From: Oscillospiraceae bacterium
Lineage (GTDB): Bacteria > Bacillota > Clostridia > Oscillospirales > Oscillospiraceae
Length of the DNA stretch: 54,151 nt
Direction: 5' to 3'
Assembly: GCA_022779345.1 (NCBI GenBank)
Contig: JALFTG010000023.1
Location: 1 to 54,151, forward strand
Shown piece after piece: positions 1-54,151 of the stretch (position 1 is its first letter; every line of letters starts with the position of its first letter). The translations under genes were made by a program, and so were the position numbers. The notes beneath the pieces were generated by a model, which made no database searches, was not told the origin of the DNA, and was given only the letters and a program-made list of their open reading frames with translations.

Positions 1-1977
1 CCCTTTTTTGTCCAGATATCTGGCCAGCTTCACCCGCTGGCGCTCGCCGCCGGACAGGGTGCTCAGGGGCTGGCCCAGAGACAGGTACGGCAGGCCCACC
101 TCCACCATGGCGTTCAGGGCCTTGCGGATCTTTCTGTTATCCCGGAAGAACTCCAGGGCCTCCCCGGCGGACATGGCCAGGATCTCCACGATGTTCTTCC
201 CGTGATACCGGTAGGACAGGGCTTCTTCGCTGTACCGGCTTCCCTCGCAGGCCTCGCACACGGTGGTGACCGGGTCCATGAACACCAGCTCCGTCACCAC
301 AGCGCCCCGGCCGTGGCACACCGGACAGCCGCCCTTGCTGTTGAAGGAAAACAGGGACGCATCCACTCCGTTCTCCGCCGCCATGACCTTGCGGATCTCA
401 TCGAAGAACCCCAGGAAGGTGGCGGGGGTGGACCGGCCCGTGGCCGTCACCGGGTACTGATCCACCAGCACCACCCGGTCGGCGTACTGCTTCGCGAACA
501 CATCCCGGATCAGGGAACTTTTCCCCGATCCCGCCACACCGGTGACCACGGTGAGCACATGCAGCGGGATGTCCGCGTCAGCGTGCTTCAGGTTGTGGAT
601 ACAGGCGTCCCGGACCGGGAGGAAGGCTTTCGGCGTCCGGGGATGGGATTTCAGGGGCACGATGTGCTTCATGGCCTCGCCGGTGCGGGTGCCGGAGGAG
701 AGCAGGGCCTCATAGCTACCCTGAAACAGAATCTCGCCCCCGTGCTTCCCGGCGCCGGGGCCTACATCGATCACCTCGTCGGCGATGGAGATCACATCCC
801 GGTCGTGCTCCACCACCAGCACCGTGTTGCCCTTGTCCCGGAGGTTGCGGAGCAGGTCCGTCATCCGGTGCACATCCCGGGGATGCATCCCGGTGCTGGG
901 CTCATCGAAGATGTAGGTCATGCCGGTGAGGGCGCTGCCCATATACCGCACCAGTTTCAGCCGCTGGGCCTCGCCCCCGGACAGGGTGGAGGATTCCCGG
1001 TCCATGGACAGGTAGGGCAGGCCGATGTCGATCATCCGGGTGAGCGTGGCGGTCAGGGAGGCGGTGATGGACTGCGCCCGGGGATCATCGATGGTCCGGA
1101 GGACTTCCCGCAGCTGCGTGAACTCCATGGCACTCATCTCGTCGATGGTGTACCCCGCCACCTTGCAGGACAGGGCCGCCTGGTTCAGCCGTTTGCCGCG
1201 GCACACCGGGCAGGGTTTCTCCTCCACCAGGTACATCAGCCGCTTCACGCTGGCCTCCTTCAGCTGGGAGGTGTCCCGGTTCAGGAGCATCCGGTGGAGA
1301 TAGTGGGAGATGCCGTCCACCTTTTTGTGCAGCCGCTTTCCGTCGGGGGTGTCGGCGCCGTACAGGACCCGGTTGCGCTCCTGCTCGGTGAAGTCCTTCC
1401 ACTTCTTGTCCAGGGGGAAGATGCCGGACTCGGCGTACTGCTTCCAGTACCAGTTGCCCACATGGAAGGCGGGCAGGTCGGCCATGCCCTCGTTCCAGGT
1501 CTTTTCCGGGTCGATGCGGCCCTCGATGTCGATGGTCATGACCTTGCCAATGCCGGAGCATTCCGGGCACATGCCGTTGGGGTCGTTGAAGGAGAAGAAG
1601 GACGCTGTACCCACATGGGGCTGGCCGATGCGGGCGTACAGAAGACGCACGGCGGCGTACAGGTCGCTGATGGTGCCCACGGTGGACCGGGCGTTGCCCC
1701 CCAGCCGGGACTGGTCCACGATGACAGAGGCAGAGAGATTGTCGATGCGCTCCGCTTTCGGTTTTTCGTACTTGGGGAGACGGCCCCGGATGAAGGCGGT
1801 ATAGGTCTCGTTCATCTGCCGCTGGCTCTCGGCGGCGATGGTGTCGAACACGATGCTGGACTTGCCGGAGCCGGACACGCCGGTGAACACCACGATCTTC
1901 CCTTTCGGGATGTCCAGGGAGACATTTTTCAGGTTGTTCTGCTGCAGCCCGCGGATAATGATATGATCCTGTGTCAT
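1..1977 (-). CDS. UvrA-family excinuclease ATPase (short/class II UvrA-like), C-terminus beyond window edge
   Basis: Open minus frame from ATG at 1977 to window edge, not in the ORF track because it has no stop in the window. Reads MTQDHIIIRGLQQNNLKNVSLDIPKGKIVVFTGVSGSGKSSIVFDTIAAESQRQ...; two ABC signature blocks (STLSGGEAQRLKL and STLSGGERQRVKL), CxxC motifs, DEPSTGMHPRD Walker B. Confidence 0.93.
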   Translation of the reverse strand, partial: MTQDHIIIRGLQQNNLKNVSLDIPKGKIVVFTGVSGSGKSSIVFDTIAAESQRQMNETYTAFIRGRLPKYEKPKAERIDNLSASVIVDQSRLGGNARSTVGTISDLYAAVRLLYARIGQPHVGTASFFSFNDPNGMCPECSGIGKVMTIDIEGRIDPEKTWNEGMADLPAFHVGNWYWKQYAESGIFPLDKKWKDFTEQERNRVLYGADTPDGKRLHKKVDGISHYLHRMLLNRDTSQLKEASVKRLMYLVEEKPCPVCRGKRLNQAALSCKVAGYTIDEMSAMEFTQLREVLRTIDDPRAQSITASLTATLTRMIDIGLPYLSMDRESSTLSGGEAQRLKLVRYMGSALTGMTYIFDEPSTGMHPRDVHRMTDLLRNLRDKGNTVLVVEHDRDVISIADEVIDVGPGAGKHGGEILFQGSYEALLSSGTRTGEAMKHIVPLKSHPRTPKAFLPVRDACIHNLKHADADIPLHVLTVVTGVAGSGKSSLIRDVFAKQYADRVVLVDQYPVTATGRSTPATFLGFFDEIRKVMAAENGVDASLFSFNSKGGCPVCHGRGAVVTELVFMDPVTTVCEACEGSRYSEEALSYRYHGKNIVEILAMSAGEALEFFRDNRKIRKALNAMVEVGLPYLSLGQPLSTLSGGERQRVKLARYLDKKG

Positions 1978-2100
1978 CAGTTTTTCCTCGCTTTCCATGT
2001 GATCCTGTGTCTATCTTACAGTAAACAATTTTTAATGTAAACAGCTGATTTTTCTCGATTTTTCTTGCTGTTTTCGGATTTTTTCTTTTAAAAACCGGGG

Positions 2101-2135
2101 AAGGCACCGGAACATGGCGTTCCGATGCCTTTCTT
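2101..2135 (-). terminator. Hairpin terminator after yjdF-family gene
   Basis: Minus strand AAGGCATCGGAAC-gccat-GTTCCGGTGCCTT followed by CCCCGGTTTTT. Confidence 0.6.
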
Positions 2136-2136
2136 C

Positions 2137-2556
2137 TCAATGTCCCCGGTGCTTCTGTCTGCGTTTTTCCTGCCGCAGGGCATACTGCCGGTCCTTTTCC
2201 GCGTCCCTATGCTCCCGTCCCCGCTCCGTCCGCTCTGCTTTCCGCTGTTCCTGCTGGAGCTTCAGGGCCTGCCGGGCTTTTGTGCCCACGCCGGCAGGCC
2301 GGGTCGCCCGGCGGATCTCCCGCTGCAGGCGTTTGGGATTGACGGCGTGCTCCGCCATGGGTGCGGCCTTCACGGGCAGGCTGAATGGAAGGTGCTTCCA
2401 GTTTTTCAGCAGGAAGTCATAGACCTCATAATCTTTCGGTTCGGCGCCGAAGGTGATCTTGCACACCTCATAGCGCCCGTCCCATTCCCGCTCGTACACA
2501 CCGATCCAGAACGGGTCCTCAAACAGGACCGTCAGCACGGCTTTTCCGGTTTCCAT
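2137..2556 (-). CDS. yjdF: YjdF family protein (DUF2992)
   Basis: METGKAVLTVLFEDPFWIGVYEREWDGRYEVCKITFGAEPKDYEVYDFLLKNW... is the typical YjdF N-terminus; RBS AAAGGAGG 7-8 nt upstream of ATG 2556 (the ORF-track start at 2607 is too far upstream). Confidence 0.88.
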   Translation of the reverse strand: METGKAVLTVLFEDPFWIGVYEREWDGRYEVCKITFGAEPKDYEVYDFLLKNWKHLPFSLPVKAAPMAEHAVNPKRLQREIRRATRPAGVGTKARQALKLQQEQRKAERTERGREHRDAEKDRQYALRQEKRRQKHRGH

Positions 2557-2564
2557 AGGGGTCC

Positions 2565-2685
2565 CTCCTTTTCTTTGCTCTGGTGAATGCAGAGAACGGA
2601 CAACCAAAGGAGGCAGGTTACTGATCCCCCGCAGGGGACTCCCGGACTACCGGCCGGGATGTGTTTTTATCTCTGCTGTGATGCA
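2565..2685 (-). ncRNA. Putative yjdF (azaaromatic) riboswitch
   Basis: 5'UTR of the YjdF-family gene: CACATCCCGGCCGGTAGTCCGGGAGTCCCCTGCGGGGGATCAGTAACCTGCCTCCTTTGGTTGTCCG...; compact hairpins plus CCTCCTTT perfectly complementary to the SD AAAGGAGG. Synteny with yjdF supports the family call; covariance model not run. Confidence 0.75.
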
Positions 2686-2690
2686 TTTTG

Positions 2691-3626
2691 TCATGCCCTG
2701 CCGGACACTTCAAGGGTGCCGGAGGTGGTGCTGACTGTCCAGGTCTCCCCGCCACGGCCGGCGATGTAGGTCTTTTTGCCCTCCTGCCGCATGGGGATTC
2801 CGCTGCAGAAGCTGCCGGAAACCGTGCTGTACTCCAGCGTCAGGTCCCCGTCCTCCGGGACGGTCAGGTGCACGCTGCCGGACACGGTGCCGATCTCCCA
2901 GACACCCGCCGTGTCCGCCAGCGTCAGGTTCACGGTGCCACTGGTGCTGCCGATCTCCCCGCGCTCCGCCTGCCGGGCAGAGATGTTCACCGTGCCGGAG
3001 ACGGTCTCCACGGACAATTTCTCCACGGTGTCAACGGTCACCTCCAGTGAGCCGGAAGTGGAGGATACTTCCGCCCTGTCCAGCATGCCGGGAGCTTCCA
3101 GCGCCACAGCGCCGGACACAGTGCCAACAGACACCCGCTCCGCTCCGTACACACTGGCAGACACAGCTCCGCTGGTGGTGCCCCAGCCGATTTCCCGGGC
3201 GTGAAGCTCCGGGACATCGATGTCCCCGGAGACGGTGGTGATGTCCGCGCTCTCCAGGGTCAGGCCCGCCGGGAGGGTGACGATGAGGGTCTTTTCCAGA
3301 TTGCCAACAGTCACCTTGCCGGAGGCGCAGAACCGCAGGCGCAGGGTGTCCCCGTCCAGCCACCAGTGCATGGTGGTCTCCCTGGTCAGCGCCTTGCCGG
3401 ACTGTTCCGTGAAGGACAGCGCGTCCCCGGTGCCGTAGCGCAGTTCTACCTGTCCGTTGAGCCACTGGATGTCCAGGTGCTTCACGGTGTCCGTCACCCG
3501 GCCGGAGCCGACAGTGTACTTGTCCGGGTGGTCATAGGTAAAGGTCATATAGTTTCCGCCGCTTCTGCAGCCGGTGAGCACCAGGGCGCACACCGCCGCC
3601 GTGGCAAGCAGGATCAGTTTTTTCAC
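2691..3626 (-). CDS. DUF4097-type beta-strand repeat lipoprotein
   Basis: GTG start MKKLILLATAAVCALVLTGC (lipobox LTGC), repeated TVSGS/TTSG...V.LT motifs typical of DUF4097 adhesin-like proteins. Confidence 0.85.
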   Translation of the reverse strand: MKKLILLATAAVCALVLTGCRSGGNYMTFTYDHPDKYTVGSGRVTDTVKHLDIQWLNGQVELRYGTGDALSFTEQSGKALTRETTMHWWLDGDTLRLRFCASGKVTVGNLEKTLIVTLPAGLTLESADITTVSGDIDVPELHAREIGWGTTSGAVSASVYGAERVSVGTVSGAVALEAPGMLDRAEVSSTSGSLEVTVDTVEKLSVETVSGTVNISARQAERGEIGSTSGTVNLTLADTAGVWEIGTVSGSVHLTVPEDGDLTLEYSTVSGSFCSGIPMRQEGKKTYIAGRGGETWTVSTTSGTLEVSGRA

Positions 3627-3763
3627 GGTTTCTCCTTTCCTTCACAACGCATGGGCGTGAAATGCAGGCCGTCCCGGAGATTGTCCAGCACATGGGGATT
3701 ATTCAGGGCCGCCGCCAGATCCGGGGCGTCGGAGATGCGCCAGGGGCGCAGTTCAAAGGTCAT
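3623..3763 (-). pseudogene. N-terminal remnant of a RimJ/RimL-type GNAT acetyltransferase
   Basis: 46 codons with RBS (AAAGGAGCTTCCC ATG): MTFELRPWRISDAPDLAAALNNPHVLDNLRDGLHFTPMRCEGKEKP*; RPW..SDAPDLA..LNNP.V..NLRDG.. is the conserved GNAT N-terminus; stops at the start of the DUF4097 gene. Confidence 0.72.
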
Positions 3764-4208
3764 GGGAAGCTCCTTTCTCCAGAGCGTTTTTCACACTGAT
3801 GGTGATGTGGCAGGGTGCAAAGGCCACCGCTGCCGCCAGCAAGGGTAAATTCCGGGCCGCAGCGCCGCAGAACAGAAACAGCGCCGAGGGCAGAACGGAC
3901 AGGGCAATGGCCCGGAACAGGCCGTCCCGGTTCCACCAGACCAGCCATACCAGACAGTAGGCCGCTGTCAACAGCGCGCTCACCAGCAGATACACCGTCC
4001 TGCCGCACCACAGGCCCAGGTACAGGGGCGGGATACGGACAATCATGAACCCAAAGCAGCCGAACCGGCCGGTCTGCTCCAGCAGTTCCACCCACCGGTT
4101 CCGCCACAGGTTCTCAAATCCCTCCGGGTGTGCCCGGGCAAACAGCGCATTCGGCACCAGAATCACCGCCATCAGAGCAAGACCGTACCAGTCCATCCAG
4201 TTTGTCAT
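3753..4208 (-). CDS. Small multi-pass membrane protein, unknown function
   Basis: MTNWMDWYGLALMAVILVPNALFARAHPEGFENLWRNRWVELLEQTGRFGCFGFMIV...; RBS AGAGGGGG; several TM helices. Confidence 0.8.
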   Translation of the reverse strand: MTNWMDWYGLALMAVILVPNALFARAHPEGFENLWRNRWVELLEQTGRFGCFGFMIVRIPPLYLGLWCGRTVYLLVSALLTAAYCLVWLVWWNRDGLFRAIALSVLPSALFLFCGAAARNLPLLAAAVAFAPCHITISVKNALEKGASHDL

Positions 4209-4225
4209 TGTTCCCCCTCTTCTCA

Positions 4226-4434
4226 TCAGACAACCGTCCGGACAAACAGTACGGTCTGCTCCTTGATGGAGACTTTTTCACCTGCCAGTCATATGCCGTC
4301 AGATCCTCTTTATACCTCAGGAACGAGTGGTCCACCGGCACGCCGCAGATCTCTCCGATCTGCTGGAATGTCAGCGTCAGACGCTCCTCCGGGCATTGGG
4401 CCACATGGGTCCAGAGAGAATCATATTTGCTCAT
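4226..4434 (-). pseudogene. Conserved small winged-helix-like protein (DUF7662-like), apparent single-base frameshift near C-terminus
   Basis: MSKYDSLWTHVAQCPEERLTLTFQQIGEICGVPVDHSFLRYKEDLTAYDWQVKK then, after one base shift in the A run at 4274-4278, VSIKEQTVLFVRTVV* (the expected family ending). Uncorrected ORF continues as unrelated sequence to 4114. Family name from memory. Confidence 0.65.
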
Positions 4435-4948
4435 GCCCTGCCTCTTCCAGTTCCGCGCCGTAGCGGAAGATCAGAGACACCAGGATCAGCACACCGCCGG
4501 TGATCACACAGCCGCCGCTGCTGATGTCCACATCCGGCGTCAGGCCGAAACAGCCGTAGATCACCGCGGAGATGATCACCGCCACAAGAGGCAGCACGAT
4601 GATGCGGATGCCCAGTTTTTTCACCGTGTCCGCACCGGAGACGGTGAAGGGCGTGCCTGCCGCCTCCTCGGCTTTCAGATACTGCCAGGCAAACAGAAAC
4701 AGCACGCCGTCGGTGAGGGTCATCACAGCGGCGCTCAGCAGTGCGCAGATGCCGGCGTGCACCTCCGCCACGCCGGACACGGCGACAAAACGGCCGTCAA
4801 GATACAGCGCGGTGCCGTTTTTCCAGATCAGCAGGCACACGAGGGCCGCAACGGCCAGTCCTGCTGCTACAAAGCACAATATCATGGCCGCTTTGGCCAG
4901 AACCCGAAAAACATGAAAGATCTTTTGCAGTTTTTCCAATGCAGTCAT
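4421..4948 (-). CDS. Membrane protein, unknown function
   Basis: MTALEKLQKIFHVFRVLAKAAMILCFVAAGLAVAALVCLLIW..., four predicted TM segments. Confidence 0.78.
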   Translation of the reverse strand: MTALEKLQKIFHVFRVLAKAAMILCFVAAGLAVAALVCLLIWKNGTALYLDGRFVAVSGVAEVHAGICALLSAAVMTLTDGVLFLFAWQYLKAEEAAGTPFTVSGADTVKKLGIRIIVLPLVAVIISAVIYGCFGLTPDVDISSGGCVITGGVLILVSLIFRYGAELEEAGHEQI

Positions 4949-5228
4949 GGGGGTTTCCTCCCTTTCCCAATATCATAGGCCAGCCCCGCCGCCAGCGCCG
5001 CGGCGGCCCAGCAGATGCCCGCAGCGGGCACTTTCCGGCACACCACGGCGAGGATGCCGCCCAGAAGGCCCAGCACCGCCAGGACCGCCAGCACAGTCAC
5101 CGGGGCTGTCCGGACCGGACGGCGTTCGCACCGGGGCAGCCGTTTTCCGCCGGCGTGATATGCCCGGCAGGCGGCGCAGTCCCCGCGGCGGGGCAGCTTT
5201 GCTTTCTGCAGGGGCAGGCATTGTTCAT
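4945..5228 (-). pseudogene. Cys-rich small membrane protein, apparent single-base frameshift
   Basis: MNNACPCRKQSCP in one frame continues in the other as RRGDCAACRAYHAGGKRLPRCERRPVRTAPVTVLAVLAVLGLLGG...GKGRKPP*; one extra C in the CCCC run (plus 5190-5193) restores one ORF that overlaps the flanking genes by ATGA at both ends. Confidence 0.68.
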
Positions 5229-5686
5229 GGCGTCCTCCGTTTCCAGAGCAGCACCTCCGCATCCGCCCCCTCCGGGCCGAACGCGCATACCAGAAGATAC
5301 CGGTCATCGGCGGCGATGCCCAGGCACCGGGTGCCATCCTCCGGCTGGAACAGATTGCCCAGACAGATGTCATCATCCCGGAGCAGTTTCGCCTTCTGCC
5401 CGTTGGGCAGGGTGTATTCCAGATTCACGAAGGCCCCCCGGAGGGCGTTCAGGTCCGTGACCGGGGGCAGACCGGAGATGTGCAGGGCGTTGAACTCGGC
5501 GATAAGGGCCGCTTTCGTGGCACAGGCGCCGCCGCAGGCTCCGCAGTCCGTCTGGCCCCGGTCCCGGCAGCACTCCGCCAGTACACAGTTCCCGCCGAAG
5601 GGGTGCCCCCCGGTTTTCCGGCAGCCGCCGCAGGCTGCCTGCATGGGGCACAGGCCGCAGTCTGCGCCGCAGATGGTTTCGTTCAT
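5225..5686 (-). CDS. Cys-rich DUF3795-like protein
   Basis: MNETICGADCGLCPMQAACGGCRKTGGHPFGGNCVLAECCRDRGQTDCGACGG..., metal-binding Cys pattern. Confidence 0.75.
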   Translation of the reverse strand: MNETICGADCGLCPMQAACGGCRKTGGHPFGGNCVLAECCRDRGQTDCGACGGACATKAALIAEFNALHISGLPPVTDLNALRGAFVNLEYTLPNGQKAKLLRDDDICLGNLFQPEDGTRCLGIAADDRYLLVCAFGPEGADAEVLLWKRRTP

Positions 5687-5696
5687 ACACAATCCC

Positions 5697-6599
5697 TCAT
5701 TTCCGTTTCCGTCCCAGCAGGACATTCATGATAATATAAATTCCCACCACAATCACAATGGACGCGGCCAGTACGGCGTACATGGCGGGCACTTCCACCC
5801 GCCCGCCAAGAAAATACAGGTTGCAGTCCACGCTGTCCCGGATGGCCTCCACCACTTCCGCCGGGAAGCCCCGGGCCTCCATCTCGGTGAAAACACCCCG
5901 GAGGGCATGATTGCGCAGGAGGGATGTGCCGTATGTGCCGGGCAGGAAGGACAGCACCTTCTGCAGGCTCTCAGAAAACTGGGAGATGGGCATATAGGCC
6001 CCGCACAAAAAGCCGTAGCCCGCACTGACAATGGTGCCCACGGCGCTCATCTGCCCCTGGGTGGACAGGCAGCAGTTCACGATACTGGACAGCGCCGTGC
6101 CGAACAGCACCAGCAAAACCACATCCAGAATCAGCAATGCCGCATCCGCCCCAGTCAGATACCAGCCCACATACCGGAGATACAGCAGGCACACCGCCGT
6201 GGCAGTCAGGCAGACCAGCAAGGTGGACAGAAGCGTGGAGAGATAATACCCCATGGCCAGCGTTCCGCTTTTCACCGGGGTGATGGTCAGGTCCCGGCGG
6301 GCGCCGGTGATTTTGTCCTGAACCATCAGCAGGTTGGAACAGAAGGCCACGGTGACGCAGCACACCGCCAGCAGGGAGGACACCAGCTGTCCGCCCACAC
6401 AGCCGCCGATCAGGCTGTCCGGAACGGACACCCCCGCCGCTTCCAGCGCGGAGCGGAAAGAGTCCTCATACACATTGCTCAGGAAGGCGGCATACAGCAC
6501 CAGCAGGATCACCGGGGTGATCAGCGAGGTGAAGAACATCCCCCGATCCTTGAAAAACAGTCTGGTATTGCGCCTGACCAGTGCAGAAAGTCCCGTCAT
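5697..6599 (-). CDS. ABC-2 type transporter permease
   Basis: MTGLSALVRRNTRLFFKDRGMFFTSLITPVILLVLYAAFL...; six TM; 4-nt overlap with upstream ATPase. Confidence 0.9.
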   Translation of the reverse strand: MTGLSALVRRNTRLFFKDRGMFFTSLITPVILLVLYAAFLSNVYEDSFRSALEAAGVSVPDSLIGGCVGGQLVSSLLAVCCVTVAFCSNLLMVQDKITGARRDLTITPVKSGTLAMGYYLSTLLSTLLVCLTATAVCLLYLRYVGWYLTGADAALLILDVVLLVLFGTALSSIVNCCLSTQGQMSAVGTIVSAGYGFLCGAYMPISQFSESLQKVLSFLPGTYGTSLLRNHALRGVFTEMEARGFPAEVVEAIRDSVDCNLYFLGGRVEVPAMYAVLAASIVIVVGIYIIMNVLLGRKRK

Positions 6600-7510
6600 T
6601 GGCCCGCACCTCCCGGCAGTTTCTTCCCGGTGACCGCCAGGAACACATCGTCCATCCGGCCCTTCACGATCTCATAGTCCCGGAACAGTTCCGGGCGGGC
6701 CAGGATCAGGTCTGTGGCGGCGGCGGTGTCCGGCACGGCGATGCGCCAGCCGTCCCGCACCGGCTCACAGGGGCGGTCCAGGGACCGGGCCTGGGCCTCC
6801 GTCACGCCGTAGAGGGTGATGAAGTCCCCGGTATAGGTATTTTTCAGCGCCAGAGGTGTGCCCTCGGCGGCGATCTTTCCACTGTCCAGGATCACCACAT
6901 AATCCCCGTCTGCCGCCTCCTCCATGTAGTGGGTGGTGAGGAACACGGTCATGTCCCGCTCCCGGCGCAGACGCTCCACGGCGGCCCACAGCAGCTGCCG
7001 GGTCTGGGGGTCCAGCCCGGTGGTGGGCTCATCCAGGATCAGGATCCGGGGATTGTGGAGCAGCGCCCGGGCGATGTCGATCCGCCGGCGCTGGCCGCCG
7101 GACAGCTTTCCCACCGTGCGTTTCAGCAGTCCGCCCAGGTCCAGCAGATCCGTCAGTTCCTCCAGCCGGGACCGGAACGCCCGACCGGTGATGCCGTACA
7201 GGGCGGCCCGGCTTTCCAGATTATCCCGGACGGTGAGGGCCTGATCCAGCACGGAATTCTGGAACACCACGCCCAGACTGCGCCGGACGGCGTCCCCATC
7301 CCGGTCCGGGTCTTTCCCGCAGATACGCACAGTGCCGGCGTCCTTCTCCAGCTGGCCGCAAAGGATGGAAATCGTGGTGCTCTTCCCGGCGCCGTTGACG
7401 CCCAGGAAGGCAAACAGCTCCCCCTCCCGGACCTGAAAGCTCAGGTCCCGCACGGCCTGCACCTCTCCGAAGGATTTGGAGAGGTGCTCAATCTGAATCA
7501 CCGGTTCCAT
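6596..7510 (-). CDS. ABC transporter ATP-binding protein
   Basis: GVNGAGKSTT, LSGGQRRRIDIARALLHNPRILILDEPTTGLDP; start MEPVIQIEHLSKSF at 7510. Confidence 0.95.
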   Translation of the reverse strand: MEPVIQIEHLSKSFGEVQAVRDLSFQVREGELFAFLGVNGAGKSTTISILCGQLEKDAGTVRICGKDPDRDGDAVRRSLGVVFQNSVLDQALTVRDNLESRAALYGITGRAFRSRLEELTDLLDLGGLLKRTVGKLSGGQRRRIDIARALLHNPRILILDEPTTGLDPQTRQLLWAAVERLRRERDMTVFLTTHYMEEAADGDYVVILDSGKIAAEGTPLALKNTYTGDFITLYGVTEAQARSLDRPCEPVRDGWRIAVPDTAAATDLILARPELFRDYEIVKGRMDDVFLAVTGKKLPGGAGQ

Positions 7511-7514
7511 GGTC

Positions 7515-7715
7515 TTATGCCACCCCGCCCGCTTCCGGCATGATGATGGCGGCGATGACATAGGCCGGGATCCCGGCGCCGCCCATGGCGCAGAAGATTA
7601 CCCAGGCGATCCGGATCAGGGTGGGGTCCAGATTCAGATATTCCGCGATGCCGCCGCACACACCGGCCAGCATTTTGTCGTCCGCAGATTTGCAAAGTCT
7701 TTTTTTCATGATCAA
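7515..7715 (-). CDS. PspC domain protein
   Basis: KKRLCKSADDKMLAGVCGGIAEYLNLDPTLIRIAWVIFCAMGGAGIPAYVIAAIIMPE. Confidence 0.92.
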   Translation of the reverse strand: MIMKKRLCKSADDKMLAGVCGGIAEYLNLDPTLIRIAWVIFCAMGGAGIPAYVIAAIIMPEAGGVA

Positions 7716-7750
7716 TCTTCTCCTTTTTATCCATTCATCAGGCCGGAGGC

Positions 7751-7795
7751 AAAAAACGCAGAGTACACCCGTTGTGTCAGCGGATGGCTCTGCGT
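7751..7795 (-). terminator. Rho-independent terminator
   Basis: Minus ACGCAGAG...CTCTGCGT TTTTT. Confidence 0.75.
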
Positions 7796-7827
7796 CTATG
7801 CGTCTGGCCTGGTATTTTCAGTTTCTT

Positions 7828-7911
7828 TCAGTGCCGGTAAAGCAGCCACAGAGCGACAGCCAGCACGGCCAGCGCCGCGATCAGCAGGACAAAGACGCCG
7901 CTGAACATCAT
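7828..7911 (-). CDS. 27-aa single-TM small protein
   Basis: MMFSGVFVLLIAALAVLAVALWLLYRH*, starts 2 nt after the stop of the KTR gene and ends just before a terminator; too short for the ORF track. Confidence 0.5.
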   Translation of the reverse strand: MMFSGVFVLLIAALAVLAVALWLLYRH

Positions 7912-7912
7912 T

Positions 7913-8095
7913 TCAGGTTCCCCCTTCCACCACCGACACCCGCAGATGGGCGGCGGATATGATGGTTTCCCGGCGGCACTTGGGGCAGAACAGGGGAAAG
8001 CATTTCAGCTCCGTCTCCTCCAGCAGCTTCAGCCGGGTCTTGCCCCCGCACACGGGGCACAGCACCCAATGGGTGTCCGTCCGGTCAGTCATCAT
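7913..8095 (-). CDS. Cysteine-rich KTR domain protein
   Basis: WVLCPVCGGKTRLKLLEETELKCFPLFCPKCRRETII, characteristic CPxCGxKTRL..FPLxCPKC. Confidence 0.9.
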   Translation of the reverse strand: MMTDRTDTHWVLCPVCGGKTRLKLLEETELKCFPLFCPKCRRETIISAAHLRVSVVEGGT

Positions 8096-8540
8096 GGGTT
8101 CCGCCCCTTTCCTCCCGCCGCTGGCGCAGGCGCTCATTCACATCGCTGGCATCGGCATAATCCTGGCCGTAGCCCACCAGCTCTACACAGAAGCGCACTA
8201 CCAGCACAATCGCGAAAAACACGATGCCGCCGGTCAGGCCCCGCCACATACCGATATCATATCCGGCGGGCATGAGCACCAGTTCCAGCAGGACGCACTG
8301 GATTGCCGTACGGGTCCACCACTCCCGGCCGGACAGCTCATGGCGGGACAGATACACCAGACTGGTGGCGTCCGCCAGGGCGGAAAACAGGATGCACGCC
8401 CCGAAATAATCCACCACATTCACGGTCACCCCCGGGTTAAACACCAGACAGAAACCGTATGAGGCCAGCATGGTCAGTCCGTAAATGACCACGAACCGTT
8501 TCAGAAAATTGGCGATCTCATGGCGTACCATCGCCAGCAC
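8085..8540 (-). CDS. DUF3021 family membrane protein
   Basis: FLKRFVVIYGLTMLASYGFCLVF...; four TM; adjacent to LytTR gene as is typical. Confidence 0.85.
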   Translation of the reverse strand: MLAMVRHEIANFLKRFVVIYGLTMLASYGFCLVFNPGVTVNVVDYFGACILFSALADATSLVYLSRHELSGREWWTRTAIQCVLLELVLMPAGYDIGMWRGLTGGIVFFAIVLVVRFCVELVGYGQDYADASDVNERLRQRREERGGTHDD

Positions 8541-8541
8541 C

Positions 8542-8979
8542 TCACAATCCCAGAATTTCCTTCAGCGCCCCCACATACCGGCGGGACACGGTGACCCGCT
8601 CCCCGTTCAGCAGCACGGCGATGAACCGGCCGGAGATGGACGGGATGATCCGGTCGATTTTGTCCGCGTTCACCACCATGGACTTGGACGCCCGGAAGAA
8701 CGATGTCCCCCGGCACTTTTCCTCAAATTCATACAGCTTCATCCGGCTCTCATACACCGTGTCCCGGTAGTAGATGAACGACTTCCGGTCCACCACCTCA
8801 AAGTAATATACCTCGCTGAGCTTCAGCCGGACAATCTCTCCGTTCAATTCCCCCGTCAGTCCCGGGTCCGTGTCCCGGACGCACTGTACATAGTCCACCC
8901 AGGCAGCGGAGGGCTCGTGACACCGCACGATCACCTCTTCCTCCCGGTCCGGAGGGATTGTCTCAATCCGCACCTTCAT
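8542..8979 (-). CDS. LytTR-family DNA-binding regulator
   Basis: LSEVYYFEVVDRKSFIYYRDTVYESRMKLYEFEEKCRGTSFFRASKSMVVNADKIDRI... Confidence 0.92.
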   Translation of the reverse strand: MKVRIETIPPDREEEVIVRCHEPSAAWVDYVQCVRDTDPGLTGELNGEIVRLKLSEVYYFEVVDRKSFIYYRDTVYESRMKLYEFEEKCRGTSFFRASKSMVVNADKIDRIIPSISGRFIAVLLNGERVTVSRRYVGALKEILGL

Positions 8980-9068
8980 TTCCCATCCTCCATGAATACC
9001 ATACGACAATTCCTCTTCCCTGTAAACCGCCGGATACGCAAGATGCGGATTCCGGCCATCAAGCGGTA

Positions 9069-9659
9069 TCAGGCCCAGTTCAGCAGGCCGTCCTCCCGCA
9101 GCAGATACATCTGTCCCCGGAAGTCCCGGGACAGCATGGCGCTGATCTCCTCATCGGTGAAGCGGCACACCCCCGTAGCGCACAGGGTCCCGATCCCGTA
9201 GGCGTGGAGCCACATATGCTGGAACAGGTCCTCTGCGTCCTGCCGGTCCAGCCGGTAATCCCGGCGGATCACCGCCACGCACTCCCTGGCCCAGTCGCCC
9301 AGCCGGTCGATGACTGCAGAAAAGCTGTCTGCCGGGTCTGTCTCCGTCATGAACAGCAGCTGGAACAGTTTCGGTTCCTCCCGGCCGAAGCGGATCATTT
9401 TCATACCGTACTGCTTGAAGGGAGGCATCTCCTCCCCGCCTTCTCCGGCACTGAAGGTCTCCAGCCGCTCCATGGCCGCCTGCCGGACGGCCTGCTGCAC
9501 CTCCTCCATATTTTTGAATACGGTGAAGATAGGCCGGGCGGAGCTGCCCAGCCGCACCCCCAGGTCCCGGGCGGTGAGGGCATCGATTCCCCGCTCGCTC
9601 ACCAGATCCAGCGCGGCGGCGGTGATCTCCTCTCTGGTAAATTTCGGTTTCGGCGGCAT
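9069..9659 (-). CDS. TetR/AcrR family transcriptional regulator
   Basis: PPKPKFTREEITAAALDLVSERGIDALTARDLGVRLGSSARPIFTVFKNMEEV, HTH of TetR type. Confidence 0.93.
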   Translation of the reverse strand: MPPKPKFTREEITAAALDLVSERGIDALTARDLGVRLGSSARPIFTVFKNMEEVQQAVRQAAMERLETFSAGEGGEEMPPFKQYGMKMIRFGREEPKLFQLLFMTETDPADSFSAVIDRLGDWARECVAVIRRDYRLDRQDAEDLFQHMWLHAYGIGTLCATGVCRFTDEEISAMLSRDFRGQMYLLREDGLLNWA

Positions 9660-9678
9660 ATGGGTCCGTCCTTTCTTA

Positions 9679-9720
9679 AAAACAGTTGTTTTGAATCAGT
9701 TGTTTTAAATCGTTCGTTTT
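9679..9720. promoter_or_regulatory. Candidate autoregulatory operator: three 10-bp direct repeats at 14-bp period
   Basis: cagttgtttt (9683-9692), cagttgtttt (9697-9706), cgttcgtttt (9711-9720); the first lies in AAAACA-gt-TGTTTT (palindrome). Confidence 0.5.
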
Positions 9721-9806
9721 CATTATATGCACACGATCGGTATTTGTCAAGCAAAAACAGAGGCCACCCGTTTTTTCGGATGACCTCTGTTCATTTACAA
9801 AAAGAG

Positions 9807-10982
9807 TCAGATGCGCGCCACGCCGGTGTCCCGTGCGGCCTGGGCCACGGCGGCGGCAATGGCCTGGGGAACCCGCTGGTCAAACACCGGGGGCAGGATG
9901 TACTCGGCGCACAGCTCTGCCGGGGAGACCATGTCCGCCAGGGCCTTGGCAGCGGCCAGTTTCATCTCCTGGTTGATCTCGCTGGCCCGGGCGTCGAAGG
10001 TGCCCCGGAACAGGCCCGGGAACACCAGGGCGTTGTTCAGCTGGTTGGGGAAATCGCTCCGGCCGGTGCCCACCACAGCGGCCCCGGCGGCTTTTGCCTC
10101 GTCCGGGAAGATCTCCGGCGTGGGGTTGGCGCAGGCGAAAATGGCAGCCTTGTCCGCCATGGTACGGACCATGTCCTGGGTGAGCACTCCGGGGGCGGAC
10201 ACTCCGATGAACACATCGGCTCCTTTGACGCCCTCAGCCAGTCCGCCCTTCACCATCCGGGGATTGGTGAAGGATGCCAGCTTGTCCTTGGCGGGGTTCA
10301 TGTGGTCCGGGCGCCCCTGCCAAATCAGGCCGGTGCGGTCGCACACCGTGATGTCCGGGATGCCGGCGTCATGGAGCAGGTAAGCGATGGCCGTGGCGGC
10401 GGCGCCGGCGCCGTTGATGATGACCCGGATGTCCTTCAGGTCCTTCCCCACCACCCGCATGGCATTGGTGATACCCGCCAGCATGGTGATGGCGGTGCCG
10501 TGCTGGTCATCGTGGAAGATGGGAATGTCGCATTTGGCCTTCAGCTTCTCCTCGATCTCAAAGCACCGGGGGGCGGCGATGTCCTCCAGATTCACGCCGC
10601 CGAAGGAGCCGGAGATGAGATAGACGGTGTTCACAAACTCGTCCACATCCTTGGTTTTCACGCACAGGGGGAAGGCGTCCACACCGCCCAGTTCCTTGAA
10701 CAGCACGCACTTGCCTTCCATAACGGGCATACCCGCCTCCGGGCCGATGTCCCCCAGACCCAGCACGGCGCTGCCGTCGGTGACCACCAGGCACAAATTT
10801 GCCCGGCGGGTCAGGTCATAGGACTTGTTCACATCCTTCTGGATCTCCAGACAGGGTGCGGCAACGCCCGGCGTATAGGCCATGGACAGATCGTGGGAGG
10901 TCTTTACCGGAACGGTGGACACCACTTCGATCTTTCCCTTTTTCTCATAGTGCATGGCAAGGCTTTCTTCTGCGATGGTCAT
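9807..10982 (-). CDS. NAD(P)-dependent malic enzyme
   Basis: MHYEKKGKIEVVSTVPVKTSHDLSMAYTPGVAAPCLEI..., GAGAAATAIAYLL. Confidence 0.96.
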   Translation of the reverse strand: MTIAEESLAMHYEKKGKIEVVSTVPVKTSHDLSMAYTPGVAAPCLEIQKDVNKSYDLTRRANLCLVVTDGSAVLGLGDIGPEAGMPVMEGKCVLFKELGGVDAFPLCVKTKDVDEFVNTVYLISGSFGGVNLEDIAAPRCFEIEEKLKAKCDIPIFHDDQHGTAITMLAGITNAMRVVGKDLKDIRVIINGAGAAATAIAYLLHDAGIPDITVCDRTGLIWQGRPDHMNPAKDKLASFTNPRMVKGGLAEGVKGADVFIGVSAPGVLTQDMVRTMADKAAIFACANPTPEIFPDEAKAAGAAVVGTGRSDFPNQLNNALVFPGLFRGTFDARASEINQEMKLAAAKALADMVSPAELCAEYILPPVFDQRVPQAIAAAVAQAARDTGVARI

Positions 10983-10997
10983 AGAAAAATCCCCCTT

Positions 10998-11020
10998 GAG
11001 AATTGATTCGAGAATTGATT
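10998..11020. repeat. Tandem GAGAATTGATT pair in the malic enzyme/fumarase divergent promoter
   Basis: gagaattgatt at 10998-11008 and 11010-11020. Confidence 0.6.
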
Positions 11021-11085
11021 TTTTCGCAATATGTGATATTATACGGTCAAACCGCGAACTTGTAAAGTACGGGAGGAATCATTTT

Positions 11086-11922
11086 ATGCGTGAAATCCCT
11101 GCAAGCGCCATCACCGACACCGTGGCGGCTCTGTGCGTGAAGGCCTGCACTGACCTGCCGGAGGATGTCCGGGAGCGGATCCGGGACTGCCGCCAGGCGG
11201 AGACCTGGCCCACGGCACAGGATATTCTGGATGTGATCATTGAAAATTACGAGACCAACGGCACCATCCCCCTGTGCCAGGACACGGGCATGGCCTGCGT
11301 GTTCCTGGAAGTGGGACAGGAGGTGCATATCACCGGGGGCGGACTGTATGACGCTGTCCACGCGGGCGTGGCGAAAGGCTACACCGACGGTCTGCTCCGG
11401 AAAAGCGTGGTGGGCGATCCCCTGGAACGGGTGAACACCGGGGACAACACCCCCGCCGTCATCTATACCGACATCGTGCCCGGTGACAAGCTGACCATCA
11501 CCGTGGCCCCCAAGGGCTTCGGCAGCGAGAATATGAGCCGGGTGGCCATGCTGAAACCTGCCGACGGCGTGGAGGGCGTGAAGAAATTCGTGCTGGAGAC
11601 CGTGGAGGCCGCAGGCCCCAATGCCTGCCCGCCCATGACCATCGGCGTAGGCATCGGCGGCACCTTCGACAAGGCCGCCCTGCTGGCGAAAAAGGCCCTG
11701 CTCCGGGATATGGACCGGCACAACCCCAATCCCTATTACGCCGCTCTGGAAACGGAACTGCTGGATGCCGTGAACGCGCTGGGCATCGGGCCTCAGGGTC
11801 TGGGCGGCCGGACCACGGCCCTGTCCCTGGCCATTGAGACCATGGCCACCCACATCGCCGGGCTTCCCTGCGCCGTGAACATCAACTGCCACAGTGCCCG
11901 GCACGCAAAGGAGGTGCTGTGA
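11086..11922 (+). CDS. Fumarate hydratase alpha subunit (class I, two-subunit)
   Basis: MREIPASAITDTVAALCVKACTDLPEDV...PLCQDTGMACVFLEVG...GGTFDKAALLAKKALLR. Confidence 0.95.
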   Translation: MREIPASAITDTVAALCVKACTDLPEDVRERIRDCRQAETWPTAQDILDVIIENYETNGTIPLCQDTGMACVFLEVGQEVHITGGGLYDAVHAGVAKGYTDGLLRKSVVGDPLERVNTGDNTPAVIYTDIVPGDKLTITVAPKGFGSENMSRVAMLKPADGVEGVKKFVLETVEAAGPNACPPMTIGVGIGGTFDKAALLAKKALLRDMDRHNPNPYYAALETELLDAVNALGIGPQGLGGRTTALSLAIETMATHIAGLPCAVNINCHSARHAKEVL

Positions 11923-12482
11923 TGGCCGTTTCCGTTCAGCTGCCCATGACGAAAGAGGAGGCCGCCCGGCTCCGGGCCGGGGACAGCGTGCTCCTCACCG
12001 GTACGATCTACACCGCCCGGGACGCGGCCCACAAGCGCATTTATGAGATGATGCACGCCGGGGAGCCCCTCCCCTTCGATCTGGACGGCGCTTCTATTTA
12101 TTATGTAGGCCCCAGCCCTGCTCAGGCGGGGATGCCTGTGGGCTCCGCCGGTCCCACCACCAGCTCCCGGTGCGATAAATACACCCCGGAGATGCTGGAC
12201 GCCGGTCTGCGGGTCATGGTCGGTAAAGGCCGCCGGTCCGACGCCGTGAAAGAAGCGGTCGTCCGCAACGGGGCGGTCTACATGGCGTCCACCGGCGGCG
12301 CCGGCGCCATGCTGGCCCGGTGCATCAAGGAGGCGGAAGTCATCGCCTTCCCGGACCTGGGCACCGAGGCGGTGCGGAAGCTCACGGTTGAGAACTTCCC
12401 CGCCGTGGTGATCCTGGACACCGTGGGCGGCGACTACTACGAGACCGCCCGAAAAGCCTACCTCTCCTCTGTCATAAAATGA
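11922..12482 (+). CDS. Fumarate hydratase beta subunit (class I)
   Basis: Overlaps alpha by TGATG; LRAGDSVLLTGTIYTARDAAHKRI...YYVGPSPAQAGMPVGSAGPTTSSRCDKYTP. Confidence 0.95.
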   Translation: MAVSVQLPMTKEEAARLRAGDSVLLTGTIYTARDAAHKRIYEMMHAGEPLPFDLDGASIYYVGPSPAQAGMPVGSAGPTTSSRCDKYTPEMLDAGLRVMVGKGRRSDAVKEAVVRNGAVYMASTGGAGAMLARCIKEAEVIAFPDLGTEAVRKLTVENFPAVVILDTVGGDYYETARKAYLSSVIK

Positions 12483-12493
12483 GCCTCGCAGAG

Positions 12494-12513
12494 TTTGTGC
12501 CCACAGGCACAAA
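12494..12513 (+). terminator. Hairpin downstream of fumarase
   Basis: TTTGTGCC-CACA-GGCACAAA. Confidence 0.45.
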
Positions 12514-12549
12514 TTAATTTCAATCTGTTTTTTCGGCAGCTTTGCCGTC

Positions 12550-12646
12550 GAAAAAACTCTTCCCGGCCAATGGAGTGTGCGAGTGCAGCGAGTGCGCGGA
12601 ATGGCCGCAACCTTCTCAAAAAAGTGGACAACCACTTTTTTGACTG
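12550..12646 (+). repeat. Dispersed structured repeat, copy 1
   Basis: GAAAAAACTCTTCCCGGCCAATGGAGTGTGCG...GCGGAATGGCCGCAACCTTCTCAAAAAAGTGGACAACCACTTTTTTGACTG; second copy at 46423-46517 (-). Confidence 0.85.
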
Positions 12647-12705
12647 TCATAAAATGACATATTCATCCCCCCTTGCGGATATACTGTCTCCAAGGGGGGA
12701 TTTTC

Positions 12706-12993
12706 ATGCGAATCGGCGATCTGCGGTACAGAGAAGTGATCAATGTTTCCACAGGCCAGCGGCTGGGGTATGTGGCGGACGCGGAATTTGACGAGCAGAA
12801 CGGGCGTATCCTGTCTTTTCTGGTTCCCGGTCCCCGGAAATTCTTCGGCCTGCTCCCCGGCGACACGGACTATGTGTTCCCCTGGGAAAGCATCGTGCGC
12901 ATGGGGGACGACACGATTCTGATCAATCTGGAGGGCTATGACCCCCGTCAGAAGCGGCAAACCAGAAAAAACTTTGAAAATTACCTGTATTAA
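12706..12993 (+). CDS. YlmC/YmxH family sporulation protein (PRC-barrel)
   Basis: MRIGDLRYREVINVSTGQRLGYVADAEFDEQNGRILSFLVPG...YVFPWESIVRMGDDTILI. Confidence 0.92.
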   Translation: MRIGDLRYREVINVSTGQRLGYVADAEFDEQNGRILSFLVPGPRKFFGLLPGDTDYVFPWESIVRMGDDTILINLEGYDPRQKRQTRKNFENYLY

Positions 12994-13006
12994 TGTAAAA
13001 AATCCC

Positions 13007-13035
13007 TTGCAATGTGGGAGAATTTCTGGTAATAT
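13007..13035 (+). promoter_or_regulatory. Sigma-A-type promoter of rpsB-tsf
   Basis: TTGCAA-N17-TAATAT. Confidence 0.75.
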
Positions 13036-13044
13036 ATTTCAGCA

Positions 13045-13135
13045 TTACGCACGGAGACCTGATCTCACGCCGTGTGGCCCTCGGGCCGGGTACGGGATTT
13101 GAAGGTCCCGGAGGTTCAACAAATAAGGAGGAAAA
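13045..13135 (+). promoter_or_regulatory. Candidate structured leader upstream of rpsB
   Basis: CACGG...CCGTG, GGCCC-TC-GGGCC and CGGGA-tttgaagg-TCCCG stems between promoter and RBS. Confidence 0.4.
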
Positions 13136-13140
13136 TCGTA

Positions 13141-13881
13141 ATGGCAGTCGTATCTATGAAACAGTTGCTGGAGGCCGGTGTTCACTTCGGTCACCAGACC
13201 CGCAGATGGAACCCCAAGATGGCCGAGTACATCTACTGCGAGCGTAACGGCATCTACATCATCGATCTGCAGAAGACCGTGGGCAAGCTGGAAGAAGCTT
13301 ACAACTTCGTCCGCGAGCTGTCCGAAAAGGGCGAGACCATGCTGTTCGTGGGCACCAAGAAGCAGGCCGCTGAAGCCATCCGTGAGGAGGCCGAGCGCTG
13401 CGGTATGTACTATGTGAACGCCCGCTGGCTGGGCGGTATGCTCACCAACTTCAAGACCATGCGTACCCGTATCGACCGTCTGACTCAGCTGAAGAAGATG
13501 CAGGAGGACGGCACCTTCGACATGCTGCCCAAGAAGGAAGTCATCAAGCTGATGGGCGAGATGGAGAAGCTGGAGAAGTACCTGGGCGGCGTGAAGAAGA
13601 TGAACAAGCTCCCCGGCGCTCTGTTCGTGGTCGATCCCCGCAAGGAGCACAATGCTATTTCCGAGGCCCGCAAGCTGGGTATTCCCATTGTCGCTATCGT
13701 GGACACCAACTGCGATCCCGATGAAGTGGACTATGTGATTCCCGCCAACGATGACGCCATCCGCGCCATCCGTCTGATCGCCTCCACCATGGCCAACGCC
13801 GTGATTGAGGGCCGTCAGGGTGTGGACGCCCAGGCCGCTGAAGAGGCTGCTGTGGCTGAGGAAGCCGCTGCTGAGGAATAA
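13141..13881 (+). CDS. rpsB: 30S ribosomal protein S2
   Basis: [32 protein letters not shown]... Confidence 0.99.
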
Positions 13882-13924
13882 TCTCCCCACCAACCGTACG
13901 ATAACTGATTAGGAGGAAGCAAAA

Positions 13925-14863
13925 ATGGCATCTTTTACCGCTGCTGATATCAAGAATCTGCGCGAGATGACCGGCGTCGGCATGATGGACTGCAAAAAGG
14001 CCCTGACCGAGTCCGACGGCGATATGGACAAGGCTGTGGCATGGCTCCGTGAGAAGGGCCTGGCCGCCGCTCAGAAGAAGGCCGGCCGCATTGCCGCCGA
14101 AGGCATGAGCTACGCTGCCGTCATCGACGGCGTGGGCGTTGTTGTCGAAGTCAATGCCGAGTCCGACTTCGTGGCCAAGAACGAGCTGTTCGTCGCCTAT
14201 GTCAAGGGCATCGCCGAAGTGGTCGCCAAGGAGAACCCCGCTGATCTGGACGCCCTGATGGGCTGCCAGTTCCCCGGCACCGGCCGCACCGTCAAGGAAG
14301 AGCAGAACGACAAGGTTCTGGTCATCGGTGAGAACATCAATGTCCGCCGTTTCGCCCGCTATGCTGACGGCCTGAGCGTTCCCTATATCCACGCCGGCGG
14401 CAAGATCGGCGTGCTGGTGAACATGGAAGTGTCCGAGAACCTGGCCGGCAACGATGCGGTCGTTGAGCTGGGCAAGGATGTGGCCATGCAGATCGCCGCT
14501 ATGAACCCCTCTTTCCTGGACAAGGCCGATGTGGATCAGGCCACTCTGGACAAGGAGAAAGAAATCCTGATGGCCCAGGCCATCGAGGAGAACAAGAACG
14601 CCGCCAAGCCCAAGCCCGAAGCCATCATCGAGAAGATGGTCATGGGCCGTGTCGGCAAGTACTACGAGGAGAACTGCCTGCTGCAGCAGGCCTTCGTCAA
14701 GGAGAACAAGGTCTCCGTGGAGAAGCACATCGCCGAGGTTGCCAAGCAGGTCGGCGGCTCCATCAAGGTCACCGGCTTCATCCGTTTCGCCACCGGTGAG
14801 GGCATCGAGAAGCGTCAGGACGACCTGGCCGCTGAAGTTGAGAAGCTGGTCAACAACAAGTAA
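13925..14863 (+). CDS. tsf: Elongation factor Ts
   Basis: FTAADIKNLREMTGVGMMDCKKALTESDGDMDKAVAWLREKGL... Confidence 0.99.
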   Translation: MASFTAADIKNLREMTGVGMMDCKKALTESDGDMDKAVAWLREKGLAAAQKKAGRIAAEGMSYAAVIDGVGVVVEVNAESDFVAKNELFVAYVKGIAEVVAKENPADLDALMGCQFPGTGRTVKEEQNDKVLVIGENINVRRFARYADGLSVPYIHAGGKIGVLVNMEVSENLAGNDAVVELGKDVAMQIAAMNPSFLDKADVDQATLDKEKEILMAQAIEENKNAAKPKPEAIIEKMVMGRVGKYYEENCLLQQAFVKENKVSVEKHIAEVAKQVGGSIKVTGFIRFATGEGIEKRQDDLAAEVEKLVNNK

Positions 14864-14883
14864 TCCCCTTTCCAAAACCAAAC

Positions 14884-14919
14884 AAAAAGCGATACCTGGT
14901 GACCAGGTATCGCTTTTTT
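14884..14919. terminator. Bidirectional terminator between convergent tsf and MBL genes
   Basis: AAAAAGCGATACCTGG-TGA-CCAGGTATCGCTTTTTT. Confidence 0.92.
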
Positions 14920-14924
14920 GCGTT

Positions 14925-15638
14925 TCAGCTCAAATCAACCGTCCGGATGATCCTGGCAAGAGGCAGTTTTTTCAGATTGGTCGCCTTTTCGTGGGAAAGC
15001 GTGGTTTTCCCCCAGTGGGAGGGGTAAATCTGATAGTCTCTTTCCAAGGCCCGCAGTGCCGTCAGAGACTTGAGCAGAGCAGCGGAACTGCTTACGGACA
15101 GGTCACAGGTTCCCACTGCCTGGTGGGCGATCAGATCGCCGGTGAACAGGCTGCTCCCCACCTCATAATATACGGAGCCTGGCGTGACGCCAGGGGCAGA
15201 ATGGACCTGAATCTCCAGGCCGTTCAGGCGCAACTGTGCGCCGTCCTCAACCGGATGAATGACTCCGGTATATTGTTCCGGGAGACGGAGATTGATCAGG
15301 CGGACTGTCTCTTCCCACAGGGCGGGGAGCAGCTCCCGGTCCACAGGATGAAGATACGCCCTGGCCCCAGTCGCACGCACGGTCTCCCCAAGGAAGAAAG
15401 TGTGCTCTGTCAGGGCGCTGGTGAGCAGGATATCGGTCAGGACCAGATGCTCCCGCTCCAGGACGGCCAGGATCTGTTCCGCAGGGGCGCCGGCGTTGAT
15501 CAGCACGGCTCTCCCCTCTGCCGCCACCAGGTAAGAGACCGTGGGCGGCAGGACAGCGTACAGTTCGTGGGTCAGCTCTTCCAGTTTTGTTCTGTCATAT
15601 TCGTAATCCCGGTAGCCGGGCAGTTCGATGATCTTCAT
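14925..15638 (-). CDS. Metallo-beta-lactamase-fold protein with degenerate metal site
   Basis: Co-linear with upstream MBL paralog, but LLTSALTEH replaces LITHAHCEH and APGVTPGS replaces PGHSSGS; TGD and PSHW retained. Confidence 0.85.
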   Translation of the reverse strand: MKIIELPGYRDYEYDRTKLEELTHELYAVLPPTVSYLVAAEGRAVLINAGAPAEQILAVLEREHLVLTDILLTSALTEHTFFLGETVRATGARAYLHPVDRELLPALWEETVRLINLRLPEQYTGVIHPVEDGAQLRLNGLEIQVHSAPGVTPGSVYYEVGSSLFTGDLIAHQAVGTCDLSVSSSAALLKSLTALRALERDYQIYPSHWGKTTLSHEKATNLKKLPLARIIRTVDLS

Positions 15639-16336
15639 TCTGTTTCCCCCAAAACAATTGTTCCAGACAGGCGCACCACCGGAAGCTCCGCCAGATTGCC
15701 CTCCTGTTCTTCCCGCAGCTCTGTTTCCGTCCAGTGGGCCGGATAGACATGGCAGTCCGCTTTGATGCGCAGGATCTTCTGCACAGATTCCCGCATATCC
15801 TCCCGGCTGCCGCCGGGCATGTTATGGTGTCCGATGGCGTTGTGGGACAGCACATCGCCGGAGATCAGCGCGTTTCCGGCCTGATACATCACCGAGCCGC
15901 TGGAGTGCCCCGGCACATGGATGACCCGTATTTCCACCTCATCCAGATGGATGATATCCCCATCTTCAATGGAGGTCACCGGTCCGGTGTAGGGTTCATA
16001 GCCCTGAATGTTCATGTAATCGATGTAAAGGGCCTGGGTGTCCGTGAGCAGGCCGGCTTCACTGGCATGCATATAGACCTCTGCGCCGGTCCGATCCACC
16101 ATCTCTTTCAGCTTGTAGATATGTTCGCAATGGGCATGTGTGATCAGGATCTTGGTCAATGTCAGACCCTTGCTCTCCAAAAACGCCAGGATCTTATCCA
16201 CTTCCCCCGGTGCATCGCTGATGGCGGCATGGCCGCTTTCTGAGGCGATCACATAGCAGTTGGTGGGATCAAAGTAGAAGAGCGGTTCCGTGAAACCGTA
16301 GTCCTCCCCCAGATCCCGCAGGCTGTATACTTCCAT
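15635..16336 (-). CDS. MBL-fold metallo-hydrolase
   Basis: ILITHAHCEHIYKL...VIHVPGHSSGSVMY...ISGDVLSHN...VYPAHWTE. Confidence 0.9.
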   Translation of the reverse strand: MEVYSLRDLGEDYGFTEPLFYFDPTNCYVIASESGHAAISDAPGEVDKILAFLESKGLTLTKILITHAHCEHIYKLKEMVDRTGAEVYMHASEAGLLTDTQALYIDYMNIQGYEPYTGPVTSIEDGDIIHLDEVEIRVIHVPGHSSGSVMYQAGNALISGDVLSHNAIGHHNMPGGSREDMRESVQKILRIKADCHVYPAHWTETELREEQEGNLAELPVVRLSGTIVLGETE

Positions 16337-16348
16337 AAAGGTCTCCTT

Positions 16349-17116
16349 TCAAATGTCCTGGGCATATGTGAGGAAAGCGTTTTCCGGCAGGATCCTGCGC
16401 AGGAATTGTTTGGTCCGCTCTTCCTTTGGATGACTGAAGATATCATCCGGTTTCCCTTCCTCCACGATCACGCCGCCATCCATAAACACCACATGATTTG
16501 CCACATCCCGGGCAAAAGACATCTCATGGGTGACGATTATCATGGTCACATTCCGTTCGGCCACTTTCTTGATGATGTTCAGGGTCTCCTGGATCAGCTC
16601 CGGGTCCAGTGCGGAGGTTGGCTCATCCATCAGGACCACATCCGGGTCCAGAACCACTGCCCGGGCGATGCCCACCCGCTGCTGCTGGCCGCCGGAGAGC
16701 TGACTGGGATAATAGTCGTAGTAATCGGAGAGTCCCACATAGTCCAGTGCTTCCTTCGCCTTGGCCTCCGCTTCGCTTTTCGGCACATTCCGGGCGGTGA
16801 TCAGCCCCTCCATCACATTCTGCAGGGCAGTCATGTTTTTGAACAGGCCGTAATTCTGGAACACAAAAGAGGTGCGCATACGGATCTCGTGGATCTCCTT
16901 TTTCCTGGCTTTTTTACAATCTACGGCCAGGTCTTTCATGATGATCTCCCCTGCATCCGCCTTTTCCAGGAAGTTGATGCACCGGAGAAAGGTCGTCTTT
17001 CCGGAACCGCTGGGTCCCAGAATCACTACTACATCCCCGGTCTCCACCCGCAGGGAGACATCTTTCAGCACCTGATGATTCCCAAAGGATTTTTTGATAT
17101 GTTTGATCTCGATCAT
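16349..17116 (-). CDS. Amino acid ABC transporter ATP-binding protein (GlnQ-like)
   Basis: [51 protein letters not shown]...[34 protein letters not shown]. Confidence 0.96.
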
Positions 17117-17832
17117 ACTGTTTTCCTCCCCGCGGTACGCTTTTCCACCCGAAAAATCTTTTCCAGTACAATGCCCAGCTGTTCGGCCACGAAGAAAATT
17201 ACATAGTAAATGACCGCAGCGGCGACATAGGCTTCAAAATATCCGTAAGTGAGATGCGCCGGCTCCAGGGCGCCGTTCCAGATGTCCACAACACCGATCA
17301 GGAACAGCAGAGCCGATGTTTTCAGAAGAATGATAAAATTGTTCACCAGAACCGGTACCGCCGCCGGGATCATCTGGGGCAGGATCACCCGCCGGAACAG
17401 CGGCCAGGGGGACAGGCCGATAGAATAACCCGCCTCATACTGGTCCCGGGTGACAGACAACAACGCCCCTCTTACCGACTCCGTGATGATGGGCAGAGCA
17501 AAGACGAACATACTGAAAATGCCCACATACATGATGTCGATATCCCGGATGGTAAACCCGAAATCGTGGGCCGCAATGAACCCTGCGAACACAGTGGAAT
17601 ACAGCAGGCGGATCACGATGAACAGCAGGGTCGGGGGAATTCCCCGCAAAACAGTGAACACAGCGGAGACAACTTTGCTGACCGCCGGGACCTCCCCATT
17701 GAGGAGCAGGGCAAACAGGGTCCCGAAGATCAGGCCCAGGAGCAGCGTGATCAGCACCGCGTACATGGTGTCCGGGACTCTGAGGGCGCCGGCCCGCAGA
17801 CAGTCCAGAAAATCCTGAAACCGAAAGACCAT
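17113..17832 (-). CDS. Amino acid ABC transporter permease
   Basis: [16 protein letters not shown]...[43 protein letters not shown]. Confidence 0.93.
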
Positions 17833-18525
17833 TTATACCCTCCTCTCCGTGTTCAGCCGTTTGTCCAGACAGCGGGAGGACAGTTCCAGCACCACACAGA
17901 TGGCCACGAACAGCACCATTACCACGCAGTACGCCTCCAGGCTGTGACCGGATTTGGAGCCGTATTTCCGGGCCGCCATCATCATGTCCGTGACGCCGAA
18001 CATATACGCCAGGGCCGTACTCTGGAGCAGCGAGATGAACTGCACCACCAGAGACGGCAGCGCCACCCGGAATGCCTGGGGAAATACGACCCGCCGGAAG
18101 GCCTGCATCCATGTGAGACCGATGGAAAAGCCGGCCTCCAGTTGGACAACGGACACCGACGCCAGGGCACTGCGGAAGATCTCCGCGAAAAAGGCGGCGT
18201 TGTTCAGTCCAATGGCCAGAATCACATAGAGCATTTTGCTCCACCGGTTGATGTCCACACCGAACAGCAGGTCCATAAAAAACGGCAGCCCATAATAGAC
18301 CAGATAGATCTGCACGATCATGGGGGTCCCCCGCATGAAAGAGTTGAATACAGCCACGATCTGTGCAGATACCGGAATCTTTCGGATGCGGATGACGGCC
18401 AGCAGGATCCCGGCCGCAAGAGCAATCAGGAACGAGAAGATCACGATCTCAAATGTAGCCCCCGCTCCGGACAGCACAGTGTCAATGGAATCCACCAGCC
18501 GGGTGAAAGTGAAATAGTCTCCCAT
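17833..18525 (-). CDS. Amino acid ABC transporter permease
   Basis: FNSFMRGTPMIVQIYLVYYGLPFF...LEAGFSIGLTWMQAFRRVVFPQAFRVALPSLVVQFISLLQSTAL. Confidence 0.94.
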   Translation of the reverse strand: MGDYFTFTRLVDSIDTVLSGAGATFEIVIFSFLIALAAGILLAVIRIRKIPVSAQIVAVFNSFMRGTPMIVQIYLVYYGLPFFMDLLFGVDINRWSKMLYVILAIGLNNAAFFAEIFRSALASVSVVQLEAGFSIGLTWMQAFRRVVFPQAFRVALPSLVVQFISLLQSTALAYMFGVTDMMMAARKYGSKSGHSLEAYCVVMVLFVAICVVLELSSRCLDKRLNTERRV

Positions 18526-18553
18526 GAGAATCTCCCCTGTACAAATAAGTGTA

Positions 18554-18587
18554 AGATCACACCACCGCAGGGCAGCAGTGTGATCTC
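18554..18587 (-). terminator. Intercistronic hairpin between binding-protein and permease genes
   Basis: AGATCACAC...GTGTGATCT 9-bp stem followed by TACACTTATTT, no long T tract. Confidence 0.5.
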
Positions 18588-18599
18588 TGATTTCCGGTA

Positions 18600-19290
18600 T
18601 CAGTCGGCGTCGGTGATGCCTTCGCTCAAATCATAACCGATAAACTGCGTGGACAGCTTGGAGATAGTGCCGTCCGCACGAAGCTGGGACAGTGCACCGT
18701 TCACAGCGTCCAGCAGATCCGTCTCCTGCAGGTTGATGGGGGCGTCGGGATGGGCCTCGTTGTAGGCAGTCAGTGCATAATAGGCAGAGTTGCCATCGGG
18801 CACACGGACGGTCAGGCCTACCAGGTCATCGATGGTTTCGATGCTCTCAGCCACGGCGGTATTGGCGCTGTCCACCACGATGATCTGTTCGCTCTTCTGA
18901 TAGGCGTAGGTGAAATTGAACCGGTCAATGCGCTCGTCATTGGCCTGCCACTGGCAGGCACTGATATCCGCCTTGCCGTTTTCCCCAGCGATCAGCATAT
19001 CGCTGAAGTCTGAGAACTCAAAGGTAAAGGTATATTCCGGGAGCAGTTCATCAATTGCTTTCAGCAGTTCGATCTCAAAGCCGGTGAGTTCTCCGCTCTC
19101 ATCCTCAAACTGCCAGCCGGGGATCATGCCAATGACTGTTACAATGACTTCCCGGGGCTCAACGGTCTGCTGGGTCTCTTCTCCGTCATCCGTCTCCGCC
19201 GGTTCCTGTGTTTTCTGACTGCCGCAGCCCGCCAGGCTGTACAGGAGCAGCAGAGCAAACAAGTGCGATCAGCTTCGTATATCGTTTCAT
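18600..19290 (-). CDS. Amino acid ABC transporter substrate-binding lipoprotein, apparent single-base frameshift in signal peptide
   Basis: FALLLLYSLAGCGSQKTQEPAETDDGEE...FEIELLKAIDELLPEYTFTFEF; ATG with RBS at 19290 encodes MKRYTKLIA in another frame; the in-frame TTG at 19262 has no RBS. Confidence 0.85.
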
Positions 19291-19319
19291 TTCATAAACC
19301 TCTTTCTAATCAAATTGGG

Positions 19320-19355
19320 TGGTAAAAAAATAAAAAACGGGAGCAAATACTCCCG
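19320..19355 (-). terminator. Intrinsic terminator inside the ABC operon leader
   Basis: Minus CGGGAG-TATTTG-CTCCCG-TTTTTTATTTTTTT, about 30 nt before the first gene. Confidence 0.9.
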
Positions 19356-19536
19356 GACAGCGGATCGACAAGCCTGTGCTGTTCACACACGGGACAGACA
19401 AAGGCATACCATGCCTCACAGTCGGTCGCAAAGTCCGGGAGGACAGCATTCGGCCACAGCGGAAATTATGTCTCAACATGCTGAGAGAGAAATAATACAT
19501 CCGCTTCGTTTCCTTTCCTACTTTTTTAGTTGGTTT
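19338..19536 (-). promoter_or_regulatory. Riboswitch/attenuator-like leader of the ABC/MBL operon
   Basis: CTCCCGGAC (19433-19441) is complementary to GTCCGGGAG (19350-19358), which also forms the terminator; upstream long stem-loop AGCGGA...TCCGCT (19458-19505) and AGGCAT-GGT-ATGCCT hairpin. Confidence 0.7.
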
Positions 19537-19542
19537 GTAGGA

Positions 19543-19571
19543 ATTATAGCCGCATCCAATGTTTCGGTCAA
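19543..19571 (-). promoter_or_regulatory. Sigma-A-type promoter for the ABC/MBL operon
   Basis: TTGACC-N17-TATAAT. Confidence 0.85.
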
Positions 19572-19647
19572 GATGCTTTTTCATTTTTATCTTTTGAACG
19601 CTATTCCGGACATTCCCATGTCCGGAAAAACAGGCCAATGACACAAA

Positions 19648-19690
19648 TTGCAAAGTGCCAGAGAGGCAGTTCCTCTCCGGCACTTTGCAA
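19648..19690 (-). terminator. Long hairpin after trkH
   Basis: GCAAAGTGCCgGAGAGGaactgCCTCTCtGGCACTTTGC. Confidence 0.75.
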
Positions 19691-19716
19691 AATATAAAAT
19701 TTTCAAATCCTCCGGT

Positions 19717-21159
19717 TCAGAAGCTGCGCTTCCACAGGGACGGGGCGCAGAGCATGAGGATGGGCAGGATCTCCAGCCGGCCCATGAGCATATCCGCCGA
19801 GAGCACCAGCTTGGACAGGTACGAATAGGACGCATAGCTGCCTGTGGCGCCGGCAATGCCGAAGGCGGGGCCCACATTGCTGACGCAGGCCACCACCGGG
19901 GTGAAAGTGGAGATAAAATCCTTGTTGTCCAGAGACACGATCAGGGTGCTGATAAAAATCAGCAGCATATACAGGGCCACGAACACCAGGGTCGTGTGCT
20001 GCACCTCCCGGGTGACCACGGAACCGCTCAGGCGCACCGTGTGGACTTCCCGGGGATTGATCTGGTGGATAATGTCGTTGCGGATGGTTTTGCCCATGAT
20101 GATCAGCCGGGATACCTTGATGCCGCCGCTGGTGCTGCCGGCGCAGCCGCCGATGAACATGAGCAGGAACAGTACGATCTTGGAATAGGTTGGCCACAGG
20201 TCAAAGTCCGCTGTCACATGGCCGGTGGTGGTCATGATGGACGCCACCTGGAAGCCCGCATACCGGAAGGCCGTCAGGGCGCTGCCGTAATAGCTTCGCA
20301 GGTTGAGCGTAATGGTGAGGATGGCGAACGCCACGATGCCCAGATAGTAGCGCAGCTCATCGTTGGTGAACACATCCCGGAACCGGCGGATCAGCAGGAA
20401 GAAATACAGGTTGAAGTTCACGCCGAACAGCAGGCAGAACACAGCAATCACCGCATCCACCGCAGCGCTGTCGAAATAGGCCACGCTGGTCCCGTGGCTG
20501 GAGAAACCGCCGGTGCCCGCGGTACTGAGTGCATGGATCACCGCGTCAAACCAGTTCACCCCGCACAGGCGGAGCAGGATGGTCAGAATCACCGTCAGCG
20601 CCGCGTAAATCACATATAGGATCATGGCCGTCTTGCGGATCCGGGGCACCAGTTTGCCCACGGTGGGACCGGGCATCTCCGCCCGCATGATGTGCATGGA
20701 GTGCTCTTCGGACAGGGGCACCACGAACATGACGAACACCAGCACGCCCATGCCGCCCACCCAGATGGTCAGACAGCGCCACAGCAGGATGCCGTGGGTC
20801 ATCGCCTCCACGCTGGGCACGATGCTGGCGCCGGTGGTGGTGAAGCCGGAGACGGTTTCAAACAATGCGTCGATATAGTTGGGGATCTCACCGCTGAATA
20901 CATAGGGCAGCGCCCCGATCAGCGACATGATGATCCAGGAGAAGGCCACGGTGACAAAGCCCTCCTTGGCAAAAAAGTCCCGGGTGCGGGGCTTGGGCTG
21001 CATGAGCACCAGCGCCAGCACCGTTGCGATCAGAATGGTCTTCACAAAATGGAAAAACGGCTCCCCGTATCCGATGGCAACGAACATGGGGATCAGCAGG
21101 AGCATCCCCTCCAGTGCCACGACCCGGCCCAGAACCTGAGAGATCATACGGTAATTCAT
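19717..21159 (-). CDS. trkH: TrkH family potassium uptake protein
   Basis: MNYRMISQVLGRVVALEGMLLLIP...TGASIVPSVE...STAGTGGFSSHGTSV...GGCAGSTSGGIKVSRLIIMGK. Confidence 0.96.
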   Translation of the reverse strand: MNYRMISQVLGRVVALEGMLLLIPMFVAIGYGEPFFHFVKTILIATVLALVLMQPKPRTRDFFAKEGFVTVAFSWIIMSLIGALPYVFSGEIPNYIDALFETVSGFTTTGASIVPSVEAMTHGILLWRCLTIWVGGMGVLVFVMFVVPLSEEHSMHIMRAEMPGPTVGKLVPRIRKTAMILYVIYAALTVILTILLRLCGVNWFDAVIHALSTAGTGGFSSHGTSVAYFDSAAVDAVIAVFCLLFGVNFNLYFFLLIRRFRDVFTNDELRYYLGIVAFAILTITLNLRSYYGSALTAFRYAGFQVASIMTTTGHVTADFDLWPTYSKIVLFLLMFIGGCAGSTSGGIKVSRLIIMGKTIRNDIIHQINPREVHTVRLSGSVVTREVQHTTLVFVALYMLLIFISTLIVSLDNKDFISTFTPVVACVSNVGPAFGIAGATGSYASYSYLSKLVLSADMLMGRLEILPILMLCAPSLWKRSF

Positions 21160-21162
21160 GGC

Positions 21163-22521
21163 TTACCTCTCAAAAATGTCGCTGAGCTGGCCGATGTCAT
21201 GGAGGGTGGTCACCACAATCACATCATCCCGGTTCCGGATCTGGTCGTTGCCGCCGGGGATCAGGCACTTGCCCTCCCGGAGGATGGCGGAAATCTGCAC
21301 GCCCGGGCGCAGGGGCAGGTCCTTGATGGGCACGCCCAGGTGGGAGTCCCCGTTCACCTTGAACTGGATGGCCTCCACCTTGCCGTCATTGAGCAGATAC
21401 AGTGTCTCCATGGTGCTGCTCTTGGTATTCTCCATGGCCCGGACATAGTGGACGATGCGCTGGACTGTCACGCCGGCGGTCTGCACCGTCACATCGATGC
21501 CGGTTTTCTCCAGCACCGGGTCAAAATGGGACTCGTTCACCTTGGCGATGACCACCCCGCCGGAGACGGTCTTGGCGTACACGGCGATGATGATGTTGCT
21601 CTCGTCCATGCCGGTCAGGGCCACCACGGCGTCCGCCTGGGACAGGCCCTCCTCCATGAGGATGTCCGGCTTGGTGCCGTCGCCGCAGACGACCGTGGCC
21701 TTCTCCAGATGATTTTTGATCTGCAGGCACTTTTCCCGGTCCTGCTCGATGATCTTCACCCGCATCCCCATGTCCAGAAGCTGCCGGGCCAGATACACCG
21801 TCACTTTGCCCGCGCCGATGATCAGCACATTCCGGACCGCCTTGTCCTTTTTCATGCTCACCAGCTGGGAAAACCGGCTCTGTTCCCGGGGACTGCCCAC
21901 GATGCTGATCCGGTCTCCGGCCTTCAGGGCGAAATCGCCCCCGGGGATGATGGCCCGGCCGTTCCGCTCCACCACGCTGATCAGGACTTTGGCCTTGTAT
22001 TTCGGGTGAATGTCGCTGATGGTCATGCCGCACAGAGGGCTGCCATCGGGAATCCGAAGCTCCACCATTTCCGCCGCACCCTTGGCAAAGGGCTCCACCT
22101 TGGTGGCGGAGGGGAAGCGCAGCACACGGGAGATCTCCTCGGCAGTGGCCTGCTCGGGATTGATGGACATGGACAGGCCCAGCTCATCCCGGAGGAACAG
22201 CACCTGCTTGGTATAATCCGGGTTCCGCACCCGGGCGATGGTGTGGGGTACGCCCAGCTTCTTCGCCACGATGCAGCACAGAATGTTCACCTCGTCCATG
22301 CTGGTGGCGGCGATGAGCAGATGGGCATTCTCCACCCCGGCGGACTTCTGAATCTCAAAACTGGCGCCGTTGCCCAGAACAGCAAACACATCCAGATTGG
22401 ATGTCACATACTCAATGCGCTCAGGTTTGCAGTCGATAACGGTCACATCATGATTTTCTTTGGACAGCTGACGGGCCAGGGAGTATCCCACTTTGCCCGC
22501 GCCGGCAATAACAATGTTCAT
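21163..22521 (-). CDS. trkA: Trk system potassium uptake protein TrkA
   Basis: MNIVIAGAGKVGYSLARQLSKENHDVTVID..., duplicated RCK/TrkA_N and TrkA_C units. Confidence 0.97.
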   Translation of the reverse strand: MNIVIAGAGKVGYSLARQLSKENHDVTVIDCKPERIEYVTSNLDVFAVLGNGASFEIQKSAGVENAHLLIAATSMDEVNILCCIVAKKLGVPHTIARVRNPDYTKQVLFLRDELGLSMSINPEQATAEEISRVLRFPSATKVEPFAKGAAEMVELRIPDGSPLCGMTISDIHPKYKAKVLISVVERNGRAIIPGGDFALKAGDRISIVGSPREQSRFSQLVSMKKDKAVRNVLIIGAGKVTVYLARQLLDMGMRVKIIEQDREKCLQIKNHLEKATVVCGDGTKPDILMEEGLSQADAVVALTGMDESNIIIAVYAKTVSGGVVIAKVNESHFDPVLEKTGIDVTVQTAGVTVQRIVHYVRAMENTKSSTMETLYLLNDGKVEAIQFKVNGDSHLGVPIKDLPLRPGVQISAILREGKCLIPGGNDQIRNRDDVIVVTTLHDIGQLSDIFER

Positions 22522-22534
22522 AGATACGGCCTCC

Positions 22535-23449
22535 TCACAACAGCAGCCAGATAATAAACGGAATCGTCACCATGGAAAGCACCGTGCTGATGAAAATGCC
22601 CTTGGACGCCAGACTGTCGTCCCGGTCATACTGCAGACACAGCACCGTCAGCACCATGGCGGCAGGGGTAGCGGCTTCAATGGTGATAATGCCCACAATC
22701 GTCGGATTGCTCATAAACAGGGACAACAAATAATAGACCACGATCGGGCATACGATCAGACGGATCAGGCTGATGACATAGATCCGCCAGTCTGTCACCG
22801 CGTCTTTGATGGACACGGCCCCCAGAGAAGTGCCGATGATGATCATGGACATGGGGATGGTAGCCCCCGCCAGGGTGTCGATGATATCCTCCACCACCTG
22901 GGGGAACGGGATGCGCAGAGTGAAAATCACGGCGCCGATCAATGTCACCACCAGCGGGACGGTGATCATCTTGCGGATGGATATCTTTTCCCCGGTTCCG
23001 TCACCGCACAGGGTGATCGTCCCCACAGAATAGAGCATGATGTTGAACGGGATGCCGGACAGCGATGCATAAAACACAGCCTCCTGACCGTACATCGTCT
23101 CCACAATGGGGAAACCGACAAAGGCCGTGTTCATATATGTAATCAGGCAGAGCATGACGCCCGCCTCTTCCCGGGGAATCCGCAACAGCCTTACAGCTGC
23201 CCAGGCAATCGCCCAAATTACTATCATCATGACAAAAAACAGGGCTACAATGGTGTAAATCTCCCGGTTGCTCATGGTGGGCTCCACATTCACCACAGAG
23301 CTGAGAATTGTGGCGGACAGGAACACATTCATCATCACGGAACTGGCATTCTTGTTGAAAGCCGGGCCGGTGACATGAATTTTGGAACAGAGGTACCCGA
23401 TGAACATGAGGCTGACCAGCATGATCATCTTCGTAATAACAGCAGACAT
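22535..23449 (-). CDS. AEC family (auxin efflux carrier-like) transporter
   Basis: Ten-TM protein with FLSATILSSVVNVEPTMS...MNTAFVGFPIVETMYGQEAVFYASL... typical AEC layout. Confidence 0.9.
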   Translation of the reverse strand: MSAVITKMIMLVSLMFIGYLCSKIHVTGPAFNKNASSVMMNVFLSATILSSVVNVEPTMSNREIYTIVALFFVMMIVIWAIAWAAVRLLRIPREEAGVMLCLITYMNTAFVGFPIVETMYGQEAVFYASLSGIPFNIMLYSVGTITLCGDGTGEKISIRKMITVPLVVTLIGAVIFTLRIPFPQVVEDIIDTLAGATIPMSMIIIGTSLGAVSIKDAVTDWRIYVISLIRLIVCPIVVYYLLSLFMSNPTIVGIITIEAATPAAMVLTVLCLQYDRDDSLASKGIFISTVLSMVTIPFIIWLLL

Positions 23450-23501
23450 TGGTTGGTTTCCTTTTCTCTTTTTCTCAAATCTTTCAAAAACCGCTTCCCC
23501 A

Positions 23502-24896
23502 TCAGATCCGGAGGATCATCTGGGCAAAGCGGAAATAGATCAGCAGGGAGACCGTGTCGGTCAGCGTGGTGATCAGGGGGGCAGCCATGACCGCCGGGTC
23601 CAGGCCAATCTTCTCTGCCGCCATGGGGAGCGTACAGCCCACCACCTTGGCGAAGATGACAACGAACACCAGTGTCACACAGATGGTCAGGGCAACGGGG
23701 ATGGTGACCGCCGCATTATTCAGCAGCATTCTGTCCACCAGCAGCAGCTTCACAAAGTTCACGCACGCCAGCGTCACGCCGCACAGCACGGCCACCCGGA
23801 TCTCACGCCACAGAACCTTCAGCACATCTTTCGTCTCCGTCTCGCCCAGGGAGAGGCTTCGGATAACGGCGGTGGAGGCCTGACTGCCGGAGTTGCCGCC
23901 GGTGCCCATCAGCATGGGGATATAGGCCGTCAGTACCGCCTGAGCCGCCAGGGCGGTCTCGTAATGGGTCATGACCATCTGGGTCAGCGTGGCCGACAGC
24001 ATGAGAAACAGCAGCCACGGGATACGGTTTTTCCACAGTTCCACCACGGGGGACCGGGCGTAGGGCGTATCCGAGGGAAGAATACCGGCCATCTTGTCCA
24101 TATCTTCCGTGTTCTCTTCTTCGATGACATCGATGACATCATCGACGGTGATAATGCCCACCAGACGGTCTTCCTTGTCCACCACGGGCACGGCCAGCAG
24201 GTCGTAGTCGGAGATCAGATCCGCCACATCCTCCTGGTCATCGGTGGTGTGGGCAAAGATCACATTGGTGTCCATGATGCCGGAGATCTCATCGTCATCA
24301 TCGTGGAGCAGCAGGTCCTTGACGGTGACTACGCCCTCCAGCTTCCGGTCGCCGCTGGTCACATAGCAGACATAGATGGTCTCCTTGTCCTCGCCGATGC
24401 GCCGGATGCGGGCGATGGACTCCCGGACGCTCATGTATTTTTTCAGGTCGATGAACTCCGCCGTCATGATGCTGCCGGCGGAATTTTCCGGATATTTCAG
24501 ATATTGGTTGATCAGCTTCCGGGTCTCCGGCGTGGCGGCGCGCATGACGCGCTTGACCACATTGGCGGGCAGCTCCTCCATCAGGTCCACCGCGTCGTCC
24601 ACATACATCTCTTCAATGATGGAACCCAGCTGGGAGTCGGAAATGGAGTTGATGATCAGCTCCTGCTCCGGGGTGTCCAGTTCCGCGAAGGCCTCCGCCC
24701 CCTGTTCCTTGGACAGCAGCAGGAACGCCAGAACCATCAGGTTCTCGTTCTCTTCCCGCAGGTCCGTCAGGAATTCGGCGGTGTCAAAACTGTTCATTTT
24801 GCACAGTTCCTGACGGATCTCCGCCACATTGCGTTCCGCCAGCAATTCCCGCAGATGCTCGCACAGCTCTTCATACTCATAGGTCTGGTTCGACAT
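23502..24896 (-). CDS. mgtE: Magnesium transporter MgtE
   Basis: N domain, paired CBS domains (VTVKDLLLHDDDDEISGIMDTNVI; DRLVGIITVDDVIDVIEEE), GTGGNSGSQASTAVIRSL. Confidence 0.97.
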   Translation of the reverse strand: MSNQTYEYEELCEHLRELLAERNVAEIRQELCKMNSFDTAEFLTDLREENENLMVLAFLLLSKEQGAEAFAELDTPEQELIINSISDSQLGSIIEEMYVDDAVDLMEELPANVVKRVMRAATPETRKLINQYLKYPENSAGSIMTAEFIDLKKYMSVRESIARIRRIGEDKETIYVCYVTSGDRKLEGVVTVKDLLLHDDDDEISGIMDTNVIFAHTTDDQEDVADLISDYDLLAVPVVDKEDRLVGIITVDDVIDVIEEENTEDMDKMAGILPSDTPYARSPVVELWKNRIPWLLFLMLSATLTQMVMTHYETALAAQAVLTAYIPMLMGTGGNSGSQASTAVIRSLSLGETETKDVLKVLWREIRVAVLCGVTLACVNFVKLLLVDRMLLNNAAVTIPVALTICVTLVFVVIFAKVVGCTLPMAAEKIGLDPAVMAAPLITTLTDTVSLLIYFRFAQMILRI

Positions 24897-25085
24897 TTTT
24901 ATCCGCTCCTTCCCCGTTCCGCCGGTGTCGGAATCTGTCTGTGCCAATAGGCTGTTTTATTTTACCACTTTTTGGCGGCATACACAACAACAAAACCGCC
25001 AAATCTGTAAAAATCCGGATAAACCGGCAAGGGCGCCCTTACGGGAGAGTTCCCGCAAAGGCGCCCGGAAAAGCGGCTTGATTGT

Positions 25086-25457
25086 TCATGTGCCCAGAAA
25101 GCGGAGCCACAGCCAGACCAGGGCCGCCAGACCCGCTCCCGCCGCCAGCAGCCATGGCCAGGTCCGCCGGGAGAACCGGTGCCAGCCGCTGGTGCTGTTC
25201 ACATATCCGTTGGCTGCCGCCCGGGCCTGCCGGAGCAGCTCCTTCTGCCCCACCCCCTGGGTGGACAGATAGTCGTCCCGGACAATAAAAATTGCCTGTT
25301 CAAAAATTTTCGGGTCCGGGGATTTGACAATAATCACTTTTCGTGAAAGGCCTTTGACCACATTCTCCGCCTCCTGCTTATTTGTGAAGTGATTCCAGTT
25401 TAACCGAAAGCGCAGGGTGTTATACAGGCCGCCCCGGCGCACCGTCGGGCGGCTCAT
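25086..25457 (-). CDS. Hypothetical tail-anchored protein, overlapping spoIIE stop
   Basis: MSRPTVRRGGLYNTLRFRLNWNHFTNKQEAENVVKGLSRKVIIVKSPDPKIFEQAIFIVRDDYL... with C-terminal TM; ATGA overlap with spoIIE. Confidence 0.75.
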   Translation of the reverse strand: MSRPTVRRGGLYNTLRFRLNWNHFTNKQEAENVVKGLSRKVIIVKSPDPKIFEQAIFIVRDDYLSTQGVGQKELLRQARAAANGYVNSTSGWHRFSRRTWPWLLAAGAGLAALVWLWLRFLGT

Positions 25458-27793
25458 CGCCGTTCCTCCAGCCGCACGGCCAGCACCGTCATGTCATCGC
25501 TCTGGCCGTTGGCCGCCTGGGCCGCCATGAGTACCTGCCGGGCCAGGGTTTTCATATCGCAGGCCGCGTTGTCATCAATGAGCTGTTTCATCTCCTCGTC
25601 GCTCCGCCCGGCGGTGACGCCGTCGCTGGCTATGACGGCGATGTTCCCGGGACGCAGGAGCATCCGCACCACATCCGGCGCGTTCTGATCCGCTGTGCCC
25701 ATGCCTGCCGACAGGCTGGTGCCGCGGATCTTCCGGATACCTTTGGCGGTCTTGATGTACGACGGTGCGGCGCCGTATTTGTAAAAGCAGGTCTCCCCGG
25801 AAAACAGGTCCACGCACATGAGATCCACGGTGGCGTAGCCCCAGCTGTCCCGGTTTTTCAGGAGCATGACGGAGTTCAGGATCTTCATGGATGCCGCCGG
25901 AGATACCCCGCTGCGGAGGAATTTCTCCAGCAGGTCCACCACGGCCGCGCTCTCTTTCGCCGCGTCCGCCCCGGTGCCCAGACCGTCGGACAGGATCACG
26001 CACAGTTCCCCGCTGTCGGTCTTGAAATACCGGCCCCGGTCCCCGTTCACGCTCTCCCCTTTTTTCTTCATGGCCGCAATGCCAACGGTCACCGCCAGAG
26101 GCTCCGCCTCCAGCAGGGTCATGCGGCCGGTGGCCTGGGAGTCGTCCCGGGGACGGCACAGGCGCACCCCCAGCACCTCCGACAGCCGGTCCAGATAGTC
26201 CGGCAGGTCCGTGAGTTTTTTCAGCTGGCCGCTTTCAATGGTGATCCGCATCCGCCCCCCGGCATCCCGGAACACCGCCGCGTCTCCTTCGATTTCCAGG
26301 GAGTTCAGGAACCGGATCAGCCGCCGCTCCGCCAGCGGGTCCGCCCCGTGGGGGCTGCCGATTTCCTGGGAAACTTCGCTGAGAATGCCAGAAAAATCTG
26401 CGTACTGCTCCAGGACGGCTTTTGTGTTCTCGTCCAGCTTCATCTTCATCATCCGGCGAAAGGCGTTTCTGCGAAGTTCCTCGTTCACAGCGGCCACCAG
26501 TTCCTCATGGCGGGTGCATTCCTCCCGGAAATAGGCAGGCAGGTCCTCTGTCTCCATTTTCCCCCGGGCCAGCATCTTGGGCGTGGCGTCGTTGAAGATG
26601 TTCAGCGTGTCCAGATATTTCTCGTTCCAGCAGTTATTTTTCTTCCGGCACTTCACGCACACCGCGTCCGCCGCCCGGTCAAACACCGTGGAGATGTCGC
26701 TGTCGTTGGTGTTCTCCTCCGCTGCGCCCATCACCGTCTCACACAGCTCGGAAAATGCGGTGCTCATGCCGTAGACCCGTCCGGCGGTGTACCGCCGCAG
26801 ACCGCTCTCCCCGCAGCCGGAGGAGCCGGTGCGGGTGAGAAAGCCCAGACGGTTCAGGACACTGCCGGGGATCAGCAGGAACGCCACCGAGGCAATGAAC
26901 ACCTCATACAACGCCTCGATCCGGCTGCCGGAGGACCAGGCGCAGATCACCGCCAGGGTGTTGGCCCCGATGAAAGCCAGCAGGAACGCCAGTTTTCCGT
27001 GTTTGGCAAAGATGCCGGATACCAGGCCGCTCAGGGCATAGGCCATGGTGAAAAACGGGGACATGGTGATGGCCGCATCCATGGCCAGACCCATGACCGT
27101 GCCCACCGCGCAGCCCGGGAGCATCCCGGCGGTGAACGCCGCGGTCATCACAGCCAGGACGCACAGAATCCGTCCTGCGGAGAGATAGCCGAACAGGGTG
27201 ATCCTGGACAGGGCAAGGAGCACGCAGGCCAGCAGCACCGTCACAGACACGCTCCGCCGGTTCTCCGCCGTCTCCGTGAGACACTCCTCCCCGCTCAGCG
27301 CGTCCGTGAAGAAATACACCCCCGTCCCCGACAGGACCACCTCCAGAAACAGCCGGGCCGCCAGGGGGACATCCTGCCGGCTGACGGCGATGCTTCCCAG
27401 CGCCAGCGTCACCGCGGCGGCGGAGGCAGTCACTGCCGGGAGAAAGACCCGGTGGCGGCAGATGGTCAGGTCCTGGAACACGAAACTGGCGGTGTAAACC
27501 AGCACACAGCAGGCGATATAGCGGATGCCCCAGTCCAGCCCGCCGGTGAGGGCATAACCCAGGCAGGCACCCGCCAGGGCTGCCACACCGCCGATGCCCG
27601 GCCCGGCCGCCGCCACCATGGCGGCCCCGAAAGGCGCGGAATTCCCCACAATCCGGGCGGAGGCCATGACAAAGCCCAGGGCAAAGTACAGCGCCGCTCC
27701 GATCCCCTTTTTTCTGATTGATTCCTCCGCCGCACCCTGGGTCAGGGTCCGGACGGTCCGCCGCAGCGCAGCGTGTTTTGACTGTTCTGCCAT
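25454..27793 (-). CDS. spoIIE: Stage II sporulation protein E (PP2C phosphatase)
   Basis: Multi-TM N-terminus then PP2C domain: CVILSDGLGTGADAAKESAAVVDLLEKFLRSG...IAVIASDGVT; start MAEQSKHAALRRT at 27793. Confidence 0.95.
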   Translation of the reverse strand: MAEQSKHAALRRTVRTLTQGAAEESIRKKGIGAALYFALGFVMASARIVGNSAPFGAAMVAAAGPGIGGVAALAGACLGYALTGGLDWGIRYIACCVLVYTASFVFQDLTICRHRVFLPAVTASAAAVTLALGSIAVSRQDVPLAARLFLEVVLSGTGVYFFTDALSGEECLTETAENRRSVSVTVLLACVLLALSRITLFGYLSAGRILCVLAVMTAAFTAGMLPGCAVGTVMGLAMDAAITMSPFFTMAYALSGLVSGIFAKHGKLAFLLAFIGANTLAVICAWSSGSRIEALYEVFIASVAFLLIPGSVLNRLGFLTRTGSSGCGESGLRRYTAGRVYGMSTAFSELCETVMGAAEENTNDSDISTVFDRAADAVCVKCRKKNNCWNEKYLDTLNIFNDATPKMLARGKMETEDLPAYFREECTRHEELVAAVNEELRRNAFRRMMKMKLDENTKAVLEQYADFSGILSEVSQEIGSPHGADPLAERRLIRFLNSLEIEGDAAVFRDAGGRMRITIESGQLKKLTDLPDYLDRLSEVLGVRLCRPRDDSQATGRMTLLEAEPLAVTVGIAAMKKKGESVNGDRGRYFKTDSGELCVILSDGLGTGADAAKESAAVVDLLEKFLRSGVSPAASMKILNSVMLLKNRDSWGYATVDLMCVDLFSGETCFYKYGAAPSYIKTAKGIRKIRGTSLSAGMGTADQNAPDVVRMLLRPGNIAVIASDGVTAGRSDEEMKQLIDDNAACDMKTLARQVLMAAQAANGQSDDMTVLAVRLEERR

Positions 27794-27911
27794 TGCCGGT
27801 TCCTCCGAAAAGTTGTTAACATAAAGTATAATTTGGCAACCCGAAAAAGTCCGTCGGAACCCGCTGGCCGTTTTTGGGTTTTCCTTACAGGAAACCGGGC
27901 ATTCTGGAAAA

Positions 27912-27955
27912 AGAAAAACAGGGCTCGTCCCACTCGACAAACCCTGCAGTTTCTG
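27912..27955 (-). terminator. Terminator of HU gene
   Basis: Minus CAGGGtttGTCgagtggGACgaGCCCTG-TTTTTCTTTTT. Confidence 0.8.
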
Positions 27956-27970
27956 ATTTTGTTTTTCGGC

Positions 27971-28246
27971 TTATTCGGCCACGGCGTCCTTCAGACCCTT
28001 GCCGGCCTTGAAGGTGGGCACGCGGGTGGCGGCGATGGCAACGGGCTCGCCGGTACGGGGATTCTTGCCGGTACGCTCGGGGCGGTCCTTCACATCAAAG
28101 GTGCCGAAGCCCACCAGAGCGACCTTGTCGCCGGCCTTCAGGCTTTCGGTGATGGCGTCAAACACAGCGGCAACAGCCTTCTCGGAATCCTTCTTGGACA
28201 GTTCCGCCTTCTCTGCCACGGTGGCAATGAGTTCGGTTTTATTCAT
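27971..28246 (-). CDS. HU family DNA-binding protein
   Basis: [67 protein letters not shown]. Confidence 0.98.
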
Positions 28247-28327
28247 GCCTTAATCCTCCTGATATCCATAATAATTCTTTCTATTATAAACCGCTGCTTT
28301 CCCTGAGCGGATCAGAGCATCATCGGT

Positions 28328-29158
28328 TTATTTCTGTTCCAGTGCGCTGAAATACTCCAGCTTGTCGTACACGGGGGTCTTGCCTTCCAGATCGTGCCGG
28401 GCCTGCTGGTGCAGGGCCTCCATCTGGCTGAGGGTCAGATCCTCCAGCCGCTTGCCCTCCCGGGCGGCAGCCTGCTCCACATAGGTCATCCGGCGGATGG
28501 ACTTCTCGCAGGTCCGGTGGACTGCCTCCTCCGGGTCGATCCCGCACATCCGGGCGGCATCCACGGCGGCGAAGATCAGATCGCCCACTTCTTCTATCAT
28601 ATTGTCCCGATCCCCGGCATCTATACCTTCCCGCAGTTCCCGGGCCTCTTCCTCGATCTTGTCCAGGGCGTCGTGGACATCCGGCCAGTCAAAACCGGCG
28701 CGGGCGGCCTTCTTCTGGAGCTTCTCTGCCCGCCAAAGGGCCGGCAGCGTCCGGGCCACACTGTCCATGGAGGACGCGACGGTCTCCTCGCCCCGCTCTT
28801 CCCGCTTCAGCTGATCCCAGTCACGGTCGGTCTTTTCCCCGAACACATTGGGATGGCGGCTGACCAGCTTTTTGCAGGCCCGGTCCGCCACATCGTCCAG
28901 GGTGAAGTGGCCGGCCTGTGCCTCGATGCTGGTGTGAAACAGCACCTGCATCAGCACATCGCCCAGTTCCTCTTCCATGTGGCCGGTGTCCCCCTGGTCA
29001 ATGGTCTCGGCCAGTTCACAGGCCTCCTCCAGCAGGTTCCGCCGGATGCTCTCGTGGGTCTGCACCCGGTCCCAGGGGCAGCCGTTTTCCGAGCGCAGGA
29101 AGTCGATGAGCGCGATGAAGTCGGACAGGTCATATTGATCTTTGCATTCAAATTTCAT
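28328..29158 (-). CDS. mazG: Nucleoside triphosphate pyrophosphohydrolase MazG
   Basis: GCPWDRVQTHESIRRNLLEEACELAETIDQGD...EELGDVLMQVLFH. Confidence 0.97.
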   Translation of the reverse strand: MKFECKDQYDLSDFIALIDFLRSENGCPWDRVQTHESIRRNLLEEACELAETIDQGDTGHMEEELGDVLMQVLFHTSIEAQAGHFTLDDVADRACKKLVSRHPNVFGEKTDRDWDQLKREERGEETVASSMDSVARTLPALWRAEKLQKKAARAGFDWPDVHDALDKIEEEARELREGIDAGDRDNMIEEVGDLIFAAVDAARMCGIDPEEAVHRTCEKSIRRMTYVEQAAAREGKRLEDLTLSQMEALHQQARHDLEGKTPVYDKLEYFSALEQK

Positions 29159-29238
29159 AGCATTCCCTCAGAGACAGATATGTTTATAACATCTTGCACC
29201 TGAAAAGTCAATAAAATACGGTCAATTTCCCGGTCCTG

Positions 29239-30852
29239 TCAGGACATTTTCAGGAGTTTTGCGATTTTTTCCCCTTTGGGAATGAGCTTCAGGTCCTCTG
29301 CGGTGATGGACCGGGTCACAATGACCATGACGAAGTACACGATCACCGCCGCCAGAATGGCCACAGCCAGTTCCACCAGCATCATCAGCCGGCCCGGCTC
29401 CGTGCCCAGCACCAGGGAACACGCCTTGTAGGCTCCCACAGCGGCCACGCCCATCACGGCGGTGCTCACCAGAGGACGGCCCAGAATCCGGCCCAGGTGG
29501 GGATATTCCCCGAAGCAGCGCCTGATGAAGAACACATCCAGCACGCAGATGCTGGCAAAGCAGCACAGGGTGCTGATGGCAGCGCCGTACACATTCACGG
29601 TGGGGATGGCAATCAGGATCCGGTTCAGAAGGATCTTCACCACACCGCCGATCACCGCGGCAATCACCGGCAGACGCTCCTTGCCGCCGGCCTGGAGGAT
29701 GCCGGTCATGACCGTCACCATGCACAGGAAAAAGGAGGCAGCACCCAGCATCATCAGCAGCGTGCCGCCCTGGGCGGCGGCATCCCAGTAGATGACCTTC
29801 ATAATGGGCCTGCTGAGCACGGACAGGCCCACCGCCATGGGCAGGGCCAGAACCGCGGTGATCCGCAGGGCGGTCTCCGCAGTGCTCTTGGCACCCTCGA
29901 AGTTCTTCAGGGCGTACTGAGCCGCCACGGCGGGCACCACGCTCACGGACAGGGCGCTGATAATGGTCGCCGGCAGGTTGTACAGGGTCTGGGCCTTGCC
30001 GTACACGCCGTAGAGCACCTCCGCCGTCTCCTGGGCAAAGCCCGCAGCGCTCTGGAGCAGACCCATGACCTGCCAGGTGTCGATCAGGTTGATGACCGCC
30101 TGGACAGAGGCGCCGATGGAGATGGGGATGGCAATGACCAGCAGGGTCTTGACCGTCTTCCCGGTACTGTCGGGGATATCCGTCTCCTCTGCGGTCAGGG
30201 GCTTGTCGCTGTAGTTGCGGAATTTATAGAAAATCAGGTACGCAAGGGACATGAGGGAACCCACGGTGACGCCGGAGATGGCGGCGGCGCAGCGGACAGG
30301 CAGACTCTTGCCCATATTGGTCAGCACCATCACCAGACCCAGGCCGAACAGGACCTTGAACAGCACCTCCACCACCTGGGAAACCGCCGTGGGCACCATG
30401 TTGGAGTGGCCCTGCATATAGCCCCGGTACACCGCCAGCATACAGCACAGCAGCACGCTGGGGGACAATGCCCAGATGCTCTGGGCGGCCTTGGGCTGCT
30501 TGATCATGGCGGCCAGTTCCGTGGGGAACAGGAACATCACCAGAGAGCACACCAGGCCGATCAGGAAAAAGGCCCCCACAGCCACCCGGAAATACCGGCG
30601 GATCTGCATGGGCCGGTCATTGGCATCTGCCGCGGCGATCAGCCGGGACAGCGCCACCGGCACGCCGGCGGTGGACACGGTGTAAAACACGCTGTAGACA
30701 TTATACGCGGCCAGGAAAATGCCGTAGCCGTCGTCCCCCAGGATGTTGCCCAGAGGAATTTTATACACGGCGCCCAGGATCTTGATGATCACCAGACCTG
30801 CGGTGAGGATCACCGCACCGTGGAGAAAGTTCTGCTTTTTCGCTTCTGCCAA
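29239..30852 (-). CDS. MOP-family flippase, SpoVB/MurJ-like
   Basis: TTG start with RBS GGAGGCGGTATC; AEAKKQNFLHGAVILTAGLVIIKILGAVYKIPLGNILGDDGYGIFLAAYNVY... Confidence 0.9.
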   Translation of the reverse strand: MAEAKKQNFLHGAVILTAGLVIIKILGAVYKIPLGNILGDDGYGIFLAAYNVYSVFYTVSTAGVPVALSRLIAAADANDRPMQIRRYFRVAVGAFFLIGLVCSLVMFLFPTELAAMIKQPKAAQSIWALSPSVLLCCMLAVYRGYMQGHSNMVPTAVSQVVEVLFKVLFGLGLVMVLTNMGKSLPVRCAAAISGVTVGSLMSLAYLIFYKFRNYSDKPLTAEETDIPDSTGKTVKTLLVIAIPISIGASVQAVINLIDTWQVMGLLQSAAGFAQETAEVLYGVYGKAQTLYNLPATIISALSVSVVPAVAAQYALKNFEGAKSTAETALRITAVLALPMAVGLSVLSRPIMKVIYWDAAAQGGTLLMMLGAASFFLCMVTVMTGILQAGGKERLPVIAAVIGGVVKILLNRILIAIPTVNVYGAAISTLCCFASICVLDVFFIRRCFGEYPHLGRILGRPLVSTAVMGVAAVGAYKACSLVLGTEPGRLMMLVELAVAILAAVIVYFVMVIVTRSITAEDLKLIPKGEKIAKLLKMS

Positions 30853-30939
30853 GATACCGCCTCCGAAGGTTCCCCATGCCCGGCGGGCATGGTCTGTACA
30901 TTTTTCCAAATACCTGGCAATGATACACTATCCCGGGGA

Positions 30940-30979
30940 AAAAATCAAGCGGAGACGGTCATGCAGACCGTCTCCGCCG
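30940..30979 (-). terminator. Terminator of gap
   Basis: GGCGGAGACGGTC-TGCAT-GACCGTCTCCGC-TTGATTTTTT. Confidence 0.9.
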
Positions 30980-31005
30980 GGAGATTTCATTGAATTTTCT
31001 GTGAA

Positions 31006-32079
<1,074 letters not shown>

Positions 32080-32149
32080 CTATGACCTTCCATTCCCTTC
32101 CAGAGATCATACCCACCGATCCGGTGCCCGGCAGCGGCGCGCGCCAAAA

Positions 32150-32191
32150 TTCGACAAACGCATTGCGATTTCCCGCTGCATGTACTATAAT
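32150..32191 (+). promoter_or_regulatory. Sigma-A-type promoter with 0A-box-like site
   Basis: TTCGACAAA (32150-32158) then TTGCGA-N17-TATAAT (32163-32191). Confidence 0.6.
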
Positions 32192-32264
32192 AATACGAAA
32201 CTGCCCATTGTTCAAGCAGATTTTGTCTTTTGTCTGTTTTCGTGCAATTTCTCTGGAGGTTTTT

Positions 32265-33338
32265 ATGCTTGGTGATACTTTTGGCATCGGTCAGCTGTTT
32301 GCTCTGTCCCGGGATCCGGTGATCTGCGTCCGGGGCGGTACCGTGCTGTCCATGAATCCGCCCGCGGTGAACCTGTTCGGCGGGGACCGGACCGGGTGCA
32401 ATGCCGCCCAGCTCCTGCCGGAAACGATTCTGTCCGCGGAGTCGGAGCGATTCATCGCCGGCACCGTGGTGAACGGACAGAATGTCACCGTCTCCTGCGG
32501 CACCTGGGAGGATGTCCGGATGTACAGCTTCATTATCCCCGCGCCTGCGGAAAATCAAACCGCCGACCGGGCAATTTCCTCCTCCCTCCGGGAACTGACC
32601 AATACCATCAAGGCCACCACGGATCAGATTCTGGTGCTGTCTGAACGGTATCAGGATGAGAAGCTCTCCCGGTACACCGCCATTCTCAAACACAGCTCCT
32701 GCAGGCTGAAGCGGCTGATCATGAACTATTCCCTGGTGGATGACTGTCTTCGGGGCATCCAGGCCTTCTCCCCCGTCACCGCCTCCGTGAACGCCGTGTG
32801 CCGGGATATGGCCGACATGGTGTCGGATCTGGCGGCCGAACGGAACATCCGGGTGGAATTCCGGGATACGGAGGAGATTTACGCGTCCATGGATGTGGTG
32901 CTGATCCAGCAGATGCTCCTGAACCTGCTGTGCAACAGCCTGCAGAATGCCCCGGAAAACAGCACCATCCGCCTGTCCCTGAGCGCCACGGACAAATTCG
33001 TGTCCATCATGGTGGCCGATGAGGGCGGCGGCATTGCCCCGGAAGTTCTGGCAGAACTGTTCCGGCAGTATGAGCTGCCCCCGGACCTGCACACCGGCCG
33101 GTTCTCCGCCGGGCTGGGTCTGGCCGTGGCCAACAGCATCGCCAGGCTCCACGACGGGGCCATCATCGTCAACAGCACGCCGGGCCACGGCTGCGTTATT
33201 GCCGCCCGCATCCGCCGGAGCACCGACAGGCGGATGATGTCTCCCCGGGAGGATTACCGCTCCGTTCTCACGGACGCGGTGCTGACCCAGCTGTCCCCCT
33301 GGCTCACCTGGAAAGACTACCTGCACACCGGCGACTGA
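32265..33338 (+). CDS. Soluble histidine-kinase-like protein (PAS-like N-term, HATPase_c C-term)
   Basis: RBS TGGAGG before ATG 32265; N box LLNLLCNSLQNAP, G1 VADEGGGIAPEV, G2 FSAGLGLAVANSIARLHDG; no obvious H-box His. Confidence 0.85.
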   Translation: MLGDTFGIGQLFALSRDPVICVRGGTVLSMNPPAVNLFGGDRTGCNAAQLLPETILSAESERFIAGTVVNGQNVTVSCGTWEDVRMYSFIIPAPAENQTADRAISSSLRELTNTIKATTDQILVLSERYQDEKLSRYTAILKHSSCRLKRLIMNYSLVDDCLRGIQAFSPVTASVNAVCRDMADMVSDLAAERNIRVEFRDTEEIYASMDVVLIQQMLLNLLCNSLQNAPENSTIRLSLSATDKFVSIMVADEGGGIAPEVLAELFRQYELPPDLHTGRFSAGLGLAVANSIARLHDGAIIVNSTPGHGCVIAARIRRSTDRRMMSPREDYRSVLTDAVLTQLSPWLTWKDYLHTGD

Positions 33339-33362
33339 AAAATCCCAATCCCATCAAACACA

Positions 33363-33391
33363 AGCGCCCCGGTCATGCTGACCGGGGCGCT
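33363..33391. terminator. Bidirectional terminator
   Basis: AGCGCCCCGGTCATGCTGACCGGGGCGCT. Confidence 0.85.
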
Positions 33392-33394
33392 GAT

Positions 33395-34297
33395 TTATTG
33401 GTTCTGTTTTTCCCTGCGGGTTTTGACGCTCAGGAGAATGACGGCCCCCAGAACGCACAGAATACCGCAGATGTTCTGGGCAGTCATGGCCTCATGGAAG
33501 GCGAAAACGCCCACCAGTGTGGCCACCACGGGCTCCAGATTGGCGTAAATGGACGCCCGTCCGGTCTCCAGGCCGGTGAGGCCGTAGGTATACAGCAGAT
33601 AGGGCAGATAGCCCGTGATCAGGCCGGTGGCGATGCTCCAGCCCAGATGGGTGCCGCTGCTCACCAGCAGGGTCACGGGTGCTTTCAGCCCCCAGACGGC
33701 CGCCGCTCCCACAGCGGCGAACAGGCAGGCATAGAAGGTGACCGTGTTGCTGTGGTAGCCCCGCTCCAGAGCGCAGCGGGCAAAGATGCTGTACAGGGCA
33801 TATCCGAATCCGGCGCCCAGACCGTAGAGGATGCCCGTCCAGGACAGGCGGGTGTCGCCGCCCAGGCCGGACACCAGACAGCAGCCCAGGAAGGCCAGCA
33901 CCAATGCCAGCAGCTTACGCACTGTGAACGGTTCCCGGAACAGGACTGCCGACAGCACCACCACAATGGCCGGGGCCGTGTACAGCAGGATTGCCGCCAC
34001 GGACAGAGACATATAGTTCATGGACTGATAATAGCAGTAGGTGAAAAACAGCAGACCGGCCACGCCTGCCCCCAAAAAGCACCACAGGTCCCGCAGACGG
34101 ATGGCAATCCCGCTCCGGTCCCGGAGCAGGAGCGTCACCAGAAAGGCCAGGGCCGCAATGCCGCAGCGCAGGAACACAATGTCCCCGGCGGAAAAGCCCA
34201 GCGCCCCCATCTCCCGGCGGAACAGGCCCAGAAAGCCCCACAGGGCCGCGGCGATCAGGACGGAAAGCACATATTTCCCGGAAGTCTGTTCCCTCAT
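33395..34297 (-). CDS. EamA/DMT family transporter
   Basis: Ten-TM; LSVLIAALWGFLGLFRREMGALGFSAGDIVFLRCGIAAL...; duplicated EamA repeats. Confidence 0.93.
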   Translation of the reverse strand: MREQTSGKYVLSVLIAAALWGFLGLFRREMGALGFSAGDIVFLRCGIAALAFLVTLLLRDRSGIAIRLRDLWCFLGAGVAGLLFFTYCYYQSMNYMSLSVAAILLYTAPAIVVVLSAVLFREPFTVRKLLALVLAFLGCCLVSGLGGDTRLSWTGILYGLGAGFGYALYSIFARCALERGYHSNTVTFYACLFAAVGAAAVWGLKAPVTLLVSSGTHLGWSIATGLITGYLPYLLYTYGLTGLETGRASIYANLEPVVATLVGVFAFHEAMTAQNICGILCVLGAVILLSVKTRREKQNQ

Positions 34298-35547
34298 GTG
34301 CGGCTCCTTTTCGGGTCTTCCTTCAGCCGGCGGAGAACGGACAGCGGTTCGCAGGACCGGGGCAGTTTCATGGTGAATTCCATCATGGCCCGGGGCGTGG
34401 CGTCAATGGGCGTGCCATCCGGCCCGGCCATTCCATCCGCCGTAAACGGGATGGGCGCACCGTCCCGGGTCAGCAGCTCGATGGCGTCCCCTTGGCAGAA
34501 TTTGTTCCGCTGGGTCAGCCGGGCGTTGCCTTCAGCGTCGCATTCCTCCACCACAGCGCAGATGTCCGCTCCGGCAAAGTAGGCGCTGTCAGCGGTGTAC
34601 TGGCCGGGCTGGCCGTAATAAAAGCCGGTGCTGTAGGGCCGGTGGCTGAGCTGTTCCGTCTCCCGGATCCACACCGGGTCCACTTCCCTGCCCGCCAGCA
34701 CATCGTCGATGGCGTGGCGGTAGGCATTGGTGACGGCCCCGGCGTAGTAGGCGGATTTCATCCGGCCCTCGATCTTCAGGCTGGAGATGCCTGCGTCCAG
34801 CAGTTCCGGCAGGTGCTCAATCATGCACATATCCCGGGAATTCAGGATAAAAGTGCCGTTGTCCTCCCCGATGGGGAAATACTCTCCCGGTCGCTTCTCC
34901 TCCATGAGGGCGTATTTCCACCGGCAGGGCTGGGCGCACTGGCCCCGGTTGGCATCCCGCCTCCCCGTCAGGTAATTGGACAGCAGGCACCGGCCGGAAA
35001 AGGATACGCACATGGCCCCGTGGACAAAGGCCTCAATCTCCAGCTCCGCCGGGATGTTCTGCCGGAAGGCACGGATTTCCTCCAGGCTCATCTCCCGGGC
35101 CAGCACCACACGGGTGGCTCCCAGATCATAGAGCATCTTTGCCGTCTCGCTGTTCACCACACCCAGCTGGGTGCTGATATGTACCGGCACTTTCGGAGCG
35201 TATTTCCGGGCCAGAGAGAACACTCCCAGGTCCGCAATGATCAGCCCGTCCGCCCCCGCGTCCTGGAGCTGTTCCAGATATGCAGGCAGCCGGGGCAGCT
35301 CGTCCTCCCGGGGCAGGGTGTTGCAGGTCACATAGACCTTCACGCCGCGGTCGTGGGCATAGGAGATCGCCCGGGGCAGTTCCTCCGGGCCGAAATTCCC
35401 GGCAGAGGCCCGCATACCGAACTCGGTGCCCGCCAGATATACCGCGTCCGCCCCGTAGTGGACGCACATTTTCAGCCGTTCAAAGTCCCCGGCCGGAGAC
35501 AGCAGCTCCGGCCGGGTGATTCGGGTTTCCATTCTCATATCAGCCAT
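34294..35547 (-). CDS. Peptidase U32 family protein
   Basis: RPELLSPAGDFERLKMCVHYGADAVYLAGTEFGMRA...EIEAFVHGAMCVSFSGRCLLSNYLTGRRDANRGQCAQPCRW. Confidence 0.97.
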   Translation of the reverse strand: MADMRMETRITRPELLSPAGDFERLKMCVHYGADAVYLAGTEFGMRASAGNFGPEELPRAISYAHDRGVKVYVTCNTLPREDELPRLPAYLEQLQDAGADGLIIADLGVFSLARKYAPKVPVHISTQLGVVNSETAKMLYDLGATRVVLAREMSLEEIRAFRQNIPAELEIEAFVHGAMCVSFSGRCLLSNYLTGRRDANRGQCAQPCRWKYALMEEKRPGEYFPIGEDNGTFILNSRDMCMIEHLPELLDAGISSLKIEGRMKSAYYAGAVTNAYRHAIDDVLAGREVDPVWIRETEQLSHRPYSTGFYYGQPGQYTADSAYFAGADICAVVEECDAEGNARLTQRNKFCQGDAIELLTRDGAPIPFTADGMAGPDGTPIDATPRAMMEFTMKLPRSCEPLSVLRRLKEDPKRSRT

Positions 35548-36880
35548 AGTTCTGGGTGCTCACAAACGCCTGATGAGAGGCATAGTCGGAGAAGAACTGG
35601 TGGGTGCCCGTGGCGGTATCCAGCGCATAGTAGTAATAGCTGGTACTCTCCGGGTTCAACGCCGCCTGGATGGAGGCCAGGCCCGGATTGCAGATGGGTC
35701 CGGCGGGCAGGCCGGAATAGAGATAGGTATTGTAGGGGCTGTCGATCTGCAGATCCGCCTCGGTCACTTCATTTTTCCCGGTGATATAGGTGATGGTGCA
35801 GTCCAGCTGCAGGGGCATACCCTCCCGGATGCGGTTATAGATGACGGAGGCGATCTTCGCACGCTCGCTGTCGTTGGCTGCTTCCTTCTCGATCATGGAG
35901 GCGATGGTGATGATCTGATCCATGGTATAACCCATGTCCGCCGCCTGCTGCTCCATCTCATCGGTGATCTTCCGGTTATAGTTGTCCAGGAACTTGCCAA
36001 TGGCGGAAGACGGCTCCATATACACGAAGAAGGTGTAGGTATCCGGGAACAGGTAGCCCTCCAGCCGGGAGGCGTCGCCGGACTCCTTGCCCGCCAGGAA
36101 GGAATAGTTGTAGGAGAAGTTCGCCGCGGCTTTCATCAGGTTCTCATAGGAGTTGACATTGTTCTCCTCCAGCCGCTGGAAAATCTGCTCCAGGGTAAAG
36201 CCCTCCGGGAAGGTGACATCCACTGTCACCGCCGCGCCGGAGCCCTGGTTCATTTTCTTCACCAGCGCCCGGTAGTCAAACTCCGTGGACAGGGTATAGG
36301 ACCCCTCGTCGATCTTGGTGGAGGCGTGGGAGAACATACAGTAGAACTTGAACAGGGATTTATACTCAATCAGTCCCGCCGCCTTCAGCTGTTCGGCCAC
36401 ATAGTCGATGTCCGCATAGGTGACGGTTTTGGTCTTTGGCTGGCCGTTCTCGTCCAGAACCGGATCACCGTTGTCATCCAGCACCGGCTCTTCCTCTTCG
36501 GTGAAAGCGCTCTCATCTAGGGTGATGACGGCCTCCACATCCGGCTTGTTCAGCGCCAGCACATCCGCCGCCGCCATCCAGGCCAGACACGCCAGAATCA
36601 CGCTGACGCTCAGGACGAATACAAAATACATCAGTCCCCCCAGACAGCCGATCCGCATATCCCGGCTCTTCCGGATGGGGCGGTAATCCCGCTCGTCCGG
36701 CTCCTCCGGAACCGGTTCGGGCTTCGGGGCTTTCTGCTTTTTCTCCCGGCGGGACTGCTTCTCCTCCCGGGCGGGCCGCTCGCTTTTCCGGGATTTCCCC
36801 GTGTCGGCGGCGGAATGTCCGGCAGGGCCGGGGGCGTTGGTGCCGAACATCTCTTCCAGCTTCTTATCGTTTTCAGCCAT
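35540..36880 (-). CDS. mltG: Endolytic transglycosylase MltG (YceG-like)
   Basis: VTFPEGFTLEQIFQRLEEN...LEGYLFPDTYTF...IITIASMIEKEAANDSERAKIASVIYNRIREGMPLQLDCTITY. Confidence 0.96.
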   Translation of the reverse strand: MAENDKKLEEMFGTNAPGPAGHSAADTGKSRKSERPAREEKQSRREKKQKAPKPEPVPEEPDERDYRPIRKSRDMRIGCLGGLMYFVFVLSVSVILACLAWMAAADVLALNKPDVEAVITLDESAFTEEEEPVLDDNGDPVLDENGQPKTKTVTYADIDYVAEQLKAAGLIEYKSLFKFYCMFSHASTKIDEGSYTLSTEFDYRALVKKMNQGSGAAVTVDVTFPEGFTLEQIFQRLEENNVNSYENLMKAAANFSYNYSFLAGKESGDASRLEGYLFPDTYTFFVYMEPSSAIGKFLDNYNRKITDEMEQQAADMGYTMDQIITIASMIEKEAANDSERAKIASVIYNRIREGMPLQLDCTITYITGKNEVTEADLQIDSPYNTYLYSGLPAGPICNPGLASIQAALNPESTSYYYYALDTATGTHQFFSDYASHQAFVSTQNYG

Positions 36881-37060
36881 AGTGTTTTTTCTCCTTGATA
36901 AGCTGCCAATTTGTAACCCGGCGGGACCGTCGGGCATAGTATGTTGCGGGTGGAGGCTTCCTCCTCCCGGGATTCGCAGGATAAACGCCGCGTCGACTTC
37001 CCCAACCGCACGGGGTAACAGACTTTGCGTGCTACATGGTGCGGAGAAAGGGTCAATCAT

Positions 37061-37186
37061 ATGTTCTGCGGAAACGGTAATAACTGCCTCTGGATCATCA
37101 TCATTCTCATCGTCCTGTTCTGCTGCTGCGGCAATGGCTGGGGCGGCTGCGGCAATGACTGCGGCTGCAACAACGGCTGCTGCTGA
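37061..37186 (+). CDS. 41-aa Cys/Gly/Asn-rich single-TM protein
   Basis: MFCGNGNNCLWIIIILIVLFCCCGNGWGGCGNDCGCNNGCC*; RBS GGAGAAAGGG; followed by terminator. 10 Cys in 41 residues. Not in ORF track. Confidence 0.8.
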   Translation: MFCGNGNNCLWIIIILIVLFCCCGNGWGGCGNDCGCNNGCC

Positions 37187-37195
37187 TCCAACGCA

Positions 37196-37230
37196 CGGGG
37201 TCTCTTCGGAGACCCCGTATTTTTTATTTT
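37196..37230 (+). terminator. Terminator of Cys-rich small gene
   Basis: CGGGGTCTC-TTCG-GAGACCCCG-TATTTTTTATTTT. Confidence 0.92.
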
Positions 37231-37784
37231 ACCGGAAATGTCAGAATCTCATGCTCGGTAATGATATATCGCACCGGACGGTCGTTCCAGTCGCGGGGGA
37301 CCGCATCCCGGAGAAACCGGGCACGGCACACACCGGCGGTCACCGCGGGGTGGGCCGTCAGATACCGGTCATAGTAGCCCCCGCCCTGGCCCAGACGGTA
37401 TCCCATCCGGTCAAAGGACAGGCCCGGGACGATCATCAGATCCTCCGGGGACGGCTCCATGGGATCGGACGGCTTCGGCTCAGGAATGTTCCACAATCCC
37501 GGCCGCAGGGTGCCGGTATACCGGTAAAAGGTCATCTCCCCGCCGGGGGCGGACACGGGCAGGGCCACGGTCTTACCATCGGAAACGGCCCGGGCCAGCA
37601 GGGCATGGGTGTCCACCTCGCCGGGGCGGCTGTAATAGAGGAACAGCCGCTTCGCCTTCCCATAGACTTCGCTGCCCTGGATCTGAGCCAGAATCGCGGC
37701 GTCGGACCGGGCGGTCTCCTCCGGGGACAGCCCTCTCTGCGCCGCCCGCAGTTCCCGGCGCAGGCGGGATTTCTCCTCAGTCAA
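37224..37784 (-). CDS. 5-formyltetrahydrofolate cyclo-ligase
   Basis: TEEKSRLRRELRAAQRGLSPEE...DLMIVPGLSFDRMGYRLGQGGGYYDRYL. Confidence 0.96.
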   Translation of the reverse strand: MTEEKSRLRRELRAAQRGLSPEETARSDAAILAQIQGSEVYGKAKRLFLYYSRPGEVDTHALLARAVSDGKTVALPVSAPGGEMTFYRYTGTLRPGLWNIPEPKPSDPMEPSPEDLMIVPGLSFDRMGYRLGQGGGYYDRYLTAHPAVTAGVCRARFLRDAVPRDWNDRPVRYIITEHEILTFPVK

Positions 37785-38460
37785 GGCCCAGCGCCTCTTT
37801 CACTGTGCGGTAGATCAGGTCGCTCTTGTCCTCAATGGACAGCAGTTCCCCGTCCCGCCTGAAATCGATCACCTGCCAGCCGTAATGGGCGGCGGCCCGG
37901 TGACCCAGCTCCAGACATTTTTCCAGATAGCCCGCATCCTTTTCATGGATGTCCGCCTGACTGCCGTCAGCAGCCCGGCGCTGGGCCATGCGCTCCAGGG
38001 AGGTGGGCACATCCACATCCAGATACAGCACCAGATCCGGCCGGGGCAGGCCCAGACGGTGATATTCTAAATCATACAGCCAGTCGAAAAACTCCGGAAG
38101 CTGTTCCTCCGGCAGTTTGCTGCCCTGATGCACCGCGTTGGAGGTGGTGTACCGGTCCATGAGGACCAGACCGCCGTTGTTGTAGTGGCGGCCCCAGTCA
38201 TCGGTCATATAGGATGCGTACCGGTCCACGGCATAAAAGGTGGAGGCGGCATAGGCATTCACGGCGGAGGGATCGTCCCCGAACTCCCCGCCCAGATACA
38301 TCTTCACCAGAGTGGCGGAGGGGTTGTCATACCGGGGGAACCGCACCCGGCGGAAGTCCCGGCCCGCGGCGGTCAGCCGGTCGCACAGGCGCTGATACTG
38401 CACGGATTTTCCGCAGCCGTCAATGCCTTCAAATACGATCAGTTTGCCTTTTTCACTCAT
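37777..38460 (-). CDS. Thymidylate kinase-like protein
   Basis: MSEKGKLIVFEGIDGCGKSVQYQRLCDRL...LVLMDRYTTSNAVHQ...LDVDVPTSLERM. Confidence 0.92.
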   Translation of the reverse strand: MSEKGKLIVFEGIDGCGKSVQYQRLCDRLTAAGRDFRRVRFPRYDNPSATLVKMYLGGEFGDDPSAVNAYAASTFYAVDRYASYMTDDWGRHYNNGGLVLMDRYTTSNAVHQGSKLPEEQLPEFFDWLYDLEYHRLGLPRPDLVLYLDVDVPTSLERMAQRRAADGSQADIHEKDAGYLEKCLELGHRAAAHYGWQVIDFRRDGELLSIEDKSDLIYRTVKEALGLD

Positions 38461-39182
38461 TTTCCCGTCACTCTCTCTTTCACTGCACACAGGGCGAACT
38501 GGGGCAGCTTCATCATCCGGCCGATGCGCTTCGGCTCTTTCAGCAACCGGTACAGCCATTCCAGGCCCAGCTTCTGCCACCGCTCCGGGGCGCGCTGGAC
38601 CACGCCGGCAAATACATCCAGGCTGCCGCCCAGACCGGCCATCAGCCCGGCCTGTACCTGCCCCGCGTGCTGATGCATCCATAGCTCCTGCTTGGGGGAG
38701 CCCAGGCACACCAGCAGCAAATCCGGCTTCGCGGCGTTGATCTGTTCAATAATCGGCGTGTCATCGTCAAAATAACCGTCGGCAGTCCCGGCAATGACCA
38801 GACCGGGGAATTTCTCCCGCAGGTTCTCCCCTGCCTGCTCCGCCACGCCGGGTTTGGCGCCGAACAGGAACACGCTCCCCTGCCGGTCCGCCAGCCGTTC
38901 CATAACCCGGGCAGCAAAGTCAATGCCCGGGGTCTTTTCTTTCAAGGGCGTGCCCAGAATCTTTGCGCCGTAAATGACGCCGATGCCGTCGGGCAGCACC
39001 AGGGACGCGTCCCCCACCGCCCGGGCCAGGTCCGGGTTCTCCCGGGCGGCCATGACGATCTCCGGGTTGGGCGTCACCACATAACCACGCTTCCCTTCAG
39101 CGATGATGCCCATTGCGGCGGACACCGCCTCGTCCATGGTCACATTGTCGAAGGACACGCCCAGAATCTCAATTCTGCTCAT
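38457..39182 (-). CDS. WecG/TagA/CpsF family glycosyltransferase
   Basis: IEILGVSFDNVTMDEAVSAAMG...YVVTPNPEIVMAARENPDLARAVGDASLVLPDGIGVIYGAKILGTPLKEKTPGID. Confidence 0.97.
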   Translation of the reverse strand: MSRIEILGVSFDNVTMDEAVSAAMGIIAEGKRGYVVTPNPEIVMAARENPDLARAVGDASLVLPDGIGVIYGAKILGTPLKEKTPGIDFAARVMERLADRQGSVFLFGAKPGVAEQAGENLREKFPGLVIAGTADGYFDDDTPIIEQINAAKPDLLLVCLGSPKQELWMHQHAGQVQAGLMAGLGGSLDVFAGVVQRAPERWQKLGLEWLYRLLKEPKRIGRMMKLPQFALCAVKERVTGK

Positions 39183-39895
39183 AACTGTGAAAATACCTCT
39201 CCGATCTTGCCGTGAATCACCAGGTCCGCCTGGCTGTCCGCCGGGGTCTCCGACAGATTGATGAGAACCAGTTTATTTCCCCGGTAATAATTGATGAGTC
39301 CCGCGGCAGGGTACACATTCAGGGAAGTGCCGCCGATGATGAGGATTTCCGCATCCCGGATCAGGCTCATGGACTCGGACATGATGTGATTGTCCAGCCC
39401 CTCTTCATACAGCACCACATCCGGCCGGACGATGCCGCCGCAGCTGCACCGGGGCACACCGGTGCCCTCGTTCACGAAGGACTCCAGGTAGATCTTCCGG
39501 CACCTCTCGCAGTAGCACCGGTGGACGCTGCCATGGAGTTCCAAGACCTTCCGGCTGCCGGCCATCTGGTGCAGGCCGTCGATGTTCTGGGTGATGACGG
39601 CTTTCAGTTTTCCCTCCTGCTCCCACTGGGCCAGCTTCAGATGGGCCGCATTGGGCCGGGCGTTGGGGGCGATGAGCTTGTCCCGGTAGAAAATATAAAA
39701 CTCCTCGGGATTTCTCCGGAAAAATGTGTTGCTCAGGATGGTCTCCGGGGGGAATTTATACTTCTGGTGGTACAGTCCGTCCACGCTGCGGAAATCCGGG
39801 ATGCCGCTTTCCGTGCTGACCCCTGCGCCGCCGAAGAAAACAATATTATTGCTGGAATCGATCCAGTTTTTCAGCGTTTTCAATGCCTGTTCCAT
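39179..39895 (-). CDS. Sir2-family NAD-dependent protein deacylase
   Basis: NNIVFFGGAGVSTESGIPDFRS...VITQNIDGLHQMAGSRKVLELHGSVHRCYCERCRK...C.C.G.VRPDVVLYEE. Confidence 0.98.
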   Translation of the reverse strand: MEQALKTLKNWIDSSNNIVFFGGAGVSTESGIPDFRSVDGLYHQKYKFPPETILSNTFFRRNPEEFYIFYRDKLIAPNARPNAAHLKLAQWEQEGKLKAVITQNIDGLHQMAGSRKVLELHGSVHRCYCERCRKIYLESFVNEGTGVPRCSCGGIVRPDVVLYEEGLDNHIMSESMSLIRDAEILIIGGTSLNVYPAAGLINYYRGNKLVLINLSETPADSQADLVIHGKIGEVFSQL

Positions 39896-40029
39896 GGTTT
39901 CACGCTCCTGTTCTTTCAAAAAATGGCTGAACCGCGCATAACAAATCAATTTACTATAACACAGCCCGGTCAAAAAAACAACCGCCCTTGCGGGCGGCGG
40001 AACAGAAATGCTGTGAACATTTTCCAAAT

Positions 40030-40059
40030 AAAAAGGGCTGCCGCAGATGCGGCAGCCCC
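40030..40059 (-). terminator. Terminator of cstA
   Basis: GGGGCTGCCGC-ATCT-GCGGCAGCCC-TTTTTATTT. Confidence 0.85.
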
Positions 40060-40129
40060 GGGGACGCGGCAGAGACTGGCAAAACTCCGCCGCTTTCAGT
40101 TTTTCATGTAAGGAAGAATCTGATACTGA

Positions 40130-41851
40130 TTATTCAGCAGCAGCCTTCTTCTGCTTCAGCATGGTCTGGATGCTCTCAACCGCCAGAACAACGGCCAGGA
40201 TCACCAGCAGCACACCCAGGATGGCCTGGACATAGGGGCCCCAGTCGGCGCCGCCGGCAGCGATCAGGCCAATCTGAGTCTTGGTGTTGATGATCAGAGA
40301 GCAGATGGTGACGATCAGCATGAAGATCATGGGGATAATGAACATCTTGTTGTTCTTGCCCACATTGCCCAGCCAGGTAGCCACAGCCAGCAGGCCCAGA
40401 GCAGCCAGCAGCTGGTTGGCGGATCCGAACAGAGCCCAGATCTTGCCGTAGCCGTTCATGCCCAGGAACACGCCCAGAACCACGGTGATGATGGTGGCAA
40501 CATAGGGATTGCACAGGACCTTCTTGTAGCCGGTGACAGTCTCGGGAGTCTCGCCCTTGGTGCTGTCAACCCAGAATTCCTGGAACATGAAGCGGGCCAG
40601 ACGGGTAGCGGTATCCAGAGAGGTCAGGCAGAATGCGGAGTAGGTCAGCACCAGCAGGGTGTACAGAACATTGTACACAGAGCCGCGGCTGGGATCGATC
40701 ATACCGGCAATGCCGCCGCCGAAGATGGCGGTAGCGCCCTTCAGAGCGCTGTCGGGGTTGGCAGCGTTCCAGCTGTAGGCATAAGCAACAGCGCACAGGG
40801 TCAGGACTGCCAGCACGCACTCCAGCAGCATGCCGCCGTAAGCGATGGGCTTGGCGTCGGTCTCTTTATCCAGCTGCTTGGCAGTGGTGCCAGAGGAGAC
40901 CAGGGAGTGGAAGCCGGAAATGGCGCCGCAGGCGATGGTGGTGAACAGCACGGGGAACACGGGGCTGGAGGACTCAGCGGACTGGATCACAGGCAGAGAG
41001 TCCATGGAGGGACGGCCCATGATAACAGCGATGACAGCCAGAGCCAGCATTGCGTACAGCAGGAAAGAGCTCAGGTAGTCACGGGGCTGCAGCAGAATCC
41101 ACACAGGAGTGACGGATGCGACCAGAATGTACACACCGACGATCCACATCCAGGCCTTGGAGGACAGATAGATGGGATGGAAGTTCATGCCGATGGCAAT
41201 GATGGCGACGATGGCGATCACGCCGATCACGGAGGACACGCCCAGAGGAGCGTTGCGGCGGTAAACCAGGAAGCCGAAGATAATTGCGATGACGATGAAC
41301 AGGATGGACACCATTGCCACGCGGGCCTGGCTCAGAGAAGCTGCGTAGTCAACAGCGCCGCTCTCGTCGAAGGTAGCACCGAAGGTGCCGGCCACGATGG
41401 AGGCGAAAGCTGCCACGACCAGGATCAGGGTCAGGTAAGCGAAGATGATGAACAGGCGCTTTGCCCGGACACCCATGGTGTCAGCGATGATCTCGCCGAT
41501 GGATTTGCCTTCATGACGGACGGAAGCGAACAGGGCGCCAAAGTCATGGACGCCGCCGAAGAAGATACCGCCGATGACAATCCACAGCGCGCAGGCCAGC
41601 CAGCCGAAGCCCAGGCTTGCAGCGGTGATGGGGCCGGTAATGGGGCCGGCACCGGCGATAGAAGAAAAGTGGTGGCCCATCAGAACAGGGGCCTTGGCGG
41701 GCACATAGTCCACGCCGTCTTCCATTGTGTGCGCGGGAGTGGGTTTGTCGTTTTCACCAACGCCCCACTGTTTGCAGAGGTAACGGCCATAGAAGATATA
41801 GCCGCAGATCAACAATGCAACGCAAATAATGAGAAGTAGTAAGCCATTCAT
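40130..41851 (-). CDS. Carbon starvation protein CstA family (pyruvate/peptide transporter)
   Basis: FYGRYLCKQWGVGENDKPTPAHTMEDGVDYVPAKAPVLMGHHFSSIAGAGPITGPI... Confidence 0.97.
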   Translation of the reverse strand: MNGLLLLIICVALLICGYIFYGRYLCKQWGVGENDKPTPAHTMEDGVDYVPAKAPVLMGHHFSSIAGAGPITGPITAASLGFGWLACALWIVIGGIFFGGVHDFGALFASVRHEGKSIGEIIADTMGVRAKRLFIIFAYLTLILVVAAFASIVAGTFGATFDESGAVDYAASLSQARVAMVSILFIVIAIIFGFLVYRRNAPLGVSSVIGVIAIVAIIAIGMNFHPIYLSSKAWMWIVGVYILVASVTPVWILLQPRDYLSSFLLYAMLALAVIAVIMGRPSMDSLPVIQSAESSSPVFPVLFTTIACGAISGFHSLVSSGTTAKQLDKETDAKPIAYGGMLLECVLAVLTLCAVAYAYSWNAANPDSALKGATAIFGGGIAGMIDPSRGSVYNVLYTLLVLTYSAFCLTSLDTATRLARFMFQEFWVDSTKGETPETVTGYKKVLCNPYVATIITVVLGVFLGMNGYGKIWALFGSANQLLAALGLLAVATWLGNVGKNNKMFIIPMIFMLIVTICSLIINTKTQIGLIAAGGADWGPYVQAILGVLLVILAVVLAVESIQTMLKQKKAAAE

Positions 41852-42381
41852 TGTGATACTCTCCCTTTCTTAGTTTGCCTGGGGTTGAAATTCATCTCCA
41901 GGAGCTTTTTTGCTTCCTTACCGGCTGGATTACTCAGGAAGCTTTGCGTGGAAATCTCCATTGCCGCAATATGATACTCCATCCAGCCATGGAGTGCCAG
42001 CCGAAAGTTTTTGCGGAAGCGGGTCTTTTTGATGATGGCCTTTGCTTCCGGGTCAATGGTGTCCGCCAGGATCACCAGCGTCACAAAGGAGGACATATGC
42101 TCCTTGTCAGGCTTGATGTTGGTCATTCCGGCGGCGCGAGACACTTCAATCTGCTGCCGCAAAGTTTCGGCATCCAGATGATCTGTCAGATAAAAATAGA
42201 CATACTCGTGATTTTCCACCGCGTTCAGCACATGTTTTCTGCTGATCAGATAGTTCTCATCCCGCAGGAAGAAAATCGCCTCGGCAGGATAGCTCCCTCC
42301 TTCCACAGTTACATCCCGTACGATATCGTAATGATGGGAGTATGCGTTGAGCAGACGCTCAAGGCATTCTTCTTTGGTCAT
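41848..42381 (-). CDS. Conserved hypothetical protein translationally coupled to cstA
   Basis: MTKEECLERLLNAYSHHYDIVRDVTVEGGSYPAEAIFFLRDENYLISRKHVLNAVENHEYVYFYLTDHLD...; ATGA overlap with cstA. Confidence 0.8.
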   Translation of the reverse strand: MTKEECLERLLNAYSHHYDIVRDVTVEGGSYPAEAIFFLRDENYLISRKHVLNAVENHEYVYFYLTDHLDAETLRQQIEVSRAAGMTNIKPDKEHMSSFVTLVILADTIDPEAKAIIKKTRFRKNFRLALHGWMEYHIAAMEISTQSFLSNPAGKEAKKLLEMNFNPRQTKKGRVSQ

Positions 42382-42680
42382 TTCTATTGAGATAACTATC
42401 ACACCCTTCTTCGCTGTCTTTCTGTGGAAAAAGACAACAGGAGCTTGCGCTCCCTCCACATTTTTATCTGTCTGTATCTTAACACTCTGTTCATAAAATT
42501 TCAATAGTTTTTTGATAAAAAACTGTCATGCAGACGCATATATTTTCTGTTTTTCCCGTCAGATTTCACAAACATTCCATTTTTGCCAGAAATATAACGA
42601 ATTCAATGCGATCAATCGCAAGCGGTGAAACGGCTGTTTCCGGGAGAATTTTCCCTCCGGAGACTTCCTGCATCAACAGG

Positions 42681-42716
42681 AAAGCCCCCGGCAGTTGTAT
42701 GACTGCCGGGGGCTTT
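42681..42716 (-). terminator. Terminator after tRNA-Gly
   Basis: AAAGCCCCCGGCAGT...ACTGCCGGGGGCTTT. Confidence 0.85.
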
Positions 42717-42721
42717 GCCGC

Positions 42722-42795
42722 TGGAGCGGGTAAAGGGAGTCGAACCCTCCTATCAACCTTGGGAAGGTTGCGTTCTACCGATGAACTATACCCGC
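42722..42795 (-). tRNA. tRNA-Gly (anticodon CCC)
   Basis: GCGGGTATAGTTCATCGGTAGAACGCAACCTTCCCAAGGTTGATAGGAGGGTTCGACTCCCTTTACCCGCTCCA; 7-bp acceptor stem, CAACC-TTCCCAA-GGTTG anticodon arm, encoded CCA. Confidence 0.96.
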
Positions 42796-42881
42796 ATATC
42801 CGGAATATGCATACTATATCACAAACCGGCGGGAAAGGCAAGGCGAAATCCGCCGGAGGACGAAAAATTTTCCGCCTCCGG

Positions 42882-43403
42882 TCAGCCCTCCTCCAGCAGG
42901 GACATGATACGCATATACAGCTCTTCCGCGTTCCAGCGGAAATTGCGCTCCATGCGCTTTGCCTGATCCTCGTTTCCCACCACGGCGGACAGCTCCAGCA
43001 GCTCGCCCTTGCCGTCGGACAGGGACAGGTGCACCATGCAGCCGCTGTCCGTCTGCTCATGGTCCGCCCGGATCATGGCCTCCCGGCTCACCCGGTCCGC
43101 CACCGGCAGCATGGCCATGTCCGCCCGGGCCCGAACGGAGACCGGCAGGCTGCTCTCCATGACCGCCCCGTCGTCCCGGCCCAGAGGGGTGATCTCATAC
43201 CGGTCGTCATTGTCGGTGATATGGCCCGTGGCCACCAGCTCCGACAGGCACTCGGAGAAGCTGAAATAATCCACCGCGCCGTCACAGAACACCACATCCT
43301 CCAGTCCGTCCCGGTCCACCGGGCCGGGGAGCCGGGCCAGAATGTATAGAATCAGGATTTTGATATCCAGTTTTTCCCGGATGAAGCCGAAGCCCTCGTC
43401 CAT
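42882..43403 (-). CDS. DUF4364 family protein
   Basis: MDEGFGFIREKLDIKILILYILARLPGPVDRDGLEDVVFCDGAVDYFSFSECLSELVATGHI. Confidence 0.85.
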   Translation of the reverse strand: MDEGFGFIREKLDIKILILYILARLPGPVDRDGLEDVVFCDGAVDYFSFSECLSELVATGHITDNDDRYEITPLGRDDGAVMESSLPVSVRARADMAMLPVADRVSREAMIRADHEQTDSGCMVHLSLSDGKGELLELSAVVGNEDQAKRMERNFRWNAEELYMRIMSLLEEG

Positions 43404-43474
43404 GTTTCCGCCTCCAATCTGTTCACGGCTTCCATTATACCCTATTTCCCGTGAATTGTCCAAAAATCTTTTTC

Positions 43475-43500
43475 ACGCCTGAAACTGCCGCGCATACACT
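43475..43500 (+). promoter_or_regulatory. Possible mother-cell sigma (sigE/sigK-type) promoter
   Basis: AC-N16-CATACACT about 40 nt upstream of the downstream start codon. Confidence 0.3.
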
Positions 43501-43541
43501 GTTAGTGAAGTTCCTTCAAATCCCGATCAGGAGGTATGACT

Positions 43542-44333
43542 ATGGCAGACCGAGTTGTTCCCGGTCCGGTCGAAAGCAGCGCCCAGGTGCGTGAGGCCGT
43601 CTGCATTCAGACCAGAAAAATCTTCGACAGCTGCAGGGATAAGGATTGCATCGAAGACCTGCGGGTGTTTCCCACGGTTTCCTCTCAATCTTACATAGAA
43701 AGCGCCATCAGCGTCCGGCCCAAATGCGCCGAGCTGCTGTACGCCGATGTGAAGGTGGAGGGGATGAGCTTCAACCGGGGCTATTACACCGTGGATGTGA
43801 CCTATTTTTACCGCGTCACCGGCGAGACCTTCCCTGGCGGCAGTCCCGTGTCCGGGCTGGCGGTGTTCGACAAGCGGGTGATGCTGTTCGGCAGCGAGGG
43901 GGCCGTCAAGACCTTCACCTCCGCCGACAGCTGCTGCCACACGGACCCGTCCTCCCCCATCGGCGTGGTGGAGGTAGTGGACCCCATCGTCCTGTCCATG
44001 CGGATCGCCGACTCCGAGTGCCTGATTCCGCCGGATCTGGAAGCCCGGGACATTCCCGGCTGGATTCTGGAGCGGTTCCCGGAGGAGCTGGTGCTCACGG
44101 ACACGGCCAAGCGCCTGTTCGTCACCCTGGGGCAGTTCTCCATCATCCGGCTGGAGCGGGATACCCAGCTGCTCATCCCGGCGTACGATTACTGCCTGCC
44201 GGACAAAGAGTGCGAGGCATCCTCCCCGGGGGACGATCCCTGCGCCCTGTTCGGCAAGATCCGCTTCCCGGTGGAGGAGTTTTTCCCGCCCGACACCGTG
44301 GAATGCTCCGAGGAGTACAAAAATCTCATCTGA
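43542..44333 (+). CDS. Conserved Clostridia protein of unknown function
   Basis: MADRVVPGPVESSAQVREAVCIQTRKIFDSCRDKDCIEDLRVFPTVSSQSYIESAISVRPKCAELLYADVKVEGMSFNRGYYTVDVTYFYRVTGE...; RBS AGGAGG. Confidence 0.85.
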   Translation: MADRVVPGPVESSAQVREAVCIQTRKIFDSCRDKDCIEDLRVFPTVSSQSYIESAISVRPKCAELLYADVKVEGMSFNRGYYTVDVTYFYRVTGETFPGGSPVSGLAVFDKRVMLFGSEGAVKTFTSADSCCHTDPSSPIGVVEVVDPIVLSMRIADSECLIPPDLEARDIPGWILERFPEELVLTDTAKRLFVTLGQFSIIRLERDTQLLIPAYDYCLPDKECEASSPGDDPCALFGKIRFPVEEFFPPDTVECSEEYKNLI

Positions 44334-44343
44334 TTTCCCGTGC

Positions 44344-44381
44344 AAAAGACCCGCTGCCATTGAAACCGGCAGCGGGTCTTT
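44344..44381. terminator. Bidirectional terminator
   Basis: AAAAGACCCGCTGCCattgaaaccGGCAGCGGGTCTTT. Confidence 0.85.
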
Positions 44382-44384
44382 CTG

Positions 44385-45050
44385 TCAGGTCTGTGGCACG
44401 ATGTGCTCTGCGTCCTTGTAAATGGCGTCAGCGGGGATCACGCCCCGGACGCTGGACACGGGATAGATGTGGCTGTTCCGGCCGATCACCGTGCCGGGGT
44501 TCAGCACGCTGTTGCAGCCCACTTCCACATGGTCGCCCAGAATGGCGCCGAACTTCTTCCGGCCGGTCTCGATCTGCTCGTCGCCCTTCACCACCACCAG
44601 AGTCTTGTCGCTTTTCACATTGGAGGTGATGGAGCCGGCGCCCATATGGGCCTTGTAGCCCAGGACAGAGTCGCCCACATAGTTGTAGTGGGGCACCTGC
44701 ACATTGTCGAACAGGACCACATTTTTCAGTTCCACGGAGTTGCCCACCACAGCGTTTTTGCCCACGATGGCGCTGCCCCGGATGAAGGCGCAGTGGCGTA
44801 CCTCGGCCCCGTGGTCGATGATGCAGGGGGCGCCGATATACGCAGAGGGGAACACTTTTGCGTCCTTTGCAATCCACACGCCCGCCTGGGGATGGTCAAA
44901 TTCCTCCGCGGGGAGGGTCTCACCCAGTTTCTCAATGAATGCGCTGATCTCCCCCAGCACTTCCCAGGGGTAGGTTTTCTCCCGGAACAGGTCCGCCGCG
45001 ATGGTGTGGGACAGGTCCAGGAGCTCTTCAATTTTCATTTGCTTTTCCAT
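44385..45050 (-). CDS. Left-handed beta-helix acyltransferase / GlmU C-terminal-like protein
   Basis: Hexapeptide repeats (IRGSAIVGKNAVVGNSVELKNVVLFDNVQVPHYNYVGDSVLGYKAHMGAGSITSNVKSD). Confidence 0.88.
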   Translation of the reverse strand: MEKQMKIEELLDLSHTIAADLFREKTYPWEVLGEISAFIEKLGETLPAEEFDHPQAGVWIAKDAKVFPSAYIGAPCIIDHGAEVRHCAFIRGSAIVGKNAVVGNSVELKNVVLFDNVQVPHYNYVGDSVLGYKAHMGAGSITSNVKSDKTLVVVKGDEQIETGRKKFGAILGDHVEVGCNSVLNPGTVIGRNSHIYPVSSVRGVIPADAIYKDAEHIVPQT

Positions 45051-45052
45051 GA

Positions 45053-46402
45053 TTATTTCACCCGGATGAGATGTCCGGTCTCCTTCATGACTTCGATTAC
45101 TTCGTTCACTTTTTCCTCGCACAGCTCATGGGTGGAGGCCTCCACCATGACCCGGAGCACCGGCTCCGTGCCGCTCTTGCGCAGGAGGATGCGGCCCTCG
45201 CCGTGGAGGTCAGCGGTGACCTTGTCGGCCGCGGCCTGGACTGCGGGGTCTGCCAGGGTGCCGTCCTTGTCGTCCACGATCACATTCTTCAGGAGCTGGG
45301 GATAGATGGTCAGGTCTGCCGTCAGAGCGGACAGGGGCTGTTTCTTGTCCAGCATCACCTGCATCACCTTGATGGCGGTGAGCAGGCCGTCGCCGGTGTT
45401 GGCGTACTTGGCGAAGATGATGTGGCCGGACTGTTCCCCGCCGATGAGATGGCCGTTGTCCCGCATATTTTCATACACAAACCGGTCGCCCACGGCGGTC
45501 TTTTCGTAGCCGATGCCAAGGGCGTCCAGGGCCTTGTACAGGCCGATGTTGGACATGACGGTGGTGACCACCTTGCTGCCGTCCAGCTCGCCACGCTCCA
45601 GCATATTCCGGGCGCAGATGTACATGATGGCGTCGCCGTCCACCACATTGCCCTTTTCGTCCACGGCCAGACACCGGTCCGCGTCGCCATCAAAGGCGAA
45701 TCCGATGTCCAGACCGTTGTCCACCACGAACTTCTGAAGATGCTCGATGTGGGTGGAGCCGGCCTCCCGGTTGATGTTCAGGCCGTCGGGGGTGTTGTTG
45801 ATCACATGGGTCTCGGCGCCCAGGGCATCGAAAATGCTCTTGCCCATCTGCCAGGTGCTGCCGTTGGCGCAGTCCAGACCCACCTTGATGTCCTTATAGG
45901 AGTGGGTGGCCAGGGAAATCAGGTAGCCGATGTACCGGTTCCGTCCGGAGGAATAGTCGATGGTGCGGCCGATGTGGTCGGCAGTGGCCAGGGGAATCTC
46001 CATATCCCCGTCCAGATAGTGCTCCACCTGGGCGATCATCTCGTCATCCATCTTCTCCCCGTGGCCATTCATCAGTTTGATACCGTTGTCGGTGTAGGGA
46101 TTATGGCTGGCGGAGATCATGACGCCGCAGTCAAAGCCGTCTGCACGGACCACATAGGACACGCTGGGAGTGGTGGTCACATGGAGCAGGTAGGCGTCGC
46201 CGCCCGCGGCGGTGATGCCGGCGGACAGGGCGCACTCGTACATATAGCTGGAGCGGCGGGTGTCCTTGCCGATGGCGATCTGCGCCCGGTGCTCCCGGCC
46301 GAAATACCAGCCCAGGAATTTGCCGATTTTAAAGGCGTGATCCACGGTCAGGTCCACATTGGCCTCACCCCGGAACCCGTCGGTCCCAAAATATTTGGAC
46401 AT
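45053..46402 (-). CDS. glmM: Phosphoglucosamine mutase
   Basis: MSKYFGTDGFRGEANVDLTVDHAFKIGKFLG...MISASHNPYTDNGIKLMNG...FAFDGDADRCLAVDEKG. Confidence 0.97.
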   Translation of the reverse strand: MSKYFGTDGFRGEANVDLTVDHAFKIGKFLGWYFGREHRAQIAIGKDTRRSSYMYECALSAGITAAGGDAYLLHVTTTPSVSYVVRADGFDCGVMISASHNPYTDNGIKLMNGHGEKMDDEMIAQVEHYLDGDMEIPLATADHIGRTIDYSSGRNRYIGYLISLATHSYKDIKVGLDCANGSTWQMGKSIFDALGAETHVINNTPDGLNINREAGSTHIEHLQKFVVDNGLDIGFAFDGDADRCLAVDEKGNVVDGDAIMYICARNMLERGELDGSKVVTTVMSNIGLYKALDALGIGYEKTAVGDRFVYENMRDNGHLIGGEQSGHIIFAKYANTGDGLLTAIKVMQVMLDKKQPLSALTADLTIYPQLLKNVIVDDKDGTLADPAVQAAADKVTADLHGEGRILLRKSGTEPVLRVMVEASTHELCEEKVNEVIEVMKETGHLIRVK

Positions 46403-46422
46403 ATTGTTTATACCTCCAATAT

Positions 46423-46517
46423 CAGTCATTTGAATCTGTCGGTTCAAATGAGAATTTGCGGCCATTCCATGCACGGGCTGAAGCCCGCACACGCCATTGG
46501 CCGGGCAGTGTTTTTTA
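46423..46517 (-). repeat. Dispersed structured repeat, copy 2
   Basis: TAAAAAACACTGCCCGGCCAATGGCGTGTGCGGGCTTCAGCCCGTGCATGGAATGGCCGCAAATTCTCATTTGAACCGACAGATTCAAATGACTG. Confidence 0.85.
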
Positions 46518-46529
46518 CAAAATCGTAAT

Positions 46530-47741
46530 TTACAGCATTCTGGTAATTCTGCGGATGGCTTCTTTGGTATTTTCCGGATCGCCGAAGCCGGTGAGACGGA
46601 TATAGCCTTCGCCGCTGGGACCGAAGCCGGCGCCGGGGGTGGTGACCACATTGCCCTCCTGGAGCAGGCGGTCAAAGAAGTCCCAGGAGCCCATGCCGTC
46701 CGGCGTGGCGGCCCAGACATAGGGGGAGTTCACGCCGCCGTACACCGTCAGGCCCGCTTTGGCCAGGCCCTCCCGGATGATGGCCGCATTGTTCAGGTAG
46801 TAGTCGATGGTCTCCCGCACTTCCTGCTGGCCCTCGGGGGTATAGATGGCCTCGGCACCCCGCTGGATCATGTAGGGGCAGCCGTTGTACTTGGTGGACT
46901 GGCGGCGCAGCCACAGCTCAGCCAGGGACACGCCGTTCACCTTCAGTTCTTTGGGGATGATGGTGTAGGCGCAGCGGGTGCCGGTGAAGCCGGCGGTCTT
47001 GGAATAGCTGCGGAACTCAATGGCGCAGGTCCGGGCGCCGGGCACTTCATAGATGCTGTGAGGAATTTCCGGGTCCCGGATGAAGGCCTCATAGGCGGAG
47101 TCGTACAGGATCACGCTGCCGTGCTCATTGGCATAGTCCACCCACAGCTTCAGCTGGTCTTTGGTGGCGGCCATGCCGGTGGGGTTGTTGGGGAAGCACA
47201 GATAGATCAGATCCGGCACCCGCTCCGGCAGGGCCGGGACAAACCCGTTTTCCGCCGTGCAGGGCATATAGACGATGTTGGTCCACTTCTCCCCGTCATA
47301 CTCCCCGGCCCGGCCGGCCATGGCGTTGGCGTCCACATACACCGGGTACACCGGGTCGCACACCGCCACCACATTGTTGACGGAGAAGATGTCCCCAATG
47401 TTCCCGCAGTCGCTTTTGGCGCCGTCGGACACGAAGATCTCCTCCCGGCTCATGGTCACACCCCGGGCGGCATAGTCGTGCTGCACAATGGCGTCCCGGA
47501 GGAAGTCATAGCCCTCATAGGGGCCGTAGCCCATGAAGGTATCGGCGCTGCCCATCTCGTCCACGGCCTTGTGCATGGCCCGGATCACGGAGGGCGCCAG
47601 GGGGCGGGTCACATCGCCGATGCCCATTTTAATCAGCTTTTTATCGGGGTTTGCCGCCTGATAAGCCGCGGTGCGCCGGGCGATCTCGGCGAACAGGTAG
47701 CTGCCGGGGAGCTTCTGAAAATTCTGATTGATCTCTGCCAT
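46530..47741 (-). CDS. dapL: LL-diaminopimelate aminotransferase
   Basis: [50 protein letters not shown]...[22 protein letters not shown]. Confidence 0.98.
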
Positions 47742-47775
47742 AGTCGTTCCTCTTTATCTGATGGTATGGTTTCTG

Positions 47776-48609
47776 TTATTCGTCAAAGGTGCCGTCGAAC
47801 ACTTTCACGGCGGGACCGGTCATGTAGATCAGGTTCTCCGCCCGGTTCCACTCGATCTCCAGTTCGCCGCCCCGGAGGAGCATCTTCACCCTGGCAGCGG
47901 ACTTGCCGCAGACCACGGCCGCCGCCAGAGAGGCGCTGGAGCCGGTGCCGCAGGCCAGCGTCTCGCCGCTGCCCCGCTCCCAGACCCGCATCTTCAGGGT
48001 GTGCTCATCCACCACCTGCACGAACTCCGTGTTCACCCGCTCGGGGAACATGGGGTGGTTTTCAAAGGCGGGGCCGATCTCTTCCAGATTCAGCCAGTCC
48101 ACATTGTCTACGAACACCACGGCGTGGGGGTTGCCCATGGACACGGCGGTCACATCCCAGCGCTTGCCGCAGACCTCAATGGGGCGCATGATGAAGTTCT
48201 CCCCCTCGGCCTTCATGGGGATCTGGGCGGGGCGGAACTCGGGAGAGCCCATGCACACCCGGACCGTGGAAACCTTGCCGTCTTCCACCTGCAGCTGCAG
48301 GGTCTTGACGCCGCTGCCGGTCTCCACCGTCAGCTCGGTCTTGTCGGTCATGCCGTTGTCATACACATATTTCGCCACGCAGCGGATGCCGTTGCCGCAC
48401 ATCTTGCCGTGGGAACCGTCGGCGTTGTACATATCCATTTTGAAATCCGCCACATCGGACCGGTCGATGCAGATCAGGCCGTCGCCGCCGATACCGAAGT
48501 GCCGGTCGGAAATCTTTCTGGCCAGCGCCGGACGGTCCTCCACATTCTCGGCAAAGCAGTTGACATAAATATAGTCGTTGCCGCAGCCCTGCATTTTGGT
48601 AAACTTCAT
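47776..48609 (-). CDS. dapF: Diaminopimelate epimerase
   Basis: MKFTKMQGCGNDYIYVNCFAE...MYNADGSHGKMCGNGIRCVAKYVYD...ACGTGSSASLAAAV. Confidence 0.98.
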   Translation of the reverse strand: MKFTKMQGCGNDYIYVNCFAENVEDRPALARKISDRHFGIGGDGLICIDRSDVADFKMDMYNADGSHGKMCGNGIRCVAKYVYDNGMTDKTELTVETGSGVKTLQLQVEDGKVSTVRVCMGSPEFRPAQIPMKAEGENFIMRPIEVCGKRWDVTAVSMGNPHAVVFVDNVDWLNLEEIGPAFENHPMFPERVNTEFVQVVDEHTLKMRVWERGSGETLACGTGSSASLAAAVVCGKSAARVKMLLRGGELEIEWNRAENLIYMTGPAVKVFDGTFDE

Positions 48610-48699
48610 AATCTTACCTCCGTTGTTGGGTTTGTCTGTATTTTTATTCCGGTTTCCGGGAAAAATCATCTGTAAAATTTCTGCAAAAAGGAGCGCGCC

Positions 48700-49380
48700 A
48701 TGGCGATCATCATTTGCCGTACATTCATTATATATATCGCGCTGCTGGTGTCAATGCGTTTTATGGGGAAGCGGCAGCTGGGAGAACTGGAAGTTTCCGA
48801 GCTGGTGGTTGCCGTCATGGTGGCGGATGTGGCCGCCATGCCCCTGCAGGATATCGGCATCCCCATGCTCAACGGGCTCATCCCGGTGGTGCTGCTGTTC
48901 TGTTTTGAGATTCTGGTCACCGGGGCCGTGACGAAAAGCATCCGCTTCCGCACGCTGCTGTGTGGCAAGCCCAGCATTCTCGTGGCGGACGGGAAAATCG
49001 ATCAGGTCCAGATGCGGAAAAACCGCTTCACCCTGGACGAACTGTTTGAGGAGCTGCGCCAGCAGGGGGTGACGGATCTGTCCACCATCGAGCGGGCCGT
49101 GCTGGAGACCGGGGGAAATCTGAATGTGGTCCTCTTCCCTGCCCAGCAGCCGCCCACCTGCGCCCAGCTGGGAATCGAGGTGCCGCCTGCCGGATATCCC
49201 ACCATCCTCATCAACGACGGCCGGGTTCTGTCCCGGAACCTGCGGGTGATGGGGCTGGACGAGAGCTGGCTGGCCCAGACCCTCCGGGACCGGGGGATGG
49301 ACGATCCGGCGGATGTGTATCTCATGACCATTGATGGAGCCGGGACAGTGTGTCTGGCGGAAATGGAGCGGCAGGGATGA
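48700..49380 (+). CDS. DUF421 (YetF-like) membrane protein
   Basis: AIIICRTFIIYIALLVSMRFMGKRQLGELEVSELVVAVMVADVAAMPLQDIGIPMLNGLIP. Confidence 0.95.
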   Translation: MAIIICRTFIIYIALLVSMRFMGKRQLGELEVSELVVAVMVADVAAMPLQDIGIPMLNGLIPVVLLFCFEILVTGAVTKSIRFRTLLCGKPSILVADGKIDQVQMRKNRFTLDELFEELRQQGVTDLSTIERAVLETGGNLNVVLFPAQQPPTCAQLGIEVPPAGYPTILINDGRVLSRNLRVMGLDESWLAQTLRDRGMDDPADVYLMTIDGAGTVCLAEMERQG

Positions 49381-49757
49381 AAAAGGAAGTGTGCGCCGCC
49401 GGAATCATTCTGTGCCTGATCGCCGGGGCCGTGTGGAATGTGTATCATCTGGAGAACCTGGCCGGGCGGATGACAGAGCATATCCGGGCCGCTGAGACCG
49501 CCGAAGCGGAGGGCCGCTCCCTCCGGGCGGAGCAGGAACTGCGTCTGGCCCTGGAGATCTGGCTGGACGCGGACGGGTACACCCACATCTTCATCCGCCA
49601 TGCGGAGATCGACTCCACCTCCGACGCCTTTTATGAGGCCCTCACCGCCCTCTCCGACGGGGACATGGAGGAATTCCATGCCGCCTGCGAAAAGCTGCAG
49701 TATCACATTGACAGCATCGTCTCCATGGAGCACATCACGCCCCGGAGCGTGTTATGA
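49377..49757 (+). CDS. DUF4363 family protein
   Basis: [47 protein letters not shown]...; overlaps DUF421 stop. Confidence 0.8.
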
Positions 49758-50222
49758 CTGAGCGCCGTTGCGGTCGCTGAGGAGTTTGGTCAGCTCCTCC
49801 ATGAAGGTGTTGATGTCCTTGAACTGGCGGTAGACCGAGGCAAAACGCACATAGGCCACCTCATCCAGATCCTTCAGCCGGTCCATGACCATGTTGCCCA
49901 CAGCCTCGGAGCTGATCTCGTGGTCCAGTTTGCCCATGAGCTCCTGCTCGATGTCATCGGCGATGCGCTCGATCTCCTGCAGGCCCACGGGGCGCTTCTC
50001 ACAGGCCCGGAGCATACCGTTGATCAGTTTGATCTTGTCAAAGGTCTGGCGGCTTCCGTCCCGCTTCACCACCACCAGGGGCATACGCTCAACGGTCTCA
50101 TAGGTGGTGAACCGCTTCTGACAGCCCAGGCACTCTCTTCTTCTGCGGATGGACGCCCCTTCATCGGCGGGGCGGGAGTCAATGACTTTGCTTTCCGAAT
50201 AGCCGCAAAACGGGCACTTCAT
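49752..50222 (-). CDS. nrdR: Transcriptional repressor NrdR
   Basis: [42 protein letters not shown]. Confidence 0.99.
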
Positions 50223-50329
50223 AAGCTTTGGCCTCCTTCAATGTCTGCAAAACGGGCTTTTCTTTTATAATCAGTTGATTTTACCATACTTTCTCCGGCG
50301 GCACAATATTCTGTGAAAAAAAATCAGAA

Positions 50330-50364
50330 AATCGGGAACCCAGGGCATCCCTGTTTTCCCGATT
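50330..50364. terminator. Long nested hairpin
   Basis: AATCGGGAA-cc-CAGGGCATCCCTG-tt-TTCCCGATT. Confidence 0.5.
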
Positions 50365-50421
50365 CTTTCCGGTTGTGTTCCGCCTCCCGGCAGGGTACAA
50401 TGGCCCGGAGGTGGTTTTTTC

Positions 50422-50676
50422 ATGGTTGCATCCGCAAAGCGGCTGCTGGACAGGATCGTGTCCATGCAGCAGCTGCCCTGGGACATCTGGATGGGGTCGC
50501 TGATTCTGTCCTGCGTGCTGGTGTTCTGCGCGTTTCTCCTGATGCTGGAGGAGCCGTCCGGCCTGTCCGGAAAATACGATACATACCGGTGCGTGTGGGA
50601 ACTGGTGCGGCTGCCCCAGCTGGTATTGCTGCTGGGTATTCTGGCCAGCGTGTGCGCGGAGGATTACATACTCTGA
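50422..50676 (+). CDS. Small membrane protein, unknown function
   Basis: MVASAKRLLDRIVSMQQLPWDIWMGSLILSCVLVFCAFLLML...; RBS GGAGGTGG, TACAAT -10-like upstream. Confidence 0.65.
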   Translation: MVASAKRLLDRIVSMQQLPWDIWMGSLILSCVLVFCAFLLMLEEPSGLSGKYDTYRCVWELVRLPQLVLLLGILASVCAEDYIL

Positions 50677-51254
50677 CACAGCGCTTCCAGCGCTTCCCGG
50701 GTGGTCAGGATGTTGAGCACATCCAGCAGGGCGTTGGGGGACAGATGCTCCGGCAGATCCATGCGCCGGAGCAGTTCCTGCCGCTTTTCCGCGCTGCCCG
50801 GGCGGCCGGACAGGCCCAGGGCGTAGAGATCCGCCTTGGTGATGTCCCCGGCCCCGGCAGTGCTTTCCCCGTCCAGGGTGGCGCCGGAGCGGCGCAGGGC
50901 CTGGATCAGGACTTCCCGGTCCATGCCCTCCACGCCCAGCTTCCCCTCTTTGGATCGGGTGCGCTTGCGCCTTTCCTTGCCGGCCACATCCGGGATGTAG
51001 GCGTGCTTCACCAGAGCCGGGTCCAGACTGCTTTTCAGCTTGCTGCGGATCACGAAGCCCGCCCCGTCGGAGTCCGTCAGGATGACCACGCCCCGCTTCT
51101 GGGCCAGACGGCGGATCAGGTCCAGTTTTTCCGAATCGTTGAAGATTCCGAAGCCCTCCGTGGTAACGATGGTGGCGTCAAACACCTGCTTCAGGGTGTT
51201 CAGGTCATATCTGCCCTCCACCACCAGAACTTCCGATACTTTGATCTTTTCCAT
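50664..51254 (-). CDS. Toprim domain protein, RNase M5-like (DUF4093)
   Basis: MEKIKVSEVLVVEGRYDLNTLKQVFDATIVTTEGFGIFNDSEKLDLIRRLAQKRGVVILTDSDGAGFVIRSKLKS. Confidence 0.88.
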   Translation of the reverse strand: MEKIKVSEVLVVEGRYDLNTLKQVFDATIVTTEGFGIFNDSEKLDLIRRLAQKRGVVILTDSDGAGFVIRSKLKSSLDPALVKHAYIPDVAGKERRKRTRSKEGKLGVEGMDREVLIQALRRSGATLDGESTAGAGDITKADLYALGLSGRPGSAEKRQELLRRMDLPEHLSPNALLDVLNILTTREALEALCQSM

Positions 51255-51262
51255 AACCGTCC

Positions 51263-52300
51263 TCATCCGTCGAAGGCCAGCTTCACCAGCAGCTCTTTCA
51301 GCAGGTCCTCATCCTCCGCGCCGCTGCTTTTCATGGCAAAGTCCGTCTCCGCACACAGCTCCACCGCCCGCTCCAGCCGGGAGATGGAGAATTTTTTTGC
51401 GTTGTTCTGGAGCTTTTTCACCAGAAAGTCAAGACGCACCCCGGTCACCGCCGTGATATATGCCCTGTCCCGGCGCTCCACCTCTGCCAGCTTGGCGGCA
51501 TAGATGTTCCTCATCTGGTTGCCGATCATGGCCAGGAGCATGATCGGCTCTGTATCCTTCCGGCCCAGCAGCTCCCCCATCACCCGGGCGGCGCCGTCAT
51601 AATTCCGGGCCGCCAGCTGGTCGGACAGCTCAAACACCGCCGTCTCCGCGGATTTGGAGGCCACGGCGTTGATGTCCGCTTTCGTAATGCTCTGGCCGGG
51701 GGCGTAGGCCGCCACCTTCTCGATCTCCGGAATCAGCTGCTGCATGAGGCGGCCGGAGTAGTTCACCAGATACTCCGCCGTGTCCGGGTCGATGGCCTTG
51801 TCGTGGGCGGCGAAGCGTTTTCGCACCCATTTCACGATGCTGGTCTGGGGCTGCTCGGTGAATTCCACATCCCGGCCGTATTTTCTGACGGCCTTGATCA
51901 GCTTTTTCCGGCCGTCCGGCTCATAGCCCGCGTCCTGCACGAACACCACCGTGCAGTAATCCGGGATGTCGGACAGCTGCTTCACCAGCTTGTCCGCCTC
52001 ACGCTCGTTCTGCCGGTTCAGATCCACCCCCCGGACCTCCACGAAGGTCCGCTCCGTGAGAAAAGGCAGGGCGTCCACCGCGTCCTCAAAGGCCCGGGCG
52101 CTGAAGCCGTCGGGGTTCAGCCGCTTGTAGCTGAAATCGTCCTCCCCGTCCGGCAGACAGGTCTTTTTCAGCAGGGTCACGAAGTCCTCCCGCAGATATT
52201 CCTCCGGTCCGTACAGGAGATAGACCCGCTGGGGACCGGCGTCCTTCAGTTCCTTTTTCAGTTTTCCGTAATCAAGTGTTTCCTTCTTCGCCATCGTCAT
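51263..52300 (-). CDS. holA: DNA polymerase III subunit delta
   Basis: RVYLLYGPEEYLREDFVTLLKK...; HolA N-terminus and typical length. Confidence 0.94.
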   Translation of the reverse strand: MTMAKKETLDYGKLKKELKDAGPQRVYLLYGPEEYLREDFVTLLKKTCLPDGEDDFSYKRLNPDGFSARAFEDAVDALPFLTERTFVEVRGVDLNRQNEREADKLVKQLSDIPDYCTVVFVQDAGYEPDGRKKLIKAVRKYGRDVEFTEQPQTSIVKWVRKRFAAHDKAIDPDTAEYLVNYSGRLMQQLIPEIEKVAAYAPGQSITKADINAVASKSAETAVFELSDQLAARNYDGAARVMGELLGRKDTEPIMLLAMIGNQMRNIYAAKLAEVERRDRAYITAVTGVRLDFLVKKLQNNAKKFSISRLERAVELCAETDFAMKSSGAEDEDLLKELLVKLAFDG

Positions 52301-54151
52301 CCAGCCTCAGTTCAATATCGCCAAAGGTATCTGTCCGGTATACTACCACATTTTCCGCCGCGAGTCTATCCAGAGTTTCCGCCGCCGGGTGACCGTAGGG
52401 ATTATAGCCCACGGAGATCACCGCCTGCTCCGGGGAAAAGGTCTCCAGCAGGAGGCGGCTCGTGGAGGTACCGGCACCGTGGTGTCCCGCCACCAGAATG
52501 TCCCCGTCGGGGAGCACATAGGATCGCACCAGCCACTTCTCCGCCGTCTCGTCCGCGTCCCCGGTGATGAGCACCGAGGCATCTCCCAGCTCTGCCCGGA
52601 GGATCAGGCCCTGATTTTCCCCTTTGTAGGGCGGCACATATGCAGACAGGCTGATGTTTCCCACGGACACATCGCAGGTCTCGCTGACGGAATACACCTG
52701 CGTACCGTGGCGCTCCGCCGCGGCGAGGATATCCGCCAGGAACCCGTCCTCATCGTCGGCGCAGTCCGGCAGCAGGAGGCGGTCCACATCCACCCGGGTC
52801 ATAAGCCGGGTCACCCCGTTCACATGGTCGGCATGGAGATGGGTCAGCACCAGCAGGTCCACCTGCTCCCGCCGGCGGCCCAGAAGAAAGGCGGCGGTGT
52901 CATCCCCGGACCATGCACTGTCGCCGCCGCAGTCGATGACCACGGTGGTGCCCTCCCGGAGGAGCACGATGCTCTGTCCCTGCCCCACATCCACGGCGGC
53001 CAGTTCCGTGGTGTTGTCATAGCGCACATCCGTGCCGATCAGCAGCAGGCTCAGGACACTGACGGACAGGCACACCGGGAAGAACGGGCGGTAGGGCTGA
53101 TCGCCCCGGCGCAGGTATGTGATCAGAAACAGGACATAGCTCCCCGCCAGCCACCAGACCAGGTGGTTGCCGGACAGATACAGCGCACTATAGGGCAGGG
53201 CCGCAATCACTGCCGACACCCGGAGGATGATTTCCACGGGGACAGACAGGATCGTGCCCAAGGCCGGAGCGAGGGCCGGGAATACCGTGCCCAGCACGCA
53301 GGCCAGAAATCCGCCGATGAAGCACGCGGGCACCAGCCACAAGGTCAGAAGATTGGTCAGCACCCCGTACAGCGGCACATAGCCGAACCATGCCGCCGAC
53401 AATGGCAGGGAGAACACGGTGGCACCCACGCTGGCGGACACGGAGGCTGTGATGAGCCGGGCCAGCCGGGCCGGGAACCGGGGCAGTTTCCGGAAGTCCG
53501 ATGCCAGCCGCTCTGCCAGCCGTGGCGTGAGCAGGAGCAGTCCCGCCATGGCGGCGAAGCTGAGCTGGAGGCTGGCCGAACCGATGGAACAGGGGTTCCA
53601 GACCAGAAGCAGCAATAAGGCGAAGGACAGCGAGGTCACTCCATCCGCCTCCCGGCGCAGGGCCGGGGCCAGCAGGAACAGGCTCTCCATCAGCCCCGCC
53701 CGGAGCACCGACGGAGACAGGCCCGTCATCACCGCAAAGAAGGCAATCAGCAGGATACAAATCCACAGTCCCCGTCGGGTGCCAGTGAGCATGGTCACTG
53801 CCGTGACCAGAAAGGCCACATGCATACCGGACACGGCCATCACATGGAGAATGCCCGCCTGCGACAGGTCGGCATACACCTCCGGGTCGTCATATACATC
53901 CACCTTGTCCCCGGTGATCAGGGCCTTGACGAACAGGGCCGTCCGCTCCGGAAACAGGGTATCGCAGGCATTCTGCAGGAACCGGGACACATAGGCCGGG
54001 ACATACAGGTACCATCCGCTCCACTTCCCGGTGACGGTCACGGCGCCGGTGAAAGAGCCCCGGAGAGTGATGCCTTTGGACAGGAAGGTACTGGTGCTCT
54101 CCCCGCCGGCGGTGGCGGCGGAGATGAGGCGGACCTCACCGGTGATCTCGT
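52272..54151 (-). CDS. comEC: ComEC/Rec2 family competence protein, N-terminus beyond window
   Basis: GILHVMAVSGMHVAFLV...; C-terminal MBL domain LTHLHADHVNG...VAGHHGAGTS; frame open to the window edge beyond the GTG at 54041. Confidence 0.96.
   Translation of the reverse strand, partial: EITGEVRLISAATAGGESTSTFLSKGITLRGSFTGAVTVTGKWSGWYLYVPAYVSRFLQNACDTLFPERTALFVKALITGDKVDVYDDPEVYADLSQAGILHVMAVSGMHVAFLVTAVTMLTGTRRGLWICILLIAFFAVMTGLSPSVLRAGLMESLFLLAPALRREADGVTSLSFALLLLLVWNPCSIGSASLQLSFAAMAGLLLLTPRLAERLASDFRKLPRFPARLARLITASVSASVGATVFSLPLSAAWFGYVPLYGVLTNLLTLWLVPACFIGGFLACVLGTVFPALAPALGTILSVPVEIILRVSAVIAALPYSALYLSGNHLVWWLAGSYVLFLITYLRRGDQPYRPFFPVCLSVSVLSLLLIGTDVRYDNTTELAAVDVGQGQSIVLLREGTTVVIDCGGDSAWSGDDTAAFLLGRRREQVDLLVLTHLHADHVNGVTRLMTRVDVDRLLLPDCADDEDGFLADILAAAERHGTQVYSVSETCDVSVGNISLSAYVPPYKGENQGLILRAELGDASVLITGDADETAEKWLVRSYVLPDGDILVAGHHGAGTSTSRLLLETFSPEQAVISVGYNPYGHPAAETLDRLAAENVVVYRTDTFGDIELRLDDDGEEGNT

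Follow-up and report, generated by a model that had tools for sequence, protein, structure and literature searches.

A conserved leader peptide with an invariant CGA codon as a candidate ribosome-position switch upstream of sulfur amino-acid genes of Clostridia

The 54,151-nt window analysed here, a contig of an Oscillospiraceae bacterium (JALFTG010000023.1), carries on its minus strand a leader of roughly 200 nt in front of an operon for an ABC transporter and two MBL-fold hydrolases, and the question arises what this leader senses and by which mechanism. A sequence-only reading described it as a riboswitch- or attenuator-like element, the ligand of which may match the substrate of the importer. 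The promoter, the AGGCAT/ATGCCT hairpin and the terminator on which that reading was based are all present (Table 1), the terminator being composed of CGGGAG (19355-19350), a TATTTG loop and the CTCCCG-T6 segment. What was overlooked is the translation of the leader: between promoter and terminator, as expected of an attenuator, a short open reading frame (19500-19306) begins, which is preceded by a Shine-Dalgarno (SD)-like sequence, which reads MYYFSLSMLRHNFRCGRMLSSR... from its ATG and includes arm A in the same frame. The leader as a whole folds better than 199 of 200 shuffled sequences (z -3.0), and its inner hairpin occupies the position of a GGGCGC..GCGCCC hairpin in relatives.

Table 1. 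Features of the leader and of the operon behind it in the window
Feature	Positions	Strand	Remarks
Sigma-70-type promoter TTGACC-N17-TATAAT	19543..19571	minus	-35 TTGACC 19571-19566, TATAAT 19548-19543; sequence
SD-like AGGAAAGGA of leader ORF	19511..19519	minus	10 nt ahead of ATG; sequence
18-codon conserved leader-peptide core MYYFSLSMLRHNFRCGRM	19447..19500	minus	NFRCGRM codons 19467-19447; CGA 19452-19450; ATG 19449-19447
Full open frame from ATG 19500	19306..19500	minus	stop TAG 19308-19306, past terminator
Arm A CTCCCGGAC, antiterminator 5' strand	19433..19441	minus	within ORF, 5 nt past ATG18; covariation
Inner hairpin AGGCAT-ggt-ATGCCT	19402..19416	minus	AGGCAT 19416-19411, ATGCCT 19407-19402; sequence
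Arm B GTCCGGGAG	19350..19358	minus	partner A (antiterminator) or C (terminator); covariation
Arm C CTCCCG + T6, intrinsic terminator 3' half	19332..19343	minus	CTCCCG 19343-19338, T6 19337-19332
Gene 1, SBP_bac_3 substrate-binding protein (SBP)	18600..19262	minus	best NCBIfam cystine SBP, below cut-off
Gene 2, permease	17833..18525	minus	best NCBIfam cystine ABC permease
Gene 3, second permease (BPD_transp_1)	17113..17832	minus	
Gene 4, ATPase	16349..17116	minus	best NCBIfam cystine TcyN
MBL-fold hydrolase 1	15635..16336	minus	glyoxalase II / persulfide-dioxygenase-like
MBL-fold hydrolase 2	14925..15638	minus	

All three transporter proteins that were scored have a cystine NCBIfam model as their best match, in each case below the equivalog cut-off. 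No homologues of the operon were found in 121 genomes of the leader family at a cut-off of E 1e-25, which is so strict that this result carries little weight, and the window's own assembly contains no clear MetY, weak and partial PF01053 matches being all that was detected. The SBP gene has an SD-preceded ATG at 19291 that does not share the frame of its long ORF 19262-18600, which begins at TTG 19262; the frame is broken by a single base in the signal-peptide region (19262-19291, minus strand). In addition, the leader ORF has no stop ahead of the terminator, the sole such case among 53 terminator-type leaders, 52 of which stop earlier. Given these two irregularities, the window copy may be imperfect, the locus being either in the course of drifting or assembled with small errors. 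Elsewhere in the window, an azaaromatic (yjdF) riboswitch (RF01764, 86.8 bits) is located at 2580-2680 on the minus strand.

A DNA search of 60 relatives returned one short similarity, which fell within another short ORF, MTSSLEKALRTNFRCGRMLYSR, situated upstream of genes for a sulfonate-type binding protein and a CysK-like protein. Pattern-based scanning of 297 genomes of the order and of the GTDB collection, combined with two profile searches, yielded at least 165 unique leaders, nearly all from Clostridia, the comparison of which defines a peptide family with the core M-x3-F-x2-L-L-R-x-N-F-R-[FNCY]-G-R-M. The pattern used for the GTDB scan fixed Cys15 and CGA; statements about CGA and position 15 are drawn from the 297-genome pattern scan and from the profile and protein-level searches. 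Order-wide, 54 of the 297 sampled genomes had a match at E <=0.01 in the profile search, a handful of these being weak. The start codon lies exactly 11 codons ahead of Asn12 in 83 of 100 unique leaders and three codons further upstream in another 15, mostly from one closely related group, and an SD-like sequence is found at the corresponding place in nearly all of the family. The peptide matches no known leader-peptide or small-protein family in Pfam or NCBIfam, and the window's own assembly gave no further leader of the family in the profile searches. One leader (L048) has undergone a 42-nt tandem duplication, as a result of which NFRCGRMCCSCSNS is present twice.

The downstream gene was identified for 153 of these leaders and proved to be metY in 117 cases, metN in 11, metQ/nlpA in 10, a sulfonate-type SBP gene in five, an M20 peptidase gene in three and SBP_bac_3 in two (the window and L078); single cases include PF03601, a UroD-like protein, a nitrogenase-like reductase and ABC permeases. 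The leader in front of the reductase gene (L143) perhaps relates to organosulfur use. By this comparison the family is associated with sulfur amino-acid genes, which, together with the cystine-like importer of the window, is in keeping with the suggestion that the signal matches the imported substrate, although the signal itself is still a candidate.

If the leader RNA were a ligand-binding aptamer, the other half of the sequence-only reading, its overall structure, the terminator and the alternative pairing would be accounted for. At gathering as well as permissive thresholds, however, no Rfam family matches the window leader, which thus does lie outside the known classes, and in 22 related loci the leader matches none either, the hits being confined to unrelated elements elsewhere in the loci. 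What is conserved in the family is the translated peptide and the pairing arms: upstream of arm A the region is kept as codons rather than as structure. The 5' stem-loop at 19505-19458, which is formed by GCGG..CCGC, ATTAT/ATAAT and TCTC/GAGA pairs and covers the leader start codon, does exist in the window (z -3.5), yet it is restricted to this copy, the family mean being z +0.1. Hence an aptamer riboswitch appears extremely improbable.

At the nucleotide level, Arg17 is encoded by CGA in 76 of 76 leaders obtained by protein-level searches, which are blind to the codon, and in 116 of 116 leaders of a wider set; CGA makes up about 5% of the arginine codons in the studied loci (the background being estimated from the window together with the family loci). 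All six arginine codons are used at R10 and R14 of the same 76 leaders and four codons at G16, and the codons of R14, R10, G16, N12 and F13 vary freely while the peptide is conserved, i.e., the amino-acid sequence near the putative stall site is preserved beyond the nucleotide sequence, as expected of an acting nascent chain. Met18 is likewise shared, the lone exception being L258 with Thr (ACG), which keeps CGA and precedes an NlpA-type lipoprotein gene. M18 is followed by a UGN codon in 61 of 76 leaders (TGA 24, TGC 23, TGT 12, TGG 2), and an immediate stop at this place is TGA in 24 of 25 instances.

An invariant CGA might report sulfur supply by way of s2C32 on tRNA-Arg(ICG), a thiolation which prevents CGA reading (PMC5372741). 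Such a sensor would be consistent with the presence of tRNA-Arg ACG with C32, with the absence of a TCG tRNA among 30 genes typed and with the TtcA-like gene that adjoins the leader in L049. Its sign, however, would oppose a hold that turns expression on, and a TtcA-like gene is missing in 8 of 30 leader-bearing genomes, compared with 2 of 35 without the leader; because of these eight genomes thiolation of the CGA-reading tRNA was rejected as a general explanation, and a role as the sensor seems most improbable. In both L002 and L049 the TtcA-like gene lies directly upstream of a leader preceding a sulfonate-type SBP gene, and in L002 a cysteine-desulfurase-like frame is found before it.

As regards the RNA, a hairpin followed by a T-run occurs in 55 of 100 homologous leaders, as opposed to 3% of shuffled sequences. 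The proposal that the upstream CTCCCGGAC excludes the terminator by pairing with the complementary GTCCGGGAG (19358-19350) was borne out by strong covariation in homologous leaders, so that the attenuator part of the earlier interpretation, which a lack of conservation of this pairing was to refute, is supported. With arm B located from the terminator alone, A:B duplexes of 26 non-redundant leaders are more stable in their own combination than when crossed (-22.5 vs -17.1 kcal/mol; 0 of 10,000 permutations). In an alignment of 41 sequences the A:B helix is 92.4% paired, with double changes at 7 of 11 pairs, and sliding it by 1-3 columns reduces pairing to 25-52%. For the inner stem and for B:C, 0 of 5000 permutations were as good in each case. 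Sequence comparison thus shows that antiterminator and terminator exclude each other, one of the arms lying in or beside the ORF. A hairpin A:A', considered as a third alternative, covaries weakly (163 of 5000 permutations) and was discarded.

The RNA in front of the ribosome was folded at equilibrium, on the assumption of a footprint of about 15 nt, and by this calculation the structure that can form depends on where the ribosome stands. In 26 leaders the terminator has a probability of about 0.2 when codon 15 occupies the A site; the value reaches 0.38 for CGA17, 0.77 for M18 and 0.89 for codon 19, with a steep rise from 0.2-0.3 to 0.8-0.9 while the edge of the ribosome crosses codons 17-18. 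For the window, the probability is 0.03 for codon 15 and 0.98 once codon 19 has been reached. This rise places the calculated switch point at codons 17-18, where it coincides with the conserved CGA-ATG.

Besides the terminator/antiterminator switch of the window type, the family has, by sequence comparison, a second output, namely occlusion of the SD sequence of the next gene by bases just past codon 18. Among 60 non-redundant leaders in which the spacer is short, the 26-nt segment that follows codon 18 pairs more stably with the SD/start region of its own downstream gene than with those of other leaders (-9.1 vs -6.9; 0 of 10,000 permutations), a preference that is slight or absent in control windows taken upstream. 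Examples of the occluding pairs are TGATCCTCA/TGAGGATCA in L164 and TGTACCTC/GAGGTA in L084. In this type, opening of the SD grows gradually as the ribosome advances over the anti-SD strand.

The leader is probably an attenuator that responds to ribosome position and depends on a conserved leader peptide resembling arrest peptides. While translating M-x3-F-x2-LLR-x-NFRxGRM, the ribosome would be held by the peptide itself at or just before R17(CGA)-M18(ATG), with its front edge short of arm A. Arm A, being free, would pair with B, the terminator B:C would be blocked and the cystine-type importer operon would be transcribed; once past M18, the ribosome would cover A, B:C would pair and transcription would stop. 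In relatives that lack a terminator, this step would instead bring the anti-SD strand under the ribosome, and since this strand begins just past codon 18, a held ribosome should correspond to the ON state in the SD type as well. A hold near R17-M18 would then favour expression in both types, given that in the terminator type the footprint is nearer to 12 than to 15 nt: a footprint of 15 nt implies 77% termination already when M18 occupies the A site, so that ON at this exact step depends on the shorter estimate. The hold would report shortage of sulfur amino acids, the signal most likely being either Met-tRNA at codon 18, to which Cys codons placed according to class would add a second input, or a precursor, e.g., O-acetylhomoserine, that builds up in sulfur shortage.

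Classical cysteine-codon attenuation would ascribe the same switch to a wait at Cys15 (Cys19-22 in the SD type) under shortage of Cys-tRNA, the remaining residues of the peptide being incidental. The terminator probability is indeed lowest with Cys15 in the A site, and the window operon is cystine-like. Moreover, Cys15 is commoner in terminator-type leaders (3 of 4 vs 7 of 72 others, p 0.006, numbers being small), codon 19 is a Cys codon in 35 of 76 leaders, mostly of the SD type, and CCSCS or CRC runs are present in some; in either type, albeit in small numbers, Cys codons tend to lie at places at which a held ribosome would switch expression on. However, 26 of the 76 leaders, including the terminator-type L221 with Phe15, have no Cys codon at all, so that plain attenuation at Cys codons is not general, and the conserved NFRxGR and the invariant CGA would be left unexplained. 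For this reason an arrest-prone peptide with its decision point at CGA-Met is favoured even though the Cys codons tend to sit at ON-giving holds, and the cysteine-codon explanation seems unlikely.

One version of the favoured arrest-peptide explanation invokes a metabolite: a molecule of sulfur shortage, such as O-acetylhomoserine or O-acetylserine, would bind the ribosome-peptide complex and hold it at R17-M18, just as tryptophan acts on TnaC as an arrest-inducing small molecule. The fixed length of the peptide, the conservation of side chains up to the peptidyl-transferase centre and the free synonymous change would all fit, and O-acetylhomoserine is the substrate of MetY, the dominant target. 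The other targets, i.e., importers, have no single common substrate, however, and the ligand is hypothetical; this version is regarded as possible, if rather doubtful.

Like the TnaC, SpeFL and Erm leaders, the family combines a short ORF, residues conserved to the peptidyl-transferase centre and a ribosome position that sets termination or SD exposure, and it shares with TnaC the frequent UGA after the last conserved codon. It differs from them in having no sequence relation, in its location on sulfur genes, in the invariant CGA and in its transcriptional as well as translational outputs; stalling is here a prediction. As in trp/his-type attenuation, the 5' arm resides in the leader ORF and antiterminator and terminator exclude each other, but there is no run of regulatory codons, the peptide itself is conserved and many members are not transcriptional. 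Predicted leader peptides on cysteine- or sulfur-related genes have been described before, namely uORFC-8-2 upstream of cysS in Rhodobacterales, which rests on tandem Cys codons (PMC8632094), and leaders in Actinobacteria (PMC1262725). Unlike uORFC-8-2, the present family belongs to another phylum, and in it Cys is dispensable while Arg-CGA is invariant. The S-box (SAM) and T-box elements of Firmicutes sulfur genes act on the same kind of target (met, cys), but these work as RNA aptamers or as sensors of tRNA and are represented by models in Rfam, none of which matched the window leader or the leaders of the 22 related loci. In the SecM-type arrest motif R-x-G, Arg-x-Gly is followed by a special A-site codon. 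The family shows a similar succession, with Arg(CGA) as the A-site residue instead of the Pro of SecM, a resemblance that may serve as a lead and not as a sign of homology.

In the open-access journal literature no paper was found with NFRCGR, NFRFGR, FRFGRM or NFRNGR as a peptide, and topic searches there returned other systems only. Leader-peptide attenuation is a known kind of regulation, most known cases of leader-peptide control coming from Proteobacteria and Actinobacteria; the present family appears to be new, as do the invariant codon and the two outputs that belong to it. The chances seem evenly balanced that LLRxNFRxGRM represents a widespread new class of arrest peptides, which senses sulfur amino-acid status, needs an inosine-decoded CGA at the stall site and has been wired to termination or to SD occlusion in different Clostridia.

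In many Clostridia of the gut (Faecalibacterium, Gemmiger and relatives of Oscillibacter), one uncatalogued peptide fronts the principal genes for sulfur amino acids, where aptamer riboswitches would be expected. A single invariant codon amid freely drifting ones is unusual, and makes the I34-A decoding of CGA directly testable as an arrest trigger. The family would offer a handle on the regulation of methionine and cysteine supply in these organisms.
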